Shown one piece after another: positions 1 through 64,000 of a stretch of 64,000 bases of DNA. Origin of the DNA: Streptococcus himalayensis (GTDB taxonomy: Bacteria > Bacillota > Bacilli > Lactobacillales > Streptococcaceae); NCBI RefSeq assembly GCF_001708305.1, contig NZ_CP016953.1, positions 385,001 through 449,000 on the forward strand. The letters run 5' to 3'. Each line of letters starts with the position of its first letter. Position 1 is the stretch's first letter. A program made the translations under genes and the position numbers. The notes under the pieces were generated by a model. It saw nothing but the letters and a program-made list of their open reading frames with translations, had not been told where the DNA came from and searched no databases.

Positions 1-200
1 AAATCCGACTCCTGTATCGCAAGAAAACCCACTACACGTGCATTTTCCAAGGCAATCGTGTACTGCGTCAAAGGATTTTCTAAATCACTGGCAATCTGCT
101 CCACTGTCCACGGACTCACATCGTAGACATCTAGAAGCAAGTCGTGGATTTTCCCTGCCCAGTCTCCTTGCTGTCCGTCTAAAATCTGTAGCTCAATCAT
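1..200 (-). CDS. rimI: RimI ribosomal-protein-alanine N-acetyltransferase (5' part only)
   Basis: Only the first 66 codons are inside the window; the gene continues past its left edge. The translation begins MIELQILDGQQGDW and runs into an acetyltransferase-like stretch (ARVVGFLAIQE) with the strand pattern of GNAT enzymes. RimI acetylates the N-terminal alanine of ribosomal protein S18 in E. coli. The ATG overlaps the stop of tsaB by four bases (ATGA), which implies translational coupling. A rimI gene directly after tsaB is the usual streptococcal order, followed by tsaD. The assignment rests on this context plus the partial sequence. Confidence 0.85.
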   Translation of the reverse strand, partial: MIELQILDGQQGDWAGKIHDLLLDVYDVSPWTVEQIASDLENPLTQYTIALENARVVGFLAIQESD

Positions 201-883
201 AGGCGTTTGATGTAGGATTGACCGTCTTCTGTGTGGTCTTTGAGCCAATTTTCCTCTGCCTCAACTCGTTTGAGATAGTTGGGTACAAAATCATGGATAC
301 TAACAGGAGGCAGCTCCAAGCCCAATCGACCAAGATGATAAGCATTTGGCAAGGTTTCCTGCCAACTAGCCTTTGGAAGACTTGCCTTAATCTGCTCTAC
401 AAAACCCGTCACTTCTCCAACAAAGGTCACTGTCGTTGCTTTCTTTGCTCGCTCCAGCACTTCTTCAAAAGAGAGATGAGCCTCTGGTGCCACTGCACGA
501 CAATTTTCATAAAATCCTGCATATACATGGTTTCGTCTTGCGTCCATGATTGGAACTACCAAGCCAGCCACTTCTTCTGGAATGAGTGCTTGCAGGCTTG
601 ACACCCCAACAAGGTCAATTTTCAAGGTGTGAGCCAAGGTTTTTGCCGTTGCCACGGCCATTCGTAAACCTGTATAGCTCCCCGGTCCCTCAGCTACCAC
701 GATACGCTCCAAATCCTTGGGCATCAAATCCAAGCTAGTCATCAAAAACTCAATAGCTGGCATTAGGGTTATACTGTGATTTTTCTTGATAGTCAAGGTC
801 ATCTCTGCCAAAAGCCTTGTATCGTCTAAAATCGCTAAGGCTAAGGCCTGACTTGATGTGTCAATACTTAAAACTTTCATCAT
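197..883 (-). CDS. tsaB: TsaB, tRNA t6A37 biosynthesis protein
   Basis: TsaB is the partner of TsaD in making threonylcarbamoyl-adenosine at position 37 of ANN-decoding tRNAs. The N-terminus (MKVLSIDTSSQALALAIL) is the ASKHA-fold phosphate-1 strand, and GPGSYTGLRMAVATAKTLA near residues 66-84 is the family signature. The length of 228 residues is normal. Two adjacent ATG codons lie at 883 and 880; a GGAAAG ribosome-binding site fits either. The gene is divergent from rpoY and has its own promoter in the shared intergenic region. It overlaps rimI. Confidence 0.93.
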   Translation of the reverse strand: MMKVLSIDTSSQALALAILDDTRLLAEMTLTIKKNHSITLMPAIEFLMTSLDLMPKDLERIVVAEGPGSYTGLRMAVATAKTLAHTLKIDLVGVSSLQALIPEEVAGLVVPIMDARRNHVYAGFYENCRAVAPEAHLSFEEVLERAKKATTVTFVGEVTGFVEQIKASLPKASWQETLPNAYHLGRLGLELPPVSIHDFVPNYLKRVEAEENWLKDHTEDGQSYIKRL

Positions 884-897
884 TCAACTTTCCTTAC

Positions 898-927
898 TTG
901 ATTCTCCCTCTTATTTTATGATATAAT
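898..927 (+). promoter_or_regulatory. Promoter for rpoY-rnjA
   Basis: TTGATT (898-903) is separated by 18 bp from TATAAT (922-927). A TG one base upstream of the -10 makes it an extended -10 element. The predicted leader to rpoY is about 114 nt and contains a possible long hairpin closed by CAGAAAA and TTTTCTG. The -10 region lies inside the oppositely directed tsaB promoter. Confidence 0.7.
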
Positions 928-941
928 TGACATAATTGCAA
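913..941 (-). promoter_or_regulatory. Promoter for tsaB-rimI
   Basis: Reading the minus strand, TTGCAA (936-941) is followed after 17 bp by TAAAAT (913-918). The start of transcription would be about 20 bases upstream of the tsaB ATG. The element physically overlaps the rpoY promoter, so RNA polymerase cannot occupy both at once. Confidence 0.6.
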
Positions 942-1047
942 CGAATCAAGGTCAATCTATTACCCAGAAAACAAAATAATTTGCTGCCTCTAAGAAAAAC
1001 AGGGGCGATTTTCTGATAGTTTGATCATGAAGATGAAAGGAAATGAA

Positions 1048-1278
1048 ATGATTTACAAAGTTTTTTACCAAGAAACAAAAGACCGTAGCCCACGTCGTGA
1101 AAACACACGCTCACTTTACATGGAAGTAACAGCAGAAAACGAATTGGAGGGCCGCATCAAGGTCCGCCAGCTAGTCGAAGAGCACACAAACTACAATATC
1201 GAATTTATCGAGCTATTGTCTGATAAGCACCTCGAGTACGAAAAGCAATCGGGCAACTTTGAATTGACGGAGTTTTAA
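1048..1278 (+). CDS. rpoY: RNA polymerase epsilon subunit (RpoY)
   Basis: This small protein (76 residues) is the Firmicute-specific epsilon subunit of RNA polymerase, formerly YkzG/DUF1447, which binds near the downstream DNA channel. The product begins [20 protein letters not shown], the characteristic family N-terminus. A longer frame begins at a TTG at 1021, but the ATG at 1048 has AAAGGA eight bases upstream and matches the family start, so 1048 is preferred. It lies 2 bases before rnjA, the arrangement seen across Streptococcus and Bacillus. Confidence 0.93.
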
Positions 1279-1280
1279 CC

Positions 1281-2960
1281 ATGTCTTACACCTTAAAATC
1301 TGAAGAAGTAGGGGTATTTGCCATCGGTGGACTCGGTGAAATCGGAAAAAACACCTACGGAATTGAATACCAAGATGAGATTATCATCGTGGATGCTGGG
1401 ATTAAGTTCCCAGAAGATGACCTCTTAGGCATTGATTATGTCATCCCTGATTACTCTTATATCGTGGAAAATATTGACCGCGTGAAAGGGGTTCTCATCA
1501 CGCACGGTCACGAGGACCACATTGGAGGAATTCCTTTCCTTCTCAAACAAGCCAACGTCCCAATTTATGCAGGTCCTTTGGCACTTGCCCTTATCCGTGG
1601 CAAGTTAGAAGAACACGGTCTTCTACGGGATGCAAAACTCTACGAAATCAATCAAAACACGGAATTAACATTTAAAAACCTCAAAGCAACCTTCTTCCGC
1701 ACAACTCACTCGATTCCTGAGCCTCTAGGGATTGTGATCCACACTCCTCAAGGAAAGATTGTCTGCACGGGAGATTTCAAGTTTGACTTCACACCAGTAG
1801 GTGAGCCAGCAGACCTTCATCGTATGGCCGCGCTTGGGGAGGAAGGCGTTCTTGCCCTCCTTTCTGACTCGACCAATGCCGAAGTGCCAACCTTTACCAA
1901 TTCTGAAAAAGTCGTTGGCCAGTCTATCCTGAAAATTATCGAGGGTATCAAGGGTCGGATTATCTTTGCCTCCTTTGCTTCCAATATCTTCCGTCTCCAG
2001 CAGGCGACAGATGCTGCAGTGAAAACAGGACGCAAAATTGCTGTCTTTGGTCGCTCGATGGAAAAAGCCATTGCCAACGGAATTGAGCTAGGCTATATCA
2101 AGGCACCAAAAGGTACTTTTATTGATTCCAATGATTTAAAAAATTACCAGGCTGACGAAATTCTCATCATGTGTACTGGAAGTCAGGGAGAACCCATGGC
2201 TGCCCTTTCTCGGATTGCCAACGGGATGCACCGCCATGTACAACTCCAACCAGGCGATACTGTGATTTTCTCTTCTAGCCCAATTCCTGGTAATACCACC
2301 AGTGTCAACCGCTTGATTAACATCATCTCCGAGGCTGGTGTCGATGTTATCCATGGAAAAATCAATAACATTCATACGTCTGGACACGGTGGGCAACAAG
2401 AGCAAAAACTCATGCTCCGCCTCATCAAGCCTAAATATTTCATGCCTGTCCATGGGGAATACCGCATGCAGAAAGTCCATGCAGGGCTCGCAATGGACAC
2501 TGGTATCCCTAAAGAAAATATCTTTATCATGAATAATGGGGATGTTCTTGCCCTCACAGCAAACTCCGCTCGCATTGCAGGTTCATTCAATGCCCAAGAT
2601 ATTTATGTTGACGGCAATCGTATCGGTGAAATCGGAGCTGCAGTCCTTCGCGACCGCAAAGATTTGTCCGAAGATGGTGTTGTGTTAGCCGTTGCAACGG
2701 TAGATTTCAAATCAAAAATGATTTTAGCTGGACCTGATATCCTCAGCCGTGGCTTTATCTATATGCGAGAATCAGGCGATCTCATTCGCCAAAGCCAACG
2801 CTTGCTCTTTAATGCAATTCGTATCGCATTGAAAAATAAAGATGCCAGCATTCAATCGGTCAACGGTGCTATTGTCAATGCCCTTCGACCATTCCTCTAT
2901 GAAAATACAGAACGTGAGCCAATTATCATTCCGATGATCCTCACCCCAGACGAAGAATAA
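1281..2960 (+). CDS. rnjA: Ribonuclease J1
   Basis: RNase J1 is a metallo-beta-lactamase/beta-CASP endo- and 5'-3' exoribonuclease that matures and degrades mRNA and rRNA in the cytoplasm. The zinc-binding motif HGHEDHIGG lies near residues 75-83. Downstream come GDFKFD, the beta-CASP region and a conserved C-terminal [15 protein letters not shown] segment. The length of 559 residues is normal for J1. It is co-transcribed with rpoY (2-base gap) and followed by a strong terminator. Confidence 0.96.
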
Positions 2961-2968
2961 AGGAAACC

Positions 2969-3001
2969 ATCTCCCTCTTTCTGTAAAAAGGGAGATTTTT
3001 T
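2969..3001 (+). terminator. Intrinsic terminator after rnjA
   Basis: The arms ATCTCCCTCTTT and AAAAAGGGAGAT form a stem around CTGT and are followed directly by TTTTTTA. It lies nine bases after the rnjA stop codon. Confidence 0.9.
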
Positions 3002-3013
3002 ATTTCAGCATAG

Positions 3014-3046
3014 AAAAAATCGCAGGCACAGAGCACTGCGATTTTT
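3014..3046. terminator. Bidirectional terminator between rnjA and rpoC
   Basis: AAAAAATCGCAG (3014-3025) pairs with CTGCGATTTTT (3036-3046) around a 10-base loop. A/T tracts on both sides let it act on either strand, so it can stop rpoC transcripts as well as readthrough from rnjA. Confidence 0.8.
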
Positions 3047-3053
3047 AGGTTTA

Positions 3054-3144
3054 TCCTAATCTGACTAGATAACGAAACTGCAAGTAGAACTAGCGTTCAA
3101 CACAGTGAGTTAACGAGGTCAGATTTTGAATGTTGATAAGTATT
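3054..3144. repeat. Short copy of a composite intergenic repeat
   Basis: The segment starts with AATCTGACTAG and ends with GTCAGATTTTGAATGTTGAT, which are inverted copies of each other. The inner text CTGCAAGTAGAACTAG also occurs near 49880, and the right end matches those near 50100 and 53430. The right end runs into the rpoC stop codon. It is the shortest member of the family seen here. Confidence 0.7.
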
Positions 3145-6100
3145 AATCTTCCACTACTGTTTCCACTGTAGACACTTCTTCTACTTGGTCATCTGTAACG
3201 ACTTCTGGATCAATGATTTCGACTTCATTCACCGCTTGTGGTTCCAAGTTACGGTAGCGAGCCATACCTGTACCAGCTGGGATAATCTTACCAATGATAA
3301 CATTTTCTTTCAATCCAAGGAGATGGTCTTTCTTACCGCGAATTGCTGCGTCAGTAAGAACACGCGTTGTTTCTTGGAAGGAAGCTGCTGACAAGAAACT
3401 GTTGGTTTCAAGTGAGGCCTTGGTAATTCCCATAAGGACTGGACGGGCTGTTGCAGGAACGCCACCTGAAATGACAACATCTCGGTTGGCATCGGTAAAG
3501 TCCGTGATGTCCATCAAGGTACCCATGAGAAGGTCGGTATCCCCTGGATCCATAATCCGCACTTTGCGAATCATTTGACGCACCATAACCTCAATGTGTT
3601 TGTCTCCGATTTCTACCCCTTGGCTGCGGTATACTTTTTGAACTTCAGAAAGAAGGTAGGTTTCAACAGACAAAACATCGCGCACAGCAAGCAAGTGTTT
3701 TGGTTGGATAGATCCTTCAGTGAGGGCTTGTCCACGAGAGACTTGATCGCCCACTTCCACTTTCATGCGGGCTGTAAATGGCACCACGTATTCCCCTTCA
3801 CCGGTTTGACCTTTCACAAAGACTTTCTTAGTCCGAGTAGAAGCGTCTTCTTCGATGGCAGTGACTTCACCCTTGACTTCTGTGATGACCGCTTCCCCTT
3901 TCGGATTGCGGGCTTCAAAGATTTCTTGGACACGAGGAAGACCTTGTGTGATATCAGTATTTGAGGCAACCCCTCCCGTGTGGAAGGTACGCATGGTCAA
4001 CTGAGTACCAGGCTCACCGATTGACTGAGCGGCAATAGTTCCCACTGCTTCTCCGACCTCAACAGCATCACCAGTTGCTAAGTTAATACCGTAACAATGA
4101 CGGCAAACTCCATGGCGAGTGTCACAGGTAAAGACAGAGCGAATTGTTACTTCTTCTACACCAGCATTGACAATCTCACGTGCAATATCTTCGGTAATCA
4201 ACTGATTTGGACCGATGATAACAGCACCTGTTTCTGGATGTTTGACTGTCTTTTTCGTATAACGACCATTCAAACGCTCTTCGAGTGGTTCAATCATTTC
4301 CTTACCGTCGGTAATCGAACGAATCAGAAGGCCACGGTCAGTGCCACAGTCATCCTCACGGATAATCACATCTTGAGCAACGTCAACGAGACGGCGAGTC
4401 AAATAACCAGAATCGGCTGTTTTCAAGGCCGTATCGGTCATCCCTTTACGAGCACCGTGGGTAGAGAAGAACATTTCCAATACAGAGAGTCCCTCGCGGA
4501 AGTTTGATAGGATTGGCAACTCCATGATACGACCATTCGGTGCAGCCATCAATCCACGCATACCCGCAAGCTGCGAGAAGTTGGAGATGTTACCACGGGC
4601 TCCAGAATCCATCATCATAACGATTGGGTTCTTTGGATCTTGGTTGGCAATCAGGCGTTTTTCCAATTTTTCACGGGCTGCACGCCATTCTGATGTTACA
4701 GCATTGTAGCGCTCATCGTCTGTAATCATCCCGCGACGGAATTGTTTGGTAATTTGTTCAACACGATGGTGTGATTCTTCGATGATTTCTGCCTTGTCAT
4801 CCACCACAGGAATGTCGGCAATCCCCACTGTCAAGCCAGCAAGGGTTGAATGGTGGTAGCCCAAATCTTTCAAGCGGTCAAGGAAGGCTGACGTTTCTGT
4901 TGTACGGAAACGCTTGAAGATTTCGGCGATGATATTTCCAAAGTTTTTCTTCTTAAACGGAGGATTAATCTCCAAAGCTTCGATAGCCTCTTTCGCATTC
5001 TGACCAGAAGCTAAGAAATACTTGCTCGGCACACCCTCTGTCAAGTTGGCATTGTTTGGCTCTTGTTGGTAAGGGAATTCATCTGGCATGATGGCGTTGA
5101 AAAGAATCTTCCCAACTGTTGTTAACAAAATCTTATGCTTTTGTTCTTCTGTCCAAGGTTTGTTTAAGCTGTCTGTCGCAATACCAACACGCGTATGCAA
5201 GTGAACATAACCATTCTTCAAGGCCATAACGGCTTCATCCGCGTCCTTAAAGACCATTCCTTCGCCTTCACGGCCAGCTTCTTCCATGGTCAAGTAATAG
5301 TTCCCCAAGACCATATCCTGAGACGGAGTTACAACTGGTTTTCCATCTTTTGGATTCAAGATGTGTTCCGCTGCAAGCATCAAAATACGTGCTTCTGCTT
5401 GTGCCTCTTCAGAAAGCGGCACGTGAATCGCCATTTGGTCTCCGTCAAAGTCGGCATTGTAGGCCTCACACACAAGCGGGTGCAAACGAAGTGCCTTACC
5501 ATCAATGAGAACTGGCTCAAAGGCCTGAATACCAAGTCTGTGAAGGGTCGGTGCACGGTTCAACAGCACTGGGTGTTCTTTGATCACTTCTTCCAAGATA
5601 TCCCAGATACGCTCATCGCCACGTTCCACCAAGCGTTTGGCAGCTTTTACGTTCTGAACGATATCTCGTGCAACAATCTCACGCATCACAAATGGCTTGA
5701 ACAGCTCAATCGCCATTTCACGTGGCACACCACATTGGTACATTTTAAGCGTTGGACCAACAGCGATAACGGAACGTCCTGAGAAGTCAACCCGTTTTCC
5801 GAGCAAGTTTTGACGGAAACGTCCTTGTTTTCCTTTCAGCATGTGGCTGAGGGATTTCAGCGGACGGCTACCTGGACCTGTAATCGGACGACCACGGCGA
5901 CCATTGTCAATCAGAGCATCGACTGCTTCTTGGAGCATCCGTTTCTCATTTTGCACGATGATCCCTGGAGCATTCAACTCCAAGAGACGTGCCAGACGAT
6001 TGTTCCGGTTAATCACACGGCGGTACAAGTCATTCAAGTCTGACGCTGCAAAACGTCCACCGTCCAACTGAACCATCGGACGCAAATCTGGCGGAATGAC

Positions 6101-6799
6101 TGGTAGGATATTTAAAATCATCCATTCAGGCTTGTTCCCAGATTTATAAAAGGCATCTAAAACATCCAAACGACGTACGGCTTTAATGCGTTTTTGACCA
6201 GAAGCCGTTTTCAACTCTTCTTTAAGTGCTAGAATCTCTTTTTCCAAATCCACTTGTTTTAGAAGATCCTGAATCGCTTCTGCTCCCATTTTAGCCACGA
6301 AAGAGCCATGTCCGTACTCGCGTAGTTTCTCACGGTACTCACGCTCTGTCATGATAGACTTGTGCTCAAGTGGTGTATCTTTTGGATCAATCACCACATA
6401 AGCAGCAAAGTAAATCACTTCCTCAAGAGCACGAGGGCTCATATCCAGCGTCAAGCCCATGCGGCTTGGAATTCCTTTAAAGTACCAGATATGAGATACT
6501 GGAGCTTTCAATTCGATATGCCCCATACGCTCACGACGCACTTTTGCACGCGTTACTTCAACCCCACAGCGGTCACAAACAATTCCCTTGTAACGAATTC
6601 GCTTGTATTTTCCACAGGCACATTCCCAGTCTTTGGTTGGGCCAAAGATGACTTCATCAAATAGGCCCTCCCGTTCTGGTTTTAGCGTGCGGTAATTGAT
6701 TGTTTCAGGTTTCTTCACTTCCCCATAAGACCACGAACGGACCTTGCTTGGAGAGGCTAGGGTGATTTGCATACTTTTAAAACGATTTACATCAACCAC
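3143..6799 (-). CDS. rpoC: RNA polymerase beta' subunit
   Basis: RpoC carries the catalytic magnesium site of RNA polymerase. The invariant loop NADFDGDQM is present, as is the N-terminal zinc ribbon ([19 protein letters not shown]). The start [17 protein letters not shown] and the length of 1218 residues are typical of streptococci. It lies 34 bases downstream of rpoB and is presumably co-transcribed with it. The acidic C-terminal tail ([19 protein letters not shown]) is also usual in the genus. Confidence 0.98.
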
Positions 6800-6833
6800 T
6801 ATTTCTTACCTTTCTTCATTTTCTACATAGTGC

Positions 6834-9800
6834 CTAGTCTTCGTTTGTTTCGACTACTGGCTCTTCTTTTCCTTCCGCATCAAAGGCTGCTTTCGCTTCT
6901 TGAGCGGCTTTTTCACGCGCCTTTTCAAGGTCATCCACATGGATAACATCGTCATCTTCTCCCTCATCGAGGTCGCGAAGTTCTACTTCTTGATCATCTT
7001 CATCAAGGACACGCATATCAAGACCAAGTGATTGCAATTCTTTGACCAATACGCGGAATGACTCTGGCACACCTGGTTTTGGAATTGGTTTTCCTTTGGT
7101 AATAGCTTCATAGGCTTTCAAACGACCGTTGACATCATCAGACTTGTAGGTCAAGATTTCTTGGAGAACGTTTGAAGCTCCATAAGCTTCAAGAGCCCAA
7201 ACCTCCATCTCACCGAAACGTTGTCCACCAAATTGAGCTTTACCACCAAGTGGCTGTTGGGTAACCATAGAGTATGGTCCAACCGAACGTGCGTGAAGTT
7301 TATCATCAACCATGTGGTGAAGCTTGATCATGTACATGACCCCAACAGACACACGGTTATCAAACGGCTCACCTGTCCGTCCATCGTAAAGAATAGTCTT
7401 GGCATCGCTATCCATACCAGCTTCTTTAACTGTTGACCACAGGTCTTCTGAACTTGCTCCGTCAAAGACTGGTGTCGCGATGTGAATACCGAGATTTCGA
7501 GCTGCCATTCCAAGGTGAAGCTCCATAACCTGACCGATATTCATCCGAGATGGCACCCCAAGTGGGTTCAACATGATATCAACCGGTGTTCCATCTGGAA
7601 GGTATGGCATATCCTCAACAGGTACAATACGAGAGACAACCCCTTTATTTCCGTGGCGTCCCGCCATCTTATCTCCGACTTTAATCTTCCGTTTTTGAGC
7701 GATGTAGACACGAACCAGCATGTTGACACCTGATTGCAATTCGTCACCGTTAGCACGGGTAAAGATTTTCACATCACGAACGACACCATCCGCACCGTGA
7801 GGCACACGAAGCGACGTATCACGGACTTCACGAGATTTATCACCAAAGATGGCATGAAGGAGACGCTCTTCCGCTGAAAGGTCTTTTTCACCCTTCGGAG
7901 TCACTTTACCAACAAGGATATCGCCTTCTTTTACCTCAGCACCAATGCGGATAATTCCCATTTCGTCAAGGTTTTTAAGGGCATCTTCACCAACGTTTGG
8001 AATTTCACGAGTAATTTCTTCAGGGCCTAACTTGGTGTCGCGGGTTTCTGATTCGTATTCTTCCAAGTGAACAGAAGTATAGACATCCTCTTTCACAAGA
8101 CGCTCACTCATGATAACCGCATCCTCGAAGTTATACCCTTCCCAGGTCATGTAGGCAACGATTGGGTTTTGTCCAAGTGCCATTTCCCCATTTTCCATAG
8201 AAGGTCCGTCTGCGATAAAATCGCCTTTTTCAACGATATCGCCAACTTTTACCAAGGTACGTTGGTTATAAGCTGTCCCTGAGTTTGAACGGCGGAATTT
8301 TTGGATGTGGTAAACATCGAGCGATCCATCTTCACGGCGAACTTCAACCTTGTCTGCATCTGCATAGGTGACTTTTCCATTATGCTGGGCAATCACTGCT
8401 GCTCCTGAATCGTGGGCTGCTTGATATTCCATACCCGTTCCTACATAAGGAGCTTTTGGATCAATCAATGGCACAGCCTGACGTTGCATGTTGGCACCCA
8501 TGAGGGCACGGTTGGAGTCATCGTTTTCAAGGAAAGGAATACATGCTGTCGCAACGGCAACTACCTGCTTAGGCGATACATCCATGAAATCTACTTCGCT
8601 TGATGGAAACTCTTGGTTATTCCCTTGATGGCGTCCCATAACAACGCTCTCTGCAAAGCCACCTTTTTCATTTAACTTCGAATTTGCCTGCGCTACAATA
8701 TACTCATCTTCTTCGTCAGCTGTCAACCAAACGATGTCATTAGTAACCACACCATTTTCACGATCAACACGACGGTAAGGAGTTTGGATAAAGCCATAGC
8801 GATTCAAATGTCCATAGGAAGACAAGTTGTTAATCAAACCGATATTTGGTCCCTCAGGCGTTTCAATCGGACACATACGACCGTAATGCGTGTAATGCAC
8901 GTCCCGAACCTCATAACCAGCACGGTCCCGAGTCAAACCACCAGGTCCCAAGGCTGACAAACGACGTTTGTGAGATAACTCAGACAATGGATTGTGTTGG
9001 TCCATGAACTGTGACAACTGAGATGACCCAAAGAATTCTTTAATCGCTGCTGTGACAGGGCGAATATTGATGATTTGTTGCGGAGTCAACACTTCGTTGT
9101 CCTGAACACTCATCCGCTCACGCACATTTCTCTCCATCCGAGAAAGACCAAGACGCACTTGGTTAGCAAGCAATTCCCCAACCGCACGAATCCGACGATT
9201 TCCAAGGTGGTCAATATCATCAACACGACCAAGCCCTTCTGCCAGGTTCAAGAAGTAGCTCATCTCTGCCAAGATATCAGCCGGTGTCACCACACGCACC
9301 TTATCATCTGGATTGGCATTGCCAATAATGGTCACCACGCGTTCTGGATCTGTCGGTGCCACAATTTTGAATTTTTGAAGAGTGACTGGCTCAGTTAATA
9401 CTGCTGAATCATTTGGAATATAAACGATCTTATTCAAATCACCATCCAAATGCTCTGCAATGCTATCAATCACACTGCGTGTCATCACTGTTCCAGCTTC
9501 GACAAGGATTTCACCTGTTTCAGGATCCACTAAGGGCTCTGCAATGGTTTGATTGAGCAAACGTGTTTTCACGCTTAACTTTTTATTAACCTTGTAACGT
9601 CCAACACCTGCTAAATCATAGCGACGTGGGTCAAAGAAACGAGCAATCAAAAGGCTACGTGAACTTTCTGCTGTCTTAGGCTCACCCGGACGAAGGCGTT
9701 CATAGATTTCTTTCAAGGCCTCGTCTGTCCGAGAATCCATTGGATTTTTATGAATGTCTTTTTCAATGGTGTTGCGAACTAACTCGCTATCTCCAAAGAT

Positions 9801-10427
9801 GTCAAAGATTTCATCATCCCCAGAGAATCCTAACGCACGAACCAAGGTTGTAAACGGAATTTTACGCGTCCGGTCAATCCGTGTGTAGGCAATATCTTTT
9901 GAGTCCGTCTCCAACTCTAGCCAAGCTCCACGGTTTGGAATTACCGTTGAACCATAGCCAATCTTCCCGTTTTTATCAACCTTATCATTGAAATAAACGC
10001 CTGGCGAACGAACCAACTGACTAACGATAATCCGCTCACCACCATTGATGATGAAGGTTCCCATTTCAGTCATGATTGGAAAATCACCAAAGAAAACTTC
10101 TTGGGTCTTGATTTCACCGGTTTCTTTATTGATCAAACGGAAAGTCACAAAAATAGGTGCAGAGTAGCTGGCATCGTGGATACGAGCTTCTTCCAAACTA
10201 TATTTTGGCTCCTTGATTTCATAGCCTACAAATTCCAATTCCATGGTATCTGTAAAGTTTGAAATCGGAAGTACATCCTCAAAGACCTCTTTCAAGCCAT
10301 GGTCCAAAAAATCCTTGAATGAATCGGTTTGGATTTCAATCAAATTTGGTAAATCAAGAACCTCTGTGATTCTTGAAAAACTACGACGCGTACGGTGCTT
10401 GCCGTACTGAACTTCATGTCCTGCCAA
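6834..10427 (-). CDS. rpoB: RNA polymerase beta subunit
   Basis: RpoB forms the other half of the polymerase active-site cleft and the rifampicin pocket. The pocket region [20 protein letters not shown] has the wild-type-like sequence. The longest frame starts at 10496, but family members begin (M)[19 protein letters not shown]. That start corresponds to a TTG at 10427 with AAAGGAG eight bases upstream, giving 1197 residues. The codons upstream belong to the leader. A long 5' leader with a terminator-like hairpin precedes the gene. Confidence 0.97.
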
Positions 10428-10780
10428 GTTTCTAACTCCTTTGTATAAGATACTATGGGCGTAAAAACCACGCAAAATAGGAGATGAACGATGCATTCTA
10501 TGAACGCAAGGAAATCTATTTTTGTGGAGCTTTTAGCCCGAGTTCAATGATGAGATACCCTGGTCTACAAAGCCATACAAATTGGAGAGATAGACCTTTA
10601 CACAGAAACATCTATCTTTTCATCCAGCTTTTACCTAGGTATCCTTAGATTACGGAAGTCATTCTTCCTTGTTTCATCCAGCAAAGAAGGTCCAGCGTCT
10701 GCTTTCATAGACCTTTTCACCCTTGTGAAACCTTCCATTTGTCCTCTTGCAAATATTTTTAGAAAATTTAAGTTTCTGTA
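10428..10780 (-). ncRNA. Structured 5' leader of rpoB (lacto-rpoB-like by position)
   Basis: About 350 untranslated bases lie between the inner promoter candidate and rpoB. Several hairpins can be drawn on the minus strand: GTTTCAC/GTGAAA near 10730, GGAAG/CTTCC near 10660, and GATAGA/TCTATC near 10600. The last sits inside a longer-range stem, GATACC (10643-10638) with GGTATC (about 10559-10554). A conserved RNA called the lacto-rpoB motif is known upstream of rpoB in Lactobacillales. The position and multi-stem layout agree with it, but I could not score it against a covariance model. Confidence 0.55.
10441..10548 (-). repeat. Leader module shared with ksgA (rpoB copy)
   Basis: Read on the minus strand, this segment runs from GAACTCGGGCTA through CTCCTATTTTG to TTTTTACGCCCATAGTATCT, ending just before the rpoB ribosome-binding site. 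The same blocks in the same order occur twice before ksgA (51.15 and 51.36 kb). The copies differ mainly in the middle hairpin. Reading frames through the copies are not conserved, so the likeness is at DNA or RNA level. Confidence 0.7.
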
Positions 10781-10784
10781 ACAA
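10756..10784 (-). promoter_or_regulatory. Possible inner rpoB promoter
   Basis: TTGTTA (10779-10784) and TAAAAA (10756-10761) are spaced by 17 bp. The -10 is weak. If used, it would give transcripts that bypass the upstream terminator hairpin and start with the structured leader. Confidence 0.35.
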
Positions 10785-10809
10785 ACATCCTTTTTCTGAA
10801 AAATAGGCA

Positions 10810-10856
10810 CAAAAAGAGCAGCTAAATCGGACTCTCTAAAGGTTGATTTAACTGCT
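10810..10856 (-). terminator. Terminator or attenuator upstream of rpoB
   Basis: On the minus strand, AGCAGTTAAATC (10856-10845) pairs with GATTTAGCTGCT (10828-10817), 12 bp with one G-U pair, followed by CTTTTTG. It lies about 50 nt downstream of the strong promoter at 10912-10940. It could attenuate rpoB transcription, end a short RNA of about 95 nt, or terminate the lipoprotein gene. Confidence 0.75.
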
Positions 10857-10911
10857 GTTCGCTTTATATGGACAATATTTCAAATAAAGCAGACGACAAA
10901 TAATTGGTACA

Positions 10912-10940
10912 ATTATAGCATATCTTTTGCTTTTTTTCAA
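10912..10940 (-). promoter_or_regulatory. Strong sigma-A promoter upstream of rpoB
   Basis: TTGAAA (10935-10940) and a perfect TATAAT (10912-10917) are separated by 17 bp. Transcription should begin near 10905, leaving a leader of nearly 480 nt before the rpoB TTG start. The promoter begins only a few bases after the stop codon of the lipoprotein gene. Confidence 0.85.
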
Positions 10941-10943
10941 GCT

Positions 10944-12092
10944 CTATTTCGTCAATACTACTGATGATGACATGGGTTTTGTATAGTCAAAGGCTACATC
11001 ACTTCGAGCCTCCCAAATTAAGATAGTCAACTGATTTCCTTCCAGTTTAAATCCATAGTCATATTTTACCCCTACACCCCCTACACCTAAACTAGGTGTT
11101 AACGCAGAACTATAACTTCCTGGTGAAGTGACGTAACGATAGGTGTTCGGACCTACTTCTTCCACCCCCTCAAAACGACTACTGGAAGAATAGCCATTCA
11201 CATCGCTGGTCACTTGACCATCTGGCGAGATAGTCATCTTTATAGAGGCGGTCTCACTTGCTCGTGATACCTGTCCTGTCCAAGTTCCTGCTAGATTGGA
11301 TAACTCTTCTGGTAAAATTCCCTGTGCCGATGAGCTCTTTTCAGCTTCTGAAGGAGTTTCTAGCTGATCAAACATCTGCCACTCTAAGCTATCTACGTCA
11401 ATTTTCAGGTCACTACTTTTGCCGAAAACAGCACTCGCATCCGAACCAACGACACGAAAATCTTGCTCCTCGATTTTTTGGGCTTCTCCTCCATCCTTAC
11501 TCAACTGATAAAGCAGACCAATCCCATCTCCAGTTCCTGAACTCCAACCAATGGATAAAACCGTCCCATCCTTATAGAGATTAAAGCTACTACGAGCTCC
11601 ACCATTTCCCGCAACAAAGCCTTGTGCTAATAAAGTCGGTTGCCCTTGTTTTTGGTAATAAATCCCTGTCACAAAAATGGATTGATTGTCGCTGATCGAA
11701 GCCGTAAGCAGCTCCTTCGTTCCATTGCCATCAACATCATAGAGGGCGTAGCGCTGATTGGACGGGGTAGCCAAAAGACTCTCTACTACCCATGAATTGA
11801 TGGGATGTTTCAAGTTTGGCAAAATCTTTCCGACTTTTTCATATACCGCACCATCGGTTTTTGCTACCTGCAACATCAACTCATAATCGGAAAAAACGGA
11901 AGCATAAGCCTCTTTTTCCAACTTAGCTTGTTCCTCTTTTTTCTTTGCTTCATCCACAGAGGAGGACGAACTCGCTTGTTCTTGCTTGTCACTACCGGTC
12001 TGTTGCTTTGATACCCTTGTTTTTGTTCCACAAGCTGCCAGTAAGCTCGCACCCAACAAAACAACTGCTAAACCTTTTCCGAAACCTTTCAT
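10944..12092 (-). CDS. Predicted lipoprotein
   Basis: The 382-residue product has a signal peptide ending in the lipobox LLAAC (cysteine 21), so it should be lipid-anchored outside the membrane. A charged, low-complexity linker follows (residues 22-65). The central part contains YDVDGNGTKELL, an FG-GAP/calcium-loop-like motif. The C-terminal 130 residues begin NLAGTWTG and have a beta-rich GTW...I..DG pattern, loosely like a domain in the LPXTG protein at 57.6 kb. The function is unknown. It lies 3 bases after the coiled-coil gene and probably shares its operon. Confidence 0.85.
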   Translation of the reverse strand: MKGFGKGLAVVLLGASLLAACGTKTRVSKQQTGSDKQEQASSSSSVDEAKKKEEQAKLEKEAYASVFSDYELMLQVAKTDGAVYEKVGKILPNLKHPINSWVVESLLATPSNQRYALYDVDGNGTKELLTASISDNQSIFVTGIYYQKQGQPTLLAQGFVAGNGGARSSFNLYKDGTVLSIGWSSGTGDGIGLLYQLSKDGGEAQKIEEQDFRVVGSDASAVFGKSSDLKIDVDSLEWQMFDQLETPSEAEKSSSAQGILPEELSNLAGTWTGQVSRASETASIKMTISPDGQVTSDVNGYSSSSRFEGVEEVGPNTYRYVTSPGSYSSALTPSLGVGGVGVKYDYGFKLEGNQLTILIWEARSDVAFDYTKPMSSSVVLTK

Positions 12093-12095
12093 ATC

Positions 12096-12497
12096 CTACC
12101 CCTTTAGTTTTGCCAACTCGTCTTGCAAGCGTAAGCACTCCTCTTCGAGCGTTTCTTTTTCCTCGATTAGGCGTTCTAATTCGCCTTGCAATTCCTTCAG
12201 CTCTTCTTCAATATCCTTGATTTCCTCGCGTTTATCTGCTAACTCTTCTTGTAAATCATCTATTGCTTCTGAGTTTTGATCGGTTTCCTCACTATCTGCC
12301 ATGTCATAACGCACAATATGAGGAGCATACTTGATAGCCTTCTTTGCCACAGTCTTAATCATCCCTTCAAAGCCCGTATCGGCTAAATCCTCCTCCAAAT
12401 CCTCATGAATTTGAGCAATAATGCCTCTAATCTCATCTGGGGACAATTCGGCTCCAGTTTCATCAAACCATTTCCCTTTTTTCCGCCTAATTTCCAT
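12096..12497 (-). CDS. Hypothetical coiled-coil protein
   Basis: The product has 133 residues and starts MEIRRKKGKWFDETGAE behind a strong AAGGAGG ribosome-binding site. Residues 62-133 are a highly charged heptad pattern rich in Glu, Lys and Leu, predicted to be one long coiled coil. There is no signal peptide or membrane segment, so it is presumably cytoplasmic. It precedes and is spaced tightly against the lipoprotein gene. I do not recognise the family. Confidence 0.8.
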   Translation of the reverse strand: MEIRRKKGKWFDETGAELSPDEIRGIIAQIHEDLEEDLADTGFEGMIKTVAKKAIKYAPHIVRYDMADSEETDQNSEAIDDLQEELADKREEIKDIEEELKELQGELERLIEEKETLEEECLRLQDELAKLKG

Positions 12498-12569
12498 AGA
12501 AAATTCCTCCTTTTCCCTTATTTTATCATAAGATTTATAGAAATGCTAAGATTTATAGGAACTTTTTTC

Positions 12570-12595
12570 CAATTTTGAAAAGCTTTTCAAAATTG
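12570..12595. repeat. Perfect 26-bp palindrome
   Basis: CAATTTTGAAAAGCTTTTCAAAATTG reads the same on both strands. It lies about 75 bp upstream of the coiled-coil gene and about 120 bp upstream of the tRNA-Cys promoter. No T-tract follows, so an operator or cruciform is more likely than a terminator. Confidence 0.6.
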
Positions 12596-12715
12596 CGTTC
12601 TAAAAACAAGCAAATCCCCCTATCTTCTAGCGTTTTTCTCCCCATTCGCTTACAAGAAATTTCCCAAGGAAGGAGTAAGTTATATTACTTTTTTGTGAAT
12701 TTTTTTCAAATGAGG

Positions 12716-12744
12716 TTGACGATTGGACAATTATAAGGTACAAT
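12716..12744 (+). promoter_or_regulatory. Promoter of tRNA-Cys
   Basis: TTGACG (12716-12721) and TACAAT (12739-12744) are 17 bp apart. The -10 lies 13 bases before the mature tRNA 5' end. Confidence 0.85.
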
Positions 12745-12757
12745 AAGTAGTAGTCGT

Positions 12758-12828
12758 GGCGGTATAGCCAAGTGGTAAGGCACGGCTCTGCAAAAGCTTG
12801 ATCGTCGGTTCAAATCCGTCTACCGCCT
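12758..12828 (+). tRNA. tRNA-Cys (anticodon GCA)
   Basis: The acceptor arms GGCGGTA and TACCGCC pair perfectly, followed by discriminator T. The anticodon loop CTCTGCAAAAG gives GCA. The T-arm carries GGTTCAAATCC. CCA is not encoded. It has its own promoter and terminator. Confidence 0.97.
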
Positions 12829-12847
12829 TTTTTCATTTGTTTATCGG

Positions 12848-12886
12848 ATAAGAACCTCCTTCTGTAGAAGGAGGTTCTTATTTTTT
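12848..12886 (+). terminator. Terminator after tRNA-Cys
   Basis: A perfect 15-bp stem (ATAAGAACCTCCTTC with its complement) around TGTA is followed by TTTTTT, 20 bases after the tRNA. Confidence 0.95.
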
Positions 12887-12996
12887 ATCCAATTCACCAT
12901 TAGAAGTCGATATTTTTTAGCCATTGTGATAGAATAAAAGGAGAAGAAACTTTAAGCTATTCCAAACACCAGGCTCAAGCAGAAAGTGTGATTTCC

Positions 12997-13239
12997 ATGA
13001 AAAAACATCCTGTCCTATCTTTTCTCCTCTTCTTCCTCGCTTTAAAGCTATTAAAAATGATTTCCCCTATGGTCGCAAATACTGTCCTCTTCTTCGCTTT
13101 TTGGCTCTGCGCGATTGCCATTGCCTACAATCTCTACTTCATCATTAGAGTCCACTGGCGTACAAAACACCCCAAGAATGAACAAAAAGGGTTATCAAGC
13201 AAGGAGGAGCCTACTAAAAAGTCTTTTGATCAAAAATAA
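12997..13239 (+). CDS. Small membrane protein of unknown function
   Basis: The 80-residue product starts MKKHPVLSFLLFFLALKLLK. Two hydrophobic stretches (about residues 6-20 and 28-50) predict two membrane spans, followed by a lysine-rich cytoplasmic tail. An in-frame GTG lies nine bases upstream, but the ATG at 12997 gives the more natural N-terminus. The ribosome-binding site is weak. It stands alone between tRNA-Cys and nusG. No family is recognised. Confidence 0.65.
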   Translation: MKKHPVLSFLLFFLALKLLKMISPMVANTVLFFAFWLCAIAIAYNLYFIIRVHWRTKHPKNEQKGLSSKEEPTKKSFDQK

Positions 13240-13310
13240 AAGATAAAAACCACATGATGGTTCTTTCTCGAAAGAGATTACGTATCCATCATGCGGTTTT
13301 TATCTTTTTA
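13238..13310. terminator. Bidirectional terminator between the small membrane protein and nusG
   Basis: A 23-bp inverted repeat with a single mismatch, AAAAGATAAAAACC(A/G)CATGATGG, encloses a small inner hairpin (CTTTCTCGAAAGAG). A/T tracts flank both sides, so it can end transcripts from both directions. Confidence 0.85.
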
Positions 13311-13398
13311 TTTTAAAGTTTATAGGCGATAATTCCTTATATCTTTTATCACTTTGACTTTTTCAGTGAGTTCATCAAGAAATAATGTTTTTTCTAGC

Positions 13399-13935
13399 TT
13401 ACAGCTCTGCAATCTGGCTCAAATTCACTTCTGCAATCGTATCATTTCCAAACATAGAAATAACCATTTTCACCTTATTATTGTCAATTTCAGTGATTTT
13501 CCCTGTATAGTCCGTAAAGGCACCGTCAATAATACGAACGGTATCTCCCACGCGCACATCTACATCAAATTCCTGCACAGTTTGTCCCATAGAAATCAAG
13601 ATATTGCGAATTTCCTCTTCCAATAAAGGAGTTGGTTTGGAACGATTTCCGTGGGAGCCGACAAACCCTGTAACGTTTGGCGTATTTCGCACGACAAACC
13701 AAGCCTCATCGGTCATAACCATTTCCACCAAGACATACCCTGGGAAACGATTTTCTTCGATTTCCTTGCTTTTCCCATTTTTCTCCACTTGAACGGTTTG
13801 CGTTGGAATTTCCACCCGCAAAATATTCTCCAGCATATTGTAGGTTTGTGCCCGTTGAAGGAGATTTTCCTTTACTTTGTTCTCATATCCTGAGTAGGTT
13901 TGGAGGACAAACCAGCCTTTGTCAAAACTATCCAT
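13399..13935 (-). CDS. nusG: Transcription elongation/termination factor NusG
   Basis: NusG binds the RNA polymerase clamp and modulates pausing and termination. The 178-residue product has the NGN domain (GWFVLQTYSGYENKVKENL, FPGYVLVEMVM, FVGSHG) and a C-terminal KOW domain (VGDTVRIIDGAFTDYTGKI). It is last in the pbp2A/rpmG/secE/nusG block but has its own extended -10 promoter and a short leader with a terminator-like hairpin. Confidence 0.97.
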   Translation of the reverse strand: MDSFDKGWFVLQTYSGYENKVKENLLQRAQTYNMLENILRVEIPTQTVQVEKNGKSKEIEENRFPGYVLVEMVMTDEAWFVVRNTPNVTGFVGSHGNRSKPTPLLEEEIRNILISMGQTVQEFDVDVRVGDTVRIIDGAFTDYTGKITEIDNNKVKMVISMFGNDTIAEVNLSQIAEL

Positions 13936-13956
13936 GAGTTCTTCCTTTCGTATAAT

Positions 13957-13975
13957 AAAAAAGCCTGGGGCTTTT
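13957..13975 (-). terminator. Terminator-like hairpin inside the nusG leader
   Basis: On the minus strand AAAAGCC-CCA-GGCTTTT plus two more Ts forms a compact 7-bp hairpin with a U-tract. It sits between the nusG promoter (13993-14001) and the nusG ribosome-binding site, so it would be transcribed about 12 nt after the start. Confidence 0.55.
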
Positions 13976-13992
13976 CTGATATTCTTATCCTC

Positions 13993-14001
13993 ATTATATC
14001 A
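13993..14001 (-). promoter_or_regulatory. Extended -10 promoter of nusG
   Basis: The minus strand reads TGATATAAT, a perfect -10 with the TG extension. No good -35 is present at 17 bp. Transcription would begin near 13986, about 50 nt before the nusG ATG. Confidence 0.6.
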
Positions 14002-14031
14002 CAAAATCTGCTCCATGAGCAGTTTTTTATC

Positions 14032-14060
14032 AAAAAATCTCGCCTGATAACTGACGAGAT
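14032..14060 (-). terminator. Terminator after secE
   Basis: ATCTCG and CGAGAT pair around a 12-base loop and are followed by TTTTTT on the minus strand, just after the secE stop. A second hairpin, CTGCTC-CAT-GAGCAG with TTTTTT (14008-14028), has the polarity of a plus-strand terminator. Confidence 0.75.
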
Positions 14061-14068
14061 CTTTGCTA

Positions 14069-14245
14069 TTAAAAAATATGAAGCAAGTTTAACAATCCTC
14101 GCGAAACAAGAATGTCAAATAAATAGATAATAACGACAAAGAAGGCTGTGTATTCTATAACAGAAATAAAATCCTTCCAACTTTGCTTTCCTGTAGGCCA
14201 AGAAGTATCTCTCAGCACTCGAAATGTATCTGCGATAAATCTCAC
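14069..14245 (-). CDS. secE: Preprotein translocase subunit SecE
   Basis: SecE is the essential small clamp of the SecYEG membrane channel. The frame starts at GTG (14245) with AGGAG seven bases upstream and encodes 58 residues (MRFIADTFRVLRDTSWPTGK at the start). The TxWP motif and a single membrane span (about residues 28-50) are present. The ribosome-binding site overlaps the rpmG stop codon (TAGGAG), so the two genes are coupled. Confidence 0.93.
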   Translation of the reverse strand: MRFIADTFRVLRDTSWPTGKQSWKDFISVIEYTAFFVVIIYLFDILVSRGLLNLLHIF

Positions 14246-14254
14246 GCGAATCTC

Positions 14255-14407
14255 CTATCTGGTTTCTTTATGTATCGTATATTTGCTGCAATGCTTACAG
14301 AATTTATTCACTTCTAGACGCTTTGGTTTTGGCGTACTACTGAGCTTAATTGAGTAGTTTCTCGATCCACAAACCGCACACGCCAGACTTGCTTTTTTTA
14401 ATGCCAT
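14255..14407 (-). CDS. rpmG: Ribosomal protein L33 (RpmG)
   Basis: The 50-residue product begins [20 protein letters not shown] and has four cysteines in two pairs (CAVC near residue 10, CKHC near residue 38), the zinc-binding form of L33. The ATG is preceded by GGAGG. It is followed by secE, as is usual in streptococci. Confidence 0.94.
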
Positions 14408-14425
14408 AACGCCTCCATTCACCCT

Positions 14426-14454
14426 ATTATAGCAAGTTTTCCTTGGTTTGACAA
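14426..14454 (-). promoter_or_regulatory. Promoter of rpmG-secE
   Basis: TTGTCA (14449-14454) and TATAAT (14426-14431) are spaced by 17 bp on the minus strand, a near-consensus promoter directly after the pbp2A stop codon. Confidence 0.88.
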
Positions 14455-14460
14455 GTTTCT

Positions 14461-16695
14461 TTATTCTGGCTGGAAAAATCCTCTAATCTGATCCCAGAGA
14501 TTCTTTGCTTTTTCAGGTAATTGAGCATTTTCTAAAGCTTCTCTTGCTTGCTCGACAAGATTTTGTGCCTTATCCTGCACTTCTTTTAAAATATCTGAAG
14601 TCTCTTGCTGCGTAACGCCATCTGTACCTTCAAGATTCACCGGTGCTATGCCATTTTGGGCATAGGCATTTTTATCCGCAAAGCTGGTGCCATCCGTATA
14701 AGGAAGAATGCTATTAGCGAGACTTCGAAAAATAGTCGAGGCTTCATTGGCACTAGTCCCAGTCAGATAATGCTCCTCGTCTGTTTTTGGAAATCCTAGC
14801 CAATGGCTAATCACGACATCTGGGGTATACCCAATGACCCACTGATCCCCAACGACATCTGGGTTAAAATCCGTTTCTGTGGTCCCAGTCTTTCCTGCCA
14901 TCGTGTAGCCGTACGGAGCTGCATAAATTCCAGTACCGTTACTAAACGTTCCTAGCATCATGCTGGTCATCTTGTCATTTACCGCATTGTTGAGAATTCT
15001 AGTCGCACTAGCCTTGTGGGTCTTCACGACTTGTCCACTGGCATTTTCAATCTTGGTAATCAAGTGGGCATCATTCATAACCCCACCATTTGCAAAGGTT
15101 CCGTAGGCTTGTGCCATTTGCAAAGGATTGGTTGCGACACCACCTCCCAGAGCAACCCCCAAAGTCTGATCGACCTTGTCCATAGAAAGACCAAATTTCT
15201 TTCCATATTCGAAAGCCTTGTTCAAGCCTAATTCATTGACCACAGCCACTGCTGGAATATTCAGAGAATCCGCCAAAGCCTGATACATCGGAATGGTCGG
15301 GGCTGTTTGAATGCCTGCATAGTTTTGAACAGTATAGTTGCCATAAGTCGTTGTGGTATTATCCAATTCTTGGTCAATGGACCAGCCCGCAGCCACCGCA
15401 GGACTATATACCAATAGTGGTTTGATTGTGGAGCCTGGACTGCGACTAGACTGGGTCGCATAGTTAAACATCCGAAATTCAGCATCAATATCACTATTGA
15501 CCCGCCCAACTAAACCACGAACGCCCCCAGTCTGAGGATCCAAGGCTACACTCCCTGACTCAGCATGACTGCCATCTGCCGCCACTGGAAACAGCTCTGC
15601 CTTGTTATAAATAACCTGCATGCTTGCCTGGTAATTTTGATCCAGCTCGGTGTAGATGCGATAGCCATTGTTCACAATATCCGCTTCTTTAAGTCCATAT
15701 TTCTGCACCGCTTCATTGATAACCGCATCAAAATACGATGGATAACTATAATCCTTGACCTTTCCTTCATAGGTATCTGAAAGCTGACTAGCCATGTCTT
15801 GACCTGCCGCGTCATCAGCCCTTCCCTGCTCAATCATCCCTGCTGCGACCATATTTTGCAGCACTGTATCCCTGCGGTTGGTCGCATATTCGATGGAATA
15901 AAGTGGATTGTAAATCTCAGGACCTTTAAGCATACCAGCCAAGGTCGCTGCCTGATCCAAGGTCAGCTGACTGGCAGACACGCCAAAGTATTTTTTACTC
16001 GCATCTTCTACCCCCCAAACACCATTTCCAAAATAGGAGTTGTTGAGGTACATGGTCAAAATCTGATCCTTGCTATATTTTTTCGTCAATTCCAGAGCTA
16101 GGAAAAATTCCTTGGCCTTGCGTTCAATGGTCTGGTCTTGTGAGAGATAGGCATTTTTCGCCAACTGCTGGGTAATGGTCGACCCCCCACCAGAACGGCC
16201 CGCTGTCAAGATAGCTAAAAAGAAACGCTGGTAGTTAATCCCGCTGTTTTTGTAGAAACTTCGGTCCTCCGTTGCAATAACCGCATCCTGCATGTCCTTG
16301 CTAATCTCCGACAGCTCCACATAGGTCCCTTTTTGCCCAGATAGACTGCCTGCCTCATTGCCCTCGCGGTCATAGATGATAGTCGTTGCTTTAAGGGCAT
16401 CTTGCAAGTCCTTGACATTGGTCGTCTTAGCCACATAAAAGAGGTAGCCCCCAACCAACAAACTCACTCCAAGACCTGTAATCAACACGATCTTGGTCAG
16501 GTGGTACTTCCGCCAAAAACGGCGAAATGGATGCTGAGTTGCCGACTTCTTCCGTCCTGCTTTCCCAGAACGGCTAAAGCTCGGCTCCAACTCTTCCTCT
16601 TTCAACTCAACCTCTTCTGCGACAGGTTTTGCTGGTTTCTCGTCTTCTTTAAAATAATCAATCGCTTGTTCAACTAATTCTCGTATCTTCTTCAT
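14461..16695 (-). CDS. pbp2A: Penicillin-binding protein 2A (class A)
   Basis: This is a bifunctional peptidoglycan glycosyltransferase/transpeptidase of 744 residues. A charged cytoplasmic tail (1-66) and one membrane span (about 67-90) precede the GT51 domain, which carries [24 protein letters not shown] and the family's later motifs. The transpeptidase domain has SPGSTIKP (active serine), SLN and KTGTT. The gene order with rpmG and secE identifies it as Pbp2A rather than 1A or 1B. The C-terminus ends in a helical tail. Confidence 0.95.
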
Positions 16696-16813
16696 AGCTA
16701 TATTTTACCACCTTATCAGACTGCCTACAAGAAAGAACCGTCCAAAAGCCTGCTCTTTTAGGATTTTTTAAGATTTTCTTCCCAATCTTCCTCCTTTTTG
16801 CTACAATAAAGGC

Positions 16814-17710
16814 ATGAAGATTCACATGACAATTCCAAAAAACTGGCACTCCTTAACCCTCAAAGAAGTACTTGAGGAGCAACTCCTCATTCCACGGAAA
16901 ATCAGGCATTTTCTACGAACCAAAAAACATGTCCTCATCAACGAGCAATTTTCCCATTGGCAAACGAAACTCAATGCCGGAGACGATTTGACGTTGATTT
17001 TTGATGAAGAGGACTATCCTCCAAAGACCATTCCATTTGGAGAGCCTAGCCTAGTCGAAGAACTCTATCAAGACGAACATATCATCATTGTCAATAAACC
17101 AGAAGGTATGAAAACACACGGAAATGATGCAACTGAGCTCGCTCTGCTCAATCATGTCTCTGCCCATGTTCAGCAGACTTGCTATGTCGTTCATCGCCTT
17201 GATAAGGAGACCAGCGGAGCTGTTCTCTTTGCCAAAAATCCCTTTATCCTCCCCATTCTCAACCGTCTTTTAGAAGACAAGCGTATTTCTAGAGAATATT
17301 GGGCATTAGTGGAGGGAAAACTCTCTGCCAAATCCCTCGTCTACAAGGATAAAATCGGACGTGACCGCCATGATCGAAGAAAACGCTTGGTCGATAACCG
17401 AGCAGGACAGTATGCTGAAACCCACATTCAAACCCTCAAAACCTTTCCCACGACCTCGCTTGTCCAGTGCCGACTAAAAACAGGGCGTACCCATCAAATC
17501 CGTGTCCACCTCTCCCACCACGGACATCCTATCCTGGGCGATCCACTCTACCATCCACACGCCCAAGGGCGACTCCTGCTCCATGCTTATAAGCTCACCT
17601 TTACCCATCCCTTGACTTTGCAGACCATTACGGTAAAGGCTCCTTCAACCAGCTTTGAGCAAGGGCTAGATACCTTTAAAAGAGGGCAACATATCAAAAA
17701 CAATTTCTAA
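16814..17710 (+). CDS. RluA-family pseudouridine synthase
   Basis: The 298-residue enzyme converts specific uridines in RNA to pseudouridine. The catalytic motif HRLDKETSGAVLFAKN is present, with the aspartate as nucleophile. GRTHQIRVHLSHHGHPILGD is also diagnostic. The N-terminal 70 residues resemble a short S4-like RNA-binding region. It is divergent from pbp2A and preceded by a TACAAT -10. The exact RNA target cannot be named from sequence. Confidence 0.92.
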   Translation: MKIHMTIPKNWHSLTLKEVLEEQLLIPRKIRHFLRTKKHVLINEQFSHWQTKLNAGDDLTLIFDEEDYPPKTIPFGEPSLVEELYQDEHIIIVNKPEGMKTHGNDATELALLNHVSAHVQQTCYVVHRLDKETSGAVLFAKNPFILPILNRLLEDKRISREYWALVEGKLSAKSLVYKDKIGRDRHDRRKRLVDNRAGQYAETHIQTLKTFPTTSLVQCRLKTGRTHQIRVHLSHHGHPILGDPLYHPHAQGRLLLHAYKLTFTHPLTLQTITVKAPSTSFEQGLDTFKRGQHIKNNF

Positions 17711-17735
17711 AACGCTCTGTTGAGAAATGAGAGAT

Positions 17736-17792
17736 AAAAAACGAACAAGACAGAATTCTGAAAACCAGAAAACTAGTTTTGTTCGCTTTTTT
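17736..17792 (+). terminator. Terminator after the pseudouridine synthase
   Basis: AAAAAACGAACAA and TTGTTCGCTTTTTT form the outer stem of a longer hairpin; the T-tract follows. Confidence 0.8.
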
Positions 17793-17840
17793 ATTTATCC
17801 CTATTGAAAATCAACAGTAGCATTTTGCTGCTTTCTTACA

Positions 17841-18128
17841 CTCTATAAACATCAAACTCTAACTAGGTTCCATAATTGAAAATTGTGGAAGGTGATCGAT
17901 AAAACTAGCCTAGCTTGTGTCCTACAAACCTCAAGGTTGACGCGGTTTGTAGAATGTTGATTTATCACCGTTTTACAAACCAGACAACTACTGCGTTAAG
18001 CTGTTAACTCTACAAAATAAGATTAGGGACTTTTGGCCTAGTCTCCTATTTCCAACCTTCAACAGTCCGCTGGACTATTGAAGCAAGGTGAGTGAACGAT
18101 GTCAGATGTTGATTTTTGACCAGTATTA
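17841..18128. repeat. Composite intergenic repeat, long copy
   Basis: About 290 bp fill the gap between the pseudouridine synthase and copZ. The ends ACTCTATAAACATCAAACTC and the inverse of GTTGATTTTTGACCAGTATT are related terminal inverted repeats. Inner blocks (TTTTACAAACCAGACAACTA, CTTCAACAGTCCGCTGGACT) recur at 21.4, 24.5, 53.1 and 60.4 kb. I see no gene in 17711-18282. Confidence 0.75.
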
Positions 18129-18282
18129 GAAAGTTTCCACGTAAACTAACAATGGAAAACGCCCTATTTTCCTCACTTAGCTTACTCTACTTTATACTAA
18201 AAATAAATAATTCTACATACAAGGGCTATTTTTGAAGTTTAATGAGTGTTGGATTTGGACTTTTATACCAACTGCTTGTTTG

Positions 18283-18495
18283 TTAATCTGTCACTTCCAA
18301 AATCTGATAAATCGTTTTGTTAAGTGCTGCTTGATACTCTTCCTTGGTGCGGACTTGCTGGGTATCCACCACTGCTGTTTGACTAGGAAGGTCAATCGTG
18401 ACCTGAATGACACCGTCCAAGGCTAGGAAGCGTTCGGTGACACGATTGACACAATGGTCACAAGATAAATGATGAAGATGTACGGTTTGTTTCAT
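18283..18495 (-). CDS. copZ: Copper chaperone CopZ
   Basis: The 70-residue heavy-metal-associated domain protein binds Cu(I) through the CDHC (CxxC) motif near residue 10. The start MKQTVHLHHLSCDHC has AAAGGAAA upstream; a longer frame from 18546 would overlap copA. It is the last gene of the copYAZ operon, 13 bases after copA. In this family CopZ delivers copper to CopY or CopA. Confidence 0.93.
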   Translation of the reverse strand: MKQTVHLHHLSCDHCVNRVTERFLALDGVIQVTIDLPSQTAVVDTQQVRTKEEYQAALNKTIYQILEVTD

Positions 18496-18508
18496 AAAAA
18501 TTTCCTTT

Positions 18509-20716
18509 CTAGATTGTGAGTGTTCGACGACGGAGACGAAGGGCATTTAGGACGACTGAGACTGAGCTAAAACTCATTGCTAGCCCTGCAAACATGGGAT
18601 TTAACAAAGGACCGCCAAAGAGATGGAAAAGCCCCATGGCCAAAGGAATTCCTAGAACATTATAGGCAAAAGCCCAAAAGAGATTTTCCTTAATTGTCTT
18701 TAGGGTCAACTGACTGAGCCGAAAGGCCTTGGATACATCTCGTACATCGCTATGCATGAGGACAATGTCCGCAGATTCCATCGCAATGTCAGCTCCTGCC
18801 CCAATCGCAATCCCCACATCTGCCTGCACCAAGGCGGGAGCATCATTGATGCCATCACCAACCATGGCTACACGGCGACCCTCTGCCTGGATCTTCTCAA
18901 TTTCCCTCGCTTTTCCATCTGGCAAGACTTGAGCGATTACTTGATTGATTCCTAGAGATTTTGCCAGAGCATGGGCCGTTTTTTCGTTATCCCCTGTCAA
19001 GATAATCAACTCTTTCCCTATCGTTTTGAGATGGGAAATGGCTTCTCTGCTGCCCTCTTTGACCGCATCTGCCACTGCCAAACATCCGACATAGGTATGA
19101 TTTAGGGCGACAAACATCACAGTTTTCCCATCCTCGGCAAGCATTTCACCTTTTGCTCTCTCATTCATAGCCACCCCGTGAGACGCCAAAAGCCTAGAAT
19201 TTCCCACTAGCAAAGTTTGCTCATTGACCTTTGCAGACAAACCCTGCCCCGGGATGACACGAAAGTCCTCTACTGGGAGGAGTTCTATCTGTCGCTCCTT
19301 GGCTGCTGTCATGAAAGCCTGTGCCAAGGGGTGCTCTGAGTATTGCTCACTGCTAGCCACCAGCTGAAGTAAGTCGTTTTCAGAAAGGTCTCCCGAGACA
19401 TGAATATCTGTCAGCACAGGATGGCCCACTGTCAGTGTCCCTGTCTTGTCTAATACCAGGGTATCCACTTGGGACAAGCCCTCTAAGCTTGCTGCTGACT
19501 TGATGAGAATGCCAGCTTCAGCACCCTTGCCTGTTCCCACCATGATCGCAGTCGGAGTGGCCAAGCCCAAAGCACACGGACAGGCAATCACCAAGACCGA
19601 TACAAAAATCGACAAGGCAAAATCAAGGCTCTCCCCCATCGCAAGCCAAAATAGCCCCGCAACCAAGCCAAGTAATAAAACAGTCGGAACAAAATACAAG
19701 GCAATCTTGTCTCCCAAGGCTGCAATCGGTGCCTTAGACCCTTGAGCTTGCTCAATCAAACGCCGAATTTGTGCTAGCGTTGTCTCCTCTCCGACCTGGG
19801 TCGCTTGGTATTCAATCAGCCCCAGTTGATTGACCGTGGCACTGGTAATCCGGTCCCCTACTTTTTTGGCTACGGGCAGGCTTTCTCCTGTCATCATGGA
19901 CTCATCCACATAGGTTTCCCCAGAAAGCACTACGCCATCCACAGGCATACGCTCACCTGCCCTGACACGAATTCGATCTCCTCTTAAAATATCCTCACTC
20001 TTTATGGTCTGCCAAGTTTCATTTCTCCATACTTGAGCAGTCTGAGGCAGTAAATCCATCAATTGTTCAATCACCTGAGAAGTCCGTCCTTTGGCTAAGA
20101 ATTCCAAATATTTCCCCAGAAAAACCAGACTGATAATCACCGCCACCGATTCAAAATAGAGATGATGAAGAGCTCCATGATTTCCAGAAAAAACTTCAGC
20201 CATTGACCGCAGGCTGTAAAGAAAAGCTGCACCAGTCCCCACCGCAATCAAACTGTCCATATTCGGATGACGCTTGATTAAATGCCGAAATCCTCGGCTA
20301 TAAAATCCTCGTCCCAGATACAGCACTGGCAGAGTCAGGAGAAACTGCCAGAGCACGAGCATTTTGTCAGAAACATTTGGCAAGGAAAGACCTAGCATCC
20401 CTCCCATGGATAGATAGAGCAAAGGAAGGGTAAGCATGGCAAGTCCCAATAAGCTCCTTCGCATACGGACTAACTGCTCCTCTTTTTCCTCCTTTCCCTT
20501 GGCAAGTTCAGGTTCTACTAGCCGATAGCCAGCCTCAGATACCGCCTTTTCAAGCTCTGCCTTGTCAAATCCATCCTTTGAAATGACCGTTAAAGTTTCC
20601 GTTGCTAAGTTAACAGCCGCTTGATCAATGCTATCTAACTCACGCGCGACCATCTCAACCGTCATCGCACAGGAGGCACAAGTCATTCCTGTAACTCGAT
20701 ATTCCTGTTTTCCCAT
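18509..20716 (-). CDS. copA: Copper-exporting P1B-type ATPase CopA
   Basis: The 735-residue membrane pump exports Cu(I). It has an N-terminal metal-binding domain (GMTCASC), a membrane CPC motif ([11 protein letters not shown]), the phosphorylation site DKTGTLT, and GDGINDAP in the ATP-binding hinge. Start 20716 is chosen over a longer frame because GAGG lies six bases upstream and family members begin at this methionine. It starts 4 bases after copY. Confidence 0.96.
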
Positions 20717-20720
20717 ATCC

Positions 20721-21155
20721 TCACTTCCTCTCACACGCATGATGACACGAGCACTGCCCCTTTGAACAAGCACATATCACCTGACTCGGAGCCGTTTCTA
20801 GGCGTTTTTCTAGCAGCTCTATGAGATCCTTGATAGCACTCGCACTCAAACTAGCTTCTGCTACCATGGAAGATAAAAGCTCCCCATGCTTGGTCTGACA
20901 GACATTTTCAAAAAAAGAATGCCATTCATCCTGCAAATGCTGCTCCTCTGCCACCTCTGCTCGGTAATAAAACTTGCCTTCCCGTTTTTCCATTTGGATC
21001 AAGCCCTTGCCTTTTAGGCGATTGAGCAATGTTTTGACCGTCGCTGGCTTCCAAGCAAAATCCTCTTCCAAACGCGTCACTACCTCACTACTACGACTAT
21101 TGGGATAGGCCCACAGCACTCGCATGACCTGCCACTCTGCCTGACTGATGTTCAT
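20721..21155 (-). CDS. copY: Copper-responsive repressor CopY
   Basis: CopY is a BlaI/MecI-type winged-helix repressor of 144 residues. The N-terminal half carries the DNA-binding domain ([32 protein letters not shown]). The C-terminus has [10 protein letters not shown], the CxCx4CxC metal site that releases DNA when Cu(I) displaces zinc. The start at 21155 (MNISQAEW) is favoured. Two cop boxes lie just upstream. Confidence 0.95.
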
Positions 21156-21171
21156 TGCAGCTCCCTTCATT

Positions 21172-21181
21172 TACAATTGTA
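21172..21181. promoter_or_regulatory. cop box 1 (TACAATTGTA)
   Basis: A perfect match to the CopY operator TACANNTGTA, located between the promoter and the copY start. Confidence 0.93.
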
Positions 21182-21193
21182 ATCTATATATTT

Positions 21194-21222
21194 AGTTTAC
21201 ACTTGTAAACAACTTTTGTCAA
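21194..21222 (-). promoter_or_regulatory. copYAZ promoter
   Basis: TTGACA (21217-21222) and TAAACT (21194-21199) are spaced by 17 bp on the minus strand. The second cop box overlaps the -10, so CopY would block polymerase binding. Confidence 0.85.
21198..21207. promoter_or_regulatory. cop box 2 (TACACTTGTA)
   Basis: The second CopY operator, 26 bp from the first and overlapping the promoter spacer and -10. Confidence 0.93.
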
Positions 21223-21377
21223 GTCTGATTATTTTTTCACCAAAGAAAGCTATTGATTGTTTCTTATTCTATCATGGATTGAGAAAAATAGGACAAGGTA
21301 AGGAACACAGCTAGGTCTGGCATTCATCAAAGTGAATGAACGATGTCCTAACCTTTATTTCATTCACTATATTTTTA

Positions 21378-21406
21378 AATCATGACCACCCGTCAAACGG
21401 GTGGTT
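21378..21406. mobile_element. Solo IS200-type palindromic end
   Basis: AATCATGACCACCCGTCAAA continues into a hairpin CACCCGTCAAACGGGTG. The same unit, with one base changed, lies at the 3' side of the IS200 element at 24.83 kb. No transposase accompanies this copy. Confidence 0.65.
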
Positions 21407-21495
21407 GATTTATCAACATTTTACAAACCAGACAACTACTACTATGTAGCGTAACGAGGTAAGAGACTTTTGTCTCAACCTCGTTTTTTCACGAG
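21405..21495. repeat. Composite intergenic repeat, partial copy with terminator-like hairpin
   Basis: TGATTTATCAACATTTTACA, then a dyad of AACGAGG and CCTCGTT enclosing GAGAC-TTTT-GTCTC, then TTTT. The reverse complement of this block starts near 24495, so the Rgg/ABC cassette lies between inverted copies. Nothing else is evident between the copYAZ promoter and the small exported protein. Confidence 0.65.
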
Positions 21496-21582
21496 CCTAG
21501 AAATAAACAGGCGAGTTATACCCTACTAGGGTATTTTCCATTTCTTTTTCATTATCTTTTCATGCTCAAAAGAAGAAGACAA

Positions 21583-21831
21583 CTATCTTTCAATTGTTTT
21601 AGAAAACGGAGTTTTGTGATTCTTAATAAAATTTCCAAATCGACTGGTAATATCATCCGAGTCATCTGTATCATAATCAGAATTATAATCATCATAATCA
21701 TCGGAAAAGTCAACCTTCCCAAATGGAATAAATTTAGTATTCATTGGCTTTTCTAATGATGGTTTAACAAAATGAAATATTGACACAAAACTAATTCCCA
21801 CTAATAATATAACGGCTAATAATTTTTTCAT
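21583..21831 (-). CDS. Small exported acidic protein, unknown function
   Basis: The 82-residue product starts MKKLLAVILLVGISFVSIFH, a signal peptide or single N-terminal membrane anchor. A middle segment is strikingly rich in Asp and Tyr (DFSDDYDDYNSDYDTDDSDD), and the C-terminus is basic. GGAGGG stands seven bases before the ATG. It follows the rgg gene by 93 bases in the same direction. I do not recognise a family. It could be a secreted effector, a metal-binding peptide, or a precursor connected with the Rgg regulator; the sequence alone does not decide. Confidence 0.7.
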   Translation of the reverse strand: MKKLLAVILLVGISFVSIFHFVKPSLEKPMNTKFIPFGKVDFSDDYDDYNSDYDTDDSDDITSRFGNFIKNHKTPFSKTIER

Positions 21832-21924
21832 GATTTTCCCTCCAATGGATGATAAATATATGCTTGTTGTTTGTAAGACTTACAAGAATCATTCTACAGG
21901 AAAAATCAATTCATTTTAAAATCG

Positions 21925-21938
21925 TTACATATCTGTAA
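21925..21938. promoter_or_regulatory. 14-bp site TTACATATCTGTAA at the 3' end of rgg
   Basis: The last four rgg codons and its stop coincide with this imperfect palindrome (TTACA...TGTAA). Its exact reverse complement lies upstream of rgg at 22797-22810. Confidence 0.45.
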
Positions 21939-22785
21939 GTTGGCTGATTGTATCAGAAATTTGAATAGATAGCTCATAACAATCCAAAAACTCCATTATA
22001 TGCTTACACTCCTTCATCTCATCTAAACCTCCTACAACTCCCTGTAAATAACGTAAATGTGCTTTACAAAATTTTAACTGTAACCTTTCTAACATGTATG
22101 TTTCTAGCATATTCGCGCTATCTAACATCTTAATAAACTTAGAAGCGACTCGTTCTTCTTTTCTATCTAATAAATGACCTGTTATATTTAATAATAATCC
22201 ATACGTTTTTCTCGCATTTTCCTCAATATTATCATAAAACTGACTGCGTTTTATTACTTCCATACCTAAAATTTCTAACGTTTTTGTACTTAGAGAACGA
22301 GCACAATTACTTAATATCCATAACTCATATCTGCACCACTCATCAATAGACATCAAATAATCTGTAATCACTCTCTTCTCTTCTTCAGGAATAATAATAG
22401 ATGGGTCACATCTATTCATAAAAACATGAAAAACCGCAATCATCAGTCTATCTGACTTTCTCTTATAATCTCCATATCTTTTTTCATAATCTTTAATATA
22501 CCTTTGAAAAAATTCAATATTACGGGATTCTATAGCTAAATATAGTTCTTTAGAAGTTCTCACATCTTCATCTTGATAATAAGTATTATAAAAAGTTGAG
22601 AACTCTCCCTGCAAAACATCCATATTATTCAAACAATGGAAAAATGTATCAACCGTCAGATTGCTCTTTCCATTCTCAAAACGTGATAACTGAGCAGGAG
22701 TTACAAAATCTCCAGCGACCTCTTTTAAAGACATATTCTTTGATTCTCGAATAATTTTAAAAACTTTTCCATACTGTTCTTTCAT
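21925..22785 (-). CDS. Rgg/GadR/MutR-family transcriptional regulator
   Basis: The 286-residue protein has an N-terminal XRE helix-turn-helix (residues about 5-62, containing SLKEVAGDFVTPAQLSRFEN) and a long all-helical C-terminal region typical of the peptide-binding repeats of Rgg proteins. The gene is AT-rich compared with its neighbours. It is divergent from an ABC transporter (22880) and is followed by the small exported protein. Rgg proteins often control an adjacent operon in response to a short peptide, but no clear SHP gene is visible here. A 14-bp palindrome lies at its ribosome-binding site. Confidence 0.9.
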   Translation of the reverse strand: MKEQYGKVFKIIRESKNMSLKEVAGDFVTPAQLSRFENGKSNLTVDTFFHCLNNMDVLQGEFSTFYNTYYQDEDVRTSKELYLAIESRNIEFFQRYIKDYEKRYGDYKRKSDRLMIAVFHVFMNRCDPSIIIPEEEKRVITDYLMSIDEWCRYELWILSNCARSLSTKTLEILGMEVIKRSQFYDNIEENARKTYGLLLNITGHLLDRKEERVASKFIKMLDSANMLETYMLERLQLKFCKAHLRYLQGVVGGLDEMKECKHIMEFLDCYELSIQISDTISQLTDM

Positions 22786-22796
22786 GTAACACCTCT

Positions 22797-22810
22797 TTAC
22801 AGATATGTAA
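22797..22810. promoter_or_regulatory. 14-bp site TTACAGATATGTAA upstream of rgg
   Basis: The site lies in the rgg-ABC intergenic region, immediately before the rgg ribosome-binding site, and is the exact inverse of the site at 21925. It is a candidate autoregulatory operator. Confidence 0.45.
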
Positions 22811-22879
22811 TAAAATCTATTTCAGTTAAAAAATAGTATACCATAGTTCTAGTTTAATAGAAATTGGAAAGGAGACAAC

Positions 22880-23776
22880 ATGTCCACACTTTTAACCTTA
22901 CAATCCTTAACAAAACAGTATGCCTCTCAAAAGGCTGTCAACCACATTTCCTTCTCCATTCAAAAAGGGGAAATCTGTGGTCTTGTCGGAGAAAATGGAG
23001 CAGGAAAGACGACTCTTTTGCGAATCCTCTCTGGTCTAATCGCACCAACATCCGGTGAAATTTTTTCATCCCAACCCTATCGCATCGGTGCACTCATTGA
23101 ATCACCTGCTCTGCAACCAAATCTCTCAGCGGAAGGAAATCTTCACTATATTGCCCTACAACTAGGATTAAAAAATAGACAGCAGATTATTGAAGAAACT
23201 CTTGAAATAGTTGGTCTCCAAGAGGTTAATCCACACAAGAAAGCTAAGGATTTTTCCCTTGGTATGCGGCAAAGACTAGCGATTGCTATGGCTATCTTGG
23301 ATCGTCCAGATTTTCTCATTCTCGATGAACCGATCAACGGCTTAGACCCCGCAGGTATCCGAGATATGCGAAATATCATTCTTACTCTACGTGAACAGTA
23401 CAACATGACTATTTTAATCTCTAGCCATATCTTATCAGAATTAGAATTAGTCGTAGATCGATATATTATCATGCATAAAGGGAAAGTCTTACGACAATTT
23501 TCAAAAACAGAACTCCAACAAGAACTAGAAGAAAAACTCTATCTAGCAACAACCAATCTTGAAGCAACTAAAATTCTTCTGCAAAAACAAGACATTTCAT
23601 TCCAAGAGGAAAATGATTACCTCATTCTTCCAAAGGAAACAGAGATTATGTCCCTCATAGCACAGCTAATTCACGAACGCATTGAACTAAAAGCAATTTT
23701 CAATAAGAAAATCGCTTTTGAAAGCTACTATCTACAACTCATTCAAGAAGGAGAATCTAGCAATGAATTATCTTAA
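22880..23776 (+). CDS. ABC transporter ATP-binding protein (BcrA-like)
   Basis: The 298-residue ATPase has Walker A GENGAGKTT, signature SLGMRQRLA, Walker B FLILDEPINGLDP and the switch histidine in ISSHILSELE. This set matches the ATPases of bacitracin/lantibiotic-type exporters. AAAGGAG lies upstream of the ATG. It is divergent from rgg and overlaps the permease gene by 14 bases. No strong promoter is visible in the short intergenic region, consistent with activation by the Rgg protein. Confidence 0.9.
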   Translation: MSTLLTLQSLTKQYASQKAVNHISFSIQKGEICGLVGENGAGKTTLLRILSGLIAPTSGEIFSSQPYRIGALIESPALQPNLSAEGNLHYIALQLGLKNRQQIIEETLEIVGLQEVNPHKKAKDFSLGMRQRLAIAMAILDRPDFLILDEPINGLDPAGIRDMRNIILTLREQYNMTILISSHILSELELVVDRYIIMHKGKVLRQFSKTELQQELEEKLYLATTNLEATKILLQKQDISFQEENDYLILPKETEIMSLIAQLIHERIELKAIFNKKIAFESYYLQLIQEGESSNELS

Positions 23777-24458
23777 AGCAGACCTTTATCGTATCCTAAA
23801 AGAAAGAAAACTGATTTTATCCCTTTCAATCCTATTTGCCTTATCACTACTATCTGCCTTTTTACTCAGCAGTAGCCCTTCAAAGGAGGATTCCTACAAC
23901 CTAATTCAGCTATTGACACAGTTTCTTCCACTCTTTTTTCTTGCTCCTACAAATCTCCTATTTGGAGAAGATTTCCATCACCGAACAATTAATAATCTCA
24001 TTGTCAAAAAACAAAAACGAAATGCTATTTTTCTCTACAAAATTCTCACAAATCTTGTTATCAACCTACTATACATCCTATTCTCTTACAGTCTGGCAAC
24101 ACTCGTTCGTATGTTTTTAGGAGGTCAAGTTGAACTGGCAACTATTTGGTTAATTTTTATCCACCAAGTCCCTCTTTACATCTGCATTATCCTGCTTTCT
24201 TCCACTCTCTTTATCGCCTTTAACAAAATCAATCAGGCCTATCTTTCCTTTATTCTCATTGCCCTTCTTTTCGATAATGTCCTAGATCTCATTACAAATA
24301 ATCTTCTTCATATTTCTATTCCCAATGACATTTTCTTATTTCGCGCTTTACAAAATATGGATACAAATTGGACTGCTAGCACAATCATCGCTTGCTTTTT
24401 TACGATTATCTACCTAGCAAGTAGCTTCTACTTATTCAAAAAGAAAGAATTGAAATAA
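23763..24458 (+). CDS. ABC transporter permease
   Basis: The 231-residue protein (start MNYLKADLYRILKERK, AAGGAG upstream) has six hydrophobic segments and the N-terminal amphipathic motif of ABC-2 type permeases of the bacitracin/lantibiotic self-protection class. It is translated with the ATPase through a 14-base overlap. A longer frame from 23718 lies inside the ATPase and is not used. The substrate is unknown; peptide export, immunity or drug efflux are all possible. Confidence 0.85.
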   Translation: MNYLKADLYRILKERKLILSLSILFALSLLSAFLLSSSPSKEDSYNLIQLLTQFLPLFFLAPTNLLFGEDFHHRTINNLIVKKQKRNAIFLYKILTNLVINLLYILFSYSLATLVRMFLGGQVELATIWLIFIHQVPLYICIILLSSTLFIAFNKINQAYLSFILIALLFDNVLDLITNNLLHISIPNDIFLFRALQNMDTNWTASTIIACFFTIIYLASSFYLFKKKELK

Positions 24459-24494
24459 CTTCAGAGGCTGAGCTTAACGGCACATCGTATAAAA

Positions 24495-24740
24495 AGTCTC
24501 TTACCTCGTTACGTTACGTGGTTTTAACAGTTTGACACAGTAGTTGTCTAGTTTGTAAAACGTTGATAAATCAACATTTTATTAGAAAATGCTAGTGAAT
24601 ATTTCCTCGCTAGCCTTATTTCCAACCTTTCACAATTGAGAGTTGTGAAAGGTAGTCAACATGCGGGGGGTGGGAGTAAAATAATACAGTGGATTATTTT
24701 AGCCCGAACCTAGAAATAAAGGAATGAGGATAACCGATTT
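24495..24740. repeat. Composite intergenic repeat, inverted copy
   Basis: AAGTCTCTTACCTCGTTACG continues through GTAGTTGTCTAGTTTGTAAA and GTTGATAAATCAAC, the inverse of the block at 21405. Further blocks, TTTCCAACCTTTCACAATTG and GCGGGGGGTGGG, match the copy at 53.1 kb. No gene is seen between 24459 and the IS element. Confidence 0.65.
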
Positions 24741-24829
24741 CTGCCTAGTCCCAACTAGCTTTCTTGTTTCCAAGCTCATGAAAAACACCCCGTTGGGGTG
24801 CCAAGAACTTGGCTTCTATAATCACTAAA

Positions 24830-25545
24830 AATCATGACCACCCATCAAACGGGTGGCTTGTACACCGCCTGTAAGGCGATTCCCTCCAGCCGCGTCTAAA
24901 GACGCTCACTGAACGGTGTTCAGGCTGCTTAATGACTAGACTATAGCCCGTTCAACGGGCTTTTAGCGTGTTCTGAAACCTCCGTCCGAGAACGGATCTT
25001 CGTATTCCTTAACACTCAACTTATCAACTGCAATGTCATTTTTCTCTTGCTCTCGTATGTACTTCGCTACAGTTTTCTCATTCAATCCAACTGTGCTCAA
25101 GTAATATCCTCGAGCCCAAAACTTACGATTTCCGTACTTATATTTCAAATTAGCGTGTTTATCAAAAATCATCAAAGCACTCTTACTCTTCAAGTAACCC
25201 ATAAATTCGGAAATCGAAAGTTTTGGAGGTATCAACACTAACATATGAACATGGTCAGGCATCATATGTCCTTCTATAATTTTTACTCCTTTGTAACTGG
25301 ATAATCGGCGAAATATCTCGCCTAAACTGCTTCTATATTGATTATAAATGACTTTTCGTCTATACTTAGGGGTAAACACAATGTGATAGAACACATCCAT
25401 TTTGTGTGTGATAAACTATGTGCCTGAGTGCCATGCTTTTCTCCTTTCGCTTTACAGTAGGCTTGAACACCTTTATTGTATAGCGTTTGGAGATTTTTTT
25501 GTATAACAGTCGATGCGCACCCGCATAGCGGGCGGTTTATTTGTA
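24830..25545 (-). mobile_element. IS200/IS605-family insertion sequence (approximate ends)
   Basis: A transposase gene is flanked by subterminal hairpins, as expected of this single-strand transposing family, which lacks terminal inverted repeats. Upstream of tnpA is CCCGC-TAT-GCGGG. Downstream are AGCCCGTTGAACGGGCT and CACCC-ATCAAAC-GGGTG. The exact cleavage sites cannot be set by eye. The length of about 710 bp agrees with IS200-type elements. Confidence 0.75.
24963..25434 (-). pseudogene. tnpA: IS200-type transposase TnpA, frameshifted at its N-terminus
   Basis: The bulk of the Y1 transposase is intact: YHIVFTPKYRR, the HUH motif in PDHVHMLV and the catalytic tyrosine in AKYIREQE. The natural start is the ATG at 25434, behind AAAGGAG. 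The expected N-terminus (M-A-..-AHSLSHTKWMC-..-YHIVF) can only be read by changing frame twice, so two single-base deletions have occurred in the first 18 codons. An ATG at 25400 still opens a 145-codon frame that keeps the catalytic residues. The element may be inactive or weakly active. Confidence 0.8.
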
Positions 25546-25588
25546 TATCACACCTATCGGAGCGAGACGAGGCTTAAAGCCACATAAT

Positions 25589-25618
25589 GTAAAAGGCTGG
25601 ACATACCTGCCCAACCTT
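25589..25618 (-). terminator. Terminator after adcA
   Basis: GGTTGG and CCAGCC pair on the minus strand around a 10-base loop and are followed by TTTT, ten bases beyond the adcA stop. Confidence 0.65.
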
Positions 25619-25628
25619 ATTTATCATC

Positions 25629-27131
25629 TTAATGTGCCAACATCTCTTGGGCAATTTCTTGACCCGACAAATCTTCTGGATAGTAGGTTGGCCAATTTTC
25701 CAACTCATCAAAGAGTTTTTCTTGACTTTCTCCACCAAAGAAGATGTGGAAATGCTCGGTCTTCACTGGAGCAATGTTATGGTCACTGAACTGCACATAT
25801 TTAAACTGCCCAGCGTTTTCATCTGTTGCTTCAAACATGTAGCGAACCCCGCGATTGCCCTTCTTATAGGTCAAAATCTTCTTCCCTACATACTTGTAGG
25901 TGTATTTTTTAGTTTCCCCATTTGTGGTGAATTCCATGGTCTTGTCAGTGATTTTTATAGCAGATACATCTGTCTTATACCCGTTGTCATAGTAATCCTT
26001 GTACTCAGCTGCTGTCATCTGGCCTGTCAATTTTGCCTTGTAATCAAAGACCTGATCCAAAGTACCATCAAGCAGATAAGGGTAAACAGACTGCCATTGA
26101 CCCACATAGTCAGATAGGTCACGATCCTTGACCGCACTGTCTTCAAAATAGCCTTTTTGAACCGTCTTAGTCTCTTCGACTTCTTCTGGTTGAATTTCCT
26201 TACCAGCACTGTCTGTGGTCTTCTTGAGAGCTTTTAGATTTTCCTTCATGATAGACACATAGTTGTCTCCAGCTTTCATAGCTTTTTCGGTCAAGCTCTC
26301 CAAAGGATTGAGCACTTCTAGCTCGACTCCAGCCTCCTTAGACAAGGTAGATGCAACTGCTTGCGAAGCATTTTCCTCGAAATAAATGTACTGAATACCA
26401 TTTTTCTTGATGTAATCTGCCAATTCTGCCAAACGTGCGGCCGATGGCTCACTATCTGGAGAAATGCCTGAAATAGACACTTGTTTCAAGCCATAATCCA
26501 AGGCTAGGTAACGGAAAGCCGCATGCTGCGTTACAAAGGTTTTTTGTTTAGCAGCAGCAAGTTCAGCCTTGTATGTCGCATCCAAGTCTTTTAAGGTCGC
26601 AATATAAGCTGAGGCATTTTTCTCAAAACTTGCTTTTTTCTCTGGGAAATTATCACTGAGACTGTCGCGAATATGCTCCACCATCTGAATGGCACGACTT
26701 GGAGAAAGCCAAACATGCGGATCATAGTCATGATGATGACCTTCCTCACCATGGTCGTGGTCCTCTTCTTCCTCAAGCCCTGGCAGCAGCAACATATCTC
26801 CCGTCGCCTTAATCACCTTCACCTTGCCCTTGGTTACATTTTCCAAAACATCAGGTACCCAGGTTTCCATATTTTCATTTTCAAAGACAAAGACATCCGC
26901 ATCTTGAATTGTTGCGACTGCTTTGACAGAAGGCTCATAATCATGCGGCTCTGTTCCAGCACCGATTAACAAATCTACTGTTGCCTCGTCACCCGCTACT
27001 TGCTTGGTAAACTCATAGACAGGATAAAAGGTTGTCACAACCTTTAACTTGCCTGTTTCTGCTCCTTGATTGCTACAAGCTACTAACAATACTCCGACAA
27101 AAAGAAGCAATACCAATCGTAATTTTTTCAC
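25629..27131 (-). CDS. adcA: Zinc-binding lipoprotein AdcA with ZinT domain
   Basis: AdcA is the extracellular zinc receptor of the Adc ABC importer (500 residues). The lipobox LLVAC gives cysteine 19 as the lipidation site. The cluster-A-I receptor domain (about 30-310) contains a His/Asp/Glu-rich loop (DHDHGEEGHHHDYDPHVW). Residues 330-500 form the ZinT-like domain (GYFEDSAVKDRDLSDYVGQW, near the end HFHIFFG). The fusion is the usual streptococcal form. It is the last gene of adcRCBA. Confidence 0.96.
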   Translation of the reverse strand: MKKLRLVLLLFVGVLLVACSNQGAETGKLKVVTTFYPVYEFTKQVAGDEATVDLLIGAGTEPHDYEPSVKAVATIQDADVFVFENENMETWVPDVLENVTKGKVKVIKATGDMLLLPGLEEEEDHDHGEEGHHHDYDPHVWLSPSRAIQMVEHIRDSLSDNFPEKKASFEKNASAYIATLKDLDATYKAELAAAKQKTFVTQHAAFRYLALDYGLKQVSISGISPDSEPSAARLAELADYIKKNGIQYIYFEENASQAVASTLSKEAGVELEVLNPLESLTEKAMKAGDNYVSIMKENLKALKKTTDSAGKEIQPEEVEETKTVQKGYFEDSAVKDRDLSDYVGQWQSVYPYLLDGTLDQVFDYKAKLTGQMTAAEYKDYYDNGYKTDVSAIKITDKTMEFTTNGETKKYTYKYVGKKILTYKKGNRGVRYMFEATDENAGQFKYVQFSDHNIAPVKTEHFHIFFGGESQEKLFDELENWPTYYPEDLSGQEIAQEMLAH

Positions 27132-27141
27132 GATAATCTCC

Positions 27142-27948
27142 TTATTTTACAAATTTTTTAAATAAACTCACCAGGAGAAAAACTCCAACAAAGATGAGCG
27201 TAATACTGGCACTAGCTGGCGTTTCAGCATAGTAAGAGCTATACAGACCTGCCACCATCCCTAGAAATCCAATGACGCTAGCCAGTATAATCACCGAACG
27301 AAAATTCTTGCCAATTCTCAAGGCAATGCTCGCCGGCAAGACCATGATGGTCGATACCAAGAGCGCCCCTGCAGCTGGAATCATCAAGGCAATCGCCACC
27401 CCTGTCACCATGTTAAAGAGAATGGACATAGCCCGCACGGGCAACCCATCGACAAAAGCCGTATCCTCATCAAATGTCAAAATATACATGGGACGAATGA
27501 ACAAAAAGGTCAAAACCAGAACAATCGCTGCAATGATGAAAAGGGAGTAGACCTGCTCGCTGCTAATGGTCACGATAGAGCCAAACAAATACTGATCCAA
27601 GCTCATGGAACTCGTACTGCCTCCACGACTCATGACAATCAAGGACACCGCAAGCCCCGTAGACATGAGGATAGCAGTTCCAATTTCCATGAAATCCTTG
27701 TAAATCGTACGTAGATACTCCAAAAATACCGCTGCAATGATGACAATGACCACTGTTGAAATTGTCGGTGAAATCCCCAAGACCAAGCCAAAAGCTACCC
27801 CTGACAAGGAAACGTGGCTGAGCGTATCGCTCATCAAACTCTGCCTGCGTAAAATGAGAAAGGTTCCCAAGACTGGTGAAAACAAGCTCATGGCAATCAC
27901 CGCCAAAAAGGCCCGCTGCATAAAATCATACCGTAGTAAATCAAGCAT
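27142..27948 (-). CDS. adcB: Zinc ABC transporter permease AdcB
   Basis: This 268-residue integral membrane protein of the ABC-3 family has about eight hydrophobic segments and the family signature around [15 protein letters not shown]. The start at 27948 ([14 protein letters not shown]) has GGAGGG upstream; the longer frame would run deep into adcC. It overlaps adcC by eight bases and lies 10 bases before adcA. It forms the zinc channel of the importer. Confidence 0.95.
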
Positions 27949-28645
27949 GGCTTCCCTCCCCATCATTTTCATGGACATTAAAGCACCGCCAAGGCGAATC
28001 TTGATTGCGGACCAGATGGATATTGCGATCCGCATATTTCTTGACTTCCTCAGGATCATGGGTAATCATCAACACAGCCTTGCCATGCTGATGGGCACTG
28101 TGGTGCATGAGATTGTAAAACTCATCCTTGCTGCTAGCATCCATCCCTGTCGTCGGCTCATCTAGGACAAAAATATCTGGATCAGAAGCAAACATGCGTG
28201 CAATCACTGCCCGCTGCTTTTGCCCACCAGACAAGGCGCCAATCCGCTTATCCCTATGCTCCCACATACCGACCGCATCTAAACTAACACGGATATGCTC
28301 CTCATCATGTGCCGTCAAGCGACGGAACCAGCCCTTTCTCGGGTAACGACCCGATTTCACAAATTCATGGACTGTACTTGGAAATCCTGCATTAAAGCTC
28401 GCAATCTGCTGAGGCAGATAGGCAATTCGCAACTTTTTCCCAGCTGCATTGGTCTTTGAAATCGCGACCTCTCCATGCCTCGGCTGCAATATCCCAAGAC
28501 TGGCTTTGATCAGCGTTGTCTTAGCCGCACCATTCTCACCTGTCAAGGTCACAAACTCTCCACTATCCAAAAAATAGTTTATGTGCTCAAGAACAGGTTC
28601 TTTATCATAGTAAAAGGACAAATCCTTGACCGTAATATACCTCAT
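27941..28645 (-). CDS. adcC: Zinc ABC transporter ATPase AdcC
   Basis: The 234-residue ATPase powers zinc import. It has Walker [10 protein letters not shown], signature LSGGQKQR and Walker [13 protein letters not shown]. The C-terminus is His/Glu-containing ([13 protein letters not shown]). It overlaps adcR by four bases and adcB by eight. Confidence 0.96.
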
Positions 28646-29085
28646 TTTCCGATTTCTCCTACTAGCATTTTTAAAAATCGCCCGATACTTTCCTGTTCCT
28701 CTGCTGAAAAATGCTGGACAATCTTCTCATAGGTCTCCAAGGTATGGACATGGTGGTGCTGATGTTCAGCCGCAATAGGCTGCGCCAGGTCGGTCAATCG
28801 ATAATAAACCACCCGCGCGTCCCTCTTATCCTTAAAAGTCTCCAGCATCCCTTCTGCCACCAAGGCCTTAATCGCCTTGGTCACAGCTGCTTGACTGACA
28901 TTCAATCTCTTCGACAAATCCCGATTGGTCAAAGACTCTTTCGAGAGCAACATCAAAATATGCTCCTGCGTATTGGTCAGGGCAACCTCGCTCGTGCAAG
29001 TCCCTACCAAAATTTCGTGTTGATTTTCCGCTTTTAAAATAATTTCACTCAAAAAATAATCAATTTCATGTGCCAAAGAAGACAT
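28642..29085 (-). CDS. adcR: Zinc-responsive MarR-family repressor AdcR
   Basis: AdcR (147 residues) represses zinc-uptake genes when zinc is bound. The winged helix lies at about residues 40-105 ([20 protein letters not shown]). Histidines for zinc binding are present (HQHHHVH near residue 108, and an N-terminal HE). It is first in adcRCBA. The ATG is preceded by AAGGAGG, and two Adc boxes lie in its leader. Confidence 0.96.
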
Positions 29086-29098
29086 CGTACACTCCTCC

Positions 29099-29110
29099 TT
29101 AACCAGTTAA
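29099..29110. promoter_or_regulatory. Adc box 1 (TTAACCAGTTAA)
   Basis: A perfect dyad and a full match to the AdcR operator TTAACYRGTTAA. It overlaps the start of the adcR ribosome-binding site. Confidence 0.92.
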
Positions 29111-29113
29111 TTC

Positions 29114-29125
29114 TTTACTGGTTAA
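29114..29125. promoter_or_regulatory. Adc box 2 (TTTACTGGTTAA)
   Basis: A one-mismatch copy of the Adc box, spaced three bases from box 1 and abutting the -10. Confidence 0.85.
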
Positions 29126-29153
29126 TTATACCACAAAAAAAAGAAAGAGTCAA
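29125..29153 (-). promoter_or_regulatory. adcRCBA promoter
   Basis: TTGACT (29148-29153) and TATAAT (29125-29130) are spaced by 17 bp on the minus strand. The -35 lies within the terminator hairpin of the upstream polysaccharide operon. Confidence 0.9.
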
Positions 29154-29161
29154 AACTCTTT
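29134..29161 (-). terminator. Terminator of the polysaccharide operon
   Basis: AAAGAGT-TTTG-ACTCTTT followed by CTTTTTTTT on the minus strand, 30 bases after the last glycosyltransferase. The same bases supply the adcR -35. Confidence 0.8.
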
Positions 29162-29193
29162 CATGAAAATGGGAAAAACAGGAACCTACTCTA

Positions 29194-30069
29194 CTAAAAG
29201 TTGTATATCTCACGTAAGTAGCGTGTCTGCTTAGACAACTCCGTTTTCTGTTCAGAATGAGGATTAATCATCTCTTGAACCTCAAGCATGGAAGCAATCG
29301 TATCATCTGTCATAGCTTTAAGCGGTGAGTCTGATAAATTCTGCCGAAATTCAAATACGTTTTCCAACACCTGCAAGTGATGAGCAGCATTTTTCACCAA
29401 GGAAACTAGAGTCACACTTTGACCTTCTCGGCCAAATAAATACTGGTAAACATTTAAGGAAAGATAGAGCCAAGATGTGACATACTGCATGGGAAATAGG
29501 CTATATTCCACATCCACATAGTACATCCCTTCTGTCAGACGAAATTGATGTTCCTGCAACAGCGCAGTCTTATAGGTCAAACTATGCATGGGGAGGCGCT
29601 TAGTCGGCAGAACAGACTGCACAATCCTTGCCAAGGAGCTATCCACAGGCTGCTCGTGGATGGATTGCCCATAAGCAGGTATCCGTCTCGTAAAATCCGT
29701 CACAACCATATCGACCTCAATATCTCGCAAAGCGTCCAATAAAGCCTCAAAGGCAAGTCTATCCACCCAATCATCGCCATCTAAGACCTTGAAATAAGCG
29801 CCTTTAGCCTCAGCAATCCCACAATTGATAGCAGACCCATGACCACCATTTTCTTTAGAAATCAAGCGAATAGGAGCCCCAGAAAACTCCTCCATGCAGG
29901 CTTCGGTCATCTCTGCCGTAAGGTCAGTACTACCATCATTGATCACCAAAATCTCAAAATCTGCCCAATACCGCCCATCAATCGCCAGTAACGATTCAAT
30001 AGCTCGGGCAATATAGCGTTCCATATTATAAGCTGGAATGACTATTGTTAGTGTATATAGATGTTCCAT
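29194..30069 (-). CDS. Glycosyltransferase family 2
   Basis: The 291-residue enzyme has the GT-A fold start LTIVIPAYNMERYIARAIES, the nucleotide-binding INDGSTD, and the metal-binding DGDDW. It should transfer a sugar from a nucleotide donor to the growing repeat unit. The start at 30069 has GAGGAGG upstream. It lies 24 bases after glf and is the last gene of the operon; adjacency to glf makes a galactofuranosyltransferase possible but unproven. Confidence 0.85.
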   Translation of the reverse strand: MEHLYTLTIVIPAYNMERYIARAIESLLAIDGRYWADFEILVINDGSTDLTAEMTEACMEEFSGAPIRLISKENGGHGSAINCGIAEAKGAYFKVLDGDDWVDRLAFEALLDALRDIEVDMVVTDFTRRIPAYGQSIHEQPVDSSLARIVQSVLPTKRLPMHSLTYKTALLQEHQFRLTEGMYYVDVEYSLFPMQYVTSWLYLSLNVYQYLFGREGQSVTLVSLVKNAAHHLQVLENVFEFRQNLSDSPLKAMTDDTIASMLEVQEMINPHSEQKTELSKQTRYLREIYNF

Positions 30070-30093
30070 ACATCTCCTCCTCAATCTCCGAGT

Positions 30094-31230
30094 TTATCCG
30101 CGCTCGCTATGGATACCTCTAATCACTCCTAACTCACCTCTTACGCACTGCAAAGCTGCTGCAATCACCTGATGCATATCATAATAGCGATAATGCCCCA
30201 AGCGTCCACCGAAGATGACCTTATCTTGCTGTTCAGCTAGCTCTTTATAAGCCTTATACAAGTGATTATTACGATCGTTATTCACTGGATAGTAAGGCTC
30301 ATCCCCCCGTTTCCAAGTCTTAGAATACTCTCTCGTGATAATCGTCTTATCCTGCGTTCCAAACTCAAAATGCTTATGCTCGATAATTCGTGTATAAGGT
30401 GTTTCGCTATCTGTGTAGTTCACCACTGCATTGCCTTGGTAGTTTGGCATGTCAAGCGTCTCTGTTTCAAAATGAAGACTCCGATATTCCAACTCCCCTA
30501 GCTCATAATCAAAGAATTCATCAATCATCCCTGTAAAGACAACCTTGGGAAACGCTGCTAGATACGCTTCTTTATTGGCAAAGAAATCAACATTTACTTC
30601 CACATCAATATTCTCATGAGCAAGCATTTTCTCAACAATCTGTGTGTAACCGCCAATTGGAATTCCTTGATAAGTATCGTTAAAATAGTTATTATCATAG
30701 GTTAGGCGTACTGGCAAACGACGGATGATAAAGGCTGGTAAATCCTTACAAGACTTACCCCATTGCTTTTCTGTATAATCCTTAATCAGCTTTTCATAAA
30801 TATCTGTACCAACTAAAGAAATTGCCTGTTCTTCCAAGTTTTCTGGTGTCTTTCCGCCTAGAATCGCACGTTGCTCATCAATCTTGGCTTGTGCTTCTTC
30901 AGGCGTCACCACTCCCCAAAGTTTATGAAAGGTATTCATATTGAAGGGAAGATTGTAGATTTCTCCCTTATAGTTAGCAATTGGTGTGTTGGTATAGCGA
31001 TTAAACTCCGCAAATTGATTGACATAGTCCCATAACTCCTTATCAGAGGTATGAAAGATATGCGCACCATATTGATGTACGTGGATACCTTCTTCTTCCT
31101 TGGTAAAGATATTTCCAGCAATATGATGTCGCTTTTCAATCACCTTTACTTTTTTTCCTGCTAAAGCTGCTTCATGCGCAAATACTGCACCAAAAAGACC
31201 AGCTCCTACTACTAAGTAATCGTACTTCAT
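30094..31230 (-). CDS. glf: UDP-galactopyranose mutase
   Basis: This flavoenzyme interconverts UDP-galactopyranose and UDP-galactofuranose. The FAD-binding motif VVGAGLFGAVFAHEAA begins at residue 7, and IEKRHHIAGN and HQYGAHIFHTSD are family signatures. The start at 31230 (MKYDYLVVG) gives 378 residues and matches the family. It implies that the operon's glycan contains galactofuranose. Confidence 0.95.
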   Translation of the reverse strand: MKYDYLVVGAGLFGAVFAHEAALAGKKVKVIEKRHHIAGNIFTKEEEGIHVHQYGAHIFHTSDKELWDYVNQFAEFNRYTNTPIANYKGEIYNLPFNMNTFHKLWGVVTPEEAQAKIDEQRAILGGKTPENLEEQAISLVGTDIYEKLIKDYTEKQWGKSCKDLPAFIIRRLPVRLTYDNNYFNDTYQGIPIGGYTQIVEKMLAHENIDVEVNVDFFANKEAYLAAFPKVVFTGMIDEFFDYELGELEYRSLHFETETLDMPNYQGNAVVNYTDSETPYTRIIEHKHFEFGTQDKTIITREYSKTWKRGDEPYYPVNNDRNNHLYKAYKELAEQQDKVIFGGRLGHYRYYDMHQVIAAALQCVRGELGVIRGIHSERG

Positions 31231-31496
31231 CTCACATCTAATCTCTCTTAGCGTCAACAAATCATTGATTCTCAAAAATATAAAGCATTTACCATAGAAA
31301 GACAATCTATCTCACGATATAATCCAAAACGTCCTTGATAAATGGAGATTTTTATTCAAGTATAGAAATAAAAGATACTTTTACTATCAATACTCGTCAA
31401 ACATCTATCACAACCATCGTAAACAATTGGAGTTACGAATAAATTTAATTGATAAAATTATCAACAAAGAAGCAGGTTTTTAGCTTTGTAGAGAGC
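31231..31496. other. Intergenic region between wzx and glf
   Basis: About 265 AT-rich bases without a convincing gene. TTTAATTGATAAAATTATCA near 31450 is a dyad-rich stretch, and no strong promoter or terminator stands out. Confidence 0.5.
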
Positions 31497-33041
31497 CTAT
31501 GACAAACGTTTTTTAATCAGTCGTGTTCGGACAAAATCAACCCACCATCTTAGGGTTTTATTCTTGTGAAACACCACTAGTAGCAATACAGTCAAAGAGC
31601 TTCCTGCTACAATCGCTAATTGGAACCAGCCTAGGAAGCTAGAAGCAAACCAGCGCTGCGGAGCCATGAAATAAAGTCCGAACAGCGTCACAAAATAAAC
31701 CAGCCATTGCTGAATATTGATCCAAATATACTCCTTCATCGTCCGTTTTAAACCATATTTGAAAATAATATAGGGTTCAAACCAGGTATTGGTTAACAAA
31801 GTTGAGCAAATCGTTCCAACTAAAATTCCACTTACGCCCCATTTAAAAACCACTAGAAATAGCAAAGAGAAAACTAGGTTTAACACTGCTTCAACAATCG
31901 GTTTATAGCGAGACTCCCAATATAAACCATAAGCACTATAAAATATAAATCCTGAATAACGATAAGTTTGCATAAAGACATACATACTTAACAACAACAC
32001 AATTTGAGAAGACAGTAAATAGTCTTTTCCAATCCATAATGTGATAAAAGGATTGATCAACACAAAGATCAACAAAGAGCCTATAAAAGAGAGAGCAAAA
32101 TTCAAAAAATTGTAACGCTTAAAGACATCATAAATCTTTTCTGACGATGACGTATGGATTAAGTTTCCTACTGAAGCATTTTGAGAACTCATTAATTGCG
32201 AAAGTAACGAATCAAAAGCCTTTGTAATCATTGTATAATTCGAATAGAGTCCCACTGCTGCTACACTAATAAACGAGGACATCAAAATATTATCCGTACT
32301 AAATACAATAACAAACGAAATATTGGCAGCTAAATTCCCCAAAACATTCTTCTTTAAACTCTGTTTTTCCTCTTGAGTCAAAGGCGTAGCAACAACGTCC
32401 TTCATTGGGTAACGCTTTGTCACGATATAGGCAATGACAACGTTTGAGAGAATTTTCGACAGAATTGTGATACATAAAATCAAAATATAATGATGAGTGA
32501 GTGCCATCATTCCCCACTGTATGATCATTGTAAAAAGTAAAATGATAAATTCAATCCCTGAAATGATATACGTTTCTTGATGAACAATTAACAGACTTCG
32601 CTTATAAGCAAATAAAAGATAACCGATTACCGAATTAGCTAAAAATAGCAGATAAATCGCAATGACTTCTTGAGATAGACTCTCTACTTGTAAAATCGTT
32701 TTAAGAAAAGGTAAGATGACCAATCCTAAGGCAAAGATTACCAAGGCAATAAAACGATAAATTTTTTGATAAAGCTGCATATAGGCTGCTATCTTGCTGT
32801 GATCTTGTTTAGCAACAGGTTTATATAAGGCAAAGATAATGGAAGCCCCTACGCCTAGCTCTGCCAGAGAAAGCACTCCCAAAATACTTGAAAAGACCCC
32901 ATTTAAACCTAAATAATAGATTCCCAAAAAATGAATGAAGAGATTTCTATTGATAAATTGCAACAAAAAACCAAGCGGAAATAGCCACAAAGTAAACAAG
33001 GAGTTATATATTGCCTTTTGAGTTCTAGTTTTACTTGCCAT
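31497..33041 (-). CDS. wzx: Wzx-type flippase
   Basis: The 514-residue polytopic membrane protein has about 12-14 hydrophobic segments and the pattern of polysaccharide flippases (FLGIYYLGLNGVFSSILGVL, ELGVGASI). It should flip lipid-linked repeat units to the outer leaflet for Wzy. The start at 33041 (MASKTRTQKAIYNS) overlaps the GT8 gene upstream by 11 bases; an in-frame TTG four codons earlier is less likely. Confidence 0.9.
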   Translation of the reverse strand: MASKTRTQKAIYNSLFTLWLFPLGFLLQFINRNLFIHFLGIYYLGLNGVFSSILGVLSLAELGVGASIIFALYKPVAKQDHSKIAAYMQLYQKIYRFIALVIFALGLVILPFLKTILQVESLSQEVIAIYLLFLANSVIGYLLFAYKRSLLIVHQETYIISGIEFIILLFTMIIQWGMMALTHHYILILCITILSKILSNVVIAYIVTKRYPMKDVVATPLTQEEKQSLKKNVLGNLAANISFVIVFSTDNILMSSFISVAAVGLYSNYTMITKAFDSLLSQLMSSQNASVGNLIHTSSSEKIYDVFKRYNFLNFALSFIGSLLIFVLINPFITLWIGKDYLLSSQIVLLLSMYVFMQTYRYSGFIFYSAYGLYWESRYKPIVEAVLNLVFSLLFLVVFKWGVSGILVGTICSTLLTNTWFEPYIIFKYGLKRTMKEYIWINIQQWLVYFVTLFGLYFMAPQRWFASSFLGWFQLAIVAGSSLTVLLLVVFHKNKTLRWWVDFVRTRLIKKRLS

Positions 33042-33894
33042 ACGTTTCTTCAATTTCTTCCCAACTTAATCGCTGTACCTGATACCATTCGTCAGCAAAA
33101 GGAACGGTATAAGTATTTCGTAAATACTCTCGAAAAGATATCTTTCTTTTTAGCCATAATTTTAATCCATGTTTTATTCCTATGGCTTTATTAGAAAATG
33201 GTTTAGCAGCTGTTGTATAGTGAAGGATCCGCCCACGTATCATATCTTTTTCTTGTCTCATATCTGGTCTAGTCGCAGCAATTTGATAGTTGTAAGTTTC
33301 GTCCACTGCTAGCCAGTCATTTCTAAATAAAATATTTAGAACACTTTGGTCTGCATCTCGTAACTCCAGCGAAGAATCGCGATGCATCTTTAAGGCTTCT
33401 TTCAAAACCATTTTTTCGCGCCACTTTTTATTATTAACAAGCATAACTCCTGCATTAAATTCAGTTTTGTGGCGGTCAAATGCGACAATTGGATCTGCCA
33501 CTGCAGCCATGCCATAATTTGTCATGTCTAAATCATAGAATGATTGCAAGTCTCCAGTAACTATAATATCTGCATCAAGATACAAGACCTTCTCTTCATC
33601 CACCAATTCTGGGATATGATAGCGATAAAAAGTAGCTTCTGTAACATAATGATAGGTACGAAATTGCTCATACTCTTGAGAGCGAATCTCTTTATTATGA
33701 ATCACACTATCTAAGTGTCTCATATGATTATTTAAACGCTCAAACCATTCTGTCGGATAGTCCTTATTCAACAAGAAAAACTGTACTCCTTGATGATACT
33801 GTAAGACAGACTTCATCGTTACTTCGACCTGCTCATGCATGCGATAATCGGCAGCCATCACAATATTCATCCGATATTTTTTCTTTTCCTGCAT
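33031..33894 (-). CDS. Glycosyltransferase family 8 (second of a tandem pair)
   Basis: The 287-residue enzyme begins MQEKKKYRMNIVMAADY and carries the GT8 metal-binding motif in VLYLDADIIVTGDL. It aligns along its length with the gene upstream (33950): ATFYRYHIPEL and LYLD.DI.V.GDL are shared. GT8 members in streptococci commonly transfer Glc or Gal. It overlaps wzx. Divergence from its neighbour suggests an old duplication with different specificities. Confidence 0.85.
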   Translation of the reverse strand: MQEKKKYRMNIVMAADYRMHEQVEVTMKSVLQYHQGVQFFLLNKDYPTEWFERLNNHMRHLDSVIHNKEIRSQEYEQFRTYHYVTEATFYRYHIPELVDEEKVLYLDADIIVTGDLQSFYDLDMTNYGMAAVADPIVAFDRHKTEFNAGVMLVNNKKWREKMVLKEALKMHRDSSLELRDADQSVLNILFRNDWLAVDETYNYQIAATRPDMRQEKDMIRGRILHYTTAAKPFSNKAIGIKHGLKLWLKRKISFREYLRNTYTVPFADEWYQVQRLSWEEIEETYGK

Positions 33895-33949
33895 CTTTTC
33901 CCTTCTTTCCAAACTGACTAATAAATCGCATGACATGATGCAAACGATC

Positions 33950-34828
33950 TTATTTAGTTGTCTTTTTTGCTAACTCTTCCCACCTTACTTGACTTAATTG
34001 GTGCCATTCTTGTTCATACACTAGCTTGCTTCTATTTTTTAAGGCAACTTGCAATGGATACCTTTTATTTCTACCGCTTACATATGCGGTCACAACTTTG
34101 TAAATTCGCCCAATTCTTGCTTTGATTGTTTTCTTATACATAGCCCATGGTTTGATGGCCGTTGTGTAGTGGATAATGACTGTTTCAGACGGAATGGAGT
34201 ATCTCTTCAAATTAAAATTTCCACCAAATATTTGCATATTATATATTTCAGGTACTGGCATCCACTCATTTTTAAACAATTCATTCAACACATCTTGATC
34301 CGCAAAATTTAAAGTAGCATCCAACTTCTCATGAATACTTAGTGCACGATTTAAAACATTTTTTTCACGCCACCTACGATTGTTAATCAACAGTACACCG
34401 GCATTAAAATCATATTCGCGACCAAAATTTTCAGTTGCTGCAAGACCAACAGGTTCAATATCAAGGTCATACAAAGGAGATAAATCTCCCACTACTACTA
34501 TATCTGAATCCAAGTACAACACCTTATCTTCCTCAATTAGCTCTGGAATATGGTATCGGTAAAAGGTGGCTTCTGAAATGTGCTCAGCAGTATTAAAATG
34601 CTTGTATGCAATCGTTGAAACTTTCTTATCTATGATGCAAGACTCAAACGCAGCCAATTTCTCATTGATAGATAGAAACCATTCTTTTGGATAGTCCTGA
34701 TTGATTAAAAAAAATTGAATCCTCGTATGGTGTTGTAAAATCGATTTCAACACAGTTTCGACCTGAATTTTGTAATCATAGTCAGCAGCCATTACAATAT
34801 TCATTGCATACTTTTGAGTATTTGACAT
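33950..34828 (-). CDS. Glycosyltransferase family 8 (first of a tandem pair)
   Basis: The 292-residue protein starts MSNTQKYAMNIVMAADYDYK behind AGAGGAAA. The DSD in VLYLDSDIVVVGDL is the metal-binding site, and FNAGVLLINNRRWRE is a conserved GT8 stretch. It lies 136 bases after ugd and 55 bases before its paralogue. The acceptor and donor sugars cannot be told from sequence. Confidence 0.85.
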   Translation of the reverse strand: MSNTQKYAMNIVMAADYDYKIQVETVLKSILQHHTRIQFFLINQDYPKEWFLSINEKLAAFESCIIDKKVSTIAYKHFNTAEHISEATFYRYHIPELIEEDKVLYLDSDIVVVGDLSPLYDLDIEPVGLAATENFGREYDFNAGVLLINNRRWREKNVLNRALSIHEKLDATLNFADQDVLNELFKNEWMPVPEIYNMQIFGGNFNLKRYSIPSETVIIHYTTAIKPWAMYKKTIKARIGRIYKVVTAYVSGRNKRYPLQVALKNRSKLVYEQEWHQLSQVRWEELAKKTTK

Positions 34829-34964
34829 ATTTTCCTCTTATTTTTTACCCTAATTCTAATTTGAAAAATTCCTATCCCAATCAACTGTTGTCTATTTTTA
34901 CAAATAAAGCAACACTTGTTCTTACTATGGTTCCTCGTTTATTTAAACAAGATCGCAGCCAATT

Positions 34965-36173
34965 TCAATCTCTCTTGAAAATATCCCGCGTATAAACTTT
35001 TTCTTGGACATCGTCTAAAGATGAATCATAGCGGTTTGCAATAATGGCTTGAGATTGCTTTTTAAACTCAGCTAAGTCATTGACGACTTGACTTCCAAGG
35101 AAGAAGGTTTCATTTTCTAAGGTCGGCTCAAAGATAATCACCTTTGCACCTTTTCCTTTGATTCGTTTAATCACACCTTGAATGGAAGACTGTCTGAAAT
35201 TATCACTATTACTCTTCATCGTTAAGCGATACACACCAATCGTCAACTGCTCATTTTCGGGATTTCCAGCCAATTTCAAAACCTGCTCGGCAATGTAATC
35301 CTTACGAGTGCGATTACTATCTACAATCGCAGACATCATATTTTGTGGGACATCCTTATAATTGGCTAATAATTGTTTGGTATCTTTTGGCAAGCAGTAA
35401 CCACCGTAGCCAAATGAAGGGTTATTATAATGGTTTCCAATTCGTGGATCTAAGCCAACACCTTCAATAATAGCTTGCGTATCAAGTCCTTTGGTCTCCG
35501 CATAGGTATCTAATTCATTAAAATAAGACACCCGTAAAGCAAGATAGGTATTAGAAAACAGCTTAACAGCTTCTGCTTCTGTAAATCCCATCATCAAGGT
35601 TGGAACCTCGTCTTGGAGTGCGCCTTCTTGGAGAAGTCGAGCAAATGTCTCCGCACTTGCTTTTAACTGCTCATCTCCTAGATCCGTTCCTACAATGATC
35701 CGACTTGGGTAAAGATTATCATAAAGCGCCTTTGACTCACGTAGAAACTCTGGACTAAAAAGAATGCGATTGGTATTGTATTTTTTTCGAACACTGTCTG
35801 TAAAACCGACTGGAATCGTTGATTTAATCACAATAATCGCTGAATGATTGACTTGCAATACTTCTTCGATAACAGACTCCACTGCACTCGTATCAAAGAA
35901 ATTTAGTTGACTATCATAATTGGTAGGAGCTGCAATGATAACAAAGTCAGCCTCTTCATAGGCTGCTTTCCCATCTAAGGTCGCTGTCAAGTGCAACTCT
36001 TTTGTCTTTAAAAACTCCTCAATCTCCTTATCCTGAATCGGAGACTGCTTCTGATTGATCATCTCCACTTTCTCAGGAATAATATCAACAGCGGTTACTT
36101 GATGATGTTGTGATAATAAAACAGCTATTGACAGCCCAACATAGCCTGTCCCTGCTACTGCAATATTTTTCAT
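34965..36173 (-). CDS. ugd: UDP-glucose 6-dehydrogenase
   Basis: The enzyme oxidises UDP-glucose to UDP-glucuronate. The NAD-binding start [26 protein letters not shown], and the catalytic cysteine in [11 protein letters not shown] are present. The length of 402 residues is like HasB/Cap3A. The start at 36173 has AAGGAG upstream. The operon glycan therefore probably contains glucuronic acid or a sugar derived from it. Confidence 0.94.
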
Positions 36174-36242
36174 TTGACACTCCTTCATACTATGCGTAAG
36201 CAATTTTATGATGTTTTTAATTATTTGTGTTACAGTTTGTCA

Positions 36243-37136
36243 CTATTTTACCATATAACGAATGAATTGCTTATAGAAAGACAAGGATGTGCGTTTGAAT
36301 AAATGGGTTGTTAAAATATTTTTCAAGGCAGATTTAAAATGAACAAAATCCTTTGTTGCGTAATAATGAGGCGCAAGACGACAGGCGAAACGATATTCTA
36401 CTTCTTTTCTTTCCCGTTCTGAAAGCAAATCATAATGACTTCTACACAAGTCTCTTAATTTTTCTTCTCCAATGATGCGCTTTTCATGTCCCTGTCTACT
36501 AATTCTCTGACTTTCTTCATCGTGATAGATGGATAAAAATTCTGGTACTCGGTCTACTTCATATCCTGCCGCTAATAATTTCACAATGACCGTCGAATCT
36601 TGTTTACATGGCACATCGCTAAAGCAGCCTACTGAATCCAACGCTTCCTTTCGGCACATCCATTGAGAAGTTGCGGCTATACAGTCTAGCATCCCTTCAA
36701 AAACACATTTTCCTGTGTAGTCATAGGTATATTTGACTTCATGACCTTGACTATCGATGCTTAAACAATAACCATAGATTAAACCAACCTTGTCCGAACT
36801 GTTCTTAAAAAGTTCTAACTGCTTTTCAATCTTGATTGGTAGATATTCGTCATCATCATCTAAAAATGCAATGTAGTCTGCCTTGCTGTTTGCTATCCCG
36901 ACATTTCTTGCAACAGCACCACCAACATTGACTTCATTCACGATGAGTTTCAGGCGAGCATCCTTAATTCCCTCCACTAACTCTCTTACTTTAGCTTTCA
37001 AGTCAGTCTCTTTATTATCATCAACCACCAAAATTTCCATATTTTGATGCGTTTGATTTAGGACACTTTGAATGGCTCGTCGCAAGGTATCTGTCCTACC
37101 ATACGTCGTAATAACCACACTGACTAAATCATCCAC
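36243..37136 (-). CDS. Glycosyltransferase family 2
   Basis: The 297-residue enzyme has VSVVITTYGRTDTLRRAIQS, VVDDN and the DxD-like AFLDDDDEYL. The start is a GTG at 37136. Its first bases overlap the end of a 28-codon remnant of another GT2 gene (37129-37215). The C-terminal region is basic and may associate with the membrane. Confidence 0.85.
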   Translation of the reverse strand: MDDLVSVVITTYGRTDTLRRAIQSVLNQTHQNMEILVVDDNKETDLKAKVRELVEGIKDARLKLIVNEVNVGGAVARNVGIANSKADYIAFLDDDDEYLPIKIEKQLELFKNSSDKVGLIYGYCLSIDSQGHEVKYTYDYTGKCVFEGMLDCIAATSQWMCRKEALDSVGCFSDVPCKQDSTVIVKLLAAGYEVDRVPEFLSIYHDEESQRISRQGHEKRIIGEEKLRDLCRSHYDLLSERERKEVEYRFACRLAPHYYATKDFVHFKSALKNILTTHLFKRTSLSFYKQFIRYMVK

Positions 37137-37215
37137 GGTTTTCTCTCTCCCATTTTTCTAAATCATTTTCAACATGATAAACTGCTACGATCACACTAAT
37201 CAATTCATTCATCAT
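37129..37215 (-). pseudogene. Remnant of a GT2 glycosyltransferase gene
   Basis: A 28-codon frame with its own GAGGAAGAG ribosome-binding site encodes MMNELISVIVAVYHVENDLE and then degenerates to KWERENRG and a TGA. The first 20 residues are the start of a GT2 enzyme (ISVIVAVY.VENDLEK), but the rest of the gene is gone. The frame ends inside the start of the next, intact GT2 gene. It looks like the scar of a deletion between two glycosyltransferase genes. Confidence 0.7.
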
Positions 37216-37236
37216 TTTATCTCTTCCTCTCTCATC

Positions 37237-38106
37237 TCACTTAAATCTCTTTAAATAAACCATATAAGCTAATGGTCTTAATAACATTTTTTTAAATCTA
37301 TTTTTTTTCACTTGCATATTCGGAAGGGCTATTCGTAAAGCCTCTTTATTCAACGTAACCTTCAACATTTCTAAAAACTTATTCTTACCCACTAAGTTTT
37401 TAGAAATAAATTGCTCCCTCTCCTTAAAGAGTAAGAATGTCCCTTGCGGATTATTTTTCCACAAGGTAAAGATATTGCTGGTTAAACCACTAGCAAGGTA
37501 TTCAAAATAATACAGTTCTCTATTTATCGCCCTAAATTTCCCAATTTCTGAAAGAGCAATATAAAAAATTTCTTCGGATAAAAATGTCTCATTTGGATAA
37601 TGAGGAAATCGTACAGCTTTTACGCTAGCATTCTTGATAACAATAGCCGTTTCTATCGCTAGGCCATACTTTAATTTTATTTCAGGGATTGATACTTGTG
37701 TCACTTGCTCTGGCAACCAAGATGGTCTTTGACTAACAGGAGATTTAGGATAAACGAGTCCAACTTCCTCTTGCGACAAAGAATTTATATCTTTTAAGAT
37801 GAGGGAGACGGCTTCATCACTCAGCCAATCATCACTATCAACGACCATATGATAATCCGATTCAGCCATATAATCCAAAGCTAGGTTATAGGCAGTATGC
37901 TTTCCCCCATTTTCTTTTGGTAAATAAATGATATCAAACTGGCTAACTCCACTAAGACTTGCAATCCAATCTTGTGTTTGATCGCTGGACCCATCATCTA
38001 CTACTAGCCAACTAAACTCATGACAAGTCTGAGATTGTAAGGATTGATAAAGTTTTTTTAATTCCTGACACCGATTATAGGTAGGAGTTACAATATAAAA
38101 TTTCAC
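37237..38106 (-). CDS. Glycosyltransferase family 2
   Basis: The 289-residue protein starts MKFYIVTPTYNRCQELKKLY and has VVDDGSSDQTQDW and the DSDDW metal site. FLSEEIFYIAL in the middle is common in streptococcal capsule GT2 enzymes. The C-terminus is basic. It lies 36 bases after wzy. Confidence 0.85.
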   Translation of the reverse strand: MKFYIVTPTYNRCQELKKLYQSLQSQTCHEFSWLVVDDGSSDQTQDWIASLSGVSQFDIIYLPKENGGKHTAYNLALDYMAESDYHMVVDSDDWLSDEAVSLILKDINSLSQEEVGLVYPKSPVSQRPSWLPEQVTQVSIPEIKLKYGLAIETAIVIKNASVKAVRFPHYPNETFLSEEIFYIALSEIGKFRAINRELYYFEYLASGLTSNIFTLWKNNPQGTFLLFKEREQFISKNLVGKNKFLEMLKVTLNKEALRIALPNMQVKKNRFKKMLLRPLAYMVYLKRFK

Positions 38107-38142
38107 AGCTTCCTCACTTTATTTTTTTCAATTTTTAGTAGC

Positions 38143-39216
38143 CTATTGCAGATCGTCTAACTCTCGAAAATAGTACTTTGCAATGATAAATAGCGTAATA
38201 TTGAACAAGGTATTCATATAGAAGCTTTCTGTAAACAAGAGCAACGAAATCATCACTAATACAAAGTTTGTCGCTAAGCTCCCATAGTTTGCAGTAAATC
38301 GAGCTGTTTTATAATAGGCAAGGCTGACAATGATAGCAAGAATGACTCCGTACAACATCACAATCATAGAGTAACTATTATCAAAGAGAATACCTGTACC
38401 ATCATAATTTCTTCCAAATAGCGTTAGTGGATACTGAAACTGTAAATGAGTGTAATACAGTCGACCTGTTAAAAATATATCTAACTGTTGAACGATTACG
38501 CTCTTTCCTAATAATCGGGCTAACACCAAGGTGAGCCCTAGCAAGAAAAACTGAACGTACGGAACTACTATTTTCAACAATTTCAAAACAGGTTTCCATT
38601 GCAACGCATAATATCCTACGAATAGTAAACAAATCATATAAAAACCAGTCCTAGAGTAGGAATATGAAAAAATCAAAAAATTGCAAATCATTAAAAAGAA
38701 AACTTCTATCAATTTCAATCTTTCAAACTTCAAAAAAAGCCACAGTACGACAATCATAAAAAAGGAACTGTGAAAGAGATTAGGATGCCCAAAACCAAAT
38801 GAATAGCGGGAAATAAAGACTCCTTCGCGATAAAAAATGGCTTGTTTAGCTGGCAAGATGCCAACTACAGAAAGCAATACATTATAGAAAAAGCCGACAA
38901 GGCGGGAAATCAACATGGTCCAAAAGATTTTATTTAAACGAATGCCCTTACTTCCAACCACGAGCAAAAGAGAAAACAAAACCGTCTCTTTCTTTGTCAT
39001 CAGAAGACTCAAAACACCTATTAAAAACAGAGCTGCCAAGCCGATAAACTCATTTCTAGTCCATCTCTCTTTTACAGACTTCATGACAATCAATACCGTA
39101 CCAAATAGTAAGACCGCCACATATACCTTGTTATCACTAGAAATACCGATACCTTTGACAAAGCTTATCAATAGTAGGGGCAATAAATAGAGGATCTCAT
39201 TTTTTGTCAATCTCAA
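38143..39216 (-). CDS. wzy: Wzy-type polysaccharide polymerase
   Basis: The 357-residue protein has about ten hydrophobic segments and a large loop containing YREGVFISRYSFGFGHPN. The motif of aromatic, Gly and His residues there is frequent in EpsG/Wzy polymerases. It would join flipped repeat units outside the membrane. Sequence conservation in this family is low, so the call depends on topology and on the cluster having Wzx and the initiating transferase. Confidence 0.8.
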   Translation of the reverse strand: MRLTKNEILYLLPLLLISFVKGIGISSDNKVYVAVLLFGTVLIVMKSVKERWTRNEFIGLAALFLIGVLSLLMTKKETVLFSLLLVVGSKGIRLNKIFWTMLISRLVGFFYNVLLSVVGILPAKQAIFYREGVFISRYSFGFGHPNLFHSSFFMIVVLWLFLKFERLKLIEVFFLMICNFLIFSYSYSRTGFYMICLLFVGYYALQWKPVLKLLKIVVPYVQFFLLGLTLVLARLLGKSVIVQQLDIFLTGRLYYTHLQFQYPLTLFGRNYDGTGILFDNSYSMIVMLYGVILAIIVSLAYYKTARFTANYGSLATNFVLVMISLLLFTESFYMNTLFNITLFIIAKYYFRELDDLQ

Positions 39217-39246
39217 TCTGAACCCCTCCTTTCTTCGTCTTCTTTT

Positions 39247-39984
39247 TTATTTTTTGAGTAATTCTTTTACTTTTTGATAGCTTCCTTCTCCCAAGATAGC
39301 ATCCATTTTTCTTCTAGTGAAGACCTTAAAAGGTAGTAACAACTTTTTAAACCGTGCTCCTATTCCGCTACCGTACCAACTTGCATCATAATGGTGGATT
39401 GAATAAGTATTTTCTGTATAATTCATCTTTTTTGTTTCCAAACTATACGGGCAAAAATACTCCGGGGGATAGATGGTCACATCATCAACCAATTGCACCT
39501 TATTTTCTTTTTTTAATCCCTCAGATAAGAGGAGGTCAGTAGTAATATCCACACAAGTTTTGTTCATACGAGGATTAAAGTCTATCGATTCATACGCTTC
39601 TTTATTCTTTTTTACAAACCCATGTCCTTTTTCTGCTCCAAATCCTAATCCAGTTGCAACTCTACCAATGGTTTCCATCCCCATAAAACACGATTTATCC
39701 AATAAATCATCTAAAGAGGTCAATAGTTCCACATCTGTGTCCAAGTAGATACCACCGTATTGATAAACGATGTCTAGACGTGCATAGTCGGAAACAAAGG
39801 CATATTTCCCCATACTATAGGCTTGAGCGATAAAAGGTATCTTATGAACATCATAATTCTCTTCATTCCATTCAACAATCCTGTACTCCGGACATTTTTC
39901 CTTCCAAGAGAGGATACATTTCTGAACACTTTCTGGCAGTGGATGATTCCCAAACCAGCAGTAATGAATTGTTTTAGGTATCAT
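39247..39984 (-). CDS. Glycosyltransferase family 32 (OCH1-like)
   Basis: The 245-residue enzyme starts MIPKTIHYCWFGNHPLPES and has the sugar-binding DxD region SDYARLDIVYQYGGIYLDTD, both typical of GT32. These transfer hexoses in many capsule clusters. The start overlaps the stop of the upstream gene by four bases (ATGA). Confidence 0.88.
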   Translation of the reverse strand: MIPKTIHYCWFGNHPLPESVQKCILSWKEKCPEYRIVEWNEENYDVHKIPFIAQAYSMGKYAFVSDYARLDIVYQYGGIYLDTDVELLTSLDDLLDKSCFMGMETIGRVATGLGFGAEKGHGFVKKNKEAYESIDFNPRMNKTCVDITTDLLLSEGLKKENKVQLVDDVTIYPPEYFCPYSLETKKMNYTENTYSIHHYDASWYGSGIGARFKKLLLPFKVFTRRKMDAILGEGSYQKVKELLKK

Positions 39985-40472
39985 AATTTGTTTACCAATC
40001 TTTCTATCTCCATACGAAATCGATTATTGAACTCTTTATTATTGGATACTGTTTTACTGGTAGATTGAGAATGGGTCGTCAAACAGTCTTTTAATTGGCT
40101 AATTTGTTCGACTGTTACAATATTCTGATAGTTTCTTTGTACATACAAACTAAATTCCAATTGATGGTCATTGACATGCTCACCATACTGCTTCAATCTT
40201 GGAACGACAATGGGGACTTTTCCCTCAGCAACGACCCCCATAAAGGTAGCTGGACCACCATGGGTAATAACAATTGAGGCTTCTTTTATATACCGATTCA
40301 TTTCATCGTAGGACAAGAGCTTCTTCCAGTTGCAGTATTGAGGTTCATAGGTTGAATAACCTGTTTGAATAAATACTTCTTCTTCAATCAGTCCCTCAGC
40401 TTTCAAACGATCGACTTCCTCTATCAAGCGATTAAAAGGTTGCTCGTGCGTGCCAACTGTTACAAAGATCAT
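39981..40472 (-). CDS. Alg13-like glycosyltransferase subunit (CpsG type)
   Basis: The 163-residue protein starts MIFVTVGTHEQPFNRLIEEV, with HGGPATF and VPRLKQYGEHVNDHQLE, the donor-binding half of a split GT-B enzyme. In pneumococcal type 14 the equivalent pair adds beta-1,4-galactose to lipid-linked glucose. The ATG overlaps the upstream stop (TAATG). A longer frame from 40529 lies inside the neighbour. Confidence 0.88.
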   Translation of the reverse strand: MIFVTVGTHEQPFNRLIEEVDRLKAEGLIEEEVFIQTGYSTYEPQYCNWKKLLSYDEMNRYIKEASIVITHGGPATFMGVVAEGKVPIVVPRLKQYGEHVNDHQLEFSLYVQRNYQNIVTVEQISQLKDCLTTHSQSTSKTVSNNKEFNNRFRMEIERLVNKL

Positions 40473-40921
40473 TAAAATATACTCCCTAAATTGATTGCTT
40501 TCGGATAAACCTCTTTCATTTTTTCCCACTGGACAATAAACTTATCCGTCACTGGATATACCAATTTCCCTGTTAGAGTCGGTTTATCAATCCTGTCAAA
40601 CACTTCGATATATACTGTTTTTACTCCGAATAGCTTTCCTAAATAAAAGAAAGGGACAGCCACTGCTGCACCTGACGAGATAATCACATCTGGTCGCTCT
40701 TTTCTTAAAACTTTAATGGCTAAGAGTGTATTTTTGATTAAATTTTTTATATTTCGATTCGTTGGAAAATAACAAGAATACATCTTTTCATCTCTCAAAA
40801 CACTTCGCGCATCTTCTTTATCAAATATAACCCAAAATCTTTCTTTATCTTGCCAAAAGGGCTTTAATAAATAAAGATGGGTTAAATGTCCTCCGCTAGA
40901 TCCCACTAAACATACCTTCAT
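40472..40921 (-). CDS. Alg14-like glycosyltransferase partner (CpsF type)
   Basis: The 149-residue protein starts MKVCLVGSSGGHLTHLYLL and contains VIISSGAAVAVPFFYLGKLF, the membrane-anchoring, acceptor-side half of an Alg13/14-type enzyme. It presumably recruits the CpsG-like subunit to the membrane. It starts within three bases of the cpsE stop. Confidence 0.88.
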   Translation of the reverse strand: MKVCLVGSSGGHLTHLYLLKPFWQDKERFWVIFDKEDARSVLRDEKMYSCYFPTNRNIKNLIKNTLLAIKVLRKERPDVIISSGAAVAVPFFYLGKLFGVKTVYIEVFDRIDKPTLTGKLVYPVTDKFIVQWEKMKEVYPKAINLGSIF

Positions 40922-40922
40922 G

Positions 40923-42293
40923 CTATTTCGCTCCATCTTTCATCATCACTACCTTGAGTGTTTTTAGTAATATCTTAATATCCGACCAGATGGTCCAGCC
41001 ATCAATGTATTCCAAATCTAGTTTCACAACTTCCTCAAAATCTGTAATCTCACTACGCCCACTGACCTGCCAGAGACCTGTAATCCCTGGTTTGAAGCTT
41101 AAGCGGCGCTTTTGGTCAGGAGTGTAGTGCTCATACTCATCCTTCGTTGGGGGTCGTGTTCCTACTAGGCTCATGTCCCCTTTTAACACATTGTAAAATT
41201 GAGGTAGTTCATCTAGGCTAGTCCTTCTCATAAATCGACCAATTGGAGTAATCCGCGGGTCATCATCCATTTTAAACATCCCACCCGTCATGGTATTGTG
41301 TGCCATCAGCTCTTTTTTCCGCTCTTCGGCATCCATATACATCGAGCGAAACTTATAAAAGTCAAAAATTCTACCATTTTGTCCTACACGCTCTTGTTTG
41401 AAAATAGCGGGTCCGCCATCCTTCTTGATTTTGGAAGCGAGACAAAGATAAGCAATTCCACACAGGAAAAGTCCTGCTAGGCTTCCTAAAATATCAAGCA
41501 GGCGCTTTGCGAAAATATGGCTTGGTTTGTAAAAATTGGTCGAAAAAGTCACGACATTAAAATCACCGACCTCACGCAATTTTTTCTCTCCAGGATAAAA
41601 ATTAAAGGCATTTAAGACAACATTCACCTGAATTCCCATATTTTCAAATTGGGCAATATAATCTCGAATCGGATAGTCACTTGGAAGATTAATCAAAACC
41701 TCATCAACCACTGATTTTGTAGCATAGGAAAGCAACTGCTCTTTCACGACAAAGGGAATGTCTGGATTCCTATAAGCAATGCTATCTACGGTAGAAATAG
41801 CAACAATATTGCCATTGAAAGCTGGGGAAGTCATCAAGCGATGTAAGGTGGCATCTGCACGGTCCAAAATCGTTACGACCAATATCTTTCGACTACTTTT
41901 TAATCGAGGATACAACTCGCGGTAATAGTGTTTGATGAAGATATTAAGGATGTATTGCCCTATCAGGTTTGCTGCGATAAAATACAGGACACCACGACGA
42001 GAAATAGAAAAGTTATCCTTGAGCATAAAAGACACAAAAGTCGTTAGAATCGCATAACAACTGCTATATCTCAATGTTTGAACAAACTCTTCTAAATACC
42101 CTCTTCGAAGAATTTTTTCGCTATAACTACTGAGGTAAAAAGCGACGATATGTAAAAAGGATAAAATGACAATGCCACTTCGCGTCAAATCGGTATGTGA
42201 AACCATACTGATGACACTCGCGATAAGTAAGACAACAACAAGTTGAATAACTGCAATAAAATTATGGAGCCTGTCTTTTCTCTCTTCAAACAT
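40923..42293 (-). CDS. cpsE: Undecaprenyl-phosphate sugar-phosphate transferase (CpsE/WchA type)
   Basis: The 456-residue membrane enzyme starts repeat-unit synthesis by moving a hexose-1-phosphate, usually glucose, to undecaprenyl phosphate. Four N-terminal membrane spans and a nucleotide-binding-like middle precede the catalytic domain, which has FKQERVGQNGRIFDFYKFRS, RTSLDELPQFYNVLKGDMSL and VGTRPP. It is the first gene of the operon. In typical streptococcal capsule loci four regulatory genes come before it; here a promoter and leader come directly. Confidence 0.93.
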   Translation of the reverse strand: MFEERKDRLHNFIAVIQLVVVLLIASVISMVSHTDLTRSGIVILSFLHIVAFYLSSYSEKILRRGYLEEFVQTLRYSSCYAILTTFVSFMLKDNFSISRRGVLYFIAANLIGQYILNIFIKHYYRELYPRLKSSRKILVVTILDRADATLHRLMTSPAFNGNIVAISTVDSIAYRNPDIPFVVKEQLLSYATKSVVDEVLINLPSDYPIRDYIAQFENMGIQVNVVLNAFNFYPGEKKLREVGDFNVVTFSTNFYKPSHIFAKRLLDILGSLAGLFLCGIAYLCLASKIKKDGGPAIFKQERVGQNGRIFDFYKFRSMYMDAEERKKELMAHNTMTGGMFKMDDDPRITPIGRFMRRTSLDELPQFYNVLKGDMSLVGTRPPTKDEYEHYTPDQKRRLSFKPGITGLWQVSGRSEITDFEEVVKLDLEYIDGWTIWSDIKILLKTLKVVMMKDGAK

Positions 42294-42384
42294 ATTTATC
42301 CCAAAACATCCTATATTCTCTTCAACTTTATCGATTCCGCAAGAAATCTTTTATCATTTTATAATAAATCAATTAATAGTGAAT

Positions 42385-42420
42385 AAAAAATGAGTTTAAC
42401 TCAAACTATCACTCATTTTT
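42385..42420 (-). terminator. Terminator-like hairpin in the polysaccharide operon leader
   Basis: On the minus strand AAAAATGAGT pairs with ACTCATTTTT (10 bp), and more T residues follow. A smaller hairpin, TGAGT-TAA-ACTCA, can form instead on the 3' half. The structure begins about 10-15 nt after the predicted start and 90 bases before cpsE. Confidence 0.7.
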
Positions 42421-42438
42421 AAACAATCTATTTACCGA

Positions 42439-42467
42439 ATTATATCACCTACCAAAGTAAAATGCAA
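42439..42467 (-). promoter_or_regulatory. Promoter of the polysaccharide operon
   Basis: TTGCAT (42462-42467) and TATAAT (42439-42444) are spaced by 17 bp, with a TG extension before the -10. Confidence 0.85.
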
Positions 42468-42511
42468 TAGACTTGTTTGGAAAGTTTTAACCTTAAAACA
42501 CAAAAAGTTCA

Positions 42512-42522
42512 CCCCCCCCCCC
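42512..42522. repeat. Homopolymer of 11 C (11 G on the operon strand)
   Basis: The tract ends 44 bp upstream of the operon -35. Such runs slip during replication. A small dyad, AGCCTA-AAA-TAGGCT, lies next to it at about 42534-42548. Confidence 0.9.
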
Positions 42523-43017
42523 TTATCTGTTTAGCCTAAAATAGGCTCCTCAAATTCCCAAACAAGCCTAATCAATTCAACTTTTCTCAGCTATTTATGA
42601 AATCAGAGCCTCAAACAAGCAAATATTTATTGTTTTTAATATTCGTTATTTATGAATAAATTGTATAAAAAATCATAATTACAAATTTATCCAGCAACAA
42701 CTCCCTTGTTTAAAAAAGGATGACACATAAGCATCTATCAAAGATGAGCTTATGAACTTTTTACGTTTACCTATGACGAAGAACTGGCTAAGCTTCTCGG
42801 TATTTCCTTAATTCCCGCAGAAGGCGTCTGCCAGTCTCCTAAAGCACTTTGGTATACATGCTAAAAACAAACCCAATAAAATCCACTCAAACATCTCACA
42901 CTAACTTCCACCATAGCGAAACTTAATTTGAAACGTTTTCAGATGAGAAGATTTTGTGCGCTCATTTTTTCAACTAGATTCGACTAAAAAAGTCATGAAA
43001 TCAACCGTTATAAAAAA
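42523..43017. other. AT-rich intergenic region upstream of the polysaccharide operon
   Basis: About 500 bases hold no intact gene. A plus-strand fragment near 42768-42863 can be read as FTYDEELAKLLGISLIPAEG before a stop, perhaps the tail of a lost gene. No trace of wzg, wzh, wzd or wze was recognised. Confidence 0.5.
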
Positions 43018-43052
43018 CCAGTGGAACTTACCCTGACCTGGATTTCCACTGG
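43018..43052. terminator. Terminator after the luciferase-like pseudogene
   Basis: CCAGTGGAA and TTCCACTGG form the stem, with A/T tracts on both sides, so it can work in either direction. Confidence 0.8.
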
Positions 43053-43119
43053 TTTTATCATTTTTATCAGACTAAATGCCACTTGAAAAGTCAATGGAAG
43101 TTAGTTTGGGGATTTAGCA

Positions 43120-43440
43120 TTATTTCTTGCCTGCAAAATAGGAACGAACCTTCGGTGCGACTTGCTCGCCATACAGTCGAATGGCTTTCAAGGTATCCTC
43201 ATGCGGCATAGACCCTACTGGAAGATGGAGCATAAAACTATCCAGTCTTAACTCCTCTACCACTCGAATGATTTTATTAGCCACCGTATCAGGATCGCCG
43301 ACGAACATCGCACCATCCTCACCAACACTCTTCAAGTAAGCATCATAGGTCAATGGTTCCCAGAAAGGTCTATCCTTACTAATCGCATCTACCAGCTGCT
43401 TGGTCGGGTAAAAATAATCCCGCTCAGCTTTTTTCCTATA
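43120..43440 (-). pseudogene. Luciferase-like flavin monooxygenase, 3' fragment
   Basis: The readable frame of about 106 codons encodes the C-terminal third of an LLM-class flavin-dependent oxidoreductase (GAMFVGDPDTVANKIIRVVE, MLHLPVGSMPHEDTLKAI). In frame it extends upstream of the first ATG (43353) through DYFYPTKQLVDAISK until a TGA at 43443-43441. The N-terminal two thirds, with the flavin site, are missing, and no start codon with a ribosome-binding site fits. It is a decayed remnant. Confidence 0.8.
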
Positions 43441-43521
43441 TCAAATAACTTTTTAATCCTCCATCGATCCAACATTCCTAGTATCAGTGGAGTTCTGTAC
43501 AAGCCATCCTGCTAACCTTCC

Positions 43522-44148
43522 TTATTCTGTCGTTTCTGAAGAAGCAAAACCTCCACTTTCTGGAGCTGGTTCAGTGATAGTGGTTTCAGTCGCTGGCTCT
43601 TCAGCTGCTACACTTGGAGCGGCTGGTTGTACTGGTTGAAAAGGCTGCACTGGTTGAAGCGGTTGAGTGGGCTGAACGACCACAGCCTCTTCTTGAGCAT
43701 TCTGGCTAGGCTGAGTAGCATTCGTTTCGACTGTTGATTCGGTTGTTTCTGATGAGGATGAATTGCCTTTGGTTTTTTCATCTTCTTCAAGCTTTGTCTC
43801 CACGGCCTTCAGGCGTTTCTCAAGTCTTTCTCTCATCGCTTTATCTTTTAGTTTGGCGATTTTTTCTTTCAAAGGAGCAATTTGTCCTTTTTTAGGAGTA
43901 GCTTCAAGCTTTTTCAGCTCTAATTCTAAATCTTTTTCTAATTTTTGCTGCTCTCGTCGCTCTTTTTCTCGTTCCCCCAAAGAAGTTTGAACTATTTTCG
44001 GTCTGCTTTCTGATAATTTTTTCTGTGCCTCTGCTTGCTGCTTTCTCACAACGAATAAACCTGAAATCAGCACAGCAACAAGGACAAAAATCACTGTCAA
44101 CCGCGACCAAAGCGGACTTTGATCAAACTTGTCGAATAAACTCTTCAC
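43522..44148 (-). CDS. Membrane-anchored coiled-coil protein of unknown function
   Basis: The 208-residue product has a short cytoplasmic start, one membrane span (about residues 18-35) and a charged coiled coil (about 40-125, rich in Glu/Lys/Arg). A Ser/Thr/Pro/Gln-rich tail follows, with short PTQPLQPVQPFQPVQP repeats. Type II orientation would put the tail outside the cell. It follows purR by 9 bases and probably shares its transcript. No family is recognised. Confidence 0.75.
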   Translation of the reverse strand: MKSLFDKFDQSPLWSRLTVIFVLVAVLISGLFVVRKQQAEAQKKLSESRPKIVQTSLGEREKERREQQKLEKDLELELKKLEATPKKGQIAPLKEKIAKLKDKAMRERLEKRLKAVETKLEEDEKTKGNSSSSETTESTVETNATQPSQNAQEEAVVVQPTQPLQPVQPFQPVQPAAPSVAAEEPATETTITEPAPESGGFASSETTE

Positions 44149-44157
44149 GTATTTTCC

Positions 44158-44979
44158 TCATTCTTTATCAAAAATATTTCCAACTTCGACATCAATTTTA
44201 CTGTTTTTCACATCGATATTGGTCACCCTTAGCAGCGATTTATACTCAAATGTATCCCGTGCAGCTTGGGCATTATCTGCAAAAACTGCAACACCTGCCA
44301 ATTCAGAATCAAATTCTGACAAGAGACTGACCATCCCATTGATAGTTCCTCCGCCTTTAAGGAAATCATCCACAATCAAGACACGGCTACCCGCTTTTAG
44401 GCTTCGCTTGGATAAAAACATCTTTTCAATCCGATCACCACTTGAGCCAGAAACGTAATTGACACTGACGGTCGAACCTTCTGTGATTTTCAAGTCTCGG
44501 CGGACAATGACAAAAGGAACATTCAACACATTTGCCACAGCATTTGCCAAAGGAACTCCTTTGGTCGCCACTGTCATCACAGCATCAATCTTCTGATTGC
44601 GGAAGGCTTTTGCAATAATTCGACCGATATTTTTTAGGATAGCCGGCGTACTCAAGAGATCAGAAAGATAGATATAGCCTCCTGGCAAAATACGGTCACT
44701 TTCGGATAGCTTGGCACACAATTCTTCGACTATGCTACGTCCTTCTGTGTCAGAAATAGACGGGGTGAAAATCACTCCCCCACCTGCCCCTGTAATGGTT
44801 TCCACATGACCAATTTCCATCTCTTCAAAGGCTCGTTTGATAATCACCATATCCTCTGAAATAGAGGACTTTGCAGACTCATACTTTTCTGCAAAGGTAT
44901 TTAAACTGGTCAATTCATAAGGATGATTCATCAGATAATTTGAAATGACAACCATCCGCTCACTTCTTCTTAATTTCAT
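44158..44979 (-). CDS. purR: Purine operon regulator PurR
   Basis: PurR (273 residues) controls purine synthesis genes in response to PRPP. An N-terminal winged helix (RRSERMVVISNYLMNHPYEL onward) is fused to a phosphoribosyltransferase-like domain with VLIVDDFLKGGGT, the PRPP loop. It has the usual Gram-positive length. PurBox-like sequences sit in its own promoter region, which suggests self-control. Confidence 0.95.
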   Translation of the reverse strand: MKLRRSERMVVISNYLMNHPYELTSLNTFAEKYESAKSSISEDMVIIKRAFEEMEIGHVETITGAGGGVIFTPSISDTEGRSIVEELCAKLSESDRILPGGYIYLSDLLSTPAILKNIGRIIAKAFRNQKIDAVMTVATKGVPLANAVANVLNVPFVIVRRDLKITEGSTVSVNYVSGSSGDRIEKMFLSKRSLKAGSRVLIVDDFLKGGGTINGMVSLLSEFDSELAGVAVFADNAQAARDTFEYKSLLRVTNIDVKNSKIDVEVGNIFDKE

Positions 44980-45008
44980 TCTGTCACCACTTCGTTCCTA
45001 TTTTCTCC

Positions 45009-45014
45009 ATTATA
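45009..45014 (-). promoter_or_regulatory. purR -10 element
   Basis: TATAAT on the minus strand about 30 bases before the purR ATG. The -35 position (GTTCGT) is poor and overlaps a PurBox-like sequence. Confidence 0.6.
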
Positions 45015-45027
45015 CCATAAAAGCACA

Positions 45028-45067
45028 AAAAACGAACATTATTTTGTATCTAACATCCGTTTTTCGC
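45028..45067. promoter_or_regulatory. Pair of PurBox-like sites
   Basis: AAAAACGAACATT on the plus strand and GAAAAACGGATGTTAG on the minus strand face each other about 14 bases apart. This matches the inverted PurBox arrangement (consensus around CCGAACWWT). Confidence 0.6.
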
Positions 45068-45180
45068 TTTTCATCAAATTTCAGCCCTTCTTGTAGGGGT
45101 AGGAGAGCATTCCATTCTAAGATGATTGACCTTTCGTCATTACTATCATTTCTTAGAGAGCTTTCCTTTTTTAATAGACA

Positions 45181-46128
45181 CTACTCCTCGTCCAATTTTG
45201 GCTTATAAAACATACGATTATCTAAAGCAAAGAGCCGGTTGGTCATCTCTCCTGGTGCAACGAGGTTCAGAGCTGTTGTCATCATCATCATCTCCGCATC
45301 TAAATTATCAATCATGTGAAGAATCTCCGCCTCCATAATCTTGGGACGAACAGGGCTGCCGTACTCCAATAGCCCATGATGGCTCAGAATGACATGTCGC
45401 AAGACAATCACTTCTTCCTTGGTGTCATCAATCTTTAATTCTGCCAAGATTTTCGTGATTTCCTCATCAATCAAGGCAATATGGCCAATGAGATTTCCAC
45501 GAACAGTGTACTCAGTCTGGTCTGGTCCTGTCAGCTCAATCACCTTGGCCAAATCATGGAGCATAATTCCCGCATAGAGCAGACTTTTGTTTAACTGCGG
45601 GTAAATCGTGCCAATGCTATCTGCCAAGCGAATCATGGTCGCTGTATGATAGGCAAGTCCTGCCTCAAAGGCATGGTGATTAGTTTTTGCCGCTGGATAG
45701 GTATAAAATTCCCGATCATACTTGGCATACAAGGCACGAACCACGCGCTGCCAAACTGGATTTTCAATTTTAAAAATCATCTGAGAAACATACTCACGCA
45801 GCTCTTTGACATTGACCGGTGGCTTTTCCTTAAAATCAGACGGATCGTGAGGTTCCCCTATCTTTGGCAAACGCAGGGTAATTTGGTTGACTTGGGGGGT
45901 GTTGTTATACACTTCTCTGCGTCCTTGCATATGGACAACCTTCCCTGCTGTAAATTCCTCTACGTTATGAGGTTGGGCATCCCAGAGCTTGCCTTCAATC
46001 GTCCCTGTATCATCTTGGAAAATAAAGGCCAGATAATTTTTCCCTGCACGGGTTTGACGCACTTCAGCAGATTTTATCAGATAAAATCCTTGAAAATGCT
46101 CATCTTTTTTCATTTGATTAATCTTCAT
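45181..46128 (-). CDS. yhaM: 3'-5' exoribonuclease YhaM/Cbf1
   Basis: YhaM is a Firmicute exoribonuclease that trims RNA 3' ends. The 315-residue product has an N-terminal OB fold (NYLAFIFQDDTGTIEGKLWD, VHMQGRREVYNNTPQVNQIT) and a C-terminal HD domain (NHHAFEAGLAYH, MLHDLAKV). It overlaps rmuC by 11 bases and is last in the rsgA-rpe-thiN-rmuC-yhaM run. Confidence 0.94.
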   Translation of the reverse strand: MKINQMKKDEHFQGFYLIKSAEVRQTRAGKNYLAFIFQDDTGTIEGKLWDAQPHNVEEFTAGKVVHMQGRREVYNNTPQVNQITLRLPKIGEPHDPSDFKEKPPVNVKELREYVSQMIFKIENPVWQRVVRALYAKYDREFYTYPAAKTNHHAFEAGLAYHTATMIRLADSIGTIYPQLNKSLLYAGIMLHDLAKVIELTGPDQTEYTVRGNLIGHIALIDEEITKILAELKIDDTKEEVIVLRHVILSHHGLLEYGSPVRPKIMEAEILHMIDNLDAEMMMMTTALNLVAPGEMTNRLFALDNRMFYKPKLDEE

Positions 46129-47338
46129 CTACATCCTCTTCCTCTTGGAATTGCAACAAGTCTAGCCCAGCATTGTCCCCAGAAATCTCAATATGTTGCA
46201 ACGTTCGCTCAATTGCAGTCGTCCGCCGTGTCAACAATTCATCGATATTACCAGACGCATGCTGCAAATGCTTCTGTGCCTTGGTTAAAATGCCACCAAA
46301 CTTGCTAAATTCCAACTTGACATTGCCCAAGACCTTGCTGATGTCATCCGCACTTTTTTGGATATTCAGAGTTTTAAAGCCCACAGAGAGCGAGTTTAAA
46401 AGGGCGGATAAAGTGGTCGGCCCAGCCACCACAATCTGCTCCTCCCGCCGCAAACTGTCAAAGAAAGCTGGTTGACGAACGACTTCCGCATAAAGCCCCT
46501 CGGTCGGTAAAAAAAGAATTCCAAAATTAGTCGTGTGGGGCGGTGCGATATACTTGTTCTTAATATCCTTGGCAAACCGCTTGATACTCGCCAGCAAAGC
46601 CTTGCGATAGCGTTCAATCTCCTCTTTATTGCCCGCTTCATAAGCGTCCTCTAGGCGGTAATAATCCGCCAAGGGAAACTTGGAGTCAATCGGTAGGTAA
46701 ACGGATTCTCCAGCTTGACCTGGCAATTTGACCGCATACTCCACGTGCTCACTCGAATGTGGTACAGTCGCAAACTCTACCTCATACTGACTAGGCGTCA
46801 AAATATCTTCGATAATCTGAGCCAGCTGCAACTCGCCCATAATCCCACGCGTCTTGGTATTGGATAAGACCTTGTTTAAGGTCCCCACATCTCGCGCAAT
46901 ATGCTGCATTTCACCCAGACCACGATTGACAGCCTCTAACTGTTTGGACACCGTTTCAAAAGATGACTGCAAGCGGGTTTGTAAAGTCTTATCGAGTTTT
47001 TCCTCCACAGTTTGGCGCATTTGCTCCAAGCGAAATTCATTCGAAGCTTGAATCTGCTGCATCCGCTCATCTGTCTTATCCCGATTCTTACTGAGGTGCT
47101 CTGCCATTTCCAAACGAAATTCCGTCAAACGGTCACTCAACGCTAACTCCAACTGCTGAGCCTGCAATTGACTGGCCTGACGTTCCTCACGAAAACGATA
47201 ATCCAGCTGATCAGATAAGTGATCGGCCTGTTCTTCCAAGCTCTCTTTTACTAAATTCCGTGCCTTGTCCCTCTCCTGCCACAGCAAGATGAGCAAGACG
47301 AGATTGAGCAAGCCCAAACTCACCATAATCCATTCCAT
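46118..47338 (-). CDS. rmuC: RmuC-family DNA recombination protein
   Basis: The 406-residue protein has a single N-terminal membrane span, a long coiled coil (about 30-150) and the RmuC nuclease-like domain (RGIMGELQLAQIIEDIL, VYLPIDSKFPLADYYRLEDA). RmuC limits inversions at short inverted repeats in E. coli; its biochemical role is still poorly defined. It lies one base after thiN. Confidence 0.92.
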   Translation of the reverse strand: MEWIMVSLGLLNLVLLILLWQERDKARNLVKESLEEQADHLSDQLDYRFREERQASQLQAQQLELALSDRLTEFRLEMAEHLSKNRDKTDERMQQIQASNEFRLEQMRQTVEEKLDKTLQTRLQSSFETVSKQLEAVNRGLGEMQHIARDVGTLNKVLSNTKTRGIMGELQLAQIIEDILTPSQYEVEFATVPHSSEHVEYAVKLPGQAGESVYLPIDSKFPLADYYRLEDAYEAGNKEEIERYRKALLASIKRFAKDIKNKYIAPPHTTNFGILFLPTEGLYAEVVRQPAFFDSLRREEQIVVAGPTTLSALLNSLSVGFKTLNIQKSADDISKVLGNVKLEFSKFGGILTKAQKHLQHASGNIDELLTRRTTAIERTLQHIEISGDNAGLDLLQFQEEEDVDED

Positions 47339-47339
47339 A

Positions 47340-47972
47340 CTAGCTCCTATCCTTGCTATAAATGACGACCAAATATCCTTTAGGACAGGTCACTTCTATC
47401 GGTTGCCCGATAAATTCGTTTGACCCATAGATTTTTTTCTCAAAGAAATTCTGCTCATTCAAGGGGTACTTGGCTCCTGAAATGGTCAAGGGGGTTGATG
47501 TTTCCGACATAAAGCCTACATAGGTCATGCCCTCCTTAGGCTCTACCTGATGCTTTCCTTCTGGAAAATAGCAGAGCAGATTTTGCTCATCGACCAAGCA
47601 AAACTGACGCATATAGGGAGCAAGACGAGGGTCACTAGGCAGAAAGACATTGGACAAGGTATGGTCTAAACGACCTCCAAAAGCTCCAAAAATATGGACT
47701 TGTGCCTCAGGCATTTTTTGAAAGAGCATGTTTAACGCCAATTCCAAATCCGTATCGTCTTTTTCAGGCTGAGCCTGCGCAAAGATTTCTGAAGCTTGGG
47801 CAATCCGTTCCCGTTCCTCAGCTGTCACCGAATCAAAATCGCCCACCGCCATGTAAAGTGGCAGACCTTTCTCAAGTAAAAAGAAAGCCCCACGATCAAC
47901 CCCGACAAAATAATCAAAGTCTGTCTGATAATCCGCCATTCGCCCCCCAGCAAAGACAGCTACCCTAGTCAT
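47340..47972 (-). CDS. thiN: Thiamine pyrophosphokinase
   Basis: The 210-residue enzyme makes thiamine diphosphate from thiamine and ATP. GVDRGAFFLLEKGLPLYMAV, GDFDSV, EKDDTDLELAL and GAFGGRLDHTLSN are the family motifs. It overlaps rpe by 8 bases. Confidence 0.93.
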   Translation of the reverse strand: MTRVAVFAGGRMADYQTDFDYFVGVDRGAFFLLEKGLPLYMAVGDFDSVTAEERERIAQASEIFAQAQPEKDDTDLELALNMLFQKMPEAQVHIFGAFGGRLDHTLSNVFLPSDPRLAPYMRQFCLVDEQNLLCYFPEGKHQVEPKEGMTYVGFMSETSTPLTISGAKYPLNEQNFFEKKIYGSNEFIGQPIEVTCPKGYLVVIYSKDRS

Positions 47973-48624
47973 GGAGAGCCTCTCGTAAGGTCACAACTTG
48001 CTGTGCGACATCCCCTTTAAAGACGTAGCTACCTGCCACAAATACATTAGCACCCGCTTCTTTGGCAGCCGTGATTGTATGGTTATCAATCCCTCCATCG
48101 ACCTCAATATCAAAATCCAAGCCCTTTTCTTCTCGCAAAGTAACCAATTGACGAATCTTCACCATGGTCTCTGAAAGAAAAGCTTGCCCGCCAAAGCCTG
48201 GATTAACCGTCATAACCAAGACTTGATCGACCAAATGAAGGACATGCTCAATTGCTGCAATCGGTGTTCCAGGATTCAAGACCACGCAAGGTTTCACCCC
48301 TGCTTGGCGAATTTTTTGAAGAGCTCCGTGAATGTGCGGTGTCGCTTCCACATGAATGCTGATAATATCTGCACCCGCCCGTGCAAATTCCTCAATATGC
48401 TGTTCAGGATTAGACACCATCAAATGGCAATCAAACACCAACTTACTGTGCGGACGCATGGCTCCTACCACACCAGCTCCAAAGCTGATATTCGGCACAA
48501 AATGACCATCCATAATATCAATATGCACATATTCTGCACCACTTGCTTCAATCGTTTTCAGCTCAGATTCAAAATTCGCATAATCTGCACTCAAAATCGA
48601 CGGGGCAATCTTCGATAATCTCAT
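47965..48624 (-). CDS. rpe: Ribulose-phosphate 3-epimerase
   Basis: This TIM-barrel enzyme of the pentose phosphate pathway interconverts ribulose-5-P and xylulose-5-P. The 219-residue product has APSILSADYANFE, the metal-binding HIDIMDGHFVPNISFG, VNPGFGGQ and EVDGGID. It lies 87 bases after rsgA. Confidence 0.96.
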   Translation of the reverse strand: MRLSKIAPSILSADYANFESELKTIEASGAEYVHIDIMDGHFVPNISFGAGVVGAMRPHSKLVFDCHLMVSNPEQHIEEFARAGADIISIHVEATPHIHGALQKIRQAGVKPCVVLNPGTPIAAIEHVLHLVDQVLVMTVNPGFGGQAFLSETMVKIRQLVTLREEKGLDFDIEVDGGIDNHTITAAKEAGANVFVAGSYVFKGDVAQQVVTLREALHD

Positions 48625-48711
48625 CTCATTCTCCTTCTATTTCTGGTTGATTTTCCTATGTTTTTAGAAATTTCTAACCTATCTTCCTCTATGCTTCTAC
48701 AATTTCTATCT

Positions 48712-49590
48712 CTATTTAGGGAATTTCTTTGCCGTTTTCTTAAAGGTTTCGCGACGATTCTCAATCTCACTTAACATTTGCAAGTAATTTTCAAAACGAA
48801 AAGCTGCAATGGCTCCCTCTTCAACAGATGGCTTGACAGCACAAGCTGGCTCATGTGTATGGGTACACGTTCTGAATTTACAAGATTGACTGATTTTTTT
48901 GATTTCTGGGAAGCAAGTATTTAACTCCTCAGCCGTATCCACTTCGTAATCAAGGGAAGAAAATCCAGGGGTGTCCGCAATCTTACCACCATTGAGGTCA
49001 TACAGACTAACAGCCCGAGTTGTATGCCGTCCTCGACCTAAACTTTCAGAGATTTCCCCCGTTTCTAAAGCCAATTCTGGCGCAATCTGATTGAGCAAGG
49101 TTGATTTTCCAACTCCTGTTTGTCCCATGAACACTGTAATTTTGCCCGTCAACAGGGGCAAGAGGTCTGCAACGCTCTTTGCCACATCGTAGCCAACCGC
49201 TCGATACACCGCAAGCGTCTCAGTTAACTCATCTGGATGGGCCAACAAATCCGTCTTACTGATATAAACAATGGGATGAATGTTTTTATGCTCCAAAAGA
49301 ACCAAAAATCGATCCAACAGATTGGCATTGAAATCAGGCTCTTTAGCAGACATGATAACAACTGCCTGGTCGATATTAACAATCGGAGGTCGCACTAGGC
49401 TATTTTTACGCTCATAAATCTTCAAAATATACCCTTCTGACTGCTCCTCCGCTGAAAAATCCACTACATCTCCCACATAGGGAGTCTGCCCTTTCTTGCG
49501 AAAATTCCCACGCGCACGTGTCTGATACAGCTGACCATCGCTCTCAACATAGTAAAAACCAGCCAGAGCCTTCATAATTTTTCCTTGCAA
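48712..49590 (-). CDS. rsgA: Ribosome small-subunit GTPase RsgA
   Basis: RsgA is a circularly permuted GTPase that helps mature the 30S subunit. Motif order is G4 (SKTD), G1 (GQTGVGKST), then G3 (DTPGFSSLD), after an OB fold. A C-terminal zinc site ([14 protein letters not shown]) follows. The start is a TTG at 49590 with AAAGGAG upstream, giving 292 residues and the family N-terminus MQGKI; an ATG five codons later is the alternative. Confidence 0.95.
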
Positions 49591-49620
49591 ATCGTCTCCT
49601 TTATTGCGTTACTACTGTTT

Positions 49621-49626
49621 ATTATA
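49621..49626 (-). promoter_or_regulatory. rsgA -10 element (extended)
   Basis: The minus strand reads TGATATAAT about 30 bases before the TTG start. The -35 is weak. Confidence 0.6.
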
Positions 49627-49783
49627 TCAAATTTTCAAGGAAAATGGAGAGAAAATTTGTTTATCATCTGTAAAAATCAAGAACTACGAACCGCAAGCGA
49701 AAATCGCATTTCAATCCTAATCGACCACAGAGGAAAACCTAATGCAGTTCGCATCTGCTTTAACAGACATCATAAACTATCTA

Positions 49784-50122
49784 ATTCTCTATAAAAAGCA
49801 AACTCTGACTAGGTTCCTCAATTGAGCATTGCGGAAGGTGAACGATAAAACTGGCGTAGCCTATGTCCTAAAAACTGCAAGTAGAACTAGAGGTCGGCAA
49901 GGTAACACTCATTTAATTTCAAAAATAGCTGTGCATACATAAAAATATTTTTGCTATGAAATGAAGTGGGTTAAATAAGTCAAATAGGATGCTTTTTTAG
50001 CAAATGAAAAGGACAGTGATAAAAAAGAGGTAGGAAACATCTGAGAAAATGCCAAAATCGCTACCTTTGATTTTCATTGAGTATGAGTTAACGACACCAG
50101 ATTTTGATTTTTGATAAGCATC
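49784..50122. repeat. Composite intergenic repeat, long copy
   Basis: About 340 bp run from ATTCTCTATAAAAAGCAAAC to GATTTTTGATAAGCATCCC, ends related to those at 17.84 and 53.06 kb. Inner text CTAGGTTCCTCAATTGAG and GGTGAACGATAAAACTGGC matches the copy at 17.87 kb. The centre holds unrelated AT-rich sequence and a terminator-like hairpin. No gene is evident in 49591-50277. Confidence 0.7.
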
Positions 50123-50127
50123 CCATT

Positions 50128-50161
50128 ACAAAAAGAGGTGGGAAACAACAGTTCCTACCTC
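50128..50161 (-). terminator. Terminator after ksgA
   Basis: On the minus strand GAGGTAGGAA pairs with TTCCCACCTC around CTGTTGT and is followed by TTTTTG. Confidence 0.8.
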
Positions 50162-50277
50162 CCTATTTTCCAATTAGACTGCTAAGAAAAGGAGTGCTAT
50201 GAACTCTCATTCGCCTAGAAATCAAGGCTCACAGCTCTCTCGCCTACACAAAAGTGATTTTTATCCTACTTTCGTTT

Positions 50278-51153
50278 CTAGCCTAGTCCTTCTTCTTTCA
50301 ACGCATCACTCAGGCGAGCAAAATCTGCCAAAGTAAGAGCCTCACCGCGTACTGATGGCTGTAAACCTGCTGACGCAATCGCTGCTTCCAACTTTTCTTT
50401 AACCCCATCTGCCTTTCCAAAATAACTGGTCAAGTTGTTCCACAAGGTCTTGCGGCGGTGAGTAAAGCTAGCCTTTGCCACCTTGAAAAAGAATTTTTCG
50501 TCCGTCACTGCGACCGCAGGCTCTGGACGTCTGGTCATTTTCAAAATCGCACTATCCACATTCGGTGCTGGTACAAAGACTGTACGCGGCACAATAAAGG
50601 CTACTTTAGCGGTCATATAATACTGCACCGCAATAGACAAGCTGCCATAAGCCTTGGTATTGGCCTCAGCAGAAATTCGATCCGCTACCTCACGTTGCAT
50701 CATCACGACAAATTCGCTAAATGGAATTCCACTTTCAATCAAATGCATCAAAATCGGAGTCGTGATGTAGTAAGGAAGATTGGCCACTACCTTAATCGGT
50801 AAATCAGGATTTTTAAACTGCTTGACATGCTCTGCCAAATCAGTCTTTAAAATATCCTGATTGACCACCGTCACATTGTCAAAATCACGCAGCGTATCCG
50901 CCAAAATCGGCACCAGTCGGTCATCAATTTCAAAAGCCATGACCTCCGCTGCCCGCTCTGCCAAAAATTCCGTCAAGGCTCCAATCCCTGGTCCAATCTC
51001 AATCACATTGACCGACTCATCAATCTCAGCCGTATCTACAATCTTCTGTAAAATATTTGTGTCCGTCAAAAAATTCTGACCAAAAGACTTCTTAAACGTA
51101 AAACCATGACGCTCCAAAATCGCGCGCGTCACACTATAATCTGCAATTCTCAT
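50278..51153 (-). CDS. ksgA: 16S rRNA dimethyladenosine transferase (KsgA/RsmA)
   Basis: KsgA dimethylates two adjacent adenines near the 3' end of 16S rRNA. The S-adenosylmethionine motif [19 protein letters not shown] and the catalytic [10 protein letters not shown] are present. Family members start [17 protein letters not shown], so the ATG at 51153 is chosen (291 residues); a longer frame from 51219 has no family support. Unusually, no Shine-Dalgarno sequence precedes the ATG: the gene begins at the end of a repeated leader module. It lies about 370 bases after rnmV. Confidence 0.95.
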
Positions 51154-51266
51154 ATAAGATACCAAGGGCGTAAAACGGACAAAGCCAAAATAGGAGTTTT
51201 TGTACGAAGATGCTGGCATCTACAAAAAAACTATCTTTTGGGCACAGGCCGTAGCCCGGGTTCAGT
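51151..51266 (-). repeat. Leader module shared with rpoB (ksgA-proximal copy)
   Basis: Minus-strand order: GAACCCGGGCTACGG, AAAAGATAG, a hairpin (TTTTTGTA-GATGC..GCATC..TACAAAAA), CTCCTATTTTGG, then TTTTACGCCCTTGGTATCTT ending at the ksgA ATG. The copy is near-identical to 51355-51465 over the middle 80 bases. Confidence 0.75.
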
Positions 51267-51354
51267 TCCTTTCTGTTTCTAAAAGTACATACAAACTAAA
51301 AATTGAAAAGCTACTACTTTCTCGACACTTTTAGCTCGTATTCAATTCCTTTCT

Positions 51355-51465
51355 TTAGATAGTAAGCCCATAAAGAGCGAGGCAATAGTAGGAGTTTTTG
51401 TACGGAGATGCTGGCATCTACAAAAAAACTATCTTTTTGGTACTGGCCGTAGCCCGGATTCAGTG
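51355..51465 (-). repeat. Leader module shared with rpoB (ksgA-distal copy)
   Basis: The second tandem copy, with the same hairpin and GAATCCGGGCTACGGCC start, lies about 200 bases upstream of the first. A partial third copy (TAGCTCGTATTCAATTCCTT, about 51332-51350) lies between them. Confidence 0.75.
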
Positions 51466-51520
51466 TCCTGTTATTTCTTTTATCTTTTTCTATTCCTGTA
51501 AAATAAAAGTTACCACTTTC

Positions 51521-52081
51521 TTACTCATACCCCTCCATAACCTTTTCTACTTCCGCCAAAGAAATGCCAAACATCTCAAGGCGTTTCAAAAGTTGCTTGC
51601 CATTGGTATAGCCAATACGGAGCTGTTGCCCAAGGTATTCCCTGCGCTTGCGACTATCTAAGCCTGCAAGAAAGCCGAAACGAATCAAGTCACTCCGTGT
51701 GATGTCAAAACGAGATTTTTCCTCCGCTACACCCAGCACCTGTGAGAGTGCCCGATCCAAATCCTCAAAAGCAGCATGTTCAATCCCGAGCGATCTTCCC
51801 TTGGTTTTAGAACTGGGAGCTGCCTCATCTCGATTTAAAAAAGCATGCTTGGCACTTGGAACAGCTGCCATGATGATCTTTCGAATCCGCTCCCCATTAA
51901 AGTCCGGATCTGTAAAAACAATCACCCCATGTAGATCATTCAAGCGCTTGATCCGCTCAAGATCCTCCTGCGAAATGGCCGACCCTCTTGTTTCATAGGT
52001 TTCTACTTCGTAAAACCGTTTGAGATTAGCCGTATCATCTCGACCTTCGACTACGATAATTTCTGCTATTTTCCGCTTCAT
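51521..52081 (-). CDS. rnmV: Ribonuclease M5
   Basis: RNase M5 completes maturation of 5S rRNA. The 186-residue product has the TOPRIM glutamate in EIIVVEGRDDTANLK and the DPDFNGERIRK aspartate pair. It starts one base after tatD, and ksgA follows, the usual Firmicute order. Confidence 0.95.
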   Translation of the reverse strand: MKRKIAEIIVVEGRDDTANLKRFYEVETYETRGSAISQEDLERIKRLNDLHGVIVFTDPDFNGERIRKIIMAAVPSAKHAFLNRDEAAPSSKTKGRSLGIEHAAFEDLDRALSQVLGVAEEKSRFDITRSDLIRFGFLAGLDSRKRREYLGQQLRIGYTNGKQLLKRLEMFGISLAEVEKVMEGYE

Positions 52082-52082
52082 A

Positions 52083-52859
52083 TCAGTCTTTTAACCCAAA
52101 CAGCTCTTGTGCATTAGCATAAGTCCTACTTGCGACTTCTTCCACAGACAAGCTACGGAGCTCTGCAATTTTCTCCACCACATAGCGGGTATAGGCTGTA
52201 CGATTTTCCTTCCCACGCTTGGGAACAGGAGCTAGATACGGTGCGTCTGTTTCCACTAAAATCTTATCAAGTGGTAAATGAAGGGCAGCTTCTTGGATGT
52301 CTAGGGCCTTCTTAAAGGTAACAACTCCTGAAAAAGAAATTGTCATCCCAAGCTCGATAAACCGCTCTGCCATTTCCAAAGAACCAGAGTAAGAATGCAT
52401 AATCCCACCACGAGGACCTACCCCCTCACTCTTGATGATGGCATAAGTATCCTCCAAAGCATCCCGAGTATGGACAACAAAGGGAAGGTCTACTTCTTTG
52501 GCTAAGACAATCTGCCGGCGGAACACCTGCTCCTGCACCTCTTTAGACGCTGTCATCCAATGGTAATCCAAGCCAATCTCACCCAGGGCAATGACTTTTT
52601 CATGAGTAAGACGCTCTCGCAAAAACTGCTCCACTTCATCCGTGTAACTGGCAGCTTCTGTCGGATGCCAACCAATGGTTGCATAGACCTGCTCATAGCG
52701 CTCTGCCAAGTCTAGGGCACGTTCAATCGTCGGCCGATCAAACCCCACTACATTCATTCGTGTCACACCCATTTCTTTGGCTAAGGCCAATTCTTCCTCA
52801 ATACGCCCTTCAAACTCTTCCACATTTAAGTGGGTATGGGTGTCAAAAATCTGAATCAT
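52083..52859 (-). CDS. tatD: TatD-family metal-dependent deoxyribonuclease
   Basis: The 258-residue amidohydrolase-fold enzyme has IFDTHTHLNVEEFEG, ALGEIGLDYHW and LVETDAPYLAPVPKRG, with the conserved metal ligands. It is coupled to rnmV. Its substrate in the cell is not certain; E. coli TatD is a 3'-5' exonuclease. Confidence 0.94.
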   Translation of the reverse strand: MIQIFDTHTHLNVEEFEGRIEEELALAKEMGVTRMNVVGFDRPTIERALDLAERYEQVYATIGWHPTEAASYTDEVEQFLRERLTHEKVIALGEIGLDYHWMTASKEVQEQVFRRQIVLAKEVDLPFVVHTRDALEDTYAIIKSEGVGPRGGIMHSYSGSLEMAERFIELGMTISFSGVVTFKKALDIQEAALHLPLDKILVETDAPYLAPVPKRGKENRTAYTRYVVEKIAELRSLSVEEVASRTYANAQELFGLKD

Positions 52860-53063
52860 CTTTTTCTCCTATAATTTTGGTAGTTACCCAATCATATTCT
52901 TTCTTCTTTTTGCTATTTTCTGAGATCATGCGAGCACAATCTGCAACCGTCATTGTTAATCCTCGGTCGAAAAAATATCGTTTTAGGCTCACTTCTTTCG
53001 CGGTTTCTCTAAGATATAACTGATAGCAAATACTAACAAAATGATGATTTCGATGAACTAGTG

Positions 53064-53453
53064 ATACTCTATCAAAATCACAATCTGACTAGGAGGCTGA
53101 GACAAAAGTGTCAAATCTTGCTTCTTTTATAGCTTTAACAGTTTGACGCATATCAATAGTCAGGGGAGTGACGATTGATACCTGAGCTTAGAAATTCGAA
53201 AGCGAGGATTATCTGGTTTTTAAAACGTTGATAAATCAACATTCTAGTAGAAGAGGCTAGCGAATATTTCGCTAGCTCTATTTCCAACCTTGCGGGGGGT
53301 GGGGCTAAACTAATCCAGACATAAAGAAGTGAGGTAAATCGATTTCTTCGAAATCACGATTGAGACCCACTCCCATTTCCAACCTTCAACAGTCCGCTGG
53401 ACTGTTGAAGCAAAGCAAGTTAGCAACGTCAGATTTTGAATGTTGACGAGTAT
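53064..53453. repeat. Composite intergenic repeat, full copy with terminal inverted repeats
   Basis: The left end ATACTCTATCAAAATC continuing to ACAATCTGAC is mirrored at the right end by GTCAGATTTTGAATGTTGAC and GAGTAT, a terminal inverted repeat of about 26 bp. Inner blocks are shared with copies at 17.9, 24.5 and 60.2 kb. At 390 bp it is the best-defined member. No gene is seen in 52860-53540. Confidence 0.75.
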
Positions 53454-53494
53454 GAAACCCGCAAACTCATTTGTTCTATTATACCGTTTTTACG

Positions 53495-53530
53495 ACAAAA
53501 AAACCAACAGACTCGAGTTTCTGCTGGCTT
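53495..53530 (-). terminator. Terminator after rpmH
   Basis: CCAGCAGA and TCTGTTGG pair on the minus strand and are followed by TTTTTTT. Confidence 0.88.
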
Positions 53531-53542
53531 TTTATCATTTTA

Positions 53543-53680
53543 TTATGCCACTGCAAGCACTTTGCGTCCTTTACGACGACGAGCTGCTAACACGCGACGG
53601 CCGTTTTTAGTTGACATACGGTTACGGAATCCGTGTTTACGTGCGCGACGGATTTTACTTGGTTGAAAAGTACGTTTCAC
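53543..53680 (-). CDS. rpmH: Ribosomal protein L34
   Basis: The 45-residue, arginine-rich product starts [20 protein letters not shown] and ends in [12 protein letters not shown]. It starts at GTG (53680) with GAGGAGG nine bases upstream. It has its own promoter and terminator. Confidence 0.96.
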
Positions 53681-53753
53681 GATGAATACCTCCTCATAGA
53701 TTTTGTATTCGTTTAGCCGGCTAGTTTTGATCAGTTACTAAACATACCTAACT

Positions 53754-53782
53754 ATTCTATCTGATTCTTTGAGCTTTGTCAA
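53754..53782 (-). promoter_or_regulatory. rpmH promoter
   Basis: TTGACA (53777-53782) and TAGAAT (53754-53759) are spaced by 17 bp, directly after the carbonic anhydrase gene. The leader contains GTTTAG...CTAAAC, a possible hairpin. Confidence 0.9.
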
Positions 53783-53785
53783 TAG

Positions 53786-54298
53786 CTAGGCCTGTAATTT
53801 TTCAGCTTTCACTTCTGTCATGCGACCTGTATCCACATCATAGACCGCACCAGAGATGATAATATCCTCTGGAATCAAAGGAGATTGCCGCAACAAATTC
53901 ATATCCTCACGGACACTCTCTTCCACATCAGTAAAGGGCAAAAAGTCCTGATGAGATACATCCACGCCTAAAATTTCCTGCAAATCCGCTTGAAAAGCCT
54001 CATTGGTGAAGGTCTGAGCACCGCAATCCGTATGATGTAGCACCACAATTTCCCGAGTGCCTAATTGTTGCTGGGAAATGACCAGCGAGCGAATCATATC
54101 ATCGGTCACACGACCCCCAGCATTCCGCAAAATATGGGCATCTCCAAGTGCCAATCCCAAGGCTTGTGCTACGTGCAAACGTGAGTCCATACAAGTCACA
54201 ATCGCTACCCTGGTCTTTGGCTTCAAGGGCAAATGATAGGTCCCATGCAAATCCACATAAGCCTGATTGGCTTTCATAAACTGTTGAAAATAAGACAT
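53786..54298 (-). CDS. Beta-class carbonic anhydrase
   Basis: The 170-residue enzyme hydrates carbon dioxide to bicarbonate. Zinc ligands are visible in CMDSRL and HHTDCG. The start at 54298 (MSYFQQFMKANQAYVDLHG) has AAAGGAG upstream. It stands alone between rpmH and an AIM24-like gene. Confidence 0.93.
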   Translation of the reverse strand: MSYFQQFMKANQAYVDLHGTYHLPLKPKTRVAIVTCMDSRLHVAQALGLALGDAHILRNAGGRVTDDMIRSLVISQQQLGTREIVVLHHTDCGAQTFTNEAFQADLQEILGVDVSHQDFLPFTDVEESVREDMNLLRQSPLIPEDIIISGAVYDVDTGRMTEVKAEKLQA

Positions 54299-54469
54299 GA
54301 AAACTCCTTTCGTGAAAATCACCTAAGTCTCTTTTCATACTAGACTATCATTTTAAACGATATTTGTCAGGCACGAAAACCCATTTCAAAAAAAGGCTCG
54401 GTTATTCCGAATTTTTTCGGCTGTTTAACAGAGAACATTTCGACTGCCGTCAAGTTACATGACCTTTTT

Positions 54470-55180
54470 CTATCCGTTCTTTGGCAATAAGTCACTCAAG
54501 ACATGGGCGAAGGTTTCGATATTCAAACTTTGTACATAAATATCACCTGTTCCTGTAAAGGTATTCACCACACCTTCACCTGTCCCCACGGATTGCCAAA
54601 AGCCTTTTTCTAGGTGAACATGATAGTCCAAATCACTGCTCCACGCTACGACATGGGCATTGTCAATGGTCATTTCTTGATCGTGAAGCTCTATTTTTTT
54701 AATGGAGCCAAAGGCATTCACCAAGAGCGTTCCTTCACCTTCAGTAGTCATGACGAAAAATCCGCCTTGTCCGCCAAAGAGGGCACGTCCTACCGACTGG
54801 CGTTTCATGGTGTAAAAGGCTGATCCATCTAAGGCTAAAAAGGCACCGTCATTCAGGCAATATTGCTTTTCACCAAGGTAGAGGGGCATGACCTGTCCTG
54901 GAAGATTGGGAGCAAGAGCCAAACGGCCGTCATCTGCGTCAGAAATAGCCTGTGTGATAAAGGTACTTTCGCCCGATACCATCGACCGACCAACAGCTTT
55001 GACAAGTTTTCCAAGTCCAGACCCCTTAGCATTGAGCTTGGTGCTTAATTGGACACTAGGGGTATGGTAAACCATGCTTCCACGCTGGATATAGGCTGAT
55101 TCTCCTCGTTCCAGTTCAATTTCCACCAAGGGAAACTGCATCGTGCTGTCTAGTTGAAATTTCATGCGATTATCTGCCAT
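54470..55180 (-). CDS. TIGR00266/AIM24-like protein
   Basis: The 236-residue protein has the beta-helical pattern of the AIM24 family (LERGESAYIQRGSMVYHT, GEGTLLVNAFGSIKKIEL, VVNTFTGTGDIYVQSLN). No signal peptide or membrane segment is present. Members are widespread and poorly characterised. It is monocistronic, with about 200 bases of plain intergenic DNA on each side. Confidence 0.88.
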   Translation of the reverse strand: MADNRMKFQLDSTMQFPLVEIELERGESAYIQRGSMVYHTPSVQLSTKLNAKGSGLGKLVKAVGRSMVSGESTFITQAISDADDGRLALAPNLPGQVMPLYLGEKQYCLNDGAFLALDGSAFYTMKRQSVGRALFGGQGGFFVMTTEGEGTLLVNAFGSIKKIELHDQEMTIDNAHVVAWSSDLDYHVHLEKGFWQSVGTGEGVVNTFTGTGDIYVQSLNIETFAHVLSDLLPKNG

Positions 55181-55379
55181 ATTCTGACTCCTTTATTGTT
55201 TGTTCGCTGTACGCGATTGAATACTTGCTATCTGAGCTAGCTTAGGGGAAATCAAGTGAGTTTTACTGCTTTATTAAGCTCTGCCCTTTTAAATTTGACC
55301 TTATTACCTGACATAGAAAAAATATATCTTTCTTGCTTGATTTTCATATATAAGCAGCGGACTTGTCTGTCTTCCCAGT

Positions 55380-56741
55380 CTAACCGAATACTTTCTTGAG
55401 CACTTCGCCAATGGTTGTCACGCCAATGACTTCGATTTCTTGAGGGATTTGTAAGCCTATAAGGGAATTTTTTGGAGCATAAAGCCTAGTAAAGCCCAGC
55501 TTAGCCGCTTCATTGATTCGTTGTTCAATGCGGTTGACACGGCGAATTTCACCAGTCAAGCCGATTTCACCGATAAAACATTCCTGGGGATTGGTTGGCT
55601 TATCCTTGTAGCTAGAAGCAATCGCAACCGCAACCGCCAAATCAATTGCCGGCTCATCTAACTTGACACCCCCAGCAGACTTGAGATAGGCGTCTTGGTT
55701 TTGGAGCAATAAACCAGCCCGTTTTTCCAAAACCGCCATGATGAGACTAGCCCGATTAAAATCAAGCCCTGTCGTCGTACGCTTGGCATTGCCAAACATG
55801 GTCGGTGTCACCAAGGCTTGGACTTCTGCTAAAATAGGACGCGTCCCTTCCATGGTCACGACAATACTGCTGCCAGTCGCTCCATCCAAGCGTTCTTCCA
55901 AAAAGACTTGACTGGGATTGAGCACCTCAACTAAGCCTGCTGACTGCATTTCAAAAATGCCGATTTCATTGGTAGAGCCAAAACGATTTTTGACAGCCCG
56001 CAAGATACGGAAGGTATGCTGACGCTCCCCCTCAAAATAGAGCACGGTATCCACCATGTGCTCTAGCATCCGAGGACCTGCAAGCGTGCCTTCCTTGGTC
56101 ACATGCCCCACAACAAAGGTCGCAATATTGTTGGTCTTTGCAATCTGCATCAGCTCCGCCGTCACTTCTCTGACCTGACTGACCGACCCTTGAACACTTG
56201 AAATCTCTGGGCTCATAATGGTCTGGATAGAGTCAATAATCAGAAAATCAGGCTGAATCTTCTCAATCTCTGTCCGAATACTCTGCATATTGGTCTCAGC
56301 ATAGAGATAAAATTCACTGTCAATATCTCCCAAACGCTCTGCTCGCAATTTAATCTGCTCTGCCGATTCCTCACCACTAACATACAGAACCGTCCCTTTT
56401 TGCGATAGCTGGGTTGATACTTGCAAAAGGAGAGTTGATTTCCCAATCCCTGGGTCCCCCCCTATCAGAACGAGGCTCCCTGGCACAACTCCTCCCCCCA
56501 AGACACGATTGAACTCCTCCATATCTGTCTTGGTACGGCTCACATGACTAGAGGTCACCTCCGCCAACTTCATCGGACGCGTCTTCTCACCTGTCAAGGA
56601 CACACGCGCATGCTTGACCTCTGCGACCTCGACTTCCTCGACAAAGGAAGACCAAGATCCACAGTTGGGACAGCGACCCAGATATTTAGGGGAATGATAC
56701 TCACAATTTTGGCAAATAAAGGTTGTCTTTTTCTTGGCCAT
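55380..56741 (-). CDS. radA: DNA repair protein RadA
   Basis: RadA is a RecA-like ATPase and helicase that helps branch migration, and it is needed for transformation in pneumococcus. The 453-residue product has an N-terminal zinc finger ([18 protein letters not shown]), Walker [11 protein letters not shown], the KNRFG motif and a C-terminal Lon-like domain. It lies two bases after dut. Confidence 0.96.
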
Positions 56742-56743
56742 GC

Positions 56744-57187
56744 TTAATTCCCCGTTGAGCCAAAGCCACCTGTACGTGTGCCAGTTGCTTCATCCCCATC
56801 TGCCAGCAAAAAAGGTGCAAATACCGCTTGGACAATCCGCTCACCAACTTCAAGCACCACAGTCCTATCCGTGATATTTTGCATTTGAGCAAAAATGTGA
56901 CCTTCATTGCCCGGATTTCCATAGTAATCCCCGTCAATCACACCGACCGAGTTAATCAAGACCAAGCCTTTCTTGCGAGGATTGGACGAACGGTCATAGA
57001 GATACAGAACTTCCCCAGCCTGCATATAGGCTTTCACACCTGTCGGCACCAGCTTAATCTCACCAGGGGCAATCTCCACACGCTCCGCCACTTTCAAGTC
57101 ATAACCTGCCGCATGGGCTGTTTCCCGCTTGGGCAGTAAGTTTTCATCTGTAAATTGCGATACCAATTCAAAACCACGTTGTTTCAT
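56744..57187 (-). CDS. dut: dUTP diphosphatase
   Basis: This trimeric dUTPase (147 residues) keeps uracil out of DNA. Motifs [31 protein letters not shown] and the C-terminal [10 protein letters not shown] are present. It is coupled to radA. Two small RNA genes lie upstream of it. Confidence 0.95.
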
Positions 57188-57275
57188 GTCTATCTCCTAT
57201 CTATTCTCATTCCTATTATACTATATATTCGGCAAAAAAGGAGTGAGAATCACATCACCACTCACTTCTCCAAAG

Positions 57276-57372
57276 CAAAATAAAGGGCTGGAAATTTCCA
57301 ACCCTCAATTAGGAGATTTATGATGAAAAAAGTTAGGATGTATCAAATAAAATTAGGAGGCTTTCATTTGAT
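57276..57372 (-). ncRNA. csRNA-like small RNA (promoter-distal copy)
   Basis: On the minus strand the predicted RNA of about 97 nt starts with a hairpin closed by ATCAAAT and ATTTGAT (57372-57342), with CCTCCTAA in the loop, complementary to Shine-Dalgarno sequences. A single-stranded part follows with TCATCATAAATCTCCTAA, which could pair with a ribosome-binding site plus AUG. It ends in a terminator, GGGTTGGAAATTTCCAGCCC then TTTATTTT. This is the layout of the CiaR-controlled csRNAs known in streptococci. Confidence 0.8.
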
Positions 57373-57378
57373 AGATCT

Positions 57379-57411
57379 AGTATAAACTTTCTCTCTTAAA
57401 GAAACCTGAAA
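57379..57411 (-). promoter_or_regulatory. CiaR-like box and -10 of the distal csRNA
   Basis: TTTCAG-N5-TTTAAG (57411-57395) is followed after 10 bases by TATACT (57384-57379). The CiaR site is a TTTAAG direct repeat with a 5-base spacer at this distance from the -10. Confidence 0.78.
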
Positions 57412-57452
57412 GTAGAAATCTATATTTTCATAACATTTCCATGACGCTATTA

Positions 57453-57550
57453 CAAAAAACAAAAGCCAGACATGTGCCCAGCTTTTGTTCGGAGATTATT
57501 ATGAAAAATTTAGGATGTTATCAAATAAAATTAGGAGGTTTTCATTTGAT
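57453..57550 (-). ncRNA. csRNA-like small RNA (promoter-proximal copy)
   Basis: This copy has the same architecture: ATCAAAT/ATTTGAT hairpin with AACCTCCTAA in the loop, a linker with CATCCTAA and TCATAATAATCTCC, and a terminator stem AACAAAAGC/GCTTTTGTT followed by TTTT. The predicted length is about 98 nt. It is clearly a duplicate of the RNA at 57276-57372, with changes mainly in the terminator stem. The two lie in the same direction, about 40 bases apart. Confidence 0.8.
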
Positions 57551-57556
57551 GAGTCT

Positions 57557-57589
57557 AGTATAACCATCTTTCCTTAAAGAAATCTGAAA
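57557..57589 (-). promoter_or_regulatory. CiaR-like box and -10 of the proximal csRNA
   Basis: TTTCAG-N5-TTTAAG (57589-57573), 10 bases, then TATACT (57562-57557): the same spacing as the other copy. It begins about 20 bases after the stop of the LPXTG gene. Confidence 0.78.
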
Positions 57590-57608
57590 ATATCCTCTTT
57601 TTTTCAAT

Positions 57609-59051
57609 TTATTTTTCTTTCCGTTTCAAGCCTACAAATCCTGCAATACTTGCAAGAATGAGACCAGCGACAGAGAAGAACGCAATCTTGCTTTCCCCTG
57701 TTTTTGGAAGTGCTCCTTTGGCAGGTTTAGCTGGTGTCTTAGTTGGTGTTTTAGCTGATGTTTTAGCTGATGTTGTAGCACCCTTCTTAGATGATGAAGA
57801 TACGTTATTTCCTGCTATAAATTTCGATGTGATTTTTCCTTGGTCAGAACCAGGAGCACCAACTCCAGGTCCCCCTGCTTGTCCATCAGGTTTTACTTTC
57901 GTTTTTCCAGTATTTGATTGACCTGTCGGTTTGTCTGTTGGAGCAGGCTGTTTGTCTGACGCACGATAGAAGAAATCGCTTTCGACAAGCTTAGCCGGAC
58001 CATCTCCTCCTCGCACCAAACGTTCTTTCGTTTGAATTGAAGGGTCTGCTCCCAAACCATTTTTATAGGCAACATTCGCTGGGGCAAATACAAGAACGCC
58101 AGCTCCTATCTTATTTGGAGTTTTCAAATTGAAGTAGACACCTGGCAATTTGTCTTTATAGGCTCTTGGACCTTCAATCATCGTTGTTCCACCATGGCTT
58201 TCCACTACATTGCCCTGTTTGTCAATCGTAATCGTATGACCTTGGCTATTTTTCCATGTACCAACAATCTTGGAAATGTCTCCTCCAAGAAGCTGAACTA
58301 GGACGTCATTTTCTGCTTTATCCTCTTTATCCGAAGCATTATCTAATGAAGAGGATAGTAACGTTTCTGATAGTGTTGTATCAGTTGTTGTGGATGACGT
58401 TTCTGACGGTTTTGTTTCTGTTGTTGTGGTTGGTGTTTCTGTTGGTTTGGTTTCCGTTGTTGTGGTTGGTGTTTCTGTTGGTTTGGTTTCCGTTGTTGTA
58501 GTTGGCGTTTCTGTTGGTTTGGTTTCTGTTGTTGGGGTTGGCGCTTCTGTTGGTTTGGTTTCTGTTGTTGGGGTTGACGTTTCTGTTGGTTGAGTTTGAT
58601 TAACTACTTTCCCATTTTTTACAGTGAAGGTTGTTGTAGCAAAGTACTCAGTCTTATCTAATGATGTATATCGCCCTTCATATTTATAAGTTCCATCAGG
58701 GAATTTGTCAATCCAAAAATCCTTATGAGGGGCACTGTTAGTGAAGTATTGGAAACCTGTATCCCAAATAGTTCCTTTATCAGTGTAAAATGTTACAGCA
58801 AACTCGACACCCTGATTTTTCAAATAGTCACTCTGAAGCCCAATACGGATATAACTTCCATTAGCAAAAGGGGTAGCAGTTGCCGGTATGTCCTTACGTG
58901 GGTTCACTATTTCTGTCGCTGGTGTTGCTCCTCCCTCACCTTCGGCGTGAGCGATTGGACCACCGAGGGCAAGCATGGCAAGCGTTGCAATCGCAACGGA
59001 ACCAAAGACTACTTTTGTTTTACGCAAAGCGTAGGTCGTTTTTACTTTCAT
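57609..59051 (-). CDS. LPXTG cell-wall-anchored surface protein
   Basis: The 480-residue product has a YSIRK-like signal peptide (YALRKTKVVFGS; cleavage near AHA-36). An N-terminal domain of about 110 residues follows, then six 12-residue Thr/Pro/Glu repeats of the type PTETPTTTTETK (155-226). A middle domain begins ISKIVGTWKNSQGHTITI, resembling DUF6287-like modules. A Ser/Thr/Lys/Pro linker leads to the sorting signal LPKTG, a hydrophobic span and KRKEK. Sortase should link it to peptidoglycan. The function is unknown; adhesion is plausible. It is divergent from an Rgg-type gene. Confidence 0.92.
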   Translation of the reverse strand: MKVKTTYALRKTKVVFGSVAIATLAMLALGGPIAHAEGEGGATPATEIVNPRKDIPATATPFANGSYIRIGLQSDYLKNQGVEFAVTFYTDKGTIWDTGFQYFTNSAPHKDFWIDKFPDGTYKYEGRYTSLDKTEYFATTTFTVKNGKVVNQTQPTETSTPTTETKPTEAPTPTTETKPTETPTTTTETKPTETPTTTTETKPTETPTTTTETKPSETSSTTTDTTLSETLLSSSLDNASDKEDKAENDVLVQLLGGDISKIVGTWKNSQGHTITIDKQGNVVESHGGTTMIEGPRAYKDKLPGVYFNLKTPNKIGAGVLVFAPANVAYKNGLGADPSIQTKERLVRGGDGPAKLVESDFFYRASDKQPAPTDKPTGQSNTGKTKVKPDGQAGGPGVGAPGSDQGKITSKFIAGNNVSSSSKKGATTSAKTSAKTPTKTPAKPAKGALPKTGESKIAFFSVAGLILASIAGFVGLKRKEK

Positions 59052-59077
59052 GATAGAACTCCTTTATTGTTTTCTTT

Positions 59078-59083
59078 ATTATA
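59078..59083 (-). promoter_or_regulatory. -10 of the LPXTG gene
   Basis: TATAAT on the minus strand, 26 bases before the ATG, preceded by TG two bases away. No good -35 is present, which suggests an activator. Confidence 0.6.
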
Positions 59084-59120
59084 CACCACATTTACTTGCA
59101 AAGGAAAAAATTGGATATAA

Positions 59121-59226
59121 ATGTTCAACATCGTGCCCCCCTCTAAAATTTCAGGTGGATTTGAACATTTATGTTCATCTATTTCATTCCTTTTAGAAAT
59201 ATGCTATACTAGTAAAAAACGAACAT
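59121..59226. promoter_or_regulatory. ATGTTCA repeat sites between the LPXTG and Rgg genes
   Basis: ATGTTCA occurs at 59121-59127. A palindrome, TGAACAT-TT-ATGTTCA, lies at 59162-59177, and GAACAT at 59221-59226 touches the rgg ribosome-binding site. The first site is about 50 bp upstream of the predicted LPXTG transcription start. Confidence 0.55.
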
Positions 59227-59240
59227 TTAGGAGACAGCTG

Positions 59241-60176
59241 ATGGCCCTATCTGAAAAATATGGACAAACCTTTAGATACCTCAGAGAAGCGAGGGGATTC
59301 TCTCTCAAAGAAGCGGCTGGAGAGACCATATCCCCTCAACATTTAGGCCGCTTTGAAAAAGGAAAATCGATGGTCAGTCTCGAACATTTTGAACACCTGC
59401 TTCAAAATATCGGGATTGATTGGAGTACCTACCTCGTGACCAGCTTACAGTTTAATTCCGATGCACTCAGCAGACGGCAGGCTGAAATCTATGACCTTGT
59501 CGCCAAACGGCAATACACCAAAGCTATCGAGGTCATCAATCGCCCGCTTGAAGAGGATGGAGAGCCTATCTCTGACTACTACGTCGTGAGCCATCGTGTC
59601 GTTACCAAGCTCGGCTTAGCCAACCGCACTGGCAACTCTTTTCTCACTCCGAAAGATTGGCAAGAAGTAGAGTACATCAAGCAACGACTGACCGATATCG
59701 AATTGTGGGGCAATATCGAAGTCAATGTCTATGCCCAACTATTGCCTTATTTTTCCTACGAGTTTATTTCCTTCAAGGTTCGAGAAATTCTAAAATTACT
59801 CAAGACCAATCCCCATATCAATCACCATCAGTTGGGCGAATCCTGCCTATCGGTGTTAAAAGAAACCGTGACCTACTATTCCCAACAAGCTTACTACCAA
59901 GAGGCCGAAGACTTGATTCAACAATGCTTGGAACTCTTTGAAACCGTCCCTCGAACAGGCGTGAACATGTGGCTCAATCTTGATTTATTTATCCTTCGAA
60001 GTCATAATTTCTTAAGACAAAATGACCCACAGGGCTTAGAAATTGCTCAAAAAGTGATGAGCGTCTTGAATCACTTGGAAGAGTTGGGCATTGGAGGACG
60101 GCTGATTCCCTTGCGGGAGGATTTCTTCCAAACGACTGTCAAACTCAATCAAACAGGAATTCCCTTTAATCCTTGA
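59241..60176 (+). CDS. Rgg-family transcriptional regulator
   Basis: The 311-residue protein starts MALSEKYGQTFRYLREARGF behind AGGAG; a longer frame from 59121 is in the control region and is not used. The helix-turn-helix lies at residues 5-65 (SLKEAAGETISPQHLGRFEK). The remaining helical repeats are the presumed peptide-sensing domain. It is divergent from the LPXTG gene and shares an intergenic region full of ATGTTCA sites, so it is the likely regulator of that gene. No pheromone gene was found beside it. Confidence 0.88.
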   Translation: MALSEKYGQTFRYLREARGFSLKEAAGETISPQHLGRFEKGKSMVSLEHFEHLLQNIGIDWSTYLVTSLQFNSDALSRRQAEIYDLVAKRQYTKAIEVINRPLEEDGEPISDYYVVSHRVVTKLGLANRTGNSFLTPKDWQEVEYIKQRLTDIELWGNIEVNVYAQLLPYFSYEFISFKVREILKLLKTNPHINHHQLGESCLSVLKETVTYYSQQAYYQEAEDLIQQCLELFETVPRTGVNMWLNLDLFILRSHNFLRQNDPQGLEIAQKVMSVLNHLEELGIGGRLIPLREDFFQTTVKLNQTGIPFNP

Positions 60177-60440
60177 GATGCTAAAATGGGAGTGAGACTC
60201 AATCGGTATTTCGAAGAAATCGATTTACCTCACTTCTTTATTTCTGAATTCGTTCAGACCGAAGACAAACTAGTCGAGTGACTGGTTTGTCTCTTTGTTT
60301 TCTGTGTTATTTTTGAAAAAAATAGTTTAAAAGAGTGGCTTACTCCTACCCCTGCAAGGTTGTCGGGGTTGTAGAATGTTGATTGATCAACGTTTTACAA
60401 ATTCGACAACTACTGCGTCAAACTGTTAAATCTATAAAGA
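60177..60440. repeat. Composite intergenic repeat, partial copy
   Basis: Blocks AATCGATTTCTTCGAAAT (inverse) and ACCTCACTTCTTTAT match the copy at 53.3 kb. TGATCAACGTTTTACAAATT and CAACTACTGCGTCAAACTGT match the copies at 17.97 and 21.4 kb. No terminal inverted repeats were seen and no gene is present. Confidence 0.65.
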
Positions 60441-60441
60441 A

Positions 60442-60478
60442 ATGAGGCTGGATACTTTTGCCTCAGCCTCATTTTTTC
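60442..60478. terminator. Terminator between rgg and patB
   Basis: ATGAGGCTG and CAGCCTCAT enclose ATACTTTTGCCT-like sequence, and TTTTTT follows. It appears to be the end of the repeat element and can serve both converging genes. Confidence 0.8.
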
Positions 60479-60479
60479 T

Positions 60480-62249
60480 TTATTCAAAAACAAATTGGTT
60501 ATGGTACAATTCCGCATAAAATCCATTTTGGGCAAGAAGTTCATGGTGGTTGCCTCGCTCAATGACCTGACCATCTTTTAAGACAATAATCTGGTCGGCA
60601 TTGAGAATGGTTTTCAAACGATGGGCAATTACAAAGCTGGTGCGACCAGCGACCACCGCCTCCATTGCTTGCTGAATCTTGCTTTCTGTCACAGTATCGA
60701 CATTGGACGTTGCCTCGTCTAAAATCAGGACTTGCGGGTCTGTCAAGAGCGTCCGTGCAATGGATAACAGCTGTTTTTGCCCAGTTGAGAAGCTATTTTG
60801 TTCATCATCGACTATGGTCTCATAGCCTTCTGGCAAGCTCATGATGAAGTCATGGATATGGGTTGCACGCGCTGCAGCTTCGACCATCTCTTGGCTAGCA
60901 GTCGGCAGACCAAAACAGATATTTTCACGAATCGTCCCGTGAAATAAAACCGAATCTTGCAAGACAATCCCCACACGGCTCCGCAAGCTATCCAAATCAT
61001 ATTCACGAATATCTCGACCATCAAAACGAATGCTTCCCTTGTTCACATCGTAGAAACGGTTAATCAGATTCATAATCGTTGTCTTCCCAGAGCCTGTCGG
61101 CCCCACGACCGCCACCATCTGACCTTTCGGAGCTGAAATTCTCACATCCCTCAAGATAGGCTTGCCAGCCGTATAAGCAAAATCGACATGCTCAATCTCT
61201 ACTCCCTCACGTAATTGAGTAAAGACAGGTGCCTCTTGCGGGCGAATTTCTTCTTCTGCTTCAAACATTTCTTGAATCCGGTCCGCACCTGTAAAGGCTA
61301 ATTGCAAGCTCCCCCAGTTGGCAGATACCTGCATGATAGGCTGGTAATATTGCTGCGAATATTGCACAAAGGTCACAATCAAGCCCATGGCTACTGGAAT
61401 GGAAGTGCTCGTATCCTGCAATAAAATCGCAGAGCCTGCGAAAATAACAATAGCAGTATTAAGCAAACTCATCCCATTCATAATCGGAAAGAGAATACCT
61501 GAGAAAATCCGCCCCTTAAAGGTCGCCCGTTTCACCTTTTCATTTTGTGCCATGAAGCCTGCAATCATCTCCTCTTGCAAACCTTGCACAATGACTGCCT
61601 TTTGCCCAGAGATGCTCTCATCCATAAAAGCATTGAGTTTCCCAACCTCAGCCTGCTGAATGTTGGTATATTTCCGAGCCATTTTCAAAATCAACACCAA
61701 GAGCATCATGGCTACTGGCGTACTAGCAACAGTCACCAAGGCCAAGGTCGCATGATGGGCAAACATGACGATTAAGAGCCCAATATAAAGAGCGATATTG
61801 CTCATTACCTGAATCAAGCTCTCGTTAAAGGCCTGCATGATATTATCCAAGTCACTGGTAAAACGCGACAAAATGTCTCCATCCTGATGGCGGTCAAAGA
61901 AAGATACCGTCAAACGCTCGAGCTTTCCAAACAGGTCTTTACGCATCTCATTGGTCGAGTAGGAAATCACACGGTTCATCAATAGCATGTAAATCAAACT
62001 CGAAATAGAAATGCAAAGAAAGACCAGGGCAAGATTACTCATGCCAGATGAAAAAGTCGTCCAAAGACTACTAGTGTCTGCCCCTTGTTGGTAGGCAACT
62101 CCCAGCTGCACCAAGTCCGTCACAGCCTCTCCCAGATAAATAGGGAAAATAGCCTGCAAGGCAGTTGCAACGATAATCAAGGCAAGAACCATCACAAAGG
62201 AGCCTTTATAAGCCTTGAAATAGGTCCAAAAAAAGCGTGCTGTTTTCAT
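60480..62249 (-). CDS. patB: PatB/SatB-type ABC exporter half
   Basis: The 589-residue protein has six membrane spans (about 15-300) fused to an ATPase domain: Walker A GPTGSGKTT, Walker B VLILDEATSNVD and the switch region AHRLKTI. The signature is SFSTGQKQL rather than the canonical LSGGQ, expected of one half of a heterodimer. The start at 62249 has GGAGGAG upstream. With PatA it forms a multidrug exporter linked to fluoroquinolone efflux in S. pneumoniae (PatAB) and S. suis (SatAB). Confidence 0.92.
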   Translation of the reverse strand: MKTARFFWTYFKAYKGSFVMVLALIIVATALQAIFPIYLGEAVTDLVQLGVAYQQGADTSSLWTTFSSGMSNLALVFLCISISSLIYMLLMNRVISYSTNEMRKDLFGKLERLTVSFFDRHQDGDILSRFTSDLDNIMQAFNESLIQVMSNIALYIGLLIVMFAHHATLALVTVASTPVAMMLLVLILKMARKYTNIQQAEVGKLNAFMDESISGQKAVIVQGLQEEMIAGFMAQNEKVKRATFKGRIFSGILFPIMNGMSLLNTAIVIFAGSAILLQDTSTSIPVAMGLIVTFVQYSQQYYQPIMQVSANWGSLQLAFTGADRIQEMFEAEEEIRPQEAPVFTQLREGVEIEHVDFAYTAGKPILRDVRISAPKGQMVAVVGPTGSGKTTIMNLINRFYDVNKGSIRFDGRDIREYDLDSLRSRVGIVLQDSVLFHGTIRENICFGLPTASQEMVEAAARATHIHDFIMSLPEGYETIVDDEQNSFSTGQKQLLSIARTLLTDPQVLILDEATSNVDTVTESKIQQAMEAVVAGRTSFVIAHRLKTILNADQIIVLKDGQVIERGNHHELLAQNGFYAELYHNQFVFE

Positions 62250-62250
62250 C

Positions 62251-63957
62251 TTACTCCTCCTTTCCTTTTTGCGTTTCATAGATTTCACGATAAACGGCAT
62301 TCGTAGCCACCAAGTCTTTATGCGTGCCTTCTCCAATCAGGCGACCTTGGTCTAGCACCAAGATTTTATCTGCATGGACCACAGAGCTTATTTTCTGGGC
62401 AATGATAATGGTGGTCGTTCCTTTTAAGTCTTTGTTCAAGGCTTCTTGGACTAATTTCTCTGACTTGGCATCCAAAGCTGAGGTACTATCATCCAAAATC
62501 AAGATTTTCGGATTGCTAACGACACCACGTGCAATCGACATCCGTTGCTTTTGACCACCTGAGAAATTATTTCCTCGCTCTTCGACTGAGCTGTCATAGC
62601 GGTCATCCATGCGATTGATAAATTCACTCGCTTGGGCAATCCTTGCCGCCCGTTCTAATTCAGAAAGACTAGCAGTCGCCTTTCCTTGACGCAAATTGTC
62701 CGCAATCGTTCCGCTGAATAAAATCGCTTTTTGAAGAACGATGGAAATCGTGTTCCGCAAGGTTCCCTCGCTTAGCTCTGGCAAGGCCTTGCCCCCAATT
62801 CGAATCTGTCCTTCTTGCGGGTCAAATAAGCGAGGAATCAGCTGAGCCAGTGTTGATTTTCCAGCACCCGTAGCACCGACTACGCCTACCATTTGCCCAG
62901 CCTCAACAGAAAAACTAATGTCCTTTAGCATCGGTTCTTCATCATTTGGATAAGTGAAGCTAACATGGTCAAACTCAATCGTACCCTCCAGCTCCTCATC
63001 GGCTATATCCTTAAAAGTCATAGCCGGCTCCGTATCCAAGACCTCATTCAACCGCTTCATGGACACCATGGCTCGTGTCACTCCGTTTGCCATAAAGCCA
63101 ATCATGATAATGGTAAAAATGATTTGATTAAGATAGGTAATAAAAGAGGCAATCGCTCCCGTCACGCCTGGATCCATCTCGACCATCCCAGCTACTAGCC
63201 AGATGGTCAGATAAATAGTAGCATACCCAATCATCATAACCAAGGGTTGCACGACTGAAAAAGCATAGCCGACAAACAGATTTTGGCCGAGCAAATCATC
63301 GGAGACAGCCTTAAATTTTTCAAACTGACTTTTTTCCTGCACAAAAGATTTAACCACGCGTACACCACGGAGATTCTCCTTGGCAATGCTGTTCATTTTC
63401 TCCAATAAAGTCTGGAAAATGCGGAACCGCGGTCCCATCATTCCCATCATGACACCTGTTGCTCCAAAAATCAAGACAACCATGACCACAATCACCCACC
63501 AAAGTGCCGGGAGAGTAGTCACAGCCATAATAAAGGAACCGATAAACAAAATCGGCATCCGAAGCAGGACTTGGAAGAGCACCATGGTCATATTTTGCAC
63601 TTGGTTGACATCATTGGTCATTCGAACGACTAAATTTCCTGCATTGAATTGTTCCACATTGGCGTAGGAAAACGTCTGGATTTTCCGAAATGTTTGCTCT
63701 CGTAAATCAGACGACACCGCTTGCGCGATATAAGCAGCTAGAGTGACATTGATCCCCCCAGCAACCAAACCAAGAACCGCTATCCCTAGTAGCCATTTCC
63801 CAATGCGTACAATTTCATCACGCTGGTTGCCCAACAAGGCTGTCAGGACATCTTGCAAAAACAAGGGTTGCAACAAGCTACTAGCAATCATCACCGAAGT
63901 CATCAAAACAGACGCACAAACAAACCATTTATAACGCCATAAGGTTTTAAAATACAT
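62251..63957 (-). CDS. patA: PatA/SatA-type ABC exporter half
   Basis: The 568-residue membrane-ATPase fusion starts MYFKTLWRYKWFVCASVLMT behind GAGGAGG. It contains NVTLAAYIAQAVSSDLRE, RMTNDVNQVQN, Walker A GATGAGKST, signature FSGGQKQR and Walker B ILILDDSTSALD; the second D in place of the catalytic glutamate marks the degenerate site of heterodimeric exporters. It lies one base upstream of patB. The remaining 43 bases to the window edge hold only its ribosome-binding region. Confidence 0.92.
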   Translation of the reverse strand: MYFKTLWRYKWFVCASVLMTSVMIASSLLQPLFLQDVLTALLGNQRDEIVRIGKWLLGIAVLGLVAGGINVTLAAYIAQAVSSDLREQTFRKIQTFSYANVEQFNAGNLVVRMTNDVNQVQNMTMVLFQVLLRMPILFIGSFIMAVTTLPALWWVIVVMVVLIFGATGVMMGMMGPRFRIFQTLLEKMNSIAKENLRGVRVVKSFVQEKSQFEKFKAVSDDLLGQNLFVGYAFSVVQPLVMMIGYATIYLTIWLVAGMVEMDPGVTGAIASFITYLNQIIFTIIMIGFMANGVTRAMVSMKRLNEVLDTEPAMTFKDIADEELEGTIEFDHVSFTYPNDEEPMLKDISFSVEAGQMVGVVGATGAGKSTLAQLIPRLFDPQEGQIRIGGKALPELSEGTLRNTISIVLQKAILFSGTIADNLRQGKATASLSELERAARIAQASEFINRMDDRYDSSVEERGNNFSGGQKQRMSIARGVVSNPKILILDDSTSALDAKSEKLVQEALNKDLKGTTTIIIAQKISSVVHADKILVLDQGRLIGEGTHKDLVATNAVYREIYETQKGKEE

Positions 63958-64000
63958 AATTCCTCCTCTAAAATTCTTACTCTTCATGTTTAACCTTCAA

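Follow-up and report, generated by a model that had tools for sequence, protein, structure and literature searches.

Between the gene of an LPXTG surface protein and dut, on the minus strand of a 64,000-nucleotide stretch of the Streptococcus himalayensis genome (the window), two similar units follow each other. Inspection of the sequence shows that each has a direct repeat of the CiaR type together with a -10 box, hairpin, linker and terminator. An initial annotation, made from the letters alone, took them for two csRNA genes, and the locus raises two questions: whether both units are indeed such genes, and whether the second copy does anything that the first does not.

Two csRNA genes in tandem

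We used the promoter and gene-prediction rule of Marx et al. 2010 (PMC3091779): TTTAAG-N5-TTTAAG with at most one mismatch per half-site and the G kept, located 10 bases before the -10 box. Both units, here called copies A and B, have one mismatch in the first half-site and none in the second. The TTTCAG-N5-TTTAAG repeats, the 10-base gaps, the TATACT boxes and the hairpins are present where the initial annotation had placed them. In the window, the rule gives these two sites and no others, with an average of 0.33 sites in 100 Markov-1 controls, but since 2 of the 100 controls also reached two sites, the promoter motif by itself has only moderate significance. The identity of both units is settled instead by the Rfam covariance model for csRNAs (RF02379), the check that the annotation had itself proposed, which matches both above its gathering score of 57 (Table 1). 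The published gene-finding criteria agree with the covariance model on the architecture: both units are intergenic, have a terminator within 250 bases and carry an unpaired complement of a Shine-Dalgarno sequence and start codon.

Table 1. Positions of the features discussed, numbered from the first letter of the window.
Feature	Position	Strand	Basis
CiaR-type promoter of csRNA copy A, TTTCAG-N5-TTTAAG-N10-TATACT	57557..57589	-	sequence, published-criteria scan, genome scan
csRNA copy A, predicted 97-nt RNA	57454..57550	-	Rfam RF02379 at 57459-57550, 78.8 bits, E 5e-9; fold z -5.0
Copy A 5' hairpin, ACCTCCTAA in loop (anti-Shine-Dalgarno)	57520..57550	-	fold
Unpaired linker of copy A (canonical type), complementary to GGAGATTATTATGAAAAA	57491..57519	-	sequence, fold, survey
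Copy A intrinsic terminator; first terminator-like site 3' of LPXTG gene	57457..57490	-	terminator scan; hairpin retained in G041 (L180)
CiaR-type promoter of csRNA copy B, TTTCAG-N5-TTTAAG-N10-TATACT	57379..57411	-	sequence, published-criteria scan, genome scan
csRNA copy B, predicted 96-nt RNA	57277..57372	-	Rfam RF02379 at 57280-57372, 65.3 bits, E 1.7e-6; fold z -4.4
Copy B 5' hairpin, GCCTCCTAA in loop	57342..57372	-	fold
Copy B linker, variant type CATCATAAATCTCC, anti-AUG to anti-SD one base longer	57311..57341	-	survey
Copy B intrinsic terminator	57283..57306	-	terminator scan
Gene of the LPXTG surface protein (480 aa, with LPXTG anchor and DUF6287)	57609..59051	-	ORF, domains
dut (dUTP diphosphatase), downstream neighbour	56744..57187	-	ORF, domains
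adcA translation start region, candidate target	27114..27141	-	ranked first of 50 window ORFs by predicted duplex, for linker A and for linker B

The published rule puts the predicted start seven bases after the -10 box, which gives 57550 for A and 57372 for B, the same starts that the annotation had named; the 3' end of the copy A RNA was set at the last U of its T run. The two RNAs fold with energies of -25.4 (A) and -24.6 (B) kcal/mol, each into two hairpins and an open linker, and each better than all 200 of its shuffles. In both, the hairpin loop presents CCTCCTAA, and the linker is unpaired in the fold and complementary to a Shine-Dalgarno sequence plus AUG. Both terminators are among the six sites found by a scan of 57150-59300 (1.8 in shuffles). 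The half-sites, spacing and -10 box are identical between A and B, while the copies agree at 29/39 positions of the promoter, 30/31 of the hairpin, 26/32 of the linker and 19/35 of the terminator. The earlier description of conserved pairing parts and divergent terminators is thus right, with one addition, namely that the linkers also show differences. The statement that gene finders would miss both units holds for protein gene finders and fails for a standard Rfam search, which finds both.

On sequence grounds, then, both units are csRNA genes and look like ordinary members of their family apart from the pairing stretch of copy B. They resemble the RF02379 family (csRNA1-5 or Ccn of S. pneumoniae and relatives) in CiaR repeat, -10 spacing, two hairpins, anti-Shine-Dalgarno loop and linker, and size. 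They differ from it in the first half-site of both copies and in the copy B linker, which has one base more between anti-AUG and anti-SD than the canonical type, the one present in 71 of the 84 genes surveyed. The survey covers csRNA genes from the fetched loci with a box within one mismatch plus CCTCC, the 84 being distinct by exact sequence only and many of them coming from near-identical strains; TTTCAG is the first half-site in two, namely A and B. It departs from NTTAAG at a position that Marx et al. call slightly variable (PMC3091779). The family has been in print since at least 2010. The identification itself is ordinary annotation, and csRNAs predicted by the same rule have been confirmed by Northern blot in other species (PMC3091779). 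By analogy with the family, A and B would both be transcribed, depend on CiaR and repress their targets. A search of a phage collection with positions 56700-58000 gave no match.

Only 19 bases separate the LPXTG stop codon from the copy A promoter (57589-57609), and the scan found no terminator-like site between that stop codon and copy A's own terminator. Because of this gap, and because the copy A terminator survives in a relative discussed below (G041), it may also end the LPXTG mRNA.

The regulon and the dut locus in other genomes

The whole genome (2.28 Mb) has the CiaR machinery, as judged from five csRNAs over the RF02379 cut-off (A, B and three more), a further CiaR-type box found by genome scan at C1:599180-599212 before a gene that we take, from the start of its protein, to be htrA-like, a ComC-family match about 1 kb from that box (C1:600124, 23.2 bits; the comC candidate), and a regulator with a CiaR-type helix. 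The recognition helix, VVEVYVSKIRKKL, is carried by one of six Trans_reg_C loci (L147) and is as printed for S. sanguinis CiaR (PMC3091779). Two weak matches, at C1:328418 (28.8 bits) and C1:1239597 (24 bits), were not counted as csRNAs; the scan shows no CiaR-type box there. At G000:C1:648694-649967 (L004, L117, L141; G000 is the S. himalayensis genome) a csRNA gene is followed by genes for a helix-turn-helix regulator and a 45-codon peptide. The window also holds an Rfam Lacto-rpoB RNA element at 10844-10901 on the minus strand (66.2 bits).

RF02379 matches at E ≤ 0.01 occur in 54 of 117 genomes (own included), and over the cut-off in 39, with filters stricter than usual that lose weak matches; all lie in one of the 29 genera. 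In the genome G055, a match at C1:392841-392927 lies about 220 bases upstream of a gene for an adcA-related metal-binding lipoprotein (393146-393994). Among 80 named dut loci, the strict scan finds a CiaR-type site in 47, counting one on the other strand (L048) and one inside dut (L115), and a looser scan of the dut strand, with a loose anti-SD criterion and a flank of up to 5 kb, finds a csRNA-like site upstream of dut in 48. None of these 48 has two separate sites, the pair in L079 being 11 bases apart and hence one place. Rfam, run on 14 of the 80 loci, reports a csRNA over cut-off in four (L044, L049, L076, L082), yet none in L042, which has a strict site. Another 30 dut loci come from 30 of the 107 genomes that matched dut (own included). 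In 13 of them the flank that was fetched has a strict site, and two such sites are present at the locus of the window alone. There is no csRNA before dut in the close named relatives L038-L041, for which 5 kb of upstream DNA was scanned, or within the 1 kb available for L037. By the counts of 48/80 (loose scan) and 13/30, a csRNA before dut is a common streptococcal arrangement.

The closest printed counterpart for position is csRNA3 of S. oralis Uo5 (Marx et al. 2010, Table 2), which by its coordinates would lie upstream of dut on the same strand, with the difference that there is one csRNA there and two in S. himalayensis. In the genome G032 we found a csRNA 0.7 kb before dut at C1:21776-21873, at most 3 bases from the printed Uo5 csRNA3 coordinates, on which the correspondence is based. 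Tandem csRNAs, for their part, are already known elsewhere: csRNA1-1 and csRNA1-2 of S. sanguinis SK36 resemble each other and lie in tandem, and a review regards them as probable duplicates (PMC8186281). Unlike the present pair, they lie not at dut but at 65 kb, which by the coordinates of Marx et al. would be the ruvB region.

A variant linker and a decayed copy in a relative

The two copies part company in the linker. That of copy A is found exactly in four of the five csRNAs of the S. himalayensis genome and the canonical spacer in the 71 surveyed genes mentioned above, whereas a single gene among the 84 has the copy B type. Among all fetched sequences, it is carried only by copy B of the window and by its counterpart in G041 (L180/L212).

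Of 108 genomes searched with dut and adcA, G041 is the closest (98% and 84% identical, respectively). Its locus L180 has the same arrangement as the window, a related LPXTG gene followed by two csRNA-like units and dut, and the two LPXTG proteins are 46% identical at residues 53-151 and 66% identical in the anchor. In unit A of G041 both half-sites and the linker are lost and the terminator hairpin is kept. Unit B has the promoter CTTTAG-N5-TTTAAG-N10-TATACT, and its hairpin is interrupted by an insert of about 100 bases (L180 about 1277-1376). Copies of this insert at 88-91% identity, one of them in two pieces, lie at the G041 loci L017, L224 and L228; L150 has shorter pieces, and L040 and L068 have weaker copies. 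The insert is therefore a dispersed repeat. Rfam recognises neither unit at E 0.01. With the box and linker of A lost and the hairpin of B interrupted, the pair is at least partly dispensable in G041. Nevertheless, the unit B linker there, ACATCCTAACTTTTTTCATCATAAATCTCCTAA, is the same as that of copy B in the window, with identity over 33 bases, even with the dispersed repeat in the G041 hairpin.

Since the same pair is present in G041 with its copy A decayed, we infer that the tandem duplication preceded the split of S. himalayensis and G041 and that constraint on A was relaxed in G041. Constraint on the pairing stretch of copy B possibly continued after the split, and the targets of copy B may have diverged; two genomes are thin ground for the statements on selection. 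A more specific version is that the duplicated copy B moved its linker register (complement GGAG-N7-ATGAAAAAAG) and now represses genes that other csRNAs do not, while unit A also provides the LPXTG mRNA with its 3' end; we regard this as rather unlikely.

Candidate targets

Duplex energies were calculated simply, with no accessibility term and with several start sites allowed per window ORF, for 50 of the 63 listed window ORFs. The adcA start region ranks first of the 50, with -22.2 for linker A and -19.7 for linker B against means of -12.0 and -13.1 (sd 3.6). This ORF (25629-27131, minus strand) encodes ZnuA and ZinT domains and has a GTG start, with its start region near 27131. A zinc phenotype has been published for csRNA mutants of pneumococcus, adc gene expression being reported as not significantly changed in the mutant (PMC11478796). 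As a conserved target that would explain the zinc phenotype, adcA was rejected, since the stretch from Shine-Dalgarno to start is different in all 29 relatives fetched (L150-L178, which scored best among 108 genomes), and we keep it only as a local prediction. The csRNAs of S. pneumoniae repress comC by pairing at its start region (PMC4507080); here the comC candidate gives -15.8 (linker A) and -16.8 (linker B), about one sd better than the window-ORF means and thus not distinctive, again with no accessibility term.

Linker A has four exact complements (18 bases) in the genome, all of them inside csRNA genes, so no other gene matches this linker perfectly. For linker B, the best duplex of the same calculation is with the start region of the 45-codon peptide gene at G000:C1:649950 (-23.4). 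It was set aside as a shared target; the region is unmatched in G041, G010 and G058, an empty answer that carries no weight. Besides copy B itself, sites within 3 mismatches of linker B number 6 in S. himalayensis and 10 in G041, and three candidate pairs look orthologous by their protein starts. One (L213/L216), presumably an oligopeptide-binding-type lipoprotein, scores -22.5 in both genomes; another (L217/L225), which we take to be a GdpP-like protein, scores -23.5 in both with linker B versus -11.6/-11.3 with linker A; and a membrane protein (L215/L214) scores -20.8/-27.0. The strongest single duplex (L220, -33.1) is found in G041 only. The choice of sites by likeness to linker B biases these energies, and orthologues have start regions in common in any case; the pairs are a lead, not evidence.

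Taken as a whole, the locus very probably comprises two tandem CiaR-activated csRNA genes that repress targets by pairing. Specifically, CiaR would bind each direct repeat and drive from each unit an RNA of about 96-97 nt ending at its own terminator. The loop and above all the unpaired linker would then pair with the Shine-Dalgarno sequence and start codon of target mRNAs and block their translation, with an effect that adds to that of the genome's three other csRNAs. Since the proposed tandem duplication, copy A has stayed with the canonical linker, and that of copy B is a variant.

A doubtful but serious alternative is that only one copy, B or A, is a functional csRNA, the other being a fading duplicate kept for the terminator that ends the LPXTG mRNA. 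It would account for the G041 copy A, with its terminator hairpin and no box or linker, for the lack of an earlier terminator-like site behind the LPXTG gene in the window, and for the unchanged copy B linker in the two genomes. However, copy A in the window is intact, scores 78.8 against 65.3 bits for B and has the exact canonical linker, while in G041 it is copy B whose hairpin is itself interrupted and goes unrecognised by Rfam. Going further, one may suppose that both units are silent or CiaR-independent relics whose csRNA likeness is merely ancestral. The unusual TTTCAG half-site (2/84), the lack of a csRNA at dut in several close named relatives and the decay in G041 all fit, but the second half-site, spacing, -10 box, fold and terminators are all intact in the window and linker B is the same in two species, which makes this most improbable.

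We give next to no credence to the idea that the true feature lies on the other strand, as 20-21-codon peptide genes with their own Shine-Dalgarno and ATG antisense to each csRNA. Each complement strand does have GGAG and, after a spacer, an ATG that opens a frame of this length, and a simple scan found one weak plus-strand promoter-like site (57295-57324, 9/12). Yet the same arrangement, a mirror of anti-SD and anti-AUG, is present in 82 of the 84 surveyed csRNA genes, with frames of 4 to 23 codons (45/84 reach the -10 box) and AGGAGG read as LGG or VRR, which leaves no single peptide with a conserved frame. The region also has no more promoter-like sites than its shuffles (3 found, mean 4.5), and antisense peptide genes were rejected as a mirror image of the pairing parts.

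Two CiaR-activated csRNA genes in tandem thus remain the preferred reading. The csRNAs are sibling small RNAs that seem redundant. Targets of its own, if copy B has them, could include orthologues whose start regions match in the two genomes. A tandem pair at one locus, with decay of one copy in a relative and a pairing stretch private to the other copy, would offer a natural experiment on whether such RNAs divide their targets between them.
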